NCBI RefSeq assembly: GCF_040954835.1
Contig: NC_090698.1
Coordinates: 7,306,001-7,370,000, forward strand
Source: Lepisosteus oculatus
Taxonomy: Eukaryota; Chordata; Actinopteri; Semionotiformes; Lepisosteidae
Reading direction: 5' to 3'
Length of the DNA stretch: 64,000 bases
Positions 1 through 64,000 of the stretch are shown one piece after another. The position numbers were made by a program, and so were the translations under genes. A model generated the notes under the pieces. The model worked only from the letters and a program-made list of their open reading frames with translations. It searched no databases and was not told the DNA's origin. Numbering within the stretch: the stretch's first letter is position 1; each line of letters starts with the position of its first letter.

Positions 1-35
1 TGTCTTGATAATGTCTTCCTGTGTGTCTGTTACAG

Positions 36-295
36 GCACAGTCCTGATGATGTCAGTGTGTGAGGTGGTACACCTGTATGAGTTCCTGCCCTCCCGGAGG
101 AAGACAGAGCTGTGCCACTATTACCAGCGCTTTTTTGACGCCGCCTGCACTCTGGGGGCCTACCACCCTCTGATGTACGAGAAGAACTTGGTGAAGAGGA
201 TGAACCGGGGCACAGACAAGGAGATCTATCAATATGGCCGGGTCACCTTACCGGGACTGGCCACCCTCAACTGCACGGCACCCAGAGTGCACTGA
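36..295 (+). CDS. st6gal1: Beta-galactoside alpha-2,6-sialyltransferase 1, terminal coding exon (partial)
   Basis: Golgi type II enzyme that adds sialic acid in alpha-2,6 linkage to terminal galactose of N-glycans. Only the last coding exon lies here. A pyrimidine-rich tract ending in TTACAG (30-35) is the acceptor, and the exon opens in phase with two bases of a split codon. The protein runs from [16 protein letters not shown] to a TGA at 293-295. It carries the conserved C-terminal features of GT29 sialyltransferases: Y-E-F near the exon start, the H-Y-Y run, and the very conserved [11 protein letters not shown] block with its catalytic-region His (sialylmotif VS). I prefer ST6GAL1 to ST6GAL2 because of EFLPS-RKT, YEKNLVK, NRGTD and the short end close to LNC; ST6GAL2 usually continues further. 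The upstream exons lie outside the window, so the identification rests on about 86 residues. Confidence 0.88.
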
Positions 296-2475
296 CTGCT
301 GGAGGAAGCATGCAGATTTGGTTCTACTGCTGTGGGCTGACCCCACAGTAGTGGGGTAAAGCTGACAGGCACACCCCCACCCAGTAATGTGGATAAGCGT
401 TTGCCATCTTCACACTACAGTGCCACTCACTGAAGCACCGTGAGCGGAGCACACTCATCTTCAGCTCCAGCTGCTGGTTGCTTTAGCATTATTTGGGTAT
501 CCTTGTCTGGGACACATTTGATCACCGGAAGATCATGTCACAGTGGCAACAGAAATCTGTAGAACATTTATGGCATCATAGAATTGTCTTAGCTGTTATT
601 TTCTAATATCCTCTAGCAAAGCAACCCATCCCATCCTGGAGATACCAAAATCAGCTTTTGACACCTGCCTTGTGGTCACTATCCTCCTGCTGTCCCTGTC
701 CACACTGACTGGTACTCATGCACGCATATTAATGAAAGCACCAAGCGCTGACATCTGCTCTCAGCATAGCTCTCACTCTAGTCCCCAATACTGGGGGCTG
801 CAGGCCAGTCCTGCACTGACAGGCGGGTTGTCTGATCTGATCTGGCCAATAACAGAGTCCCGAGGCCCTCATCTCCAGCTGCTCTGCTGTGGCATGAGGC
901 GGCGTCTTTAGCATCTACAGCCTGACCTGCTACAATAAGCATTTGTCTAACTTTTGCTCCCATTTGGAGTGTTCAGCCTTGCCTCGGTGTAAGGTAATCA
1001 CCAACTAAGAATGGCTGCAAGTGAGATGGAAGCCATTCAGCCCATTAACCCCAGCTCGCTCAATAGCTTATTTCTATGAGCTGGATCTGATCCAACGATC
1101 CTAAATGCACTTCCTTGTGGCTTCTAATTGTACTGTCATGTGTTACTAGTTGTGCCGTTCAGAAAAAAAGAAAAATAATCCATTGGGCTTTGTTTGACAA
1201 TAGCTTTCTGGATTTTTAAACAACTGTGGCAAAGCCCCTCAGAATCTCAAATCCTCAAGACTGCCAGGAGTCAATACCTTCAAATTATTTGGGTATGGCC
1301 TGTCCCGTTATTCATCTTTCTATGGAAGTAATGGCCTTTCTGGAACGAAACTGCCATTAGGATTCAATTCTCCAGGAGCACAGAATGGAATAAAAGCCAA
1401 AAGAACGTGTAGCTCTCCAGAACATGAACTGAAGATGGGATCCTTTAGGAGAAGTGTGTGGCAGAGTTCCAGTTTCTAATTTCTGGTACTATATATTCAC
1501 TCGACTGGTTGATTGCACGAAGACCAGAGCTTGTATTTTTCACCGTTGCTACTTGTCACCACAGTTTTGGGTTGTCTTGTCAGCATGTGAAGTATTCAAA
1601 TATGTAGGAGGTGGAGGAAGAGATAGTACTGTTCCAATGACATCTCTCCCCTTGCCCTATCAAGAGCGTTACAGGTCCACACAGCACATGTCCAGTCTTT
1701 AGCGAAGAAGATGTCCCTCAGGTCCCCGGTATGTGCAGTAATCACTGGAGGTGGCTGTCATGAATTGAATACAAGGAGTGCTGAATTTGTGAGGAGAAAA
1801 TATTTGTATCAAAAGGCCTGACAGTGTTGTCGGGCTGTGTCAGTCCCTCCTTCTGCACGGCTGCTTGCTGCAATTAGGCACCAACGCAGGTGAAGCAATT
1901 TTCTGCTCCGCCTTTCTTGAGCAGTAGGAAGTACTGTGGGATGGCCAGTCATCCGGCAGCTGTTGCCAATAACTCAGCTATCTAAGGAAATCTCACTTGT
2001 ATTTTGTGTGCTAATATGGTCGCAAATGCTTGCCGGATGCATATTGCCCTGTGATAGATTAAAACATTAATTTCACATATTTAAAAGGGGGAGGTATGTC
2101 ACCACCTTTAGCAATCAGACAAAGCATTAATAACACATTTGATTTTACATTGTGGAAGCCAGACACTTATTAGACGTTCCTGTTTTGACTAGTTTAGTAA
2201 GCATAAGGACAAAAGAAAGGTTATAAGAGAACATTCTAGCACTAGTACTTGCTAGTCACACTGCGCAGAATGAACTGCCTGCAAGCAACACCAAATTTCC
2301 AATAGTCTCTACTATACATTTATAGTCTCTCTAAAGACTAGCCTGATGAGTCCTACGTGTTGTGTTACACTGGGCTATGTTTTCTACTGGTAGAGTCTGT
2401 AACATTTCATTTGCCTCGATAGTGCCTGTACAGTGTGTACAGGCTTCTTATTTTTTGAAGGCGATCAAAAGGCCT
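296..2475 (+). other. 3' UTR and downstream flank of the sialyltransferase gene
   Basis: No convincing ORF or RNA gene seen. AATAAA at 1389-1394 is a candidate polyadenylation signal about 1.1 kb after the stop, a plausible length for this gene family. The true cleavage site cannot be fixed from sequence alone. Confidence 0.35.
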
Positions 2476-2493
2476 CAATGAAAAGTCTGCAAA

Positions 2494-2783
2494 GGAACAG
2501 GTTAAGGTTTATTCCATGCTGAAAGGAAAATAAAAAAGGAACAACCTTTCAACTGTGGAGCCTTTAGGTGTGAAGAATTCTCCACAGCCCAAATGCTGCG
2601 TCTCTTTTCTTTGTGTGAAGAGAAACGTGGTCACTTTTCTTTATTAAGGAGTGAACAAGGTGTGGAGAAGGCTCTACAGCCGAAACATTGTGATCCTTTT
2701 CCTCTCTTTTCAGCATAGAGTCAACCTTCACCTGCTCCTTTGTAGCCCACGCATGCTGACGCAGATACCTGCTTGAACTTCTA
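2494..2783. mobile_element. Fold-back (self-complementary) element, copy A
   Basis: Arms that read as each other's reverse complement (AGGTTTATTCCATGCTGAAA on the left; the CAGCATAGAG...CCTGCTCCTTTG side on the right) flank a centre with the recurrent TGGAGCC / CCGAAAC motifs. A perfect 18-bp target duplication, CAATGAAAAGTCTGCAAA, lies at 2476-2493 and 2784-2801. The left arm lacks the outer ~40 bp seen in fuller copies, while the right arm keeps its end (GACGCAGATACCTGCTTGAACTT). Superfamily not recognised. Confidence 0.7.
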
Positions 2784-2801
2784 CAATGAAAAGTCTGCAA
2801 A

Positions 2802-5800
2802 CCTTTTCTTTTTCTTTGCCAATGACAACTGTAGATTAAAAAACAATTACTGCCACACAATTGCTAGTTAGGCAACTTAAAACCCCTCTACTTGCTGGAG
2901 TTGAGTTTATGGTCTGTTTGTGGAATCAGTGTTTTCTGATCTTAGGGCTCCCCCATGTGGACAGCATTGGTGGTAGGACGGTGTGCAGGCAAGATCATTT
3001 ATTTATCTGGCACAATTGACTGGATGTAAAAGAGATCTGGTCTCTGAATGTTTATCCACTAAATAAGAGAAAATATTTTTTAAAGAATAACTTATTTTTG
3101 TTTTTGCTGTTATTGCTGCTACACTACTATTATAGAGTAGAGACTGTGCAAAGCATGAGCCACTATTCCCATGATTATATGGGGTCAAAGCAGCTCCTAT
3201 AACCCCAAAAACATTTATTTCACAGGTTGTGGCTCTGCTACTTGCCCTTGCCTTTGGTATCAGCACCCTCTTAATTATAAAACGGAATTAACTAAGAGCT
3301 CCTTTATCTAGTTTCAGAGCTGGGTGTACAGAGATCCGGCAGCTAAAGAACAGATTTATAGGGGTGGCTTTTGGTTGCCCTCAGTGACCTTGACAGCTCT
3401 GGCGTTTTCCTGGGTATCCACCAGGAAAAAAAAAACAATGCTGCAAAGATTGACTAGAGTGGCCACCACAGTTGCAGGTTCTCCAGGTGAGCTCAGAAAT
3501 GATGTCGCCAGACCCATTATTTGCTAGAATCAAGGCTATTCCATACATGTCAGCCAGCTTCCTGTGAACCTGCTTGCTGCTATAGCTTTGCACCACTGTG
3601 GTGGGGAGATACACTAACTAGTGCAGCCACCTCACAGCTCCAGGATCCATAGCTAGTTTGCCAGCTTAGGCGCCTTTCTATGTGGAGTTTGTCTGATCTC
3701 TCTGTGTTTGCATGGGTTTTCTCTAGGTAATCCAGTTTCCTCACACTCCCAAGTACTGAGTAACAAGCTAAAGAACTAAACATTTTTGGTGTGCCCCAAA
3801 TCAGGCAAGGGTATATAGGAGTCCATGTAAACATACTTAGGTGCCAAAACCTATTTATTGCCAGAACAGGGTTAAAGGTTTTAAGAATATTATGCTGGAT
3901 AGTTTTTAGGGCAGTTGGGTACTAACCTTCTGAATGTTTATGGTAAATCACGGCACTATCCCAGTCTGATGCAGGGCTACACTGTGAAGGTATGGTAAAT
4001 GAGAATACAAAGAAATGTATGACTGGAGCAAAAGTGTCTAGTTACTGGACTAATTTGCCACCATGGTTCCCAGATTCCTGCCTGGACCCTTTCCCCTCAA
4101 ATTTGTCCCAATTCTGTGTACGTTTTGTCTGTCTGAAACACTGTAAACATCTATATAACTGTACTGGAGTAAAGCGAGAGGAGCCGAGCCAGTGATGTGT
4201 GTGGACAGTCTTTATGCTGCGTCGCGGTGCAGAGCCAGACATCCATGAAAAGTCTTTATTCTGTTTCTCTATCTCCTTGTAGTCACCAATGTGTGTGGGT
4301 CTTTACTCAGCATCTCTGTCCAGTCGGCAAGGTGCATGTACAGTCCTTCTTCAACGTTTCTGTGCAGAGTTTGTGGAAAGTCTCTGCTCGGCGTCGCTGA
4401 GCCTGGATCCCATAATGGGATGTCTAGAGACAATGTGAATTTTGAGACAGCTGGAGAAATAGTTAAGGATGGAGGTAAGAGAGGTAGAGAGCAGGTGTGT
4501 AGTCGAGATGGGTATTCCCCTCTGCTTTCAGACAGGTCTAGATTGGGACATGATAAGAATGACAACACAGACGTGGCAGTCTGAGTGAGGTCTGGGGGGG
4601 AGGAGGGGAAAGGGATGATAAAAAAAAATGATGAAAGGGAAACAAAATGGTCTTGCTTCCCGAAGTTGAGAAAGTGCATTTACAAGATATGTAAACCAGG
4701 GATTTCTGAAGAACTGCTAGATGTTTTGTTTTGGCCACTTGGCGGGTGATTCGCTCAAGAAAAGAAGAGGTTCAGACAACATTTAGAGCAAAAACCTAAA
4801 CACAGCCTTGGATGACAGGTCAAGAAAACTCACTCATCTCCACTCTCATACTCCAGGGGGTCTCAAGCCCCAGACGCTGTCCTTCACACATTATTCTCCG
4901 ATTAGTTATTATGGATCACTCAACTCTCACCGAATTACCTATTAAACTAGAATTAGAGCGTTTTCAATTAAATAACAGAGTACGTTCATTAGTATGAAAG
5001 AAAGCTCTGCTGGATCGAAGTTAGTCTCTTATCTGGCGCACAAAGGACTTCCGCTTTCTGAGGTCTTGATTCTAATAAATTACCTAGTTCACTTAAAATC
5101 CAGTTAAGATTTAAATCTTCATTAAAATCTCTTTGAAGCTTTGGAGAAAGAGAACCTCTGCCTAATTACACCTTGTGTGAATCGGTTTTGCCCTTCCCCA
5201 TGGTGTGGAGAATTTAAGGAAACTCAGGAATTTATGGGAATGCAAAAAAACAGCTCTTTTGGCCCCAGTTTTACGCTTTTGAAGTCTTCACCGACTCATG
5301 GTTTTAAAGAGTCCTATAAACCAAGCAGACTCTGCAGGCTGGAGTACTACACATTTGAGCTGTGGCTTCACATAACAAGAGCCAGCTTGGGGCCCCATTT
5401 TAAACCAGGGCAACCCCATGGCGGAGGTGCACCTGCAATTGAAATGGGATTGATCAATGAACTGATTGACCAACAACGCAGGGAGGGGGAGTTCAGACAG
5501 CTGTCGCGGTTTCTGCTGCCCCGTTTCCTTTTCGATAAACTGCTGCCGTTTTCAATACCGCCACTGTCGAAAAAAAAAAAGATTTCAGTTCCTCCTTTTT
5601 TCAGCCGATGAGCACCACAACGCTTCTCCTTTATTGCAACAGCTAAAAGCGAAGCCTTGCTTTGCCACAAATGGCCGCCTCTCACTACTAGGGCTTCCAT
5701 CTCCTTATAACATCCGCACTCTTTTGAGAGAGCATCTGAACGTGGGCATGCCTGAAGAAACTTTCACTGAGCAAAAAGTTCACTCATGATCACAGTATTT

Positions 5801-7216
5801 AAAGTAAACGGCATTATCCCCCATCGGAAAAAAATGCATGATAACCTTTTCATTCCTCTAAAATAAAAGATGCAAAGGGGCAGCTGTTAAGCTCTCAACA
5901 CACAGTTTGCTACAGTTTTTACAGCTGCACATCACCTCTGGACTACCATCTTAGATGACCATTTCTGAAGCTCTGGGCCTGGCTTTGTTGTTTTTGAACG
6001 GGACAGCTGGGGCTCTGGTCTGAGTGTGCTGTACAGAAGCGTCACGCCACTGCATACAGTCTTCTCCAGCCCCCAGTGCTCACCACAGACAAACCATACG
6101 CTACACTATACACACCTTCCTCCACATGGTTTCACACACTCACAGTGTCATGTGAGGCATTCTCAAACCTTTTCAGGATATTCTCGTAGGCCAGAAACTT
6201 CTAAGACCATCTCGCATCTCAGAGACTGAATCCAAAATTTGAACCTGGAATCTCACTCCCTCCAAGTGACAATTACTCAATCAGACCAGGTGTGCCTCAT
6301 TCCATAGGTTCCCTCCCCCCCTAATTCACAGGTGGGCATCTTGATTCAGGGTCACACCACCAGGTCTGCATTTTACATTGGAATGGTGGTTTTCTACACT
6401 TCTTATTCATTTAGAGGCATAAGAAGCAAAGTTCCAAAGCCTGTGTGGAAGAGCCCTTTTTGTTGGGTAGCATGACAAGGGGGTCTCCACATGAACTGTA
6501 ACCTTGTCTTTCCATAACCAGTAACCATCTCAACCCAGATAGCAATGGAAATAAACTCTCAGTCAACCCCAGTTGGCCAGGTGTGCTCATTAACCACCTT
6601 CTTACTTACCAGCATCCTAACTCAGAACACAACCGAGGCTGCCATCGTAACCTAATCCCACCATGCTCACTGCTTCATAACTTTGATGGCCCTGTGGGGA
6701 AAAGTCAACCTTCACTGTCTCAGGAACAGCTTTTATAGGGAGCCGAAGTCACCGGGTGCAGCCAGTTCTGTGATTGTCTTGTGAGAATCTGAAGAATGTG
6801 GCTCTCCTGAATAAAATGATCCCGCCCCTTAATGACTCACCTGTGCTTCCAACCACAGCTTCGCTACAGCCTGTTACAAAGCCCCTTGTTTTCATCAAAT
6901 GGATGCAACATGACAGTAATTGTCTCATTAAAGCAGCTCTCATTCTTCACATCATAGTATATACTGTACTGTACAGTAAAAGTTATGCCTGGTATTTAAC
7001 CCCCACTCACCACTGCCCTGGAGCTCTGGTGTTGAGCTTCACTTGTCCAGTGGTGCTCTCCGCACCAAGAACTCCCAGTTTAATGTACAAAGCCTTTGTC
7101 TGCTTTAGCCAGTACCTGTTCCGGTCCTGCCCATTCCAGGCCTCGACTATTCCTTGAATTCCTGATCCTGCCAGTCCCGTTTCTGAATCCGCACTGGGAC
7201 AGCATGCTGTTCTTAG
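2802..7216. other. Intergenic, no gene recognised
   Basis: Only short chance ORFs. At about 4197-4400 a degenerate motif related to GTGTGGA-AGTCTTTA-TC recurs several times and looks like an eroded tandem repeat or zinc-finger-like spacing, but no finger motif is readable. Poly-A tract near 5570. Nothing else supportable. Confidence 0.4.
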
Positions 7217-7325
7217 TCAGCCCTCACCTGCATGGCCTCAGCAGCCCTATCAGCCCTCACCTGCACAGCCCTGGCTTCTCCTTCAGCCCTCACCTGCACA
7301 GCCCTGGATTCTCCTTCAGCCTTCA
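7217..7325 (+). repeat. Small tandem repeat, 33-bp period
   Basis: TCAGCCCTCACCTGCA starts at 7217, 7250 and 7283, and a decayed start lies at 7316, giving a 33-bp period with about three copies. Because 33 is a multiple of three it translates as an 11-residue repeat; I do not take that as coding. Confidence 0.7.
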
Positions 7326-7380
7326 TTGATCACCATGGCCAGCCAGCCAGCCTTTCCCTTATCTACACTGTTTCTCCCAG

Positions 7381-7900
7381 ATGGATTCCTTTTCCCTCAG
7401 CCAGCTGAAAGCTGTTAAGATCATGGTCTATAAGCCCATCTGCATCACTACGCTCCTGTATGGCAATGAGACCTGGGTTACCTACTATTGTCACTTGAAG
7501 ACTCTGGAGAGATTCCACCAGCGCTGCCTCCTGAAGATTCTCCGTATCAACTGGGAGGATCGCTGCACCAATTCCAGTGTCCTCATCGAGGCAAAGACGA
7601 GCAGTACCGAAGCCATGATTCTCCAGAACCAACTCCGCTGGACGGGTCACTGCATCAGAATGCCCAACTCCCGTCTCCCCAAGCAAGTCCTCTACTCCCA
7701 GCTGAGCCGAGGCCAGAGAATCTGTGGTGGCCAGAGGAAGAGATACTCTTAAGACCTGTCTTAGAAAAGGACAGATCAGCTTCATGAGGAATGACAAACA
7801 CCCAAGATGAAAACATCAAGGAGCGAAATTGTGGCTTAACCCGCTTGGCTGAGGGCTGGCCTCCCAGCCAGAGGACAAGGAAGCCAGGACCCCCATGCAG
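7381..7900 (+). pseudogene. Non-LTR retrotransposon reverse-transcriptase C-terminal relic
   Basis: An uninterrupted stretch to 7752 reads KIMVYKPICITTLLYGNETW, then FHQRCLLKILRI-WEDR, then IEAMILQNQLRWTGH-IRM and LPKQVLYSQL-RG-R--GGQ-KRY. This block order (TTLLYG-ETW, RCL--IL-I-W-D, LRW-GH--RM) is typical of the region after the RT catalytic core in LINE polyproteins. A stop right after KRYS, then further family-like sequence in shifted frames to about 7900, mark it as dead. The catalytic YxDD region is absent, so it is a 5'-truncated copy. Clade not assigned. Confidence 0.75.
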
Positions 7901-9358
7901 GGTGACCCAGGGGTAGCTGCAGAGGTGGAGGTGGGATGCAAGAGACGTGCAAGAGAGAAGAGATAGGGATCTTGTAAGTATTTATAGCATTTGGGAGAGG
8001 AATGGATTGTCAGGAGCGATTGCTAATTATCGACAGCTGAGACCGATTGAACTTGGTTGTTCTCATCCCTCCTGAACTTTTGTTAGAAACTCCATATTGC
8101 TGGCGGGGAAGTCCTTGCCAGGGAACGTCCCCTTTGGCACCACATGATCTGTCAGACGCCAACTCACTTTGAGACCTACTGCCTTTCTGATGAAGCAGAC
8201 AAAAGACGACGACGGAAGGAGAAGGGTGAGATCCCGGGTTTGCTAAAGCCACTCCCAAAATGGGACATCTTGCCCCCACTGCTCCAAGATTTGTGGCTCG
8301 GGGATTGGACTCCTTAGCCATTTAAGGACGCACAAGTAACTCTGACGGGCGTCATACTCGTTTTGAGTGACCGCCGATGATGAAAGCTGTTCGAAACCAG
8401 ACTGCAGCATAACTATCTATGAAAGATTTTTCTCAGCTAAACATCTTTTATTTTTCCATGGACAGGTCAGGAATGTATCCTCCGTAAATAAGGAGGACTG
8501 GGTGTAACTTTACATTGCAGAACCTATGACTGTGAAAGACAGGAACAGATATCTAAACCACATACTATTTGTATCCCTGATGGCAATAAAGTTATTTCTG
8601 TTAGCAGCATGCCTGAGAGGGCTTTATGTTTGCCCAAATGTTACCACTTATAAGCAAAGCGCATAGACAGTAACCCCTAACAGTGTGTTTTCTACTGTTA
8701 TTTTGATTCAGATTCTATAAATAATCTACATGCTTTACTGTTTATAAAAAGGGTTTAAAAGGAAGAGATGGATGAACTGGCAAGGGAATACTGCATTTGC
8801 CATTGCAGTCTCATATCTTCACTGTCCTGGATTTGCTTTCACCTTGGGGTGTTTGCCTATGCAGAGCCTGCATTGTTCTCCCTGGTTCCATGTTGGAATT
8901 TGTCTGGGATTCTTGTTTCTTTCTCCCACCTCTTAAAGACCAGCTGAATTGTCTCTTTCTGGGAGTTTTCAGGGGGATTTCATACTCTGGAGGTGATTTG
9001 CAGTACAACCATTACTGGCCACTGGACTGTAGGAAAACAGAGCCAGGCCATCATGATGGGACAGGTGGCCTCCTGTCACGTGTGGACGTTCTGATGCTCT
9101 GCATGATTTTGCAAGACAATACTTTTCAGCAGCACTGCTGTAACTTTCACGCAGGGTTTGTAAATGTTGTTTGTGCTGCTGCTGGAAACAGGCTGTGGAA
9201 AGTGAAGTGAAACTGCCTGCAAATACACAGATCAACTGCAGCTAAACAGGGGAAATGGCAGGAGGCCCCTTCTGGTTTTGCCATTGTCAGGTGGGATGAG
9301 CTGTCAAGCCCAACCTGTTGAAGGGACCACCTGGCTTTCAGGATCTTGTGGACAGGAT
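7901..9358. other. Intergenic, nothing recognised
   Basis: No exon with supportable coding content and no repeat I can name. AATAAA near 8586 has no gene to serve. Confidence 0.4.
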
Positions 9359-9590
9359 TGTAACGGAAGTGTTCTTTCCGGACCCTATGCAGATGACACA
9401 ATCCGGGGTAAGTAAGGAAAACACGGGGAAAAAAGCATGCAGGGGTCAGGAATGAAAACAGGGGGCGTGTCCACGGTGCGCTGGTGTTCGGGGGAGGTGT
9501 GGCAGAGGCAAACAATCCAGAGCTGAGTCCAAAAGGGGTATCCAAGACGGGGCAAAAGTCCAAAGTCCAGTGCTGATTGCAATGCAAATG
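9359..9590 (-). mobile_element. Truncated LTR fragment, same family as 32535-32987
   Basis: About 200 bp aligns by eye with the solo LTR at 32535: shared landmarks are TTCTTTCCGGA-CCTATGCAGATGA, ATCCGGGGT, AAAAAAGCATGCAGG, GGGGGCGTGTCCA and AACAATCCAG, in the same order. The outer edge reads TGTAAC where the complete LTR has TGTCAC. The other LTR end is missing. Orientation is inferred from the complete copy. Confidence 0.65.
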
Positions 9591-11929
9591 TGTTTGTGTC
9601 ATCATCTTTTTGATGTTCTGAAACTCCACACCACAGCGAAAATATGTATTTAAAAAAAAAACTCTGCTGGGTACTGTAATCAATAAAGCCTCAAAGCACT
9701 TGCAAAGAACAGCAACCTCCGGTTTTGTATCAGAGTGACAACAACATCCCATTTTAAAGGAAAGCTCCTGTTGTAGTGGGGAAAAATAAGCTGACAAACG
9801 AGAAGGGCTGGCGGTCAGGAGAAAATAAAGGAGGAGTGGAAGAAGAAGGGTGGGGAGAAGAGACATTAGCAGAAGCAAAGGGGAGAAAGGCTAATGAACA
9901 AACCCTGCCCCCATCAGAATCAATAGGAAAACATGAGCAAGAGGACACAAGTGGAAACTAACTGGAAATGCATTTAAAACAGTGAAGAGCAGGCAATTCT
10001 TTACACTCAGCGGACGTTTTGATATATGGTCCTACACCTCCCCCTCTTCTAACTTTCCTGTCTCTCCGGAACAGTATGTACAAAATGAATTTACTCACAG
10101 GCTGCCTTGTCTGTACAAAACAAAGTCGTTGCGGCAGAAATGTCAAAGACTGTTGTTTTTCCCGGTAATAGCTGAAAATGTCTGGGAATTTTTTGCCGTT
10201 ATAAATCTTGCCATTCTTTTCACAGGCATATGGAGACCAGTGAGGCTGATTTGTGTGTATGTCCTGGAGACGGGCGTCTTTAGAACACTAACACACGTGT
10301 GGGTACCGTGCGAGCGTGTGTAGAAAAACTTCGATCAAACTCCGGTGTGTCTGCGGGGTGGCTTCTGGGTGCTGATGAACTGTACATCCTATCGGGTGAC
10401 ATCTGGTGATCTGCTCGTTATGGCAAACAACTCGTCTGAGGGTGAGAATCTGAGAGAAGGGAAGAGAGAGAAACCAGCCCCTTCCCCGCATCGCAGACCC
10501 AGCATTCTCTGTTCCAAGAGGAGTCTGTCTGTGCAATAACAGTACATCAGAGAAGTTAAAGGACACAATGCGAAGGGTCTTCATCGCTGTATCTGCTGTG
10601 CAAAGGTCATTGCATTATGTTGGTTTCCTCTACTTAAGTCAGCGCAGTTGGAGGGACTGGGGGCAAGTGTTTTGAAGAGAGCTGCGACCTGACGTTTTGA
10701 AAAAGCCACCCGCCAGAGTAACTGCACTGACTACTACAGTAAGTCTGACAGCAGCCTTTTTACTTTTCTCATCACGTTCCATCGTCGTGACTTCAGTGCT
10801 GGTGATATTGTTTCTAACTGTTGCTGCTCCTGACAATCTATCCGTCTAGCAACTAATTCAGCAAATGCCTTCGCACAAAGTGATCCGTATTCAAATTTGT
10901 GATTCAACGAATTTGTTACATTGCCAGTGATGTGGAAGGAATTACCTCGGCGCACAACACATACAATGCAAAGGGGGTACAAATAAAAGGCAATCAGGCA
11001 AAGCGCATTTCAGAACATTTAGCAAGGAGCGGTGCTGACATGCTTTTAAATAATAGGCAATGCAGTCAGTACTTCATGAGTCTTTATCATGTAATAAACA
11101 TCAAGAAAGTTTGCATGGCTCAGATGTACCACCTTGGGTATCCTTGTGATATTCAGTCATATTGTACCTTAATTTGAAGCCATTATGTCCAGATTTTAGC
11201 CTCCTAATTAGTGCTAATGTTATAGGTTCACAACTTAAAGAAAGCAGTTATGTTCTAAAGTTTTTTTCTTCTTTCCAAAATCCATAAACATCAAAATTCA
11301 TGAAGCATAGCTTAATCTTTTAAGTAACCATGGCACCTACAAAATGCGTCGTATTTTCTGCCACATATTGCCTTTTGACGTTTCCTTGTACGTGACTCCT
11401 TTTACAAACGAGTGTGGGGATAAAGGCAAATTTGTGCTGACCTGTGAGGACATATCAGTGTATGATGCTACCCATGCAGCTCCTTGTGCAGTAGACGCTA
11501 GTGTCTTGCACTGAGAGTGTCAGATTGGGCTTTTACTCCGATGCACCATGATTCTGCTCTCCTGTGCCACTGCATTACCAAATGTTACCCCTGCTAGCAC
11601 ACCCAGACTTCCAGACTGCTTTATAACACTTTCACATCCCCAGGCAGCACACTAAGCTGTTTCCACCATGATGGCCTCATGATTTGCAGCTCTGTAATGC
11701 GGTGCCAATAGTCTGTGCCCCTGCCCCGGAGCACTGCCAGCTGGATGTACCCACGCCACTCCACAGAACACAGGAGCACAAAGAAGGCTGCAGACAAGAA
11801 AAGGCCATTTGGCCCATACACATACATATTGTAACGCTTACGGCCGACAGGTACTGTGTAAGAAACGGCGTACCAGAGCAGGTGACGTCACCGCCCTTCC
11901 CTGTGATAGCAGGACTACAGCTACTGGGC
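9591..11929. other. Intergenic, nothing recognised
   Basis: Purine-rich tract at 9770-9960 makes an ORF without family resemblance. No gene supported. Confidence 0.4.
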
Positions 11930-12070
11930 TGGAGAGAGGTCTCTCTTTAGCTCACGGGGCTAGGTCACTGCAGAGAGACGCGGGAGTCCTGGGTTCGAGC
12001 CCCCGACGGTGGGGGGCTGACCTAATGCGCCAAGGGCGCCCGCCTGAGCCCCCGTTGCGTTATAATATTA
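11930..12070 (+). mobile_element. Candidate tRNA-derived SINE or element with a tRNA-like head
   Basis: TTTAGCTCACGGGGCTAGG resembles a Pol III A box and GGTTCGAGCCCCC (about 11993-12005) matches a B box, separated by roughly 45 bp. TGTAACGC near 11830 and GCGTTATA near 12060 are imperfect inverted flanks, so the whole 11829-12065 segment could be one element. Class uncertain; no cloverleaf closes cleanly, so I do not call a tRNA gene. Confidence 0.4.
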
Positions 12071-13267
12071 AAAGTGTCCTCATCTCATCAAAAGCCAGGT
12101 GTAAGTATGGTGTAAGCCTTATTTAGACAGAAACGAGAACTGAAAAAAATACCCAAAACGTAGCAAAAAACAAAAACACGTAGCAAAAAACAAAAAACAA
12201 AAACTAATTTTATGAAAGCCTGTTACAAGAGACAAAAGGGTTAAAAAAGTACTTCCCTGATTTACTAATCTCATCTCCTGCATATAAAACAGGGGTTTCA
12301 AGCTTTTTTTTATATCGGTCCAGGGGGGGTTACCTTACAGACCGTGCGACAGAAACAGAAAAACTCAAAACTGCACTGTTAAAGGGCTCAAAGCCTGAAA
12401 TGTAGCCTCAACTGAAGAAAAGAGGCGAAACCACAAAAGTGTCACTCAACGGTCAGGCACCGTATCTGCTGCTTCCTGCGCTTTGAGATCTGCGGGCAAG
12501 GTGATCGTTGTTCTGCTGGTTCTGACGTGCTGCGGGCTGTGCTTTGTATTTCTGATCAGTGTGGATGTTAATCCGAGGAGCTCGCTAACAGCTGCATACT
12601 GCTGACAAGCCCTGGTGTGGGTGCACGGTTTGGAAACTAACGTTGCACTTTAGCCTCTGGAGGAAAGCGATAGTTCCAAAAGTCTCCACATCAGTTACGT
12701 TGGGGGGAAATACCAATACTAATACGCACACACACATATATAAAAAAACATGGATTATGTTTTATGTACATAAGGATAAACTTATATCCAAATAAAACCT
12801 ACCTAACATCTGAAGTACATTTCAATCAAAGCTAACCCTCCCCCAGCAAATGAGTTGGACACCAACTCATTGAGTCTACTTCCTTTCATTTAATTTCCTT
12901 TAATTTATCTCCTGTATCTCCTGCCTCCTGACCAGGCTATTCTTGTGTGTCTGTAACTGGACCCATCGTCCACAGTGCCCACCACTGCCACTCTGTCAGT
13001 CGGGCATTTGCAACCACCCCTTCGACCCATCAGTTAAGCCTTCGGTTTTTTATATGTATGTATTATGTAATGAAACAGAGAAGATCTGTTTTTGACTGTT
13101 CGGCTCCGCGCACTCAGAGAACACCCACGAGCTCTGCCCGGAGCTTGGGCAAGAAGGTGAGAGGCGCCCTTAAAATGGAAACAGTGAGCAAGTCTCCTTC
13201 TTACGAGGTCAGACGCCCACGGCTTTTCTACAGCTGTCAGCTAGGGAAATTGTGAAAGCAGGACGGC
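12071..13267. other. Intergenic, A-rich then GC-rich
   Basis: Direct repeats of a GTAGCAAAAAACAAAAAC type at 12163-12205 and a short CA/TA run near 12727. No gene recognised. Confidence 0.4.
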
Positions 13268-13692
13268 GCGCTGGTGTGCAGAGAAAGTCAAGCAGAGACG
13301 TTTGCCGTTTTCTGGTTTTCGCAAGAACAAGCGGAGAGCGGGGAGGGGGTTTTCGGATCGCCCGGTGCTTCGCCCGCCCGCCGGAGCGGCGGTGAGGGAC
13401 CTGGTGGGCGCCCTTCAGGTGGTTACACACCTGCTCCCAAAAAAAAACCGACAACACAAAGACTTTAAGTTCCACCCCCTCCCAGCTGCGCACACACACA
13501 CGCACACGCGTCCCTTCCGACCCCTCGTCTTGGGTCCTGGCAGGTCGCGCTATTTGAAAACCACCGCCTCTGGGCTTTTTCATTCGTACGCACATCTCGT
13601 CTGTCTCACCGCGCCCTTTCTGGAGCTGCGCTCACGTTGTTATAGCTGGGATGTCTGACAGAGCCATTTAGAAGTAACAGAACCTGCTTGGG
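13268..13692 (+). promoter_or_regulatory. GC-rich block with splice donor: putative non-coding first exon of the downstream GPCR
   Basis: CpG-dense sequence in otherwise AT-richer surroundings. It ends with a strong donor, GG|GTAAGTG, at 13692/13693. The next good acceptor on this strand, after a pyrimidine tract ending TTTTGCAG (15291), lies 77 bp before the GPCR start codon. GPCR genes of this group commonly have a 5' non-coding exon and an intronless coding exon, so I infer that the two pair. The ORFs inside the block overlap on both strands and look like CpG-island shadows. Confidence 0.4.
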
Positions 13693-14221
13693 GTAAGTGC
13701 ATCTTGTTTGAATCCCATGCCACCACTGCATCAGTATCGGAGTCTAGTCCTTGTCACACGATTTTCTGGACAGGGTACGAGGTTTTGCGGCTCTTCTGGT
13801 AGTGCAGTAATGCTGATCTGTCTAACCGTGCTGTCTATCGAATTTGTACCTCTTTCACGAAAAAAAAAATGAGAATACTGCTTTACTTTGCAGCGCAAAA
13901 AAAAAATGATGAATGAATAAACTATTTAAAAAATTGAAAACCAGAACTGGACATCATTGCTCAGATCGAAACGGACTTATCTCGGAGACTAGAGCTGAGA
14001 TAGAAGTGTGGACATTGCAAGTTTGCTGGAAGTGGCCATCTAAATGCCATGCTGTTGTATTTGGCTGTGGCTTGTGGTTGTATTTGGTTGACAGCAATGT
14101 CAACAGACAATCAGGCAAATCAGTCTATTGCAAGTCAGTTAGAAAGTCAGGATCGTGTGGTGATGTTGCTAGTATTAATAATAAAGAAGATGATGCCGCA
14201 GTGAAACAAATGAAAAGTAAG

Positions 14222-14255
14222 TAATTGCACTGTAAAAGTAATTACAGTGCAATTA
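14222..14255. repeat. Perfect 14-bp inverted repeat with 6-base loop
   Basis: TAATTGCACTGTAA (14222-14235) and its exact complement TTACAGTGCAATTA (14242-14255) can form a hairpin. It sits just before an AATTTCCCGCACGGGATC...TATCTATCTA tail (about 14276-14312) that resembles the 3' end of fish LINEs, and so may be the 3' structure of a truncated LINE copy. Confidence 0.6.
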
Positions 14256-15368
14256 AAAGTAAAAGTAAATGCACTGCAATTTCCCGCACGGGATCAGTAA
14301 AGTATCTATCTAAGGCAAAAGGACGTTAAAAAGAAAAGGAGGCAGTTCTGGTCTGGGAAAAGCTACAGAACCCAACCATGCTATCATAACAGCAGGATGA
14401 GGCTCTTGGGTTGATTAGCTGCTGAAGACCAATTTGTTTCAAAGTCTATTTGGACTTATAAAAAAATCATGGAGTTGTCTGTCTGTCTGCAAAGCAATTA
14501 CCCCCCAGCTGGAATGTCAGGGGATCTTCTAGAGTCAGACAGTGGCGTTTCTAATTCTCTCATGTTCTGCTGAGTTTATCCTGAATCCTTCGGTCAGATG
14601 TATGTTCTCATTTCCCAGGGAAGGGCTTTCCTTACAGAAGCGATCTGCTCCGATCGGGATGAATTTCCCTTCTTAGTGAAGCCACCCTAGGTTATTCTTG
14701 CATAGTGTGCATGTGCTGTGGTATTTACTTGTGTATTTATGGAAGTATTTTCTTGCATTTGTGTATTTACTGTTTTGCTGAGGAATGCATACATTCTTGC
14801 AATTTTTCAAAATTTTCATTTAAATGGTTTCGACCTTAAAATCGCAGTATGTCAAACACACTAATCAGTGGTTTATTAGTCTCTTATTATTTCTTTTTGA
14901 AATTCCAATTTTCCAATCACGCTTTCGGTCATTTCGTCTCTTTTCTGTAACTTGGTGTACTGGCGTGTCATAATTTAAAGAGACTGTGAGGTCCTCCCTG
15001 CATGAGGAAGCATTTAACGTCCAGAAGAGGTTCCACTCGTTAGGGCTGTAGTCCAAGCCCCTTGTCCTCCACCTGTTAGTCAAGCTGTGTGGGCGAGAGG
15101 TGGAATTAACACAGCTGGAGGAGAGGTCTGAGGTAACTAATGTGCTGAATCACGTGTACGACAACTGTACACACAACACTAGAAACTGAAGTATGCGGTA
15201 AAACAACAGGAAACTGCATGTGGATCCCTCTTAGATACGCCCTAGTGAGAGCAGCAGATGCTCATTATTTTCTTTGTGCCATCTTTTGCAGCTAGACCAA
15301 AGAAGTCTCCTCAATTCAACTACGTTCGAAGAGGGTGTGGTTCAGCTGGATTTCTCGGAGGAGCCACG

Positions 15369-16328
15369 ATGGACAACACAACTGCGCTGCACAGTGCCAA
15401 CTGGGTCTTCGTGGGCACCTACGCCGTGGTCTTCGTGGCCGGGCTGACTCTCAACCTCATTGCCCTTGTCGTCTTCTTCCGGCACAAGAAGACCCGCTCC
15501 CACACCACCACCTACATGACCAATCTGGCCCTGGCTGATCTCCTGCTCGTGTCTACTCTGCCCATCCGGATCTACCACCACAGTGGAGGCTCCATCCAGA
15601 ACCAGAAGATGTGCGAGACTGTGGGGCTGATCCTCCTGGTCAACATGTATGGGAGCATCTTCCTCCTCACTTGCATAAGCTTCGACCGCTGCATTGCCGT
15701 CTGTTTCCCCATGTCGTTGAGGATCAAAGAACATCGGAAAAAGGCCCCCCTGATCTGCCTTGGGGTGTGGATCCTAACCATTGGGGCCAGTGTGCCCATC
15801 TACCTGAGCAAGAACAGCACCCCCACAGATGGGAACATCACGCAGAGTAACAAGTGCTTCAGCAGCCGTCCGATTTACGCAACTCAGCCCTTAGCGATTA
15901 CAACCACCTTGACTGTGGGTTTTGGCATTCCCCTCTTCTCCATGCTAGTGTGCTCCTGGTGCCTGATCCGTGCCATCAACAAAAGCACAGTGGCCCAGAC
16001 CGATCTGGTCAACAAGAAGAAGATCAGGAGGATGATTGCTGCAAACCTGGCCATCTTCCTACTTTGCTTCCTGCCTTACCATGCCATGCTGTTCGTCCTC
16101 TTCCTCAAGAGGAACACAGAGCAGATCGAGGACAACTTACTCACTGTTTACCAGTACAGCCTGATGATAGCCTGTCTGAACGCCATGTTGGACCCTCTGG
16201 CCTACTACTTCACCACGGAAACTTTCAGAACCAGGGTGGACGTGCAGAACCTCAAAAAGAAGGTGTGGATTTTTTACAGCAACAGCTCTGATGGGCAAAA
16301 CAGACCCCACAGCCCCCTCAACACATAA
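15369..16328 (+). CDS. Class A GPCR, lysophosphatidic acid / P2Y-like group (319 aa)
   Basis: Seven-helix plasma-membrane receptor. I start at ATG 15369, which has A at -3 and G at +4 and gives a normal short N-tail with an N-T-T glycosylation site at residue 3. The longer reading frame begins in intron before the acceptor at 15291. Visible features: TM1 about 12-37 with GLTLN; TM2 47-70 with LALADLL; TM3 84-110; Cys82 and Cys163 for the extracellular disulfide; DRC at 106-108 where most relatives have DRY or DRF; NST and NIT sites in loop 2 (149, 156); TM6 with CFLPYH (233-238); TM7 with DPLAY (275-279), the DPxxY form usual in this group. NMYGSI-LLTCIS in TM3 and TTTYMTNLA in TM2 favour LPAR6/LPAR4/LPAR5 or GPR35/GPR55 relatives; I cannot choose among them. 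The ligand is therefore unknown, probably lipid or nucleotide. Confidence 0.85.
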   Translation: MDNTTALHSANWVFVGTYAVVFVAGLTLNLIALVVFFRHKKTRSHTTTYMTNLALADLLLVSTLPIRIYHHSGGSIQNQKMCETVGLILLVNMYGSIFLLTCISFDRCIAVCFPMSLRIKEHRKKAPLICLGVWILTIGASVPIYLSKNSTPTDGNITQSNKCFSSRPIYATQPLAITTTLTVGFGIPLFSMLVCSWCLIRAINKSTVAQTDLVNKKKIRRMIAANLAIFLLCFLPYHAMLFVLFLKRNTEQIEDNLLTVYQYSLMIACLNAMLDPLAYYFTTETFRTRVDVQNLKKKVWIFYSNSSDGQNRPHSPLNT

Positions 16329-19029
16329 ATTGGGAACTAAGGGAAAGGGTGCAGAGGGTATACAGTAGTGAGTCGTTGCTGTCCATCCTTGAAATCCATC
16401 CAGTATCTCCTCCAGCTTCCTGCACAGCCTAACCAGGACTTAATTCCCGAGGAAATACATTTTTTTTTATATTCGGAGCTATTTACCACCTCCAGAGTGC
16501 TAGTCGGACAAATACAAGATGTAGCAAAAATAAATGCACAAAAAAGGCACAGTGCTTTTCTAATTGTCAGAACGCGGGACAGGACAAAAACAAGTGGGAG
16601 AAATTGTAGAAAGTCTGACTCTTGAGTTTCGAACTGAGATTTGTGGATTTGTGCGGTGCTGAGCATCTCTCTCATCCTAGCGTTAATCCCATCAGCAGGC
16701 TCTGCTTGTCGGCACACCCGTCTCCATTTGGTGGTTTGAACCAAATCTTTGAGCTGACGTTGCCATTAAATGCGACTGAGAAATACTCCAACCAGCGCGT
16801 TGCTCCGCCTGCCGTTGGGGGGGGGGTGAACAGTGAAGTTTGCATGTGGTGTAGACGCAATTTCTTACAGTTAATGGGTAAATAATCAGCTATCTGTGAA
16901 ATCATATTAACCAATTTTCAAGAAGGAAAGGAAGCATTGTGCTTCTGAGAAATGGAGAAATAAGGAGATGGAGATTGAGGAAGAGATAAAAGTCATGTTT
17001 ATCTATGCATTTGAGCAAATTATCCCTCAATCTGTTGACACCGGGCAGGGAAGCTTGCTAACAGAGATAAGGAACGTGTCACAGACGTGAGTCAATTAAA
17101 TCAGATAAACAGAAATGAAAACTGAGAAGGCCAATAGGTTTCTCACCTTGCTCTGGCAAAAGGAAGCACAACCCGTGTCGCTCTTCAAGCTGGTGAGGCT
17201 CAGCTTGGTATGCTCATGCTTCAGAGGGGATCCTACCCTAAAAACAATAATGTCAGTAAACAGGAAATGGGTGCGCAGCACCAGCTTTCATGCCCGCATG
17301 AGCCAAACAACAGCGCTGCCATGCCCTTATTTTGCAAAGTTTGTTGGTTTTTTTTCAGCCAAAGAAACCTTATGACAGCTCCATCTTCCAATGGGGGAGA
17401 AAAAAAACCAACAACAAAACCTGGCTGCCCGTAGTCCTTTAAGAAATGTTCAAAATCACGTTGCTTGTTTCTCAACGCGCAGGATTTCATAAATGCTTTA
17501 TCGGGGGGTTTTTTTTGTATCGTCACATTTTCGGGGGTGACACAATTTCCCGCTTGCTACACATCCTGTTACAGGGTCCGTGTCTGATTTGCGTTCCCCT
17601 GGCTCTTCCTGCTTCTCTCGTGATTCGAACAAAAACATCAGGTGGGCGGCAAGGAGAGAGGCGGGTTCCTTTATTGGTGATTACCGATATTCCACAAAAC
17701 GGTCTTCCCCCAGCTGAAGGTGCGCTGAGGCCTCTGAAGCCTGCGCAGCACTGATATCCTTCCCCTTACGCTTCAACTCCAGCTCAGGAGGCGCTTTTCC
17801 GCAGGAGGGGTTTCATTTTGGGGTTTTTTTATCTCCCAGCAAGAAGTACAATCGTGACAAGGTATGCTGGCAGAGGCCTGGGTATGACCCGGGTCATTTA
17901 TTGAGATAAAGAGGACTATTCTATTTCATATGGGAAAGCTAAACTGGAAGTGTGGGAGAGGGCGGCACTTTACTGTACAGATATAATGAGTAAAACTGAT
18001 GGAAGATATATTTCATTCATTTCATCTGTATAACCTATAACATACCTCTCCATTAATAGCACTTCTAAGTACATATACTGTATAAAACATGCATAAATCC
18101 TAACTGTAACACTCCATTGTAATACCTCATCCTAACCCAACTTTAATTAGAAAGCACTCTCTCTTCAGGAGTGATTAACGTCACAGGGGGGAAATCAGAC
18201 AGCTAGGAGACAGCATAAAAAAATATAAGTTTGTTAACGGAAAAATAAAACTTGTATTTCCAAACATAGCACTACCAAAGTAGTCCATTGGCTTCTCTTT
18301 CCAGAATATAGCTAAACGTAGATGTTCCTGTGTGTTAGTCTAAGAAGCTATCGTTGGTTTATTTATACGACGAGCTCCAGAAATCAAATATCTGCAATTC
18401 ACAAATCCTTTCCGCGTGACAGTCCAAATATTCAGGATAGCCAATTTTCTTCTTTTAATAGCCTTCTCAAACTCGAGTTGCTTTTATTTCTCACCCAAAC
18501 TCCTTAATGCACCACAAGATTAATAATAACATTATCAACTTCAGAAATGTGGGAGTATCATTGCTGTTGCCACAGACAGATCCAAGGAGGACTCAGAGCT
18601 CTAAATCTGGACAGCTGTTTTCTAAAGTTCATGGAAAAGATGTTACCCAGGGAAGCTGTTTCCAAACTGAGGGAGAATCCTGTGAGATCAGGGTATGTCA
18701 GGACAGCTACAATTAGCTGTAAACTGCTTTTTATCATATATATCGCACAGTATACAGGTCAGCCAAAGAGCCAAACTTTGTCATCTTTTGTGTGTCACTG
18801 CAAAATCCCTGACAATAAGTTGTGTGTTTCAGCACTCTTACTTTGGTCTGCTACCACTGAGAGCTGAATGGCTTTGCTTGCAGTGCACTGTCCCTATGTT
18901 TCACTTTGCTTTAGTACACACAGTGCATATTGTACAAGAGCAAATAACTGGACTTCAGTCTTCTTTAAAAGAGGCTGTGGCTCTTATTTCATGGTACCAC
19001 TCTCATCGAGTACAGTGTGATAGCCTGGT
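16329..19029. other. 3' flank of GPCR and intergenic
   Basis: AATAAA at 16529-16534, about 200 bp past the stop, is a good polyadenylation candidate for the receptor. An 11-base G run lies near 16818. The rest holds no gene I recognise. Confidence 0.45.
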
Positions 19030-19034
19030 GGAAC

Positions 19035-19504
19035 TGTCACAATCAAGTGTATGAACCGGAGGAAAATAACGAACCCTATGCGGAGCTAATAGGAGTAATG
19101 TCAGACTTCCAAAGGTCGTGGTCCAAGGTACGAGGTCGGGGGAGCAAGGAGGCGAGGTCGGTAAACTAGAGGTCAGGCAGCGGGGTATCCAAATCCGGAA
19201 GACATGAGGCAGAGACGTTGTCGGGGTCGAAGCAGGGTAAGATCAGGTATCCAGAGATCGAGGCAGCGAGGTGTCCAAATCCAAAAAACGCAAGTAGAGA
19301 CGGAATCAGGCAAGCAGGGTCGGTATCCAGTAAACAGAGATGAAAATAAAGCGCACAAGAGAAAGTGAAGGCTATCTCAACAGTGAGCAAGGAGTAAATG
19401 GAGTGAAGGGGTATTTATGAGAGAGCAGGGGGTGATGGACTGATTGCTAAAAGCAGCGCAGGTGTGCACACCGGGAGGTGCACACGGGAGTAAGATCCGT
19501 GACC
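19035..19504 (-). mobile_element. Solo LTR, Gypsy-like (470 bp)
   Basis: Begins TGTCACAATC and ends GATCCGTGACC. Flanked by a 5-bp direct duplication, GGAAC, at 19030-19034 and 19505-19509. The TGTCAC / GTGAC(C) ends, 5-bp target duplication and internal composition (GTCCAA, GGTATCCA repeats; TATAAATA-like box near 19415 on the minus strand) fit an LTR of a Ty3/Gypsy-type element left after recombination. No internal gag-pol remains. The minus orientation is inferred from the TATA-like box. Confidence 0.7.
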
Positions 19505-22149
19505 GGAACTCCCAGGAAAACAATATCGGATGACCAGGGAAAACTGTGATAACATCCCCAAATACTACAGTCTTACGTGTAGCATGGTACATCTTCAAGA
19601 GGAAATGCTCTGTCAAATACAGCTGCTGAAAACACACAGTCAGCCAGACGTCACCTACAGACCCACCGCAGATCTGCAGATAGGCTCTTCAAAGCTGTCT
19701 GAAAGTTGAGCTGATGCTGAGGCAGAAGAAAATAAAGAGATCTTTCCGCGCAACAGTCTCCTGGCAGGCTTCGCACCGAGCTCAGCGTTGAACTGCACGT
19801 GACTTGCACTGCAGCTCAGCTGTTTAAAGTTGCAGAGTCACGCCCTGGACCGGTATAGAGCCATATTTAACTCTTGTCTTCTTTCTCACGTTTTGTGTCT
19901 GCAAAGAGAATGTGAGAACGTCAAGCTATATTTACATGGCAGGGGATTCCAGTGTCGTTCAGAAATGAGTTTTCATAGTTCAGGTAGCGGGCAACACTCC
20001 AGCAGTGATTTTCACAGCTGTATGTACAACTAGCATGTTAGCAGCACAAAGCAGAACCTCGCTTTCCCAAGAAGCAGAAATAATAATAAAAATGAGCCAC
20101 AGATTTCAATAGAGAAGGTAAAAACTGTTGTTGCCTTGGACATGTGCTGAGAGATGGATCTAGCAATGGCAAGAATGGCATAGAAAGACATCAATATACA
20201 CTGCTTTTGTTTAGCACAACAACAACAACAACAACAAAAACATTCTTACAGTTTTATTGATTTTTGCATACTGCCTAAAATGACTTATAAGCTATCAGAG
20301 GAACAAGGTGTAAGGATTAATTGTTTTATTACTTTACGGGCATGTGGCAGTCAAATAACCTCAGCAACACAGAAAAGCAGGAACTAATGTAGAAAGAAAA
20401 TGTAGCCCTAACTTAACCTCAGTCTGTCTGGGGTTACAGGAGGGGCATCTATTTCATCACTCCCCAGTATTTAGCCTTTCTGGCCTGGGTAGTGTCCTAA
20501 TGTGGCAGTTTCATTGTCAGCTCTGGATCCCCATTTGTCTGGGTAGCCTTGGTTTCGAGTTTTAGAACCACAGTTAAGCACAGAGCTAGAAATGTCTACA
20601 TTCCCCAGATTTACCCAGGAGTACAGACATTGCCAGGATCGAGCATGACCTCCCATGAGTCCAGTTCAGGCATGGTGTCTTCTTACTGTTTCCTCTCTGC
20701 ATCTGGGTGAGGTGCAAACTAATCCATTAAAAAAATATTTCATGTAATGCTGCCTGTAAAACAAGCTGTCAAGCCACTCTTGTGGTTAAGGTTGACAGGA
20801 TGAGGTTGACAGGATGGGATCAGGCTTAGTTTAACACTTTGATAGTGAGAGTTAGACAGCGGAAAACCATAAAGGTGGTTGAGTTCACAGATATCGGGTC
20901 CTTTAGGTTCTCTTCCAACAGAAACACTCAAGCTTCAGTGAAGCATGCTTTCAGCTAGAATGTCTATGCAAACTTCTAAAATCTGGTTTAAGGTACAGCA
21001 TATATAGTTAAAGCATTCCTCCTGGCCTGGATTCAAGCACATGTTTTGTCCCAGTTCATTAAATAATGGTGTCGTTGAATTGAGCAAACCTGTTGTGGTG
21101 GGTCTCAGTCACAGGGTGACTGCCACAGGGCGCTTGAGTTAAAAACACTGTTTTACTGGAAGTGGTGGGCAGCTCTGGCTAGAGCCCAGCAGGCTTCATA
21201 GGGGTTACAGCTCAAGACCTTAAAAAACTGTGAAGCTGGTCTAATTAAGCAGAGAATGTGTTCAGTGGCACAATGGCGGGCTGAGATGTTGTTAAAGCCG
21301 CATAATCAATGGCACTGTGCATTGCTGCCCTAAGTCTTAGGTCTACACATCAGTGACAATCATGTCTTTGGAGAGCCCCACCTCAATGCATTTTATAAGG
21401 TGATTTTCTAAAAATGAAATTCATGTCCCCCCCCCACTTCTGTAGGCCTTTTTGTGAGAAAATGCACTTGTGTTTGGAATGAAGGAATGATCATCCTGCA
21501 GTCTCCCAGGACTTCCTCATTGACATCTCTGATCTCAGCAGGACAAATTTCTTAACTAAGACAAATCCCCAGCAAATGTGCAGTTGAGGCTTTGAAAACA
21601 GCTGGTTCAAGGGCATCCTGCCAAGAGTGCTCGGCTGTGTGGCTCTCCAGGGAAAGGGCACCCAGACTGCAAGTCTTCGCTTTGTGCATATTTTACACGT
21701 GAGACACTTTGAACTGATTTGCAGATTCTAGCAAATGAAAGTGGAAACACAGCCTCCTAGATCCATCTCTGAGAAGAATTACCGTCATTTGCTCAGTGTT
21801 TAATGAAAGTGCAATTTCTTTCCTCTGTGGAATATCCACTGTTTGTGCGAACAATCAGAACTGACTGTGCGATTAAGTGTGCTGAGAGGATTATGTGTAG
21901 CATTTTGATTGATTTCTTTTGAATATTATATGATTATATCTCAATCCATGACACTTGAATTTGTCATGTTTGAATTTGTATGTATCGGAATTCACAACGT
22001 TAAGCGGGTGGGAGGTTTTGTTTGTGAGAGTCTCAGATGTTATGCAAATAAGTGCTCTTGTGTAACTTCACATTTATTTTAGGTAGGTAGAGCTTGAATG
22101 CTGAGTTATTGACTAAACCCCATTACCCCATACCTACTATACCTAATGC
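19505..22149. other. Intergenic
   Basis: A short (CAA)n run at about 20217-20237; a direct duplication of AGGTTGACAGGATG near 20788-20815. No gene or RNA recognised. Confidence 0.4.
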
Positions 22150-22400
22150 TTCATTGGACTTGCACTGGCTATCTGTAAAATACAGAATTTACTTCACAAT
22201 TCTGTCATTCATCTGAATAGCTGGGAATGGTCTGGCCTCATCCTATTCAAGATCATTACTTCTTTTGTGTGACGTGAAACCCAAGAGATTCATACTCTCA
22301 ATACTTTCACATTAGTTCTTGGAACACTTTCAGTCTAGCCTGTTTCTAACACTTCAGTATATGATCTGGATTTATGTGGGGTTGCGTATGTCCTTTTATT
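22150..22400 (+). pseudogene. L2/CR1-type LINE relic, RT C-terminal region
   Basis: From 22160 the frame reads LHWLSVKYRI-FTIL, and a little later, in a shifted frame, AGNGLASSYS. LHWLPV-YRI-FKIL followed by NGLAPSY is the classic block near the C-terminus of L2/CR1 LINE reverse transcriptases. A stop and a frame change show decay. Confidence 0.7.
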
Positions 22401-23230
22401 TATATTTTGTTTTTGGGCTTTAGGTACAGAATTGTTTTTTGAATTTGTATTCTGTTCACAATAAATCTTACTACAATTGATATGTGTGTGTGTGTGTAGA
22501 TAAATGCTTTGTGCTCTGCTTTATGGTTGCTTTTGGTTGTACAGTTCTGCAGCAGTGCAATGTGGCCAAAAGTCAAGTGGTAATCAGATACAGATACATT
22601 ATCACTGTGGGAGTCTGTAACTGCAGTGTTAGAATTTTGCACTGAAGAGCATAGCAATCTCAGATACAGGAAGAACAGTTTCTACATACCAAACAATTCT
22701 ACATTTTTTGCCTCATTTCTCTCTAAGTCTTCAGATGCCACTACCCTGCAGGTGTGATGAAAGTGCTATGCAGAAGGTGACACTGTCAGGAGAGCGCTTG
22801 TGGCTCATGTAGCACAGGCTTGAGTCTGGTGATGGTTAGGGACTCTGATTTTGATTTTCCAAAAGAAGGTGCACAATTGGCCAAGTGCCACTTGGTGTTT
22901 GGGGTCTGCACTGGCCCAGGATGCCCTGGGCTTGCCACCGTGGTCGCCTTCGATCTTGTCAGGGAGTGTCACCTCACTCTACCCCTCCGTCCCCAGCCAG
23001 GACAGATGATGCATTGGCCCCTGCAGGGCTGACAGCATGCTGACAAATGGCAGATGGCCCTGACAATGACAACTGGAGGAGCACAGCCCAGCCCTTGCCC
23101 TCTTCCTCGGCCCCGGACCCCATGGTGGTCACAGACGTTTTTGAGTGGATTAATAACTGCTGATTTCAAAATGGCATGAAACAAAAGGAAATTCCCATTC
23201 CAGAAAGATGTGTGTGGGACACCTTATTAC
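22401..23230. other. Intergenic with short (TG)n
   Basis: TG dinucleotide run at 22483-22497. No gene recognised; the ORFs at 22820-23190 have no family resemblance. Confidence 0.4.
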
Positions 23231-23450
23231 ACCTGGGTGGTGCAGTGGCTCTGTGGCGAGGATCCAAGGCTGTGGCTAGAAGGTTGCCGGTTCATAACCT
23301 GCAGCTGGCAGAGGAATCCTGCTCCATTGGGCCCCTGAGCAAGGCCCTGACCCTGCGCTCTATCCTCAAGTTTCTCTCCCTGTCTGTGTGTCTCATGGAG
23401 AGCAAGTTGGGGCATGCGAAAAGACAAATTCCTAATACATTGTGATTTTA
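23231..23450 (+). mobile_element. tRNA-derived SINE, copy 1
   Basis: Head GGTGGTGCAGTGGCTCTGTGG (A-box-like) and GGTTGCCGGTTCATAACC (B-box-like), then the shared body: CAGAGGAATCCTGCTCC, TTGGGCCCCTGAGCAAGGCCC, TCTCTCCCTGTCTGTGTGTC, CTCATGGAGAGCAAG, and the tail GACAAATTCCTAATACA. Three more copies lie at 26046, 26354 and 38770. Family name not assigned. Confidence 0.85.
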
Positions 23451-26045
23451 TGTTATCTTTTTATATTTGCATAATATGATAAACAACACAGATCAGGACC
23501 TGCTAACACTGATATCTCGTTAACTGCAGTGCTAAGCTGGCAGCTGGCCATCCACCTTCCCTGCTTCTGAGTAGCTGCACAGTCCAGCCCATGCAGGATA
23601 TCAATCCCAGCAGAAAGCCATTGCCCACAACCCTCAATGCCCCAGAAACCCTCAGCCCAGACTACAGTCAAGTGAAGCACATGGAGTGCCCTGCACAAAA
23701 GAGCTGAAAGAAAATGAACTGGACGTTTGTCACTTTCCAAATTATTTTTATACACCAGCCCAATTTACAACCTCCAACAAGCTGCACCGAGCTTTCCTGG
23801 CACCTGCTTACTTCCCACCCTGACAAACTCAATTAAAGAAGCACGTCTTTTTCTGGTAACACCACAGCTTACCACACCTAAGCTTAGAAGAGCAGGGGAG
23901 TTCCTGACCACTAACACAAGTGTAACAGCTGCAGCTGACAAATTGAGAAGCGAGGGGACTTTTTCAGATCTCGTTCTGCAGCTCCCCTCGTCCACGGCTG
24001 TTTCTTCTTCCTGCTCTTGATTTGTGTTAGTGTGGCAGTGGCATTAGTAGGCATTGTGTTGGGTTTTTTTTGTCCAAGATGTCCGAGAACAGGAAGAGGA
24101 CCCAAGAGTGCCTTGAGCATCCTGTCTGCCTTGCCACATTTCAGCATGTGAAACCACAGGAAACTGGGGCCCTTCTACTACATACAGAACACTGAATAAA
24201 TACAACACAAAGAGTCTGCAGATCTTCTCTTATGACACAGGCAATAGAGAGATTACTGTTGCAAGATTTTCCAGCCTGTAAAATGCCCTGCCCTGGACTG
24301 TGCCGATGCTGTTACCTGTGCTGTTTGTCAATTGCTTAATTGCACATGAGAAGTTAATTTCAGCACTCAGCACAAAATGTGTGAAAAATGTAAATGGTCC
24401 GATCGAGGTTGTTATTTTTTAAATTATAAGGACAGCACCCCAAGTTGGAGTTGGAGCACATGTGTAAGCAGGAAATGGAAGGAGACAGCTGTGTCTCTAT
24501 GTTTATGAAGTACTGTTTGTCTAGCGTGACATAGCGTGTTATTTTGAATGTTATGCAGGACTCTGGAAGGAAAAATGCCAACTATACATGCTGGACATAA
24601 CACAAAGAACAGGCTTTAGTAAACTTATCAATGACCCCAAAGCAATGTGATCTTTATATTATTACCAGAGCTGCAATCCCTGCCCACATCTAGATAATCC
24701 AGTTAAGACACACATCTGCACCCTGTTGCCTGCGCTGGCACTGCTGCCCAAAGAACTGACCCTTGCAGCTGTAGTGACCTCAATGGCCTTGCAGACCTGA
24801 AGCCTCTGTGCAAAGTCCTGAAACTTGTAGAGAAGCTCTGAGTCATCACACTCTGCAGTTTGGGTTTGTGCTATTTATGTTTTGAAACTCATTAGCCTTG
24901 ACTGTAGTTTCTGTATTACTATCATACTGTAATTTTGCTGCACACTCTGTTGTAATAGAGACTGGAAGTTGCCAATAAAGGTGACTGATCTTGTTAACAG
25001 AAATCAGTTTGAGTGAAAATGCACTGTGGCTGTGTTCTATTTACTTACATCAGTGCAAACCACTGTAATCCCACATAGAGAATCTAAATCTGGTAAGGGA
25101 AGCAGAGTGTGGTAAAGTACAGTGAAAAATATGGTACAATCGCAGTAAAGTGTATTGAAGCTCTGTGGAAATCAGGGTACAATCACACAGTAATGTGCAG
25201 TAAAGCACAGTGAAATCATCGAAATCCATAGAGATTCAAAAAGAAGCATGAGAACTTGTCAAAAGGAAAACATGTATGGTATAAATGTGAACGCCATGGT
25301 AAAATCACCCTGATGCTGTCCCTACGTAGCAGGTATCTGAACGTGATTCATCAGAAAGGATGGTGCTGCTGTTTTAAAACTGATAAGTATGTTTTAGGCA
25401 TAAGGCAACCAATAAAACTTCACAGTAGATGAGTCTGCAGAACGGCAAAGGGTTAAAAGATTTCCCTAAAAGATTTATTAGTGTTGTCCTCGATTGCACT
25501 CATCATTAGTCATTTTCAAATGCAGCACCTGTATCAAATTCAACCTCTCAAGAGCAACTTACAACTGTGGATGCACGTTATTCTGAACCAATCAGAGTGA
25601 TCTGAAACTGCCCGCCTTTGTATCACAGGGGGCTTTCAATTGTGATTACCGATTTCTCCTGGGACGTATGCCGAGACAGGAAAATGACGAGAAACCCTTT
25701 TCAGAATTCAATATGAATTGGAAAGTGTATTCTGATAATGCTATATTTATAAACGCTGAGTCAGCAAGAGCTACAAATAACAACCTAGAAAAATCCCCAG
25801 AAAAGAATCACATGAAAAGAAGAGACACCACAGGAAGTCACAGATAGAAATAACAGGGTCATATGGGTTTCCTTTCCATGTCCTGTGCAATTATTTTGCT
25901 TGTATTTCTTTCCCTTACCTCTCCTGAAGTGCCTGTATGTGTCGTAATGATGCCACATGTTTGTTCTTCTCTCAGTGAGGAGCACGCGGATCCCTGTGAG
26001 GGTCAAAACATTTGCCGCTGTAAACAAAAAGCAGCTCTTTATGAA
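23451..26045. other. Intergenic, no gene recognised
   Basis: Scattered GTAAAGTACAGTGAAA-type short direct repeats at about 25095-25215. No coding exon or RNA gene supported. Confidence 0.4.
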
Positions 26046-26262
26046 ACTCACTTTATTGGCCATGTACAATTTCATGCATTAGGAATTTGTCTTTTCACAT
26101 TCCCCAGCTTGCTCTCCATGAGACACGCAGACAGGGAGAGAAACTTGAGGATAGAGCGCAGGGTCAGGGCCTTGCTCAGGGGCCCAATGGAGCAGGATTC
26201 CTCTGCCAGCTGCAGGTTATGAACCGGCAACCTTCTAGCCACAGGCTTGGATCCTCGCCTGT
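26046..26262 (-). mobile_element. tRNA-derived SINE, copy 2 (inverted)
   Basis: Reverse complement of the copy at 23231. It starts with the 3' tail (TTTATTGGCCATGTACAATT, then GGAATTTGTCTTTTC) and runs to the head (GAACCGGCAACC-TCTAGCC, GGATCCTCGCC). The A-box end is truncated. Confidence 0.85.
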
Positions 26263-26353
26263 TCTACACTTGATCCTGTGCTGTTCTACACTGTCAGTGT
26301 TCTGTATACACTATAGCACCAGCTATGTCAAACGTATCGCTCAGTCCTAGTCC

Positions 26354-26640
26354 TAGTCGGCGGCAGAGTGGTGGCACTGTGGCTAAGGATCTGCGGCTGT
26401 ATCTGTAAAAGTTGCTTGCTCAAATCCTATGGCCACCAGAGGACTCCTATGCTGTTGGGCCAATGAGCAAGGCCCTTAACCCCAACTGCTCCAGGGGCAC
26501 TGTACAATGGCTGACCCTGTGCTCTGACCCCAAGCTTCTCTCCCTGTCTGTGTCTCATGTTTCCTTATGTTTCCATCCTTAGCTGTCCAGAGCCACTTTC
26601 CTTGTGTTACAGGACTTCATCCTGCACAATGAATCTTGTA
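26354..26640 (+). mobile_element. tRNA-derived SINE, copy 3
   Basis: GGTGGCACTGTGGCTAAGGATCTGCGGCTGT, in which the A-box is recognisable, then TTGGGCCAATGAGCAAGGCCC, CCCCAACTGCTCCAGGGGC and the CTCTCCCTGTCTGTGTCTC block. Older and more diverged than copies 1 and 2. It lies head to head with copy 2. Confidence 0.8.
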
Positions 26641-27340
26641 TACCAGCATTACGCCAAGGGATTTTTAAAGAACCTTTGAAACAACCGTTTCTGGGCTGTC
26701 AACAGCTGGTGTGGTGCTGACCTGGGTTCTGTGGTTCTGGCACTCAGTGGAGTGTCTGAAAACCCAGGTTCAGTGGTAACATGTACCTGTCACTGAGGTT
26801 CCCACAATGTTTCTCAACAAGCAGGGTGCCAAGACAGCGTAAAACCAGTTCATTTTAATTCACGTTGGCCTGAAACATCTAACATTCTCTGCATACTTTT
26901 CATGAGAAAAAAGAGTGGCTGCTTGCAACATTTCAAGTTCCCTTGAGTTGATCGAGAGTCCCGGGACTTGTCAGTGACAGTGATTTAAACCCTAGGTCCG
27001 TCAGGGACATAAGGCCCTCACTAATTTTGCCCCTGACAGGAGTGACAGGAGTGTAGTGTTTTGAGCTGAGGCGTAATCTGCTGTAAAATTTTAAAAAAAC
27101 AGACAACACTCACACACCTTCCTTTATCCATAAGTGAAGTGGTAAGGTTCAGCTGCTATTGCATAGGAAGAAAAAAACAAATTAGTTACCTTTTATAAAA
27201 CTAAAAGCTAAACAAGATACACTGTATATGAAATGGCTTCGCTTCTGCCTTCTGCTTTGAGAGCAACCACATAGCGCTGGTGTTTTTCCATCACGGGGCA
27301 GGAAAACACCGAGAAACAGCCATGTTCGTGAAACTTTCCA
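26641..27340. other. Intergenic
   Basis: No feature recognised. Confidence 0.4.
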
Positions 27341-27640
27341 GTGTCAGTGTCTCTGTTGTATGTGTGTGTGTGTGACAGTGTCTCTGGTGTATATGTGTGT
27401 GAGTCAGTGTATCTGGTGTATATGTGTGTGTGTGACAGTGTCTCCGGTGTATATGTGTGTGTCAGTGTCTCTGGTGTATATGTGTGTGTGTGTCAGTGTC
27501 TCTGGTATATGTGTGTGTGTGTGTCAGTGTCTCTGGTGTATATGTGTGTGTGTGTCAGTGTCTCTGGTATATGTGTGTGTGTGACAGTGTCTCTGGTGTA
27601 TATGTTTGTGAGACAGTGTCTCTGGTGTATATACATTTGC
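27341..27640 (+). repeat. TG-rich minisatellite, ~29-36 bp unit
   Basis: About nine copies of a unit made of CAGTGTCTCTGGTGTATA followed by a (TG)n run of variable length. The length variation comes from the TG run. Frames stay open on both strands because the unit lacks stops, so the Cys/Val-rich ORFs here are artefacts. Confidence 0.9.
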
Positions 27641-28256
27641 ATGTAGAGTAACCTCAGTTTCAAACATTCTACTTTGACTGGATCAGACTTAGCCACCAAT
27701 GAAATGGTTTCCTTCTTACTGTTATTCTAGTTTGGCAGATTAATACTAATAAAGTTGTACAACCCCTGGTAGAAATATTCATGGTACTACTAATAAAGAA
27801 CTAACAAATAAATGGCAATAATAAAATGCATAATGATTAACTGGTAAGCCACAAACAGCATGCCAATACCTGCAGATTATGTAAAACCACAGCGTATTGA
27901 GAGCTGAAAGAGGCTGGCATTCAACCAGCAGTCAACTAATTAAGGTCATGAGCAGCTGCGTGGGCAACAAAACCCAAATAACTACTGGTCCTTTAAGACT
28001 AACGTCACACCACGTCGCCAGGAGAAAAAGGGCTCTCACTTCACAGCTGGGTGATCCACTCCAGGTTTTTCCCGATACATTGCTTTACCAGGAAGGACTG
28101 TCACAGAAGCCAACATGGCCTCTCTTTCCTGCTTGACCTTTATCATCATGAACCATGCAGGGATCCGAGCAGTAATGGCATTGCTGATGGGGATGCAGCA
28201 GTAGGTTCTACACAAGAATCCGCTGCTCAATCCACAGACAGATCTGTATCATCCAT
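27641..28256. other. Intergenic
   Basis: No feature recognised. Confidence 0.4.
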
Positions 28257-28850
28257 CTTAATAATAATAATAGAAACAATTTACTCTTATACAGTGTTTT
28301 TCTGGACACTCCACTCTAAGGGCTTTACATTCAGTGAGGACTCCCTCCACCACCAGTGTGCAGCCCCACCTGGATGATGCAACTGCAACCATAGTGCACC
28401 AATTCACTCCCCACACACCAGCTCTCAGTGGGGAGAAGAACTGAGTGATGAAGCCAGTTCAGAGATAGAGATCATTAGGATTATTAGGAGGCCATGAGTG
28501 GTAAAGTCCAATGGGAATTTTGGCCAGGACACCGGGGTTACACCACTGCTCTTTTTGAGAAACGCCCTGGGATTTTTAATGACCACAGAGAGTCGGGACA
28601 TTGGTTTTACGTCTCATCCGGAAGGCTTCGCTTTTTATACAGTAAAGTGTCCCCCGTCACTACACTGTAGCATTAGGACCCACAAAGACTGCAGGGTGAG
28701 CGCCCCCTGCTGGTCCCACTAACACCTCTTCCAGCAGCAACCTTGGCTTTCCCAGGAGGTCTCCCACCCAGGTACTGGCCAGGTTCCCATGTGGTTGAGC
28801 TTCAGCAGGTTGCCAGTTGTGCGTTGCAGGGTAACATGGCTGCTGGCTTG
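28257..28850 (-). mobile_element. 5S-rRNA-derived SINE, near full length
   Basis: Read on the minus strand, the head contains GGCCAGTACCTGGGTGGGAG followed by ACCTCCTGGG, matching the 3' half of 5S rRNA (internal promoter region). The body follows: GCAGGGGGCGCTCACCCTGC, GTGGGTCCTAATGC, GGATGAGACGTAAAACC, CTCGAAA-like, TTAATAATCC-like. The tail is TATATAAG/ATTATTATTA-like (28258-28280 on the plus strand). Confidence 0.8.
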
Positions 28851-30729
28851 ACAGAGGCCTGGGAGACTGTCAGTGCTCAGTTCTTGGCTATATTAAGATT
28901 GACAGCGGACTGAGATTAACAATTTAGTAACTGTTTAAACTAAACCCGTTCCACTGAAACAGTCACGTTTCACACCTCAGTCTTCCTTCCCCTTCCCTCG
29001 GGACTGAAACCCGACGCTCAGAGCTCCCAGCCCGCGCTGCCTCTCCGGCTCCGGTCCGCCTGCTGCGCCCATGTCCTCGCCTCTGGGTTCCAAGAAAAAG
29101 GTCACCATGCGCAGATATGGGTGCCTACGCCGTCGTGGGCTGGGAGTGTGGTTTGCTAACACAGTCTCTGCAGTATGCCAGCTGGCTGTGCTGCCTTGCA
29201 CAGCCAAACTCCCCCGACATCCTCTGATGATTTGTTTCATTCCTTAAAAACAAAACTAGATGGCGTCTGCACAAACACCGGAGATACTTTTTGGTGCAAG
29301 TATATTTCCAGTGAATCTGCACGGGCTCACCCATGCACTGAGGGATTGCATCTACTCCACAAAGTGTTCATGGATTCTTATTTGCACTGTTCTCTCGGGA
29401 TGTGAACTGTACACAAAAGACAAAGGTGTTTTGAGGGGGGGTGCGTGTGTGTGTGTTTGGATCGGATCGAAAGCAGCAGTCCTGTGTTTGCAGATTTAAG
29501 TGTCTGTTTCCCACCTTACAGTGAGGCCCAGCTCCCTTTGCTCTGCATGTCCTGCGTACGTCGATTTGCAGCAGAAAAACACCAAGACACGCAGAGAGGC
29601 AGTGGCCTTGCTGTCAGGAGCGTACTGTCTGGGGAGCGTCTTTGTGTGGTGAGGTACTGTTACTGTCATCGCATCTGTGCGGTCAGGCCTGGATGAGCAT
29701 CAGGTTTGACATTGTGAAACCCCGTATGTGCCCGCGTGGGAGTTGGTGTGTGAGTGGGAGTGGGAATGCAGACATTCTGTGGGCACCAGAAGCTGGGGCT
29801 GGTTTTCGGCACTCACTAGGCTACAGCCAATGTGCTGTTTTGCAGAGGTGAAAGGTCGGGAAAGAAAAGGAAACGGCTGTCATGATTCTTTCCAGATCTG
29901 CTGCTTTGATTGAGCACGGGTCGCCGTCTCTCTTAAAGGTCAAAGGATGACCTGCTGGAAAATGTTTGTTTTATGTGCTGCTGCAATGTCACAGGAAGTT
30001 GCTTTGATGGTGTTTTAAAACTCTGTGGGGTGTATGCAAGCGCACCATCAGCAGGGACGCTTCTGCGCCCGTGGCAGAGTACTCGTATGACTGTTCCGCC
30101 GTTGTGTGTGCGGTCTCTGCGCGAGTCATTCTGGGACCGAGCGCCCTATGTCAGAGCTACATTAGCATGCTGCGCTGTCTTATTTCTCCTTCCTGTTTGT
30201 TGCCAACTCAAAACAGGACAGCTCCGAAAAGAAGTGTCATCTGTTTCTAACTGTGCCGAAACCCAGAGATACCCCACACATTGTGCGTAAGTGTTGTCTG
30301 TGAGAAGGGAACCCTCAATTTTCATTTTCAAAAAAGAGCACTATGACAGCATGAAAGAGTCTCCATAGCAAACCAGTCAGGACAGGAGCCCAGGTTACAC
30401 TGTGCTCCGGGCTTGTGTGATGTGGCCTTCCTTGATTTCTCTCTTAATCCAAGAGGTGAAGCAATTTCTCTCTTCTCCAGCTGTGCCGCTGTGCTGTGGG
30501 GACTCTGGGGGAATTGGCTGTTGTGTCGCCCACACTGGGGCTGCACTACAGTGGGGAATGAAGGGGCCCTCTCCTTTATGTAAAGCACATGGCAGTCTTT
30601 AGCTGGAAAAACCCCATATGAATATGATTACCATTTTAATTACTATTAACACTGAAAATACTAGCTATGATCAAATAGCCAACCCTATATTACTCCCAAT
30701 ATTTTTATAGCTGTTGTTATTATTATCCG
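28851..30729. other. Intergenic, partly CpG-rich
   Basis: Moderately GC/CpG-rich from about 28980 to 30150. No ORF has a family resemblance. It could be the CpG island of an unrecognised non-coding transcript; nothing stronger is visible. Confidence 0.3.
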
Positions 30730-30905
30730 ACTTGACAAATAATTATAATTGCTTACATTTATATAGCGCTTTTCCTTACACTCCACTCAAAGCGTGTTAC
30801 AGGTCATGGGGACTCCCCTCCACCACCACCAGTGTGTAGCCCCACCTGGATGATGCGACGACAGCCATAGTGCACCAGAACGCTCACCATACACCAGTTA
30901 TATCA
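30730..30905 (-). mobile_element. 5S-derived SINE, 3' fragment
   Basis: Tail half only: ATTGCTTACATTTATATAGC, GCGCTTTTCCTTACACTCC, CCACCACCACCAGTGTGTAG, GGATGATGCGACGACAGCC, ending at CACCAGTTATA. The 5S-like head is absent. Confidence 0.8.
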
Positions 30906-31096
30906 CAATTATACCAGGCCATCTTTCTTCTCTTACTATCAGTCGATTATGGTGTTATAAACTATGTTTGTGTAATAAGTCATGGCTATGTTGTAACATG
31001 ATAGATGTGATGTGTAATGTTTTAAGATGTATTGAGATGTATAGAAGATTTAAAACAAATACAATTAACATCAAACAAAAATCTACAGACATTTAT

Positions 31097-31560
31097 AATA
31101 ATAACAACAATTGCTTGTAGTTATATCACGCATTTCCAGATGTGCTTTATAGGATGTTCACCACACCCAAGCTATTAGTGGGGAGGAGAACAGAGTGATG
31201 AACCCAATTTATAGATGGGGATTATTAGGATTATCAATGAGAAATTTAGCCAGGACACCAGGGTTACACCCCTACTCTTTTCAAGAAACAGCCTGGGATG
31301 TTTTCAGGACCTCAGTTTTACATCTCATCCAAAGAACAGTGCCCTTTTACAGTACAGTATCCTCATCACTATACAGGGGCATTAGGACCCACATGGACCA
31401 AAGGGTGAGCAACCCCTGCTGGCCCCACTAACATCTCTTCCAGCAGCAACCTTAGTTTTACCCAGGAGGTCTCCCCTCCAGGTACTGACCAGGCTCACAC
31501 CCGCTGAGCTTCAGTGGGCTGCCAGCTGGGCATTGCAGGGAGACATGGCTGCTTCAGTCA
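31097..31560 (-). mobile_element. 5S-derived SINE, third copy
   Basis: Has the tail (TAATAATAACAACAATTGC), lacks part of the 3' body, and then the full body and 5S-like head: CCAGGAGGTCTCCCCTCCAG then GTACTGACCAGG on the plus strand, i.e. the reverse complement of the 5S promoter-region sequence. Same orientation as the two copies upstream. Confidence 0.8.
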
Positions 31561-32390
31561 TACAGCCAGTCTATCACATCCACCAGCTTCAGAGAAGAGG
31601 TGACTGGTGGGGCTTCAGTGGAAACTGTCGCTGAGCAGACTGGTAATCAGCAGCTCTGGTCTCGGTTCTGTAGAAGTGTGCAGGGCGCTGGAAGGGCTCT
31701 GATCTTCAGAGGAAGGCGACTGAGGTGGTGGGTGGACGGGGGGACGGGGAGGGGGTGCTGAGACGCTGAGACAGTGCTTGTGTTTGTGGGTTGGGGGGGA
31801 TTTCCAAACCTCACACACAACTCTATCAAGTGTGCACCTCCTCCTCCCCCTCAAGGCCTAGAGTACATCATCTCCGATACACATGCTGACAGTCAAAGAC
31901 AGACACATGCTGGCAGCCATCATCAAGGCCTGCTGGGCTTTTTAAGGTACAACTGGGGGGGGCGGGGACGGACGTGTTCCAATCTCCTACCCCCCTCCCA
32001 CTTCCCATCAATCAGAATCCACCAGCCTCCAGCACGGCTAAGGAATACAACTCTGGGATACCCCATTGGAGCCCCCGCCCCACCCCCGACACACACACAG
32101 AGGGGAACACAGAGTCCTGTGCCACCACTCCCATCACACCAGCTGTGCTGCTGCACCGCAAATACAGTGGGAGGGAGAGCTTCCAACATCACAGCTTTGC
32201 CCAGACCAAGGGTGGGCCAGAACACAGGGAAGGAGACTTCCTATCCAGCCTGTCCTTCAGAGCCAAGTGGGCCCAAGCCTGGGTCTCGTGTGACATGAGT
32301 CTCAAGAAACTGGGGGTGCCCAGTGGATACAATTCCCTTCATGGATACACGTATATGTATATATTTCTATACTGTATGTACATGTGTACA
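31561..32390. other. Intergenic, C-rich
   Basis: Long overlapping ORFs on both strands (31774-32423) come from low stop density in C-rich sequence. They show no domain or family resemblance and start without a supportable exon context. Confidence 0.35.
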
Positions 32391-33035
32391 GGAAGAGGTA
32401 AAGGTTTATTCCATGCTGAATGAAGAAGAATAGAAACACAATGTTTCAGCTGTGGATTCTTCTGCAGGTGACAAGAGTCCACACCCAAAATGTTGTGTCT
32501 CTTTTCATTTCCTTTCAACATGGAATACACTTTCTGTCACTAAGCGTTCTTTCCGGATCCTATGCAGATGATACGATCCGGGGTTGAGTGAGGAAACACT
32601 GGGAAAAAAAGCATGCAGGATACGGGAATAAAAACAGGGGGGCGTGTCCAAGGAGTGCTGGTTGTCGGGGAGGTGTAAGCGAGGGAAACAATCCAGGCAC
32701 GAGTCTAAAGAGAAATCCAAAATCAGGGCACAAGTCCAAGGCCAGGCGATCCATCCAAGACAGAAGATTAAAAACCAGAGCCGGGTCGGGACCGGCGGGG
32801 GGAAAGGGAACAGAAACAGAAACTAAAACCATAATGCATCCAGGTCCCGGGCTCGCATGATGCCAGAACCAATGCAGGGCCCTTATTAGCGTCAGCGTCT
32901 GGCTTTTAAGGGGGAACTGAAAAGGGCCTGGAACAGGGAACAGGTGCGGGGAATGAGGCAAACAGGGAAGGGCTTGCGATCGTGACACTTTCACCTGTTC
33001 CTTTGCAGTCTGTGTACCCTAACGCAGCTACCTAA
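32391..33035. mobile_element. Fold-back element interrupted by a solo LTR
   Basis: Left arm GGTAAAGGTTTATTCCATGC at 32396, centre with CACAATGTTTCAGCTGTGGA, right arm starting TTTCAACATGGAAT. The right arm is broken at 32534 by an LTR and resumes at 32988 with CTTTCACCTGTTCCTTTGCAG through to CGCAGCTACCTAACC. The outer end of the left arm is missing. Confidence 0.7.
32535..32987 (-). mobile_element. Solo LTR, Gypsy-like (453 bp), nested
   Basis: Ends TGTCAC...GTGACA, with a 5-bp duplication CTTTC at 32530-32534 and 32988-32992. Read on the minus strand it has CCTTAAAAGCC as a TATA-like box and ends with CGGAAAGAACGCTTAGTGACA-like sequence. It is inserted inside an older fold-back element, giving a relative age. 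A partial relative lies at 9359-9590. Confidence 0.78.
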
Positions 33036-33122
33036 CCTCTACAAACCTACAAACTACAAACCTCTTTGTATACATACGTATATATGTGTATGTATAAATG
33101 TATATAGGCATAATGTATATGT

Positions 33123-33225
33123 AGTTCAGGTGGGCAGCTGCGTCAGCATGCGTAGGCTGCAAAGGAACAAGTAATAGGTTTATTCCATTTCTTCTTTTTT
33201 TCAGCAAGGAATAAACCTATTACTT
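33123..33225. mobile_element. Fold-back element, copy D (centre deleted)
   Basis: Full left end, AGTTCAGGTGGGCAGCTGCG then CAGCATGCGTAGGCTGCAAAG, followed by AAGTAATAGGTTTATTCC and its complement GGAATAAACCTATTACTT. The usual centre is missing. Flanked by 13-bp duplications, ATAATGTATATGT, at 33110-33122 and 33226-33238. Confidence 0.78.
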
Positions 33226-33238
33226 ATAATGTATATGT

Positions 33239-34087
33239 GTATGTACTTTATGTAAAAATGTATACAGTATATGTATATAGATGTACATGAATTCTTTGTT
33301 CTCAGGCACAGTCTTGGTGAAAAGAGTAATAATTCAGGCACACTGGTTAAAAAATTACACATAGTAAACTACACACAACATAACCATACAATATGTTACA
33401 CTATGTAAAAACTTTTAAATAAGGTGTCCCAGAGGCCTTACATCCTAACCACCCAGAAAAACCTCAGACTGCTACAAATTTCACTCAAAATAACGCCTAC
33501 AAAGGCCAAAAGAAGAGATAAGCTACCTTCTAAACTAAACAGAATACAACTTGCGGTTAAATCTCTCTCTCTGCAAACCTGGATGCCACAAAGTGAATTA
33601 GAGCCTATTCTATTCTAAAAATGCACCCAGGAGAGGCTGTTTTAACTGTGAGGTTCTTTACACAGGTAATCCAAGTTTCTAACAGCAGCAGAATAGCAAG
33701 CTCACTTAATAAGGCTAAAATACTTCGCTCCAATCTGGTGTTTCTGAATGCTCTAAATAAAGAGCTCTTGCCTTCGATATCTTCATTTTCCTCTCCCTTT
33801 ACCCTCTCTCCTCCCTCTCTCGTTCTCTGGCTCCCTGTTTTATCCCCTGTTCCTGGACTGTTAGTTTACACTTAATAATTTACCCAGAACTTAATTGACT
33901 AAAGTAAACTAAGGTCAATTTTATGATCACTCTGATCTCCCTCCGCAAACTTTGAAGCTGGAAATGTTGACACTAGCCAGGTGTCCCGATTATTTCTACA
34001 TTCACTTCATAACAATATGTATATATGCATATATTGAAGATGTTCATATATTGCACATATTGCATGAAGATGCATGAATTGAAGATG
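33239..34087. other. Intergenic, AT-rich
   Basis: TATATG-rich stretches at 33060-33290 and 34010-34060. No gene recognised. Confidence 0.4.
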
Positions 34088-34190
34088 TAGCTAACTGCAT
34101 CAGTTTGCGTATGCAGCATATGTTAATATAAGGGAAGAAAGAAAACACAACATTTCGGCCGTGGAGCCTTCTTCAGGTGGACAAGGTGTA
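34088..34190. mobile_element. Fold-back element, copy E (degenerate)
   Basis: GTAGCTAACTGCATCAGTTTGCG is an eroded left end; ACAACATTTCGGCCGTGGAG then CCTTCTTCAGGTG is the diagnostic centre. The right arm is absent. Confidence 0.6.
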
Positions 34191-36839
34191 GATATGCAGC
34201 CGAGATCACTGCATTGTAAGGATCCCATGTCTGGCGGAGACCAGGAGGAAATGCGCTGTTGCACTGTGTGTGTGCTGTGTATCTATTGTGTGAAGGTGCG
34301 GCAGGGACATGTGCCTGTGTGAGAGGGAGAGAGAGAATGCGTGTATTTACATCTCAATGAGAGCTTGATAGCGGGGTCACTGACCTCGGCATCAAGGTCT
34401 ATTCTCGTTGCCTTCGCCCTCAACAACTGCCCCTATCCCCACCATAGCGAAGGGCTAGGAGTCACGACGTGCGCAAGAACAATGACTGCACAGCTCAGAG
34501 CATCGGCAGTTTATTTAGATGTTGTTCTTGTGTCTTTCTAACGTTTATTACTCTGATCGTCATGACGACAACGCGCGTCATTATTTTTGGCTGACGTCAT
34601 TTGACGCTTTCGCTTCATTGTTGTTTTCACCTGCTACGACTGCAGGCTGCTACTACTGCTACGGCGACTTAACTACCGGCACGCAGAATCTAATTTTTAG
34701 CCCTCCAATATTCAGAAATCTGTATTGAATTACAAGGTCTGAGCACTGCCACAGGTAACATTTTGGTTTGGATAATTCGCTTGTCTCGCGTTTTATTAGA
34801 CCGTAAAAACACCCCCTTTCCTGTGGCTCTGCTCCTGAACATAGCTGAAGTCAGATCTGAGATTCCAGCCCAACTGCTCCTCTCTCTCCGTACCTGCGAA
34901 GCGCGCACCCGCCTTGCCGCCGCGGGCACGCCTGACAGGGTCTGGGCGCGTTCTCGCAAGAGCACCCGCCCCCACTCCCCACTCCCCAACCTCCCCCTCC
35001 TTCGGGAAAATCGGCTAATTCGGATTTAAGTTATTTAAGGTCCCCTTATTAAGCCCTTAGCGCCCTACCCATTGTTCCCTGGATGGCGTGTCATTAAGGC
35101 CGGACGAGGGAAAAGAGATCTCCGCGCTTCGCTGGAGTGTGTCCGCGCCGGTGACAATTGGGGCAGAGCTCCCACGCCGCTTCAGGAGAGGATAGTATTG
35201 TTGTGGAGATTTTTTTCTTAAGGAATAAGGCGTGTGTATGTGTCGGGGGGGATGGGGAATGTGACAATAGAGAGACAATAGCTCGTTACTGGAATTATTT
35301 AAGCTCCTACACACTTGTCTGCATCCCATTAGTGTCGTTTACTTTCAGAGTTCTAGGGATATAATGTCACGATGAAATGACCCCCGAGAGGAGGTACACG
35401 GCACACCTACGACTGAAGTAAAGTTTCCACGCCGACGTCCGAGCACGGTCACCGAGGACAGGCGGGTGTGGGCGTCTCTCGGATGAGGATCTGACTGCTC
35501 GGCCCTGTTCGCAAGAGAAAGTGTTAACTCTGCTGAAATCACTTCTCACTTGACCGCTTGTTTGGCTGTGTATTGGAGCCGCCGGGGGGCACAATGGCTG
35601 CCACGCGTGTCCGCCTGGTGGTGGGAAGAAGGGAGTCCCCTCTTCCACGCCAAGCGCCACTTTGGGCTGAAACGCGCTATATGAACAGAGCTTTACAGCG
35701 AAAGTTCGGGAAGGGGCGTCAACGGCCGCGGTCCAGCAGCCTCAACCGACAGCAATTCAAATACTGCGCGTGACCCCCTTCTCTCCCTCGCGCGTCTCTC
35801 CTCCACCCCGTGTCCACCTCTGCGGTCACTCCTCAGTCCCCGGCTCCGTGTCCTGGGGGCAGGAGGGTAGCCCTCAGCCAGGCGGGTTAAGCCAAATCAA
35901 TCGGAACCGTAAAGACTCGATACATGCCTTTTTAAAACGCCCAATTCTCGGCTGTTGTCATTCCTAGTGAACGTGTGCTTATCGACTGGACGCATTCCGT
36001 GGTTTTTGTTTTTGTTTTTTTCTTTCCTTTCGTCCTCAAATCCAATCGCTTTTCGCGGCGGTCTGGCACTTTCGAACAAGTCTCGATCTTTCTCGGAACT
36101 TGTATCAGTGGCGCCAAAGCCTCTATAACGGTTCTGCCTCTTCCTTCCACCCAGGTCTGGGGCTGAGTGGTGTGAGTGATATATGAGTGATGATAATTGG
36201 AGATACCACATACATCTAGATATTCACTGACACGCACGGAGAGACACAAATTTACCACATGAAAGTCTGCACAGTCGGCATGGAGACAAGACAACAACTT
36301 TAGGAACTTTTAGGTTTGAAAAAAAAAAGTCACCCAGCTTTGGAAAAAAAAAGGTATTTTAAGATGTTAGGTGGAAAGATCGAACATCCTCTTTAAGAAG
36401 ATACCATCTTTATCGGGTCATTTTCTCCGTTTTACAGCCCCCCACACAGGATAATCAACTGCCAGCCTCACAGACGCACCGCTCTTTCTCCTTCTCAGCT
36501 CTGAAATAACTACCGGAGTAGCGGTTCCATTGGAATATTTTTTTTATTATTATTAATAGGACAGACAATTTCCATCTGCCATCTAATAGCTACTATTAGA
36601 GCTTCAAAGCTACTGTTATGAAGAAAGTATGAGAAAACATGCCGGCAGGTGATATGAACCGCATTGCCCGCAGCCTCGGCCCTGCGCCTCAAGAGGCGGG
36701 CACGAACAAAGCTGGAGCTAAACAGGGGTGAAGGCTGGACTGGGAGGACGGGCTACACGGAATCGCGGTCGAGGCGGATGGGGCCCTTCACGCGCGCTCA
36801 GAGGAGCTGGAAACGAGGAACACGCGCGCCCCCGATCCC
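34191..36839. other. Upstream region of the bHLH gene, CpG-rich in patches
   Basis: CpG-dense blocks at about 34880-35010 and 35380-35840. ORFs on both strands have no family resemblance. Plausibly regulatory or 5' non-coding DNA of the HES-type gene, but no element can be named. Confidence 0.3.
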
Positions 36840-37028
36840 ACACTCCGCTCCTCTCTCTGCGCCTATCCTTTCTCCTTGTGTCTCCCGTCCTCCCAGCCCA
36901 TCGGCCCTCGGCTGCGTCTCCTGTCTCCTCTTCCTCTCCCTTTTTTTCCCTCGCCGCTCCTGCTCTCTTCCTCTATCCTGTTCTCCCCACTCTGCCTCCT
37001 CTCTCTCCTCTCACTCCCCTCTTCCAGC
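36840..37028 (+). promoter_or_regulatory. ~190-bp pyrimidine-rich tract ending in a possible acceptor
   Basis: Nearly all C and T (CTCCTCTCTCTGC, CTCCTGTCTCCTCTTCCTC, CTCTCTCCTCTCACTCCCC) and ending CTCTTCCAG|CGGCC at 37027/37028. It could be a CT-rich core promoter / triplex-prone element or a long polypyrimidine tract of an intron in the 5' UTR of the bHLH gene. The two readings cannot be separated here. Confidence 0.4.
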
Positions 37029-37042
37029 GGCCGGGTAGAGAC

Positions 37043-37050
37043 TGTGGGAA
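37043..37050 (+). promoter_or_regulatory. Candidate RBPJ/CSL (Notch) site
   Basis: TGTGGGAA matches the YGTGRGAA consensus, 275 bp before the bHLH gene start codon. Confidence 0.35.
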
Positions 37051-37288
37051 AGTGCGTGGAAGCCCGGACCCACACATTGTCATGCAAATTCAGGACCCCG
37101 AAGAAGGGCAGTGTGGGGGTGGGGGGCTGTTATATGTAGCCAGTGTGTGAGTCGCATTCAACACTGCGAAAAGCGCACCAAACGCGCAACTCTCGGGCTC
37201 CCCGGCAGCGCTTGTGCGAGGGCACTGCGGTCACTCGGGACGAGAGGGAAACTCGTTATTGCTCACCCGTACATTTTCCACAGTCGTG

Positions 37289-37300
37289 CACGCGTGGGAA
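37289..37300 (+). promoter_or_regulatory. Overlapping HES class-C site and RBPJ/CSL site
   Basis: CACGCGTGGGAA contains CACGCG, the class-C target of HES-family repressors, overlapping CGTGGGAA, the optimal RBPJ site, 25 bp before the start codon. If transcription starts upstream the site is in the 5' UTR. Binding is untested. Confidence 0.4.
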
Positions 37301-37324
37301 GCCACACGTAAATACGCAAGCAAC

Positions 37325-40300
37325 ATGACCGCTTCCAATGTGGAGACGTCTTCCGACAGGAATTACAGCGCCAAAGAAGAAAGAAAGGTAAGAAAGAAAG
37401 ACCTTTTAATTTCACCAGCTTTGGTATCGGCCAAAATCAAAGGAAAACTGGACTTCGACTGCAGGGGCCTGTTTTTTTGGGGGGGAACAGCCACTTAAGC
37501 AAAGCATGCACACCTGTTGTTTCCACACGAAAGATACTATCTTTCAAGCGAATCCTGCCGGTTTCCTCAAATATGTAATCGGAACGAAAGAAAGACATTA
37601 AGGCGCCCCATCGTGCAGAGAGATATCACCTTTTTCCCCCGTTCATAAACACCAGTCTGTTCATAAAAATCACTTCGGGTTCTAAGAAAAAAAGCCTCGA
37701 CTCTTTCACTCGCTGCCTCTCACACGCGTGTTTTTCATAGTTTTGGACTTGAGTCAGCAGAATGATTCCGTCTGGCAGGGCATTAGTCAGCACGGCACCA
37801 TGAAACGGGACGCCGTTTGCTTACGGGTGTGAAACTCCAGTTCCTGGAATAACGAAAAGGCTGCGGTTTGAGCGCTTCTCTTCACAGATAACCAGCGAGG
37901 CGCCTCCTGAAATGAACCTTCGCTCGGCGGGCGTTCATGAGGCGGTCTCAATATTGTCGGAGAACAGAGACCACGCAGTCAGAGGAGGAAGCTGGCGTGG
38001 TACAGGGAGTTGTTCTCCTTGTGCAACTGGGCAGTTAGGCGCCGTTTCCCGAATACTTGTGATTAGTGACTAGTGATAGAATTACGCCTTCCTCACCCCT
38101 AACCCCGAGAACAGCAGAAACCGCTGAATTAAACTGAAAAACCCAAGTAATCTATTGATCTGATAACTGAATTAGGGTAAACATTCGACAACGCGACGAT
38201 GTTTTTTAGTGATTAAGAGACAGTGTTGAGCAAGGCATTATTGAGTTAGACAAAAGTCGCCATTGGGCTGTGCGGTTATTCCAGCAGTGCATGGTGAAAT
38301 TGCACACGGAAACGTGCTATCTCGTAATTACCAGGCAATTATCTTGTTGTTGCAAAATACTACATGTCGTAATGACGAGATAGCAGATTATCCAGTAATC
38401 AGGAGATGGTGCATTCTCGCGTACTTTACGTGCTAATCGCGCGGGAGCACAATTATCAGGAGTTGACTTGCGGGTTAAAGCGGTGGAAACGATTGCAGGG
38501 CACACTCGTTCGTGTTTAAGGAGAAGTGTGAGTGTCCTCGTGGTTACACTCGTGTTCACACGAGGAAGAAAATCTAACACTTTGTCATGACCAACCCCCA
38601 GCGGAAGGCAGTGCTGGACACTGCCACCAACACTAAACTCACAGTTCTAGCTGAGCTCTGGGTTGCTGCTAAATGCCCTCAGTGCACAATGCAACAGGTT
38701 GTTCATACAGTCAAGTGATCACTGCTCTCTCCTAATTACAACACAATTACAGTACTATCTCATAATAAGATAAGTTCATTTTATTGGCCATATACAATTT
38801 CTTGTATTAGGAAGTTGTCTTTTCGCAGACCCCAACTTGCTCTCCATGAGACACACAGACAGGGAGAGAGAAGCTGGGGGTCAGAGCGCAGGGTCAGCCA
38901 TTTATACGGCACTCCTGGAGCAGCTGGGGTTAAGGGCCTTGATCAGGGGCCCAACGGAGTAGGATTCCTCTGCCAGCCACGAGATACGAGCCAGTAACCT
39001 TCCAGCCACAGAGCCACCACACCGCTCCTAATTTTCTGGTAATAAGGAGACAAAACAATTCTTTTTCCTTGATGGCAGCCATGCTCACCGGTAGTTGTAC
39101 TATCTAGATCAGATGGACTGTCCACTGTCCAGATTGTGTTGCTTTCAGCACAGTTTTGTCTTCAGTTGATGTCCATGTAAGATTCTGGAAACAATACTTG
39201 GAAATAAATCAGCAGATAATCTCTAGTGATAAAATTGTAACAACAACAGTGATCTTTCAACAAGCAAGACCTTTTTAGTTCTTACAATGTTGTGATTTTT
39301 TTTTACTTTATACACAGCTGAGGAAGCCTCTGATTGAGAAAAGACGCCGGGAAAGAATCAACAGCAGTTTGGAGCAGCTCAAGGGCATTATGGTGGATGC
39401 CTATAACCTGGATGTGAGTCAGGACACTGGAAACTGTAATACAATTGCCAACACTGTGGACACTGTACTGTACAATGACCAGCAATACAATCAAGTTCAC
39501 TGTGCACACTGTGTACAATGACCAGCACTGTGCACACTGTGCAATACAATCAATAGCACTGTGCACACTGTACTGTGCAATCACCAGCATGGTGCACGCT
39601 GTACTGTACAATTGCCAGCACTGTGCACACTGTGCAATACAATTGCCAGCACTTTGCACACTGTATTGTAGAAATGCCAGCTCTGTGCACACTGTGCAAT
39701 ACAAATGCCAGCACCGTGCACACTGTACTGTACAATCTCCAGCACTGTGCACACTGTGCAATACAATCGCCAGCACTGTGCACACTGTACTGTACAATCA
39801 CCAGCACTATTCACACTCTTATATACAATCGCCAGCACTGTGCACACTGTACTGTACAATCACCAGCACTGTGCACACTGTGCAATACAATCGCCAGCAC
39901 TGTGCACACTGTACTGTACAATCACCAGCGCTGTGCACACTGTGCAATACAATCACCAGCACTGTGCACACTGTACTATAAAAACACCAGCACTGTGCAC
40001 ACTGTGCAATACAATCAATATCACTGTGCACACTGTACACTATAAACCCATAATATTAACCAAAAATGATCTCAGGATCTCCTTAGCATTTTATTCCATT
40101 TAGAAATAAAATATTGAAATTGCAATGGTGGATTTCTGTCCTTATATGTATTTATTAATATAGGCCATACTTTCTGATTTTTAGAAGATGTAAGCTGCTG
40201 TGCAACATATTGAGTGCATTCACAGATTTTTAGTGCGAGGTAACTATTTCAATCCTTATGGTCATCATAATCAATTTTACATGCAGTAGTACAGCTGTGC

Positions 40301-41749
40301 CGCTGTGAACCCCCCTAGAGGTTTAATTCTCTCCTTTACAGAATGGCTACCCCCTGGATTTATGCATATGCAATTGCTGCAAACATCAGCAGCAGGAAGG
40401 ATATATCAGCATTAGGCTGGTTAATTGACTCAATAAAGTTGCTCAATAAAGTCGCCCAGTTTCCTGTAGCAACAGGAGGCAGGGAGTAGATGGCAAGTTT
40501 GTAGCTGTTCCCTAATGCCCCCTACCTGTTTCTCTGTGTACTGCCTTGCAGCAGTCCAAGCTGGAGAAGGCTGACGTCCTGGAGATCACAGTGCAGCACA
40601 TGGAGGGTCTGCAGAGGAGACAGGCCAGCGGTAAGTGATACCAGACTGGGCACAGTGACTGTGACTGACGATGCCTCTGAACAGTGTCACCCAGCGATAG
40701 AGAATGGGTCTGCTGGCATGCTGAGCGCGGCCAGCCACATGGCCCATGCAGAATCAAAGGACAGTGACTTGCAGAATCCTGAGGTGCTGTTTCTTCTCAT
40801 TCTTCTCCCACTCCTGCCTGCTGATCCACAAGACCTAAACTCCCAAGAAGAAGCTGCGGGTGAATATCTTTCACTTTTGGCAGTGTGCGTGCTCAGCAGT
40901 CCTGAGAGCTAGTGACTGAGACCTTGACATTACAGAAGAGCTGGTGTCTGACGTGTTCAGCCATTCTGCAAATATTCAGACTTCCAGGGTCTAGATTAAG
41001 TGAGCTCAGAATCAGGTGCTGCTCTTTTTCCCCCACAAAGAGCCGTGAGAGGTGGCTGTCCATGTTGAAGGCGATTGCTACTTTGGATGCAGCCTTTCTT
41101 CATGTGTGGTGAAAGACACCAGAGTGACAGGCTGAATCATTAACCATAAATATGATCCAGACTGAAGCACAAAGAGGAGTCCAGGGACAGCTGGTGATGG
41201 TTTTCACACAGAGACCAACAATGATGGATGTTGGCTCATACAGCTCTTCTGGTCTGGCCTGCAGGTGGTGGAAAACCAGGGTTCGAGTCCCGGCAGCGCT
41301 ACAGCAGCGGCTACATCCAGTGCATGCATGAGGTGCACAACTTGCTTCTCAGCTGCCCGGGGATGGACAAGAACGTGGGCGCGCGCCTCCTCAACCATCT
41401 TCTCAAGTCGCTGCCACGCATCACTGGAGAGGCCGGGTCTCCGGCGGCGTGCGGCGGCGGTGCCCACCACGCGCCCATCCTGGCACCATCCTCCCCGGTG
41501 TACGAACCCCGACCTGCGCACCTTCCTTCCCCATCCCCCCTGGCGCATGCCCCTGGGGCACAGCGCCAGCACCACCATCTCAACCCCAGCCGCCTGCCGT
41601 CCCCCACCACGGCGTCCCAGCCCGAGGCGCCGGAGGGCAGTGGCGGCGGTGGGGAGACGGCGCCCTCCTCCCCCGGTTCGCCGCTACCCAGCCCCCACAG
41701 GCCTCTGCCCCTCCCAGGCAGCGACCCCTCCATGTGGAGACCATGGTAG
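37325..41749 (+). CDS. her8a: HES/her8-type bHLH-Orange transcriptional repressor, four exons (240 aa)
   Basis: Nuclear repressor of the Hairy/E(spl) family; relatives act in neurogenesis and somite timing. Exons: 37325-37387, 39318-39413, 40552-40630, 41265-41749, all with GT/AG borders and consistent phases. The N-terminus is MTASNVETSSDRNYSAKEERK. The basic region has the family proline (RKPLIEKRRRERIN). Helix 2 is QSKLEKADVLEITVQHMEGL. The Orange domain is about residues 92-130 (YSSGYIQCMHEVHNLLLSCP onward to LLNHLLKSLP). A Pro/Ser-rich linker leads to the terminal WRPW (237-240), the Groucho/TLE recruitment motif. GYIQCMHEVH and the plain WRPW end point to the HES6/her8 subgroup rather than HES1; her8a is my best guess within it. 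Introns cut the bHLH at the same positions as in other HES genes. Intron 1 has a SINE and intron 2 a 31-bp minisatellite. Exon 3 has a tandem CAGCAG acceptor. Confidence 0.85.
38770..39030 (-). mobile_element. tRNA-derived SINE, copy 4, in intron 1 of the HES gene
   Basis: TTTTATTGGCCATATACAAT tail, CTCTCCATGAGACACACAGA body, GGGCCTTGATCAGGGGCCCA, and head GAGCCACCACACCGC on the plus strand. Inverted relative to the gene. The fullest of the four copies, retaining CACTCCTGGAGCAGCTGGGG. Confidence 0.85.
39440..40045 (+). repeat. 31-bp minisatellite in intron 2 of the HES gene
   Basis: Starts of GCACAC(T/G) recur at 39532, 39563, 39594, 39625 and 39656, a strict 31-bp period, for about 19-20 copies. 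Two unit types alternate: one with CTGTACTGTACAATCACC and one with CTGTGCAATACAATCGCC, giving a 62-bp higher-order unit in the middle of the array. The unit has no stop in any frame, so several long ORFs on both strands are by-products. Confidence 0.93.
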
Positions 41750-44478
41750 GACAAACCACAGCTACACAGATCAACCAGTGGCAATAATTCCCCCAAACAA
41801 TTTCTAAGGCAGGGGCAGACATCTGGAGGTTTTCCGAGGGAGGGGACAGATTTTAGGGGTTTTATTCTACCCGATCTCTTCCTGACCTAACCGAACCAAT
41901 TAACCTCTTCATCGGGCCATTTTAGACAATTGCAAAAGGCTTGAATTTTCTCCAGCTTGACATTTCTCAAAAAAACCTGATAAACAGAATCCAGCAGGGG
42001 GGAGTGTTGAAGTGGGTAGGTGGGCCGTCCTGGTCCAGAAGAGTACCTGTCCATCAGGTACATAGGTCATCATTTCAACCATTGATTCCCACACTGCTAA
42101 CCACATCACCCTCTTTGGTAGGATAATCTAAGCATGTTTTGTTAAGGAAAGCTTGTATACTCATCCAATGGCCTTCCAGGACAAGTGTCCACTCTAGGTC
42201 TTTAAAAAGTAAGGAATGAGCTAATATTCTGGTTGGACTGTGGCACTCTGGGACCAAGGACAGCTACTGTGGGACCAGTCGAAGCTACAGGCTCCTTTTT
42301 CCTGCTTCTGGAGAACTACAGGGGCTTTTCTTTTACCGACGTCTTCCACTACAACTCTGAATGGCTTAACTGGATGAATGTTGGACTGACGTGACCTACA
42401 TTTCACAAACCCTTGTTGGCTAATACCAAGAGCAAAGCATACACAGGAGATCTATGGTGTTACACTGCTCTTTTAAACCTCAGGGACAGACAAATTGATC
42501 TGTTCTCTCCTGAGGTTTGGAGTTCAGCATCCACTGATCATCAAGAGGAAGAAAGAGCTGTAAGTGACTCCCGATGGTGTTTTTCTTGAGTTTCCATCTT
42601 CAACTCTGCATACAGCTTCTTCATTCATTATTGAACTTGTTTCCTGATTAGCTGGCTATGCTATTTCAAGCCTTTAACCTCTGAGCAGTTGAAAATAAAC
42701 AGGAAACCTGCAGAACTGAAACTATTCAGGACCAGAGTCTGACTATTGCTGACATTCACCACCCATTGCATATGATATTAAAGTAATGCTGGATTGAGCA
42801 CTGATCAGGACCATTACAGATGCTGTACAGATATGCTGTAAATGAAATGGGAATAATTGCAGGTTATGTTTTTGTGATGCTTGTTCCCTATGGTGAAATT
42901 GCCTGGTATACGATATTTGCGTTGTCTTACTTCTAATGAAGTGACTTGTAATCTGTACGGATGTTTGCAGTCTTACTCTTTGCATCTCGACTGTCTTTTT
43001 TTTATTTTTATAAATGAGTGTGTGGAGGTTTCATTCCAGAGCCACGAATAGGATGTAGTAGTAGCTGTTGTTGTTGTTAGTAGAATATGTGTTGCATAAA
43101 AATCAGAATTTCTGACTAGAAAAAAATCATTTCTCTTCTGACAAGCAACTCTTTAAAAAAGGGTATATTGTTTAAGTGTTGCTTGAAGGACCACAAGACT
43201 GAACGGTGTGTTTTGGTCGAGTGTTTCAGAAGAGTTTTCTACAATTTGTTTTGTGAAAAAAAAAGATGTTTTCCTCAACTAGGGACCTGAACTCCAGCCC
43301 TTCATATTGAAGTGACAGATCTGTAGCAGGTGTTAATGAAACAAGAGAGAAGTATATGCAGAGAGAGAGGTGCATTGTTGTGCTCTATATCGTTACTGAC
43401 ACTTCAGAATGGCAACTTTAAGGCGTGTCATACACTTTATTACTTAAACACAGCTCATGGAGCGCGAGTACCTCTAACACATGTAGCATCACTGTAATGC
43501 AAAATGTACGGATTAGTAATTATTAGCGAAATTGTATAATTGCTTAACTGCTTAAATAGGTTGTCCAATATTTTCTTGTACAGTATTCAGACCCAGATAA
43601 TTACTGTCAATGCCACGTCCCGTCGTTAATATTGTTCAAATGTACATTTCTGTATGTATTTAATCAAGTAAAAAGTGAACACACTAGTTTAACCGCCGTG
43701 GTTTGCTCTTTGCCTCCAGTCAACTGCTCCTTAGAAGAATAACGTCTTGGTTGCGGTTTTGTTTAACGCAAGTATAAATAGCTGTGTGTCCACCAGAACA
43801 AGCTGAACAAGCTGGAGAAAACCCAACCTTTGCGTCCGCATAACTAGAGCAAAAACATTCAGGGCAGATGTACAAATATCCTGCTGTCGGAGCGAAGACG
43901 CGCGCTTTTTTGCTACACAGGTCTTGCTGTTTTCACGAGGCGTTGGCCTGGGCGGACAAGCCGTCGTTTCCGCGAGGACGTTAGGCCACTGGAGGTTATA
44001 ACCCAGGCTTAAAGCGCACGCGTCAAGCGCTGCATTATGAAACCACTGTCCCCTCGCACGCTGACGTGACTCGGGGCAGCTTGCGTCCTTTACCAAACCA
44101 TGTCGACATTCTTCCTAACACAGAATTACATAAACAGCCCCTGAAGCATGCCCACAAAATCCATCACAGACTTTTCAATCTGCTGACCTCATTGTCACGG
44201 TTACTTTCCCCGCCACGGACCCGGGGAATCTCCCGATGACGCAATCAGACTGAGAAAAGAAAAACAAAAGCCATCAGCGCCCCCTGCTGGAAGCTTTGAG
44301 AAAATGACTACTACGATGTCATTGGAGATATCTGTTCAAAGGTACTTTGAAGAACAACATCCACTGCTATTATTAGAACTGCCCATAGCATCAATACTTC
44401 TAGTATCAATAAGCCGGATGAGAAAACATCGTTGTATACGCACCATGTCCATGGAAGAGCGTGTCCAGGTGCCTGTAG
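41750..44478. other. 3' flank of HES gene and intergenic
   Basis: AATAAA at 42694-42699 is a candidate polyadenylation signal about 0.95 kb past the stop. The remainder is AT-rich with no gene recognised. Confidence 0.4.
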
Positions 44479-44484
44479 GTCTCT

Positions 44485-44535
<51 letters not shown>

Positions 44536-44552
44536 GAGCCCACCCAGGGACG
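44479..44552 (+). tRNA. tRNA-Asn (GTT)
   Basis: 74 nt. Acceptor GTCTCTG pairs with CAGGGAC; D arm GCGCAATCGGTTAGCGC; anticodon loop CTGTTAA with GTT; T arm GGTGGTTCGAGCCCACC. As far as I recall it matches the vertebrate consensus base for base. A TTTT run about 10 bp downstream is the Pol III terminator. No CCA is encoded, as expected for a nuclear gene. Confidence 0.97.
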
Positions 44553-45110
44553 CAAGGTCGCCTTTTACTAGAAGGTGTCATCTTCGGGCTTTTATGCTGT
44601 AAGAGTGACCATTCATCAATACAATCAATAATCACCTCCATAAACAGACACGACTAACTCCGACATAAGGCCAGCCTTCAAAAGGCACAGTTCATATGTT
44701 GGGCTGTCCAAACACACCGCAGGAATCGAACATCGGCATCCCGTCTCTCACATTTTTTGTTTCCAATTTTTTGGGGGAATTAAACAAGCAACATCAGGAC
44801 CATAACAAGTGACGCCAAGAAACAGTGCATAAAGTGTGACAGATTCGCTCCCCTCATTCCCCCAGCGGTCCCTCAGACCCCCTACAACCAGACCTGCGCG
44901 GACCCCCTTTTTAACCGGTAAACCTCGCAGATAAGGTTGACCACTACAGTTCGCTCAACACAGGCTCTCCGGTGCCCAGGATCTGGGGTGCAGGGTTGCG
45001 TACCCCATCTCTAGAGCCTCACCCCAAGCCTGGTCCGTGCGGGCAGGCGTGACTTCGGATTTCCATTCCAACTCCGCTCTTAACGAGCTCGACCAGCTCG
45101 TTACCAGTTC
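44553..45110. other. Intergenic, possible older repeat
   Basis: GC-rich sequence ending in the repeated AGCTCG motif. The following fold-back insertion shows this stretch and 45228-45300 were once contiguous. Class not recognised. Confidence 0.35.
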
Positions 45111-45209
45111 AGGTGGGGAGCTGCGTCAGCATGCGTAGGCTGCAAAGGAACGAGTAATCGGTTTATTCCATGCTGAAATAAAAGAGGAAAGAAAAACACA
45201 ACGTTTCGG
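45111..45209. mobile_element. Fold-back element, copy C (left half only)
   Basis: AGGTGGGGAGCTGCGTCAGC, CGTAGGCTGCAAAGGAACGA, GGTTTATTCCATGCTGAAAT and ACAACGTTTCGGC, ending in the centre of the consensus. Flanked by 18-bp duplications CCAGCTCGTTACCAGTTC (45093-45110) and CCAGCTCGTTACTAGTTC (45210-45227), one mismatch. Confidence 0.78.
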
Positions 45210-45319
45210 CCAGCTCGTTACTAGTTCGACCGGGCCAGCTGAACTCCTCCCTTCGGCTCTTCAGCTTCCGCGGCGTAGAAGAGACTTTGAATACCTGCTC
45301 AGCCTCTCGGTCGCTGTGA

Positions 45320-45600
45320 TTTCGGGTTGACATACATAAAGCCCCGTCTTTCGGATGAGATGTTAAACCGGGGTCCTGACTCAGTGGTCATTAAAGATCC
45401 CCGGGCATTTTTCCGGTGTCCGGGCCAAATTCCCCCCCTCGGCCTTAACCGTGGTCTCCGGATTTTCCCCATGTATGATTGGCTTGCACTCGCGTGTGAT
45501 GGACTGGCGCCCAGTCCTGGGTGTGCCCTGCCTTGCGCTCGTTGGGTAGGCTCCGGCTTCCCGCGACACAGAGTCGTGTAAAGCGGTTTGGCAAATGACA
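45320..45600 (+). mobile_element. SINE with 5S-SINE-like body joined to an L2-like tail
   Basis: CTTTCGGATGAGATGTTAAA, CCGGGGTCCTGACTCAGTGG and TCATTAAAGATCCC recall the 5S-SINE body. They are followed by GTGATGGACTGGCGCCCAGT, CTGGGTGTGCCCTGCCTTGC, TAGGCTCCGGCTTCCCGCGA and GTAAAGCGG, the common L2-type 3' end. A (TA)n run at about 45609-45620 follows. Confidence 0.65.
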
Positions 45601-48362
45601 TTTCATGATATATATATATAAAGCAGAGCTTTCGATAGCGTATGGTTTTCGAAGACAACACTTTTGTTGTTTTTTTTACCTGGTATACCTTAACAGCTCT
45701 GTTGCAGAACAGGCCTGGCCTCGGACGAAACAAAAAAAAAAGATAAGATAAAACCGAGAACCACAACAAAGCGACAACCTGTTAAGAGTTACGAGAACGA
45801 AACAGTTGCGATTCACGCACACCGTGCCGGTGCGTCTGTCTCTGACAGCCTCGGCAAGACTCGAGAAAATAATGACATTTCCTGAATTACAGGTGCGGTC
45901 CCGTGCTGTCTTGTAGCTTTCCTCCAGAGACCTCGGCTCAACACCTTGATGAAACCTGATCACACGATAATGCGGTTACTGTGAAGCGTGCACCGCGAAA
46001 TCACAGTTTCTCCTTTGGCAGGTATTGACAGAGAAAATGCACATCTCTAGTAATATAGACTATAGAGGGAAACCGAAATGGGAATTAGAGAGATGGATTA
46101 ACTTGGCAGAGCGAGGTCAAAAGCAACTGTACAGACTGAGATACAGCTTTCTGTATCGCCTGTGATAAGTTTGCTTGTATTGTTTATAAGAAGCTCGGCT
46201 TAATAACGGTGGAAGGATTTCGAAGCAACGTTTCCTAAACTTTGGTAGACGCAACCGGCTTGAAACCCACAACCCCAAGGGAATCCAGCCCTTATTATGC
46301 GTCTTGAGCTGCTCAACCACGCGTAACCCCGGCTCTTCTGTGGGTGGTTGTAGGAACTTTGGTCTCGACCTCCGCTCACCGCTCAGGAGACAAGCTGGGC
46401 GAAGCAGAAAAAATGTCGGCTTTACTAAGCCGAGGAACCCGTGTCGGAAAACGATAAGATAACATGAAGATAAACATTAGTTAATAATTACAATGTGAAA
46501 AAAGCAGGCGTTTCGCCTCGTGATTCTCGAGGAAGACCAGAACCTGGAGCCCAGTTTGAGCTCCTGCTACGGGAGAAAGCAGCGGTGGACCTCTGGGGAC
46601 GTAAAGGCCGTGGAGGAAAATTCAGTTTGACCGCGTTACGTTTTGGCGAGGGGGTCTTCTGTGTGACAATCTCAGGCCGCCACACGCGGATACATACAGA
46701 CTGAGCCGCATAAGGATCAGGCTCTCTCACGCACACGGCCGCTGTCACCTGCTGTACATACCGCAAGCTCAGGGAAAAAAAAATATCCGGTAGTTGTTTT
46801 TCCTTTAATGAATGGGGACTGTGATTTGACAGAGCTTGCGGACTTAGAGATTACGATCGTTTTAGGTTCGTTCATTGCTTATCACAAATCTGGAGCTTTC
46901 AGCCTATGCTGTGACAAAAAATATATCGTTCAACCGATTCAACAGTCGAGTTTTTTTTAATAAATCTGTACTCTTTATCTTTTAGGTCAGCCTGTAACTG
47001 ATTTTGTTTTCTGCAGCCCAATAAAATGATTGAGTGCACATATCCTGACTATTGAGTTTGTGTTCTTTGAATGTAAGTGTCGGTGTCTACACGCAGCATC
47101 TTGGAAAAATCCTTAAATAAAACTTGGTGAGACATCTGTCCCCGGATGCTACATACCCATTACGAAAACATTCAACACAAAGTGACATCGAAAACAGTAA
47201 CAACAAAAGTTTCACGCAAGTAAAAACCACAGTAATTTATTGATTTGAATTTATTTGTATAAGAGATTGCATAATTTTTTACAACATTTTACAATGTTTA
47301 CAATGTCCAGTGTAAAAAAAATCGTTTTTTTCAAAATTATTCTGTGGAAACCGCCGGCAGAAAATATTTCGTCTTGCTGTTTCGTTATTATTTCACTAGG
47401 GTGGTCGTAGTTTATCAATCGAAAAGGAAACGCACAGTGTGTGAAGCCTATATCACAAAGTCGTTGTTAGCAAATAAATAAACATCTAAGAAGTGTCGAT
47501 TAACCACTAGACGCCTCAAACGGAAAAAAATGAAGATTGAAACTCCATCATGTTACAGATTTTACAGTCCTAGCAAACGGACTGGCTGGGCTTTATATTC
47601 CAGCGCATTTTTACACACCCTTTCAAAGCCCGTAATGTCTGGAGATCCGATAACTAGTCCTCTCCTGTATTATTTAACTCGGAACTTAGATCACCCGAGA
47701 TCTATAAAAAATAAATATAATATAAATAAAATCATATATCATAAATAAATTTATTTAAGACTATTTTCCCCCTCTATGGTTTTTGGGTTGCTAGCGGCTA
47801 ATTATTCCAAAAATCTCTTTCACGAGTCCTAGAAAGAAGGGTGTCCGGCAATGCCGTCGGGTAGCTTGTTCCAGACTCCCACAACTCTCTGTGTAAAAAT
47901 ACGCTCCCCTGTAGTATCCATGCGCGTCCTGTGTTCCGTGTTTCGGTTCTCCTTCGGAAAAAGTCCATTATTTCAAATACAATGTCACAGGGTCCGTCTG
48001 TCTGCACGGGCGGTGGTGTCTGTTATTTTCGGAACTGAAAACACATCCGTATTCTTGTACAAATCAGAGCTTAAATGCAAGCAGGATGTGCTGGGCAGTA
48101 ATTAAGGTTCATAAATTAAAACTCAATCAACTCTGTTCATTTAAAAGAATCATGACGTCGTGTCATTTGAGGAATGCCCAGTTCCAAGTAAATAATCCGT
48201 ATTTGTTGGTGGTGGTATTTTGCTGCTTTGTTTGAAATTTGGTTAGAAATGTAGCGAGAAAATCAGTCTACTCGGTGTCCATCTTTCTCTATGAGGCTCC
48301 CGAAGTCTCTGTTAAGCCCCACGGGTAACGCGTGTCAGTCTTTCGGGTAGCTGGGACGGAGA
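45601..48362. other. Intergenic; 3' flank of the minus-strand homeobox gene
   Basis: TTTATT at 47750-47755 (AATAAA on the minus strand) is one of several weak polyadenylation candidates for the homeobox gene. The segment around 47830-48010 (GTAGCTTGTTCCAGACTCCC, CTCTGTGTAAA) looks like a familiar dispersed repeat, but I cannot name it. GC-rich patch at 46490-46740 without a supportable ORF. Confidence 0.35.
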
Positions 48363-50101
48363 TTAGGGCTGCCACGCTGCGCCCCCGCCCGGTAGGGGGC
48401 ACTGTGTCACGGCTGAACATCCTGCAGCAGGCTGGGGATAGAAGTTCTGGATGTGGGCGAAGGGGACGGGCATGGTTCGGCCCGGGATCCAATACGGCCA
48501 GTTTCTCTGTCTGATACGAGGTAAATGACGAGCCCTGCGGTTCTGGAACCACACCTAGAAGAAAACACTCAGGATTAATCCTAAATAATGACATTGAGTT
48601 ATTTGCAAAAACGAAATGTGCTTTTGCACAGGACCAAGTTAGCCGACATAGTATCTACAGTAGCGCTATGAGCAAAGCAACCGCCGAAACTGTTGCGCTG
48701 GTGGAGTCGCCGCTACTGTCTGTAATTTTGTAGGAAACAGTTCAGTTCAGTACTTCACTGCCAACTAGTTGCATGAAATTTGACCTTTTGATAAGCTCGT
48801 ACAATTAAAGCTATAATTGAACCTAGAACAGACTAAGCATGGTTCCGAAATGTTTCGCGTTTGATTTTGTTAAGTCACAAACTGAATAACAAAACATTTC
48901 TGAACAACAACATGTTAAGCTGCCGTTGCATTAGCAATGAAGTTAGCGCCTGCCTCAGATAGGAGTCTATGAGTAGATCCATTAATTTTCATGACATTAG
49001 CCAGTAGATAACCGGCCTGGATGTCAGATCCCTTTGCTGACTTATTTCCCACTCTTGTTGATGATGACAACCAACCCCTACCGTCCACCAACAACACAAC
49101 CCACCCACATCCTATAAGCTGGTTTGGCAATATTTTACTTCTGTGCTCCTTTTTACCTTCAATTGCAAACGCACAAACCACGACTTTCAAACTGCAAAGC
49201 GGCTGGAAATAGAACATTGGCGGCGTTTCAGCCGGTCATGAAATCTCCGCCTTTCCTCGGCTGCCTCTCTGCATCTCCGCACAAACGCTGTGCCTGTCTC
49301 CCCGCGCCCGCTTTTACCAGAACAAGATCTCTGCAGCAGCGCAACTCACCTGGATTCTGGACTCCTGGATGCCGGTGAGCTCGGAGAGCCGGGTGCGCTT
49401 CTTGTAGTCGGGATAGGGATCGGCCTCGAAGCTTCTTTTCAGGACGTCCGTCTGCTCTTTGGTGAAGAGGGTCTTCCTCCTCTTCCCCTTCGCCAGCTCC
49501 ACGGGGGAATTCCCGGCGGCTCCCGGGTGCCCACTCCGCGGCGCCGGGGCTGCGCTCGGCGGCCGGGGCGCGTTTTCCTTCTTCTCGTCCAGCTGGCGGA
49601 GGCGTGTCTCGGCAGCAGCGCCGTCCGGGCCCGGGAGAGCTAAACCAAGCGAGCGACAGAAGAGAATCTTAATGGTCAACCCTGTGGGGTACTCAGAGGT
49701 GGACCGAGCTGTGGTGCGAAGTCGAAATTAAAAAAAAAAAACCTGCTGCACCTGCCAGAACGTTATAACTATGTCGTAGCACGCAAGCGCTCTTGGAGAG
49801 CGAGCAACGATTGATGGGGAGCAGAAATTGAACGTTTTTGCTCACGCTACGTACTCCTCCTATACATCACTACTCATATGCATTCGTTTCAGAAGCGATG
49901 CTCGATTCAATTAACAGCATTTTTTTTTCCAATTAGAAAAGGCCTTTTCGTGAAACGAAACGACTGCCAAGACTTACCGTTAAGGCGGAAAAAGCCGTCA
50001 TCAAGCGCCCACGACGGCAACTGGACTGGGCCCGTGCAGTAGTCCTGCTCCAGGGACAAAATGGTGCTCAGAAGCTCCTCGGTCTCTCGGTCTAGTGCCA
50101 T
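48363..50101 (-). CDS. Paired-class homeodomain protein, siamois/twin-like (201 aa, three exons)
   Basis: DNA-binding transcription factor. Exons on the minus strand: 50101-49978, 49639-49350 and 48554-48363; donors GTAAGT and GTGAGT, acceptors TTTAG and TTCTAG, phases consistent. I start at ATG 50101 (A at -3, G at +4), not at the in-frame ATG 50197, which lies in the promoter octamer. The homeodomain is residues 93-152 (GKRRKTLFTKEQ...), with F8, W48, F49, Q50, N51, R53. The intron between homeodomain positions 46 and 47 is the paired-class site. The N-terminus has an acidic/leucine motif, ETEELLSTILSLEQDY. After the homeodomain come ARHLPR and a 49-residue tail with NWPYWIP. No paired domain, octapeptide or OAR. 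The short protein, N-terminal LSLE-DY motif and ARHLPR resemble what I recall of amphibian siamois/twin. Alternatives are mix/bix, sebox or dux-like genes. Confidence 0.75.
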
Positions 50102-50180
50102 GCTGCCGGTCCGGTTCGTCTCTCTCAGCTCCAGAAGCCAAATGATCCCCTCTCGATGGACCGTACTGTCCTTAAATTCG

Positions 50181-50197
50181 CTTATAAGCATTTGCAT
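50181..50197 (-). promoter_or_regulatory. Octamer plus TATA core promoter of the homeobox gene
   Basis: On the minus strand ATGCAAAT (50197-50190) is followed after one base by CTTATAAG (50188-50181). A start about 30 bp downstream, near 50155, would give a 5' UTR of roughly 55 nt before ATG 50101. The octamer is the POU-domain site. An octamer abutting a TATA box is known from immunoglobulin V and H2B promoters and fits a POU-driven embryonic gene. Confidence 0.55.
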
Positions 50198-50854
50198 GAC
50201 ACAGGCCGGATTTTATTTCGTTTGATTCTTACGGGGTGTTACTGCTAATCTTTTGATGCCCAGCGCGCGATTAATGCTAGGAGTGTTTGTTCTGGGTGTG
50301 TTTTTGAAGCTGCTTGGGCAAAAATGACATCTAACGTCTTTCCCTGTGCCCAGCGTAGACACATTAACACCATGGCACAGTTTAGAGGGATCAATTGTTT
50401 GGGGGGCGCTTTGATGCAGAGGGCACAGTGGCGAGGCGAAAGTCGGGTGCGCCATGCCTTTGAAATAATTACATAATGGCAGGTGTCGCATTCTGCTAAC
50501 AGCCGTGATGTTTGACTCAGGATCACTCGAACCCAGGTTTTCTTTGATGGAGCAGACGAACCCTTGTGTGTTTTAGCTTGTTTGAGATGAAAAAAAAACA
50601 TAGCCCTTGAAGTTCCACTGGATCGCCAGCGCCTTCCTGTGTAAAAAGTATCTTGATGATCTTCCTACGTTCGCTCAGTGTAGGATTATAATATAAATAC
50701 AATTTACATTCTAGACCACAGGGCAGTACTGAATCAAAAATAGCATTTAGTCCAGATTAAAATAAACTAAAGCACGAAAGGCCATGAAGAGATAGAAAAT
50801 GCGTTCTTGTGTATACTAATGAAAATAGATCTATGTCAAACATAGACTATAAAG
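50198..50854. other. Upstream flank of the homeobox gene
   Basis: No repeat or gene recognised. The minus-strand ORFs at 50213-50601 have no family resemblance and lie upstream of the promoter. Distal control elements, if any, are not recognisable by eye. Confidence 0.35.
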
Positions 50855-50935
50855 GAACAAGTAATAGGTTTATTCCATGCTGAAAAGAGAAGAGAGAAAG
50901 CACAACGTATCGGCTGTGAAGCCTTCCTCGGGTGT
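50855..50935. mobile_element. Fold-back element, copy F (truncated)
   Basis: GGAACAAGTAATAGGTTTAT then TCCATGCTGAAAAGAG, then CACAACGTATCGGCTGTGAA and GCCTTCCTCGGGTGT. Flanked by 10-bp duplications GACTATAAAG at 50845-50854 and 50936-50945. Lacks the outer left end and the whole right arm. Confidence 0.72.
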
Positions 50936-51069
50936 GACTATAAAGTATTTCATGCTCTAAGGGCTGAAACCGAACCCGAGTTCAGTTTCCAGTATTGGAA
51001 ATGATTTCCAACGGGTCCTCTAAGAAACTAGTGCGTGCGATTTCTGAAGCCCTTAAGGAAAGTTTTCAT

Positions 51070-51151
51070 GGTAGCGTGGCCGAGCGGTCTAAGGCGCTGG
51101 ATTAAGGCTCCAGTCTCTTCGGGGGCGTGGGTTCGAATCCCACCGCTGCCA
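51070..51151 (+). tRNA. tRNA-Leu (AAG)
   Basis: 82 nt class II tRNA. Acceptor GGTAGCG/CGCTGCC with A discriminator; D arm GGCCGAGCGGTCTAAGGC; anticodon loop TTAAGGC with AAG (read as IAG); long variable arm TCTCTTCGGGGGC; T arm GTGGGTTCGAATCCCAC. TTTTT terminator begins 12 bp downstream. Confidence 0.97.
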
Positions 51152-52434
<1,283 letters not shown>

Positions 52435-52528
52435 TGCTCCAGGTGAGGCTCGAACTCACAACCTCGGCATCGCTCTGCAGAGTACTGCCATATAAGTACC
52501 GCGCGCTAACCGATTGCGCCACTGGAGC
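52435..52528 (-). tRNA. tRNA-Ile (TAT), intron-containing
   Basis: 94 nt gene. Acceptor GCTCCAG pairs with CTGGAGC; D arm GCGCAATCGGTTAGCGC; anticodon loop CTTATAA with TAT; a 20-nt intron, TGGCAGTACTCTGCAGAGCG, sits one base 3' of the anticodon, the canonical site; T arm GTGAGTTCGAGCCTCAC. TTTT terminator (AAAA on the plus strand at about 52425). The presence of an intron is the rule for this isoacceptor in vertebrates. Confidence 0.96.
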
Positions 52529-54129
52529 TGCGCGACATGCCCGATTTACCACAACTACACAGCTATATCAGCTTCCAGAAGTCTATGTGAGGTTCTGAAA
52601 CTGTTTTCCCTCATCGTTCGTGTAAATCACGCAACCCAAAGCCGAGTGTTACCCCATTCCGGCACTCCTGGGTCATGTTGTGAACTCGAATTGAAAGTAC
52701 AAACGCTGACTGGTTGCAAGAGAAACGAGGAGAACGTCTCAGCTCTCTAGCCCCATTCTCGGTTAGAACATTTCACCAAATTCAATTGCAGCTGCAATAA
52801 ATTAGTGTCAGACCCTTTAGCGTGCGGTATGTAAAAGCCAAAGGCTCAACGGTTCAGTGAAAAGATACACTTCAAACACTACCTGCTTGTTAGAGCATCA
52901 CAGAGGCTGGCTGATCAGTGTCCTACTTGAACATTCCACACTGCCTGGGCACTTACGGAAAGCGCTTTAACACATCCTTTACACAGGTCAGTCGCTGTTA
53001 TTTGAAAGAGGGGCTGCTTCATCCTACGACGTTCAAAGGCCTCACTCGAGGGGATTTTCACACGTACAAGTACAAAGCAGGTCACATCGCGTGTCGGTCG
53101 CGGCCCATCTTCAGGAGCGCACAAGTGCAAGAGGACTCGAGTATGAGTGCAGGAGGCGCGAAAAGGAGTTCAAAGGCACAGGCACCTGAGACAGGGGGCG
53201 GAATCTCTCTGATCCTCAATGTTTTCACCTGGGCCCTAAAACGGATCTCTCAAGTCTGCCCTTTTCGCCTATGTGAATGCGATTCTTGTAGTTGTTTTCG
53301 CTTTGAGAAGTGTTTATGGTCCTAGGATGGTTCCTCCTTTAACAACGAAAATTACCAATATATATTTTAAATACTCTTTCCCTGCCTGGGCTGCGCCAAA
53401 ATTTGGACGCACTACATCATTTGCCGACATTAAAACGAGAGAACGGACGGGGGAGGAGGAAACGAGAGCACGTCCCGTCCTCTAGAATAGCACGTTTCTC
53501 AGAAACACGTCGGTTGGTGGACGGGATGAAAAGGAAGGTTTATTAAACATCAGCCAGCGGTCCAAAGTCCGCTCTTTGCCCTCTCCCTCCCGGCAGAGGC
53601 GGCCGAAAACGAGTTTATGCCCACAGGCGAGCTGAGTGCTCCAGTAGGCCCTCTCTCATACACACAGAGCAATTCCTGCTTTAAAAAAAAAAGCACATCT
53701 TTTTTTTACAATTTCATACAAGAACCTGTGGAATTCGAAAACCAAGACTCTTTCCTGAAGCAATTCCTGGCGACCCCTGCGTGTCTCTAGGACCTCTGCC
53801 GCAGACATCGCTCCTGCTTTCCAGCAAAGGAGGAGCTATTTTGTAGGGTTACGTTACAGAAACACCGCGGGTTTTTTGTGTATTTGTGCGCAAGTGAGTC
53901 GGTGTGTGAGAACCGACCCCATCAGAGTTGTTAATGTGTTAATGTGTACTTTATTGAGCTTTCTTATTCGTTTGTTTTGTTTACCCATTACCTCGGCGTG
54001 ACACTCATCACGCTCAAATGGATCAAATTCCACCTTCTGTCTCACCAAGGCGTTTCTTGAAACATTTCAGGAAATTCACAACAGGAGGTTTTGTTGTCAT
54101 CTTCATTCAGGAGGGGAGTGAGGTTGTCC
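52529..54129. other. Intergenic between tRNA genes
   Basis: The longest ORF (52918-53325) shows no recognisable domain. No repeat identified. Confidence 0.35.
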
Positions 54130-54201
54130 GCGTTGGTGGTATAGTGGTGAGCATAGCTGCCTTCCAAGCAGTTGACCCGGGTTCGATTCCCGGCCAACGC
54201 A
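54130..54201 (+). tRNA. tRNA-Gly (TCC)
   Basis: 72 nt. Acceptor GCGTTGG pairs with CCAACGC; D arm TGGTATAGTGGTGAGCA; anticodon loop CTTCCAA with TCC; T arm CCCGGGTTCGATTCCCGGC. A TTTT run lies about 11 bp downstream, followed at once by a 5S-SINE. Confidence 0.97.
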
Positions 54202-54285
54202 TCGGAGAGCTCTTTTGCCGGCAGCCCACTGGAGCTCAGCAGGTGTGAGGCTGGCCAGTATCTAGATGGGAGACTCCTGGTAAAG

Positions 54286-54471
54286 TAGTTCAGGTGGGGA
54301 GCTGCGTCAGCATGCGTAGACTGCAAAGGAACAAGTAATAGGTTTATTCCATGCTGTAAAAAAGCTTCTTCAGCTTATTGTGCTCACACCTGAAGAAGGC
54401 TCAACGGCCGAAACGTTGTGTTCTCTCTCTTCTATTTTTCAGCATGGAATAAACCTATTACTTGTTCCTTT
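54286..54471. mobile_element. Fold-back element, copy B (clearest hairpin)
   Basis: CAAAGGAACAAGTAATAGG..CCATGCTG on the left is mirrored by CAGCATGG..CCTATTACTTGTTCCTTTG on the right as a perfect ~33-bp inverted repeat, with CACCTGAAGAAGGCTCAACG and GCCGAAACGTTGTG between. Left outer end complete (TAGTTCAGGTGGGGAGCTGC). Flanked by 14-bp duplications GACTCCTGGTAAAG at 54272-54285 and 54472-54485. Confidence 0.85.
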
Positions 54472-54780
54472 GACTCCTGGTAAAGCTGAGGCTGCTGCAG
54501 GAAGAGGTGTAAGTGAGGCCAGCAGGGGGCGCTCACCCTGCGGTTTATGTGGGTCCTGATGCCCCAGTAAAGTGACGGAGACAATATACTGTAAAAAGGC
54601 GCCGTCCTTCAGACGAGACGTAAAACCGAGGTCCTGACTCTCTGTGGTCAGTATACTTCCCAGAATGTGTCTCGAAAAGAGTAAGGGTGTTACATCAGGG
54701 TCCTGACCAAATTTCCTCCTGGCCTTAACCCATCATGGCCTCCTAATAATCCCCATCTCTGAACTGGCTTAATCACTCTG

Positions 54781-54849
<69 letters not shown>
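54781..54849 (+). repeat. (TTA)n microsatellite, about 22 units
   Basis: Uninterrupted TTA/ATT repeats at the tail of the 5S-derived SINE, the usual origin of such tracts. Confidence 0.95.
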
Positions 54850-54852
54850 CTG

Positions 54853-57537
54853 GCGTTTTTTTCCAGAACATAACATAAACACTAAAAGATTAAGAAAAAT
54901 CCTGATAGTGGCGTTTCAGGGACCCAACCATTATTATTGAATAATTCCTATCGCACTGCAGAAGATCCATTTTTTTGTGGGATGTTTTTTTTTTCAGTTT
55001 CCAGAAGTGTGCCGTAGTCTGAAACAAGTTGAGTAGCTCTATTACAATACAGACTATCCTTCAGAATTGAGTTCTAAAGATTATATCCGTAAATCTGCCT
55101 ATCGTGTATATTGGGTGAATTGTTCTGCAGTATTTGGGGCGGTTTAGTCGCCCTTTGTGTACAGGCGCTATGTTCGCATCTTTCCCGTCAGCGGGAGCCG
55201 CCTATGCATAATATTCATCGTTTATGAACAGACAGAAGAATGGCACCAGGTCATGGAGAAGTCTGGCTTTTTAGGGCTTCCAGTGGCTGTTAAACCTCTG
55301 GCTCCCCCATACGAATAGTACTTGATGCAAAACCTCTTCATTTGTTTAAAGTTTCCCCCAAAACTTTGACACAGGCGTCAAAACAACAACAGCAACGCTA
55401 TAGAGTCAGTAAGGACACAGAGCGCTTGCAAGACCAATCCGATTGGCCACATAGCGGTGGGTTGAAGATGTCTCCGCCCTCTCCTTGTGTGAGGCTCGCC
55501 GGCTTTCTCGTTTATAGCGAGGAAGGAGAACGTTTTTATTTAAACCCCAGAAATACAAAAACGGAGACCGAATATTCAAATAGATACAGAAATAGACACT
55601 TCACAGCCACTTCACACTTCTAAAAGCTGAAAACGATACTTTTTACGCATTTCCATTGTTTTTCCTGCCTTTTGATTTTTTAAAATTCGAAAAGAATTTA
55701 AATAAAAAAGGAATTCTACTTTTAAAGCATTAAGAGAGGGAGCAGTATTAGACTATTGACTTTCGTGGATGAAGTTTTTCGCCAAAATACTTAACAGATT
55801 AATAATAAAAACACATCCTTTATCCAAAATCAGATCTAAGCAAATATCAAATAATATCAAAATCTTTCAATTTAACATGTACCTTCAAATGTTTAACACT
55901 GACATTTTGCAAATCTACCCACAACAGTTTTCAATACATACAGTTAAACAGATGCAACAGAGATTCCAGGAAGGAGTGAGGAGAGTCTGACGTGTGTAAA
56001 GAAACAGCCACTCAGCGGATTCGCCCGGCTTCGGGGGAGGGCTGACGTTGACCGGTTGTCTTTGTGCGTTTCTCGGTTTGACGTCTCTTTCCAACTCCTC
56101 GAAGTCTCTCCGCGAGGATTACCCGGGGGACAGTCTTTCCAGCGGCTCCGCGGCTCGCCTCGTCCAGACCCTCAGGTACCCTCGCCTGTAGCGCAAGAGA
56201 AGCGAACAGCGACAGACCCAATCGCTCTCACGCTGTGGTCTTCCTGAGATCGGAATAAAGGGAACCGTTTCTGCAGCAGAGCTAGCCTACACCACAGCAC
56301 TTACCCTGAAACGACAGCGATCGACTCTTCGCTTGCATTACAACGTTTTTGAAAGAGCACAGAGAGACGTCAGCAAAAATCAGTTTTTTAAACTGAAGAA
56401 ACTTCCACATCTTTACCTACATGCTGCAAATAACTGCATAATATATATGCAATTAAGGGGCTGATCGTGTGCTATTTCTTTCAGCAGCACAGAGGGACAA
56501 ATGCAGAGTGTACATATACACTGTACTGCACGAATATTGAGGGGCATTGAAAAGCAGTCTGTCTAGTGGTTGCAATCTAACCGGTTGCAATACTTGTTCC
56601 GTTTGCAACGCCTCTCGCTATTCATCTTTAAACTCCTTTCGAAAGATTGTACAACTTAAGAATTAATAATGTACATACATACTGTGGGGTTCCACTAACA
56701 ATAGTGTGACAGTACTTCAGTGAACGATTCTTAAAACCCTCTTGGGAGGATTACGTCACATTTCAAGTTGAATGTCGCACAGAACCGCACTGGAAAACCA
56801 GCGGTCTGACCGCAATCTATGAAAAGCCGGTTGCATAACATTGCAAGGGGCCCCAAGAGTCCGGCCGACGCTCGGAGTTGGCTGTTAAAGGTTGTGGGGC
56901 GGGGATCCAATCGCTTCGACAGCGCCCGCAGCTCGCGCCAGCTCCCGGAGGTCGCCGAGTTCGTTCGGAGGAACTCGGACTCCGGTTACAGTACAGAGCC
57001 AGCTGACGTACTCCGGGGGCACACGAGAGGGGAAAAACCTGCTTCTCCTGCCCCGATAGGGGGCTGCTTACTTCCATTTGGAAATCAGACATTAGCAGTT
57101 TGAGGCGTCTTGGGGGTCTTATCCAGCAGTCTGTATATATATTTATTTTTGGGAGAAACCGTCTTCGAGGCATGTCTCTTGTCTCTTTGTTTTCAAATTG
57201 ATCCGTACTGAAGAGTAAAACTCTTCAGAATGCTTTAGAAGTAGACACTTTATTTCTCAAGATCACACGTTCTGAAAAAAACTGTCGCTAAACGTCATCT
57301 AAACGTAGAAGCGCAGGCATGTGCGATTGATCTCATGGGAATTGGCGGTTCTTGACACCTTTTCTTGCCTTTCATGTGGCCTGGGATTGACGAAGGGTAT
57401 TTGCTGCCGAGGCTTGTTTTTCAAGCTGATCATACTGTTAGGCAACTGGTGGTCAATACCCAGTCTGAGTAGCAACGCCTGTGATGTACAGTTCCAGCGC
57501 TCGCGGGTGACGTCGGCTCTTCCCTCTCCGTCTGTAG
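54853..57537. other. Upstream region of the FMO gene
   Basis: CpG-rich patches at about 56010-56240 and 56850-57030. The FMO coding exon is preceded by a strong acceptor (TTCCCTCTCCGTCTGTAG, ending 57537), so a non-coding first exon and promoter should lie in this span. I cannot fix the donor. Confidence 0.4.
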
Positions 57538-57538
57538 A

Positions 57539-60500
57539 ATGGCCGGCGTGGGGAAGCTCCGTGTGGCGGTGATCGGCGCAGGCGCGGCAGGGCTCTGCGC
57601 CGCCCGGCATCTGCTGGCGCGCCGGGACATCTTCGCGCCCCCCGTGGTGTACGAGCTGACGGAGCGGGTGGGCGGCACCTGGGTCTACGAGGATCGCGTG
57701 GGCACCGACGAGAACGGGCTGCCAGTGCACAGCAGCATGTACAGAGACCTGAGGTAACGCATGGCAAAGCACCCAGCAGGCTGGCACGTCATAGCCAGAA
57801 CGCAAAGGAACAGGTACAGGTTTATTACAGGAAAGAGACACGTTTCGGCTGTGGAGCCTTCTTCAGGTGTTCAGGCTCCACACCTGAAACATCCTCTTAG
57901 GAGGGAATAAACCTTCACCTGTTCCTTTGCAGCCTACACATGCTGACGCAACTCCCTACTCGAACATAGGCAAAATAGGAACAAGTAAAGGTTTATTCAA
58001 TGCTGAAAAGAGAAGAGAAGAAACACAACATCTCAGCTGTGGAGCCTTCTTCTGGTGTGTCACAATGTTTCAGCTGTAGAGCCTTCTTGGGCTGTGTCAC
58101 AATGTTTCAGCTGTGGAGCCTTCTTCGGCTGTGGCACACCTGAAGAAGCCTCCACAGCCAAAACATTGTGCTTCGTTTCTTCTCTATTCAGCGTGGAATT
58201 AACCTTTACTTATTCCTTTCTTGCCTGCTGACCCAGCTACCTACTTGAACTACATAGTCAGAATCCTCACATTTTAACAGCAGCTTCTGTTTTCTTATCT
58301 ACCTGTTAAGTATGTGGTTTTACAAATTGGTTTTATTTTCATGAAGTCTTATTAGATCCGAATTTTTCTATTTTAACGAGTTTATAACAGTGTGTAGAAT
58401 GACGACATGACTACCAGGCAGTGTGTATTCTGCTCTGGGGCAGTGCCCAGTCCTGGGGTGTGACCGTGCAGTGGGCTTCCTACCCCTGAACCTGGAGTAA
58501 AGACTTTGTAACCCTCAACAGGACCAATATCCCCAAGGAAGTGATGGCGTTTCCCGATTTTCCCTTCGACACGCACCTGTCCTCCTTCGTCCACCACACG
58601 GAGGTGCGGAGGTACCTGGAGAAGTACTGTGAGCACTTCCGCCTGCGGGAGCACATCAAGGTACAGGTCCCGCTCCCCTCCGTCTCCCGGCAGGGCGCCC
58701 CTGACCAGCCGCGGTCTGTGGCTGCGCTCTGACCCGTGCCCTCCTGCCCGCAGTTCCGCACCCTGGTCGACGCGGTCAAGCCGGTCGGCGCGCCCACGGG
58801 CTGGCGGGGGCTGGCGTGGGACGTCACCGTCACCAACAGCCTCCGCCAGAAGGAGAGCGTCACGGAGCGCTTCGACGCCGTGATGGTCTGCAATGGGTAA
58901 GTCAGGGATCATGGACACAAGCCCCCAGCAGTCTTCTATAGTTACCTGCACACAGGTACACTGACAGGACACAGTCATGCTGATAGCACACAGGTGCGCT
59001 GACAGGACACAGTCATGCTGATAGCACATAGGTGCGCTGATAGCACACAGGTGCGCTGACAGGACACAGTCATGCTGATAGCACATAGGTGCGCTGATAG
59101 CACACAGGTGCGCTGACAGGACACAGTCATGCTGATAGCACATAGGTGCGCTGATAGCACACAGGTGCGCTGACAGGACACAGTCATGCTGATAGCACAT
59201 AGGTGCGCTGATAGCACACAGGTGCGCTGACAGGACACAGTCATGCTGATAGCACATAGGTGCGCTGATAGCACACAGGTACACTGACAGGACACAGTCA
59301 TGCTGATAGCACATAGGTGCGCTGATAGCACACAGGTATGCTGACAGGACACAGTCATGCTGATAGCACACAGGTACACTGATAGCACACAGGTGCCCTG
59401 ATAGCACACAGTCACCTGCACACAGGTACACTGATAGAACACAGGCATGCTCATAGTACACAGGTACACTAATAGAACACAGTCACCTGCACACAGGTAC
59501 ACTGATAGAACACAGGCATGCTCATAGTACACAGGTACACTAATAGAACACAGTCACCTGCACACAGGTACACTGATAGAATACAGGCATGTTCATAGTA
59601 CACAGCCATCTGTACATGGGTACACTGATAGTACACAGATCCCCTCCCCTCCCCACTATCTCGCCATTTGCTCTCACTGACTTGCTATAGTGAATATTTC
59701 TGTTGTGTCTTTAATGTTTTCCTGATCAAAATACTAGAAAAGACTACCAGGAATTGTTGGGCCTTTAGCACACATTTAACAGAATATTTAACAGAGTACA
59801 TATTCCTCCATGTTCTGAAATATGCAGCCCTATCCCATCCTGTGTTTTTAGAAGGATCACATCCAGTTTAAAAAGGCCAAGGGTTTGATCAGGCCTTCCA
59901 GTCCAGCTGGGTCTAGTTCTCCATAGTCCCTTAACTCTGTACGCCCCCTCCTCTGCCTTGTCTACTGGCCCCTTCCTGAATGTCTGCGCATGTGTGTTTT
60001 CCAGGCACTTTTATGATCCCTATATTCCACCCATCCCCGGTCTGGAGAACTTTAAAGGTAAACCTCTCTTTTTCCAGCTCAGTTCTTTTAAAGCTCACAT
60101 GTCTGATTTAATGTTCAGTAACAGACAGATCACACGGTCCACAACTACTGTTATTCAGCCTGCTTCTACCACACCTCCACCATCTATCGATTAGCGTTAT
60201 TTCTTAGTTGATCAAAACTTTAACTGGTACACTGGCTAGAGGCATAATGGACCAGCAGGATGCTGAAAATCATTTACAGTAATTAAAACATGTTCTTGGA
60301 ATGAACAGAATAAAACCTTGTAATGGAACGAGTTGGTGAGCTTCACAATCAGACAAGTGATTTGTATTCTGTCGAACGCCATGGTTAGGAATAGGGTTTA
60401 CTGGGATGAGACATTCCAATACAGTTCCACTGGCCGAACCTCTGAGTCTCTAGCCTCTGCAGACACAGACACAGATGTACTGCTGGGCAAAGAGCCCCCT

Positions 60501-63173
60501 GCATTAGCTCAGAGATGAAGAAACTGAGGCAATGACTCAGGAGCATGTTTATGCAATTTCCAAAACTGAAAGAGGAGATAAAGACAAAAACATCACAACT
60601 GGCGTCTAGCAAGGCTGAACAAACATGACTTGCTTGCTCAGCGCAGAGGGATTGATTATTGGAAACCCACTGTAGCCAAACTCCATGTCTGTGTTAATGC
60701 TGCGGGCGTTTCGATAGTGCAGTCCAAGGGCCACTGGTCTCCGGGCTCGGGGCCTGTTGCACGGATTCGGTTTCACATCAGGAGCAGTTTAAAGTAAGGA
60801 GCTGGTGCTCACGCCGATGGAGTGGAGTCCGTAGACTGAGGTGAGGCTGACTGGAAGTGAGGTCCCATCTGCGATGCAGGAGGTTTGCAACACATAGCAA
60901 TGGGACTCCTATACCTTCCACTGCAAAATCAGTGCATATACTGTATAGAGGTATCATTTCATGCATTGACCCCCTGATAGTAGAGCTGTCACTTCATGCA
61001 TTGAGCCCCATGAACTACAGCTATCATTTCATGCATTGAACTCCCTGAACTACAGCTAGTGTATCATTTCATGTATTGACACCCTGATAGTAGAGCTATC
61101 ACTTCATGCATTGAGCCCCATGAACTACAGCTATCATTTCATGCATTGAACTCCCTGAACTACAGCTACTGTATCATTTCATGCATTGACCCCCCTGAAC
61201 TTGTTTGGCTTGCACTGCACTGTATTTGTACTGGCTTGTTTCGTGCATGCAACCCCCTCAGGTGTTGAAGACAGGTACGAGGCAGATCTGACTGCCCTCT
61301 CTGGCTCCTTCACAGGGACGCTGATGCACAGTCATGACTACCGCTGTGCCGAGCCCCTGGCTGGGAAATCTGTGGTCCTGCTGGGGGCTGGGCTGTCGGG
61401 GCTGGACATCGCGGTGGAGCTGTCCAAGGTGGACGCCCAGGTGACCCTCAGCCACGGGAACCGCCCCCTCACCTGCCGCCTGCCCCCAGGCGTGCGCCAG
61501 GCTCCCTCCGTGGAGAAGGTGTTGCCCGACGGGGCGCTGCAGTTCCGGGACGGTGAGCTGGCCCGGCCCGAGGTCTTCCTGCTCTGCACGGGCTACAACT
61601 TCACCTACCCTTTCCTGGCCGCGGCGCCGGAGCTGGGGCTGCGGGTTCAAGACCACCTGGTCACCCCCCTGTATAAGTTCCTGCTGCACCCGGCCTACCC
61701 ATCCCTCTTCATCGTGGGCATCTGCCGAGCCATCTGCCCCTTCCCACACTTCCACTGCCAGGTCAGTGCCACCTTGAAGGGGAACTGCAATTGTAAAACC
61801 TTGAATTTACTGTACATCACAAAATAGACAACATTTCCAGGTGTGCAGAGCGTCATTTTCTGCGATTCAGAATGGGCCAACAAAACTTCTGGTTGCCCTC
61901 TGACATTCTGAGCAAGCAGGCTTGTGACTACATCTCGTTTAATCCAGTAGTGATATTGCTCTCGCCCTTGAGAGGGTTTTACTGACAAATACTACTTGCT
62001 TGTTAACTCTGCATGCAGATCACGTTGGAACACTTCTGCAATGAAGTATCTGCTGCACAACCTGTACTTATTTGCTTGTTCATCCCATTACATTGGTCAT
62101 GACAGTGACTAGGGAGCAGGAAGGGCCGCCTCATGTTGCAGTCCTCGCGGACTCTCACTCTCGCCCGTAACGAGACCAGTGGTTTACAACAAGACGGTGA
62201 CGTACAGTGCTTTCACAAAGTTCACAATTTTTGTGCTTAAATCAAAGTTTGTCATTTTTTTCCTTCTGTGATGTCAAATAATGTATTTTGTTACTGAGAT
62301 TTAATTGGGACTGCAGCACCCCTTTAACAGACGAGCAGGAAACAGAGCACATGGGGAGGTGTGCAGGTGGGCACAGTGTGCCAGGCTGAGGCTCTGGTAT
62401 CGTGCTGGTCGAGTTAGATCATGGTCAGAGGAGCAGGACACAGTCTTGTGCAGATTCACTTTCATTGAGCTCAACAAGGAGAGCTACACACTGCAAGGGC
62501 TTCCTAGCTCTTACAAACTCTCGCAAAGAAAGAAATCAATTTGTGTTAAAGCAAGTTACCTTTATTCTGTTGTACCATATATTGTGGCAATGGGTAAATT
62601 AACAGCAATTACTCTATTATCTGCCACAGTGTGGTTCAGTAGCAATATTGCAGTGCAGGAAATGTGTAATATAGATATATGTCCTACTTCAATCTAAGTC
62701 TGATTCTTAAAGCGATATGTTTCCACTTGTGCTTTTACATCCTCTGTGGGGTGTTTGTCCCGTGTGGGAGCCACTGTGTTGCGTTCTTGCAGAAAGATCG
62801 CGCTGAGCCCGCCTGCTCTCGCCTCTGTCCCCAGACGCAGTACGTGCTGTCAGTGCTGGACGGGTCCTGCCCCCTGCCCAGCCGGGAGGAGATGGAGCGG
62901 GAGATGACGGCGGAGATCGAGTCCCGGCGCCGGCGTGGCATCGCCACCCGCCACATCCTGAAGCTGGACTCGGAGCAGTGGGACTACAACGACGAGCTGG
63001 CCCAGCTGGCCGGCTTCCCACCCCTGCCCCCGTACTGGAAGAGGCTGTACGAGGCCAACAAGGCCTTCCGCGCGCAGGACCTGCTCAACTACAAGACCTA
63101 CAGCTACGCCGTGCTGAACGAGCGCGAGTGGACCGTGCAGAGGCCACAGCCCGAGCAGCAGCAACAGGCATAG
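57539..63173 (+). CDS. Flavin-containing monooxygenase, FMO GS-OX-like (444 aa, six exons)
   Basis: FAD- and NADPH-dependent oxygenase, expected to oxygenate nucleophilic S or N atoms; physiological substrate unknown. Exons: 57539-57753, 58522-58660, 58754-58896, 60005-60057, 61316-61761 and 62835-63173, all with GT/AG borders and matching phases. FAD motif GAGAAG at 13-18, E39, and GG-W at 45-48. LRTNIPKEVMAFPDFPF at the exon 1/2 join. FMO signature F182-x-G184-x3-H188-x3-Y192 across the exon 4/5 join. NADP motif GAGLSG at 207-212, and CTGY at 274-277 where many FMOs have ATGY. It ends with NEREWTV and a Q-rich tail. It lacks the C-terminal membrane helix of mammalian FMO1-5 (about 530 aa), so it is probably soluble. 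The start follows a splice acceptor, implying a non-coding exon upstream. Introns 1, 3 and 4 hold repeats. Confidence 0.9.
57801..58252. mobile_element. Tandem pair of fold-back elements in FMO intron 1
   Basis: Two units in a row, each with ACAGGTTTATT / AGGTTTATTCAATGCTGAA arms and CACCTGAA / TGGAGCCTTCTTC centres; the second has extra copies of the CAATGTTTCAGCTGTGGAGC centre. Flanks CATAGCCAGAA (57790-57800) and CATAGTCAGAA (58253-58263) are an 11-bp duplication with one mismatch around the whole pair. Confidence 0.75.
58930..59630 (+). repeat. 57-bp higher-order minisatellite built of 19-bp units, FMO intron 3
   Basis: CAGTCATGCTG recurs at 59010, 59067, 59124, 59181, 59238, 59295 and 59352, exactly 57 bp apart. 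Each 57-bp unit is three related 19-mers: GATAGCACACAGGTGCGCT, GACAGGACACAGTCATGCT and GATAGCACATAGGTGCGCT. After 59400 the units become irregular. Because 57 is 3 x 19 the antisense frame stays open for 359 codons; I take this as an artefact. Confidence 0.95.
60951..61200 (+). repeat. 110-bp higher-order minisatellite, FMO intron 4
   Basis: GTATCATTTCATG starts at 60951, 61061 and 61171 (period 110). Each 110-bp unit holds three 35-40 bp subunits, each with a (A/G)TCA(T/C)TTCATGCATTGA core. About 2.3 copies. Confidence 0.88.
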
Positions 63174-64000
63174 TGGACCGACTGCTCCGGTATCCCATCA
63201 ACCCCTCCAGAGCCCAGCCTGTGCTGCACATTAACCCAAAACAAACAGCTCTGGGAGGGTGGGCTTTCACAGGCACTGCCACCCAGCTGAAAGAAAAAAC
63301 ACGTAATTTGCCTTGTGATTTGTCTCTGCCTTTCTTTCTCTCCCGTGATTGTCTTAATGAGGGCAGCTTCTCGGATTTGGGGCCCTGGCCACTATCGTAA
63401 TTAGCTGCGCTCACACCCGGGCACGAGCAAACAAGCCCGCGCCCCGCAAAGGGGTGCGTGTGTGCGCTCACCCCCCCCCGTGTGTGCCTGCTCCCACGCG
63501 TGGATCCCCGCCAGCACGTCGGCGCGCTCTCTCTCTCTCTGGCACCACTGTCTGGATAAACGCGAGCAATAATGGTGTTGAGACAGGAATTTGAAACCGC
63601 TGAGGAGTTTCAGTAAACTCAGGCGGGTCTGTCCTGCAGAGCAGAGACGCCAACATACACTGTTAGACATGGGGTGAAACGTCTATTTCTTCTTCTCATT
63701 TATGCCTCCCCCCCGTGTTGATCCGAGCCTTAAGAACACAGTTTAGATTTTTAAAATGTACTTTTCAGTCCCAGCGCTGTTTTCTTTTACATGACCTCCA
63801 TCCTCAGGGCTCTTCCTGGACTGCTATCTTCATTGTTCATAAGCACTACGTGATGTAATTCAGGCACTTATCATCTATATATTGGAGGAATTCATGGGTC
63901 TTGACGTTTTGGTGCTTTAAAGAGACACGGTACACGGTTAAAGACTTTGCCCGTCCGTCCCCGACGGTCGCTCGCAAGAGGCTTAGAAAGTCGGAGAGTG
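63174..64000. other. 3' flank of the FMO gene
   Basis: No AATAAA or ATTAAA seen after the stop within the window. A CpG-rich patch at about 63415-63530 includes a C9 run and a (CT)n run at 63528-63540. No gene recognised. Confidence 0.4.

Follow-up and report, generated by a model that had tools for sequence, protein, structure and literature searches.

The stretch of DNA analysed here (the window; 64 kb, C3:7306001-7370000, in a genome of 1.200 Gb and 813 contigs) harbours, on its minus strand at 50101-48363, a siamois-like homeobox gene of three exons whose spliced open reading frame encodes 201 amino acids (aa) and ends in TAA. Exon 1 (49978..50101; predicted) carries the start codon and encodes residues 1-41 plus the first base of codon 42, giving an acidic and hydrophobic N-terminus with the motif LSLEQDY at residues 15-21. 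It is followed by intron 1 (49640..49977; GT-AG, donor GTAAGT and acceptor TTTAG), by exon 2 (49350..49639; donor GTGAGT), which encodes a linker and homeodomain (HD) residues 1-46, by intron 2 (48555..49349; donor GTGAGT and acceptor TTCTAG), which splits the HD at 46/47, and by exon 3 (48363..48554), which encodes HD residues 47-60, a tail of 49 aa and the stop codon; all lie on the minus strand. Exon 1 is the weak point of this gene model, its prediction being based on an open frame, phase-compatible splice sites and the promoter. Around the start codon, position −3 is A and position +4 is G; GC at third codon positions is 0.77.

The HD occupies residues 93-152, with glutamine at position 50 (Q50). 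Pfam matched the 201-aa product to homeodomain models alone, namely PF00046 (68.8 bits; E 3.5e-19, far above chance) and the KN model PF05920 (30.2 bits), which overlaps the HD; thus no paired domain is present, and a simple motif scan found no OAR-type motif. The complete three-exon 201-aa gene at these coordinates, the Q50 paired-class HD with its intron at 46/47, the absence of paired and OAR domains, the N-terminal LSLEQDY and the short tail, all proposed in the initial annotation, were thereby borne out. Among the first 42 residues, 8 are acidic and 2 basic, and no eh1 motif was found by motif scan; both features would suit an activator role. A tblastn search of the window with the 201-aa product returned the gene's own three exons and three further lines at E ≥ 1.4.

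The 10 kb around the gene (44479-54201) contain five tRNA-like genes, for Asn, Leu, Thr, Ile and Gly, some of which may be repeat-derived. Its neighbour is a hes gene of the her8/hes6.2 kind (~39315-41749; bHLH, Orange and WRPW end), an intron of which holds a 31/62-bp minisatellite (39498-40038). The window also contains an FMO-like gene (57485-63173) with minisatellite arrays at 58948-59605, and a single-exon receptor gene (15369-16328) whose nearest solved structure is LPAR6. When 16 neighbour stretches (4 inside the window and 12 spread over 200 kb of flanking DNA) were surveyed with Pfam, a family was assigned to 10: a serpin, two rhodopsin-type receptor pieces, an L6 membrane protein, a metallo-beta-lactamase, TAF6 and a calpain in the flanks, and bHLH and Hairy-orange pieces of the hes gene plus a Rossmann piece of the FMO-like gene (FMO-like by eye) in the window. 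The remaining six had no Pfam family, including a frame read by eye as VGF. The block as read here runs VGF, serpin, receptor, hes, the siamois-like gene, FMO, L6, lactamase, TAF6 and calpain. We take TAF6, MBLAC1, SERPINE1 and VGF to lie together on human 7q22.1. In the available parts of the Hes-family and Xenopus axis literature, nothing was found that connects her8/hes6.2 with siamois by synteny.

Tandem runs of 10 or 11 homeobox matches were located on C1, C10, C12 and C31 (among the best 150 of 372 homeobox candidates). These are probably four Hox clusters, as in jawed vertebrates that did not undergo the teleost duplication, such as a holostean; hence the host is probably not a teleost, and the fish origin that had been supposed is backed only indirectly, by the cluster number and the genome size.

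Upstream of the gene and on the same strand, a TATA-like box GCTTATAAGC (50180..50189) is positioned ~83 bp 5′ of the start codon, and a site scan placed an octamer ATGCAAAT (50190..50197) directly adjoining its upstream side. This adjacency of octamer and TATA, noticed post hoc, has its sole occurrence within 264 kb in this promoter. Sites for TCF/LEF were chosen for scanning because of the siamois hypothesis, and three putative ones were found, ATCAAAG (50409..50415), the TCF/LEF-like TTCAAAG (50458..50464) and ATCAAAG (50542..50548), in the same orientation and all inside 140 bp. The 500 bp upstream of the gene thus hold three loose sites, two of them strict, counts that were reached by fractions of 0.011 (loose) and 0.0055 (strict) of 2,000 shuffles; among the three upstream lengths tried, the longer ones dilute the enrichment (0.069 and 0.021, respectively, at 1 kb; 0.133 and 0.0785 at 2 kb). 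For overlapping 500-bp windows of the flanks (n=1,995), 0.55% contain at least three TCF sites and 0.10% additionally have two strict ones, and one further spot in the 64-kb window (53032-53169) has three loose sites inside 140 bp. The same 2 kb upstream were additionally scanned for T-box, FoxH1, P2, P3, TAATCC, octamer and Sox sites. The TCF/LEF cluster matches what would be expected of a beta-catenin target.

A protein search of the host genome with the 201-aa product yielded 134 matches at E ≤ 1 (best 150 of 166 candidates scored). Its own exons account for the first three, and among the matches listed all 131 others overlap the HD part of the query, none hits the N-terminus or tail alone, and the gene is single copy. 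Neither the protein nor an HD alignment retrieved a relative from IMG/VR, nor did the HD alignment retrieve one from GTDB genomes. Eight relative loci were fetched, of which four (L064-L067) hold Mix/Sebox-group homeodomains and two (L068 and L069) are paired-class genes of other kinds; the filter used picked out nothing in L070 or L071. By likeness we take L065 to be mixl1, L067 to be sebox (evidence from the exon with HD 1-46 alone), L064 to be mxtx and a further locus, L072, to be dharma-like. Identity to the siamois-like HD over 45 columns is 24 for mxtx, 22 for mixl1, 21 for L066 and 20 for sebox, and 20 and 18 for HD2 and HD1 of DUX4, respectively. L066 (C29:8655720) is itself an unnamed divergent paired-class gene of the Mix/Sebox group, with HD KRRRRTAFSGAQRRSLEEAF..VWFQNRRARFYRNK and an intron at 46/47.

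L072 (C3:1766702-1765536, minus strand; three exons by eye) resides on the same contig as the siamois-like gene, 5.6 Mb apart. It has the eh1 motif FTIDNILS at its N-terminus and a first exon that is single copy in the genome, and its homeodomain is divergent, with the C-terminal end VWFKNRRARKKRQ / VWFKNRRARKKRQG. One weak TCF site occurs in its 898 bp upstream versus three for the siamois-like gene, and this lone site does not help the dharma reading of L072.

The host genome thus has its mixl1-, sebox-, mxtx- and dharma-like genes at other loci, and the siamois-like gene is not any of them. Identity with mixl1 and with sebox was rejected in view of the separate L065 and L067, with mxtx in view of the separate L064, whose long C-terminus is missing here, with dharma in view of the separate eh1-bearing L072, and with single-homeobox DUX (sDUX) because the mxtx HD scores higher on the DUX structures. 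It is the existence of those genes as separate loci that carries these rejections; the approximately unbiased (AU) tests described below reject no grouping.

A homeodomain phylogeny, suggested in the initial annotation as a means of placing the gene among mix, sebox and dux, was built on an alignment of 60 columns and 28 rows; the sebox row and the 20 panel rows lack the final 13 columns. From a panel of 35 loci, the 20 with a clear paired-class frame were used, L049 entered via L072, and 14 were left out as near-duplicates, other classes or unclear. The siamois-like gene formed a group with mxtx and the two HDs of DUX4 (93/90), within a Mix/Sebox set (86/90) outside which the eh1-bearing L072 fell. 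Good support is confined to 3 of the 25 inner branches, and in AU tests none of six groupings with the siamois-like gene was rejected (p 0.11-0.36: mxtx 0.114, DUX4 0.182, L072 0.228, sebox 0.293, mixl1 0.333 and L066 0.358). The tree thus gives a neighbourhood, not an ortholog: the HD is a Q50 paired-class homeodomain of the Mix/Sebox/Mxtx/Dux group, and within it the 60 columns single out no ortholog.

Since separate mixl1-, sebox-, mxtx- and dharma-like genes are present, what remains among the known families is siamois. Siamois and twin are defined by a paired-class Q50 homeodomain without a paired or OAR domain, and the gene shares this constitution along with the three putative TCF/LEF sites in 140 bp of its proximal promoter. 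A resemblance of the 201-aa product to siamois, LSLEQDY included, is our presumption. By elimination and fit, we consider it somewhat probable that the gene is an activator of siamois type, induced by Wnt/beta-catenin, and the ortholog of amphibian siamois/twin, function and orthology being taken jointly. The siamois-type reading of the initial annotation thus gains from the distinctness of the gene, the TCF/LEF cluster and the acidic N-terminus without eh1, and, if the siamois and dharma names are both right, has to give up a simple replacement by dharma.

Were the gene such an activator, dorsal nuclear beta-catenin together with TCF would turn it on at the onset of zygotic transcription, with a Pou5f3-type factor perhaps acting on the promoter octamer. 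The protein would then bind TAATNNNATTA (P3) sites as a dimer of Q50 paired-class homeodomains and activate organiser genes via its acidic N-terminus. One such target could be goosecoid, which from its sequence we take to be represented by L043 and L073. Counted from the goosecoid start codon, two putative P3 sites lie at −438 (TAATCAGATTA) and −342 (TAATTTCATTA). Two P3 sites arose in 2.35% of base-content shuffles of the goosecoid upstream sequence, and among 990 overlapping flank windows of equal length, 62 contain at least one P3 site and 5 at least two. These sites may serve other homeodomain proteins. For Xenopus gsc, the available portion of one report describes Wnt activation as mediated by Siamois and Twin (PMC6679436).

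Among the alternatives, it is rather unlikely that the gene is a fast-evolving, fish-lineage offshoot of mxtx, perhaps with an early embryonic role, and not an ortholog of siamois. No other HD in the genome comes closer than that of mxtx, a Mix-type gene of fishes and frogs (24 of 45 columns; 47% over residues 83-140), both have Q41 in TG-I/L-QES, and the two pair at 91/81 when DUX4 is left out of the tree. However, mxtx pairs with DUX4 (91/72) and not with the siamois-like gene when DUX4 is included, the match is confined to the HD region, the long C-terminal part of mxtx is missing from the siamois-like gene, and the branch of the latter is long (0.82), which makes a young mxtx duplicate unlikely.

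That the gene is a fish sDUX is quite improbable. Among solved structures, DUX4 chains match both the protein and its HD best, 8ejo (listed just as a homeobox domain-containing protein, which we take to be platypus sDUX) ranks seventh / eighth, and the AU test leaves a grouping with DUX4 standing. Nevertheless, the mxtx HD outscores the siamois-like gene on 8ejo (71.0 versus 59.6 bits) and on DUX4 (120.8 versus 106 bits); in this comparison of three homeodomains (mxtx, L066 and the siamois-like gene), L066 scored lower on the DUX homeodomains. The mxtx homeodomain of L064 is, in its own right, strikingly DUX-like by these scores, and mxtx and DUX may represent one ancient family.

Orthology with zebrafish dharma/bozozok, by which siamois and dharma would be one gene under two names, is about as improbable: a similar supposed role, the AU result for a pairing with L072 and the three TCF sites as against the single weak one of L072 speak for it, yet dharma/bozozok has an N-terminal eh1 repressor motif, which the siamois-like protein lacks and which, together with the end of its HD (VWFKNRRARKKRQ), makes L072 the better protein candidate.

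Returning to the siamois reading, the initial annotation had further proposed, for the case of orthology, that the siamois-type switch is older than amphibians and was lost or replaced in teleosts, which use the unrelated dharma. The dharma-like gene on the same chromosome, if both names are right, speaks against simple replacement and instead implies two coexisting genes with different later losses. Tentatively, and with a probability that we put somewhat short of even, the bony-vertebrate ancestor had two Wnt-induced organiser homeobox genes, an activator of siamois type and a repressor of dharma type; both would persist on one chromosome of this fish, frogs would have kept siamois and teleosts dharma, and amniotes and salamanders would have lost siamois. 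If so, siamois would be an ancient switch and not an anuran invention. In the consulted part of one study, siamois was not found by searches in axolotl and is described as an anuran innovation (PMC4029075); the siamois reading thus requires a loss in axolotl, and proof of a fish ortholog would matter. Such an ortholog, if true, would make the organiser switch older than the split of ray-finned and lobe-finned vertebrates, and a genome with both siamois- and dharma-type genes would allow a direct test of one replacing the other. Among the matches listed, titles and abstract openings on siamois evolution report no fish siamois, and a literature text search did not find the printed letters of this HD.

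Among known systems, Xenopus siamois/twin (sia1 and sia2) are alike in their short protein, Q50 paired-class HD, TCF/LEF promoter sites (here as sequence only) and activator-like N-terminus; the siamois genes of the frog form a cluster, on chromosome 3, whereas the siamois-like gene is single copy in a fish. Mxtx has the nearest HD, Q41 and the intron at 46/47 in common with it, and is unlike it in its long C-terminal region and its separate position at C4:43.67 Mb. The DUX4 and 8ejo homeodomains are among its top structure matches, yet are closer to mxtx. Mxtx genes are present in frog and fish, according to the part of PMC5596316 consulted. Dharma/bozozok of zebrafish is, like siamois, an organiser homeobox gene under Wnt control, and is described in the accessible portion of the source as its functional equivalent, too divergent for a true orthologue (PMC4744249); the dharma-like L072 is a separate gene, 5.6 Mb off. 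Siamois/Twin is presented as a transcriptional activator, and Dharma is described as repressing BMP-2 (PMC8628936, in part).
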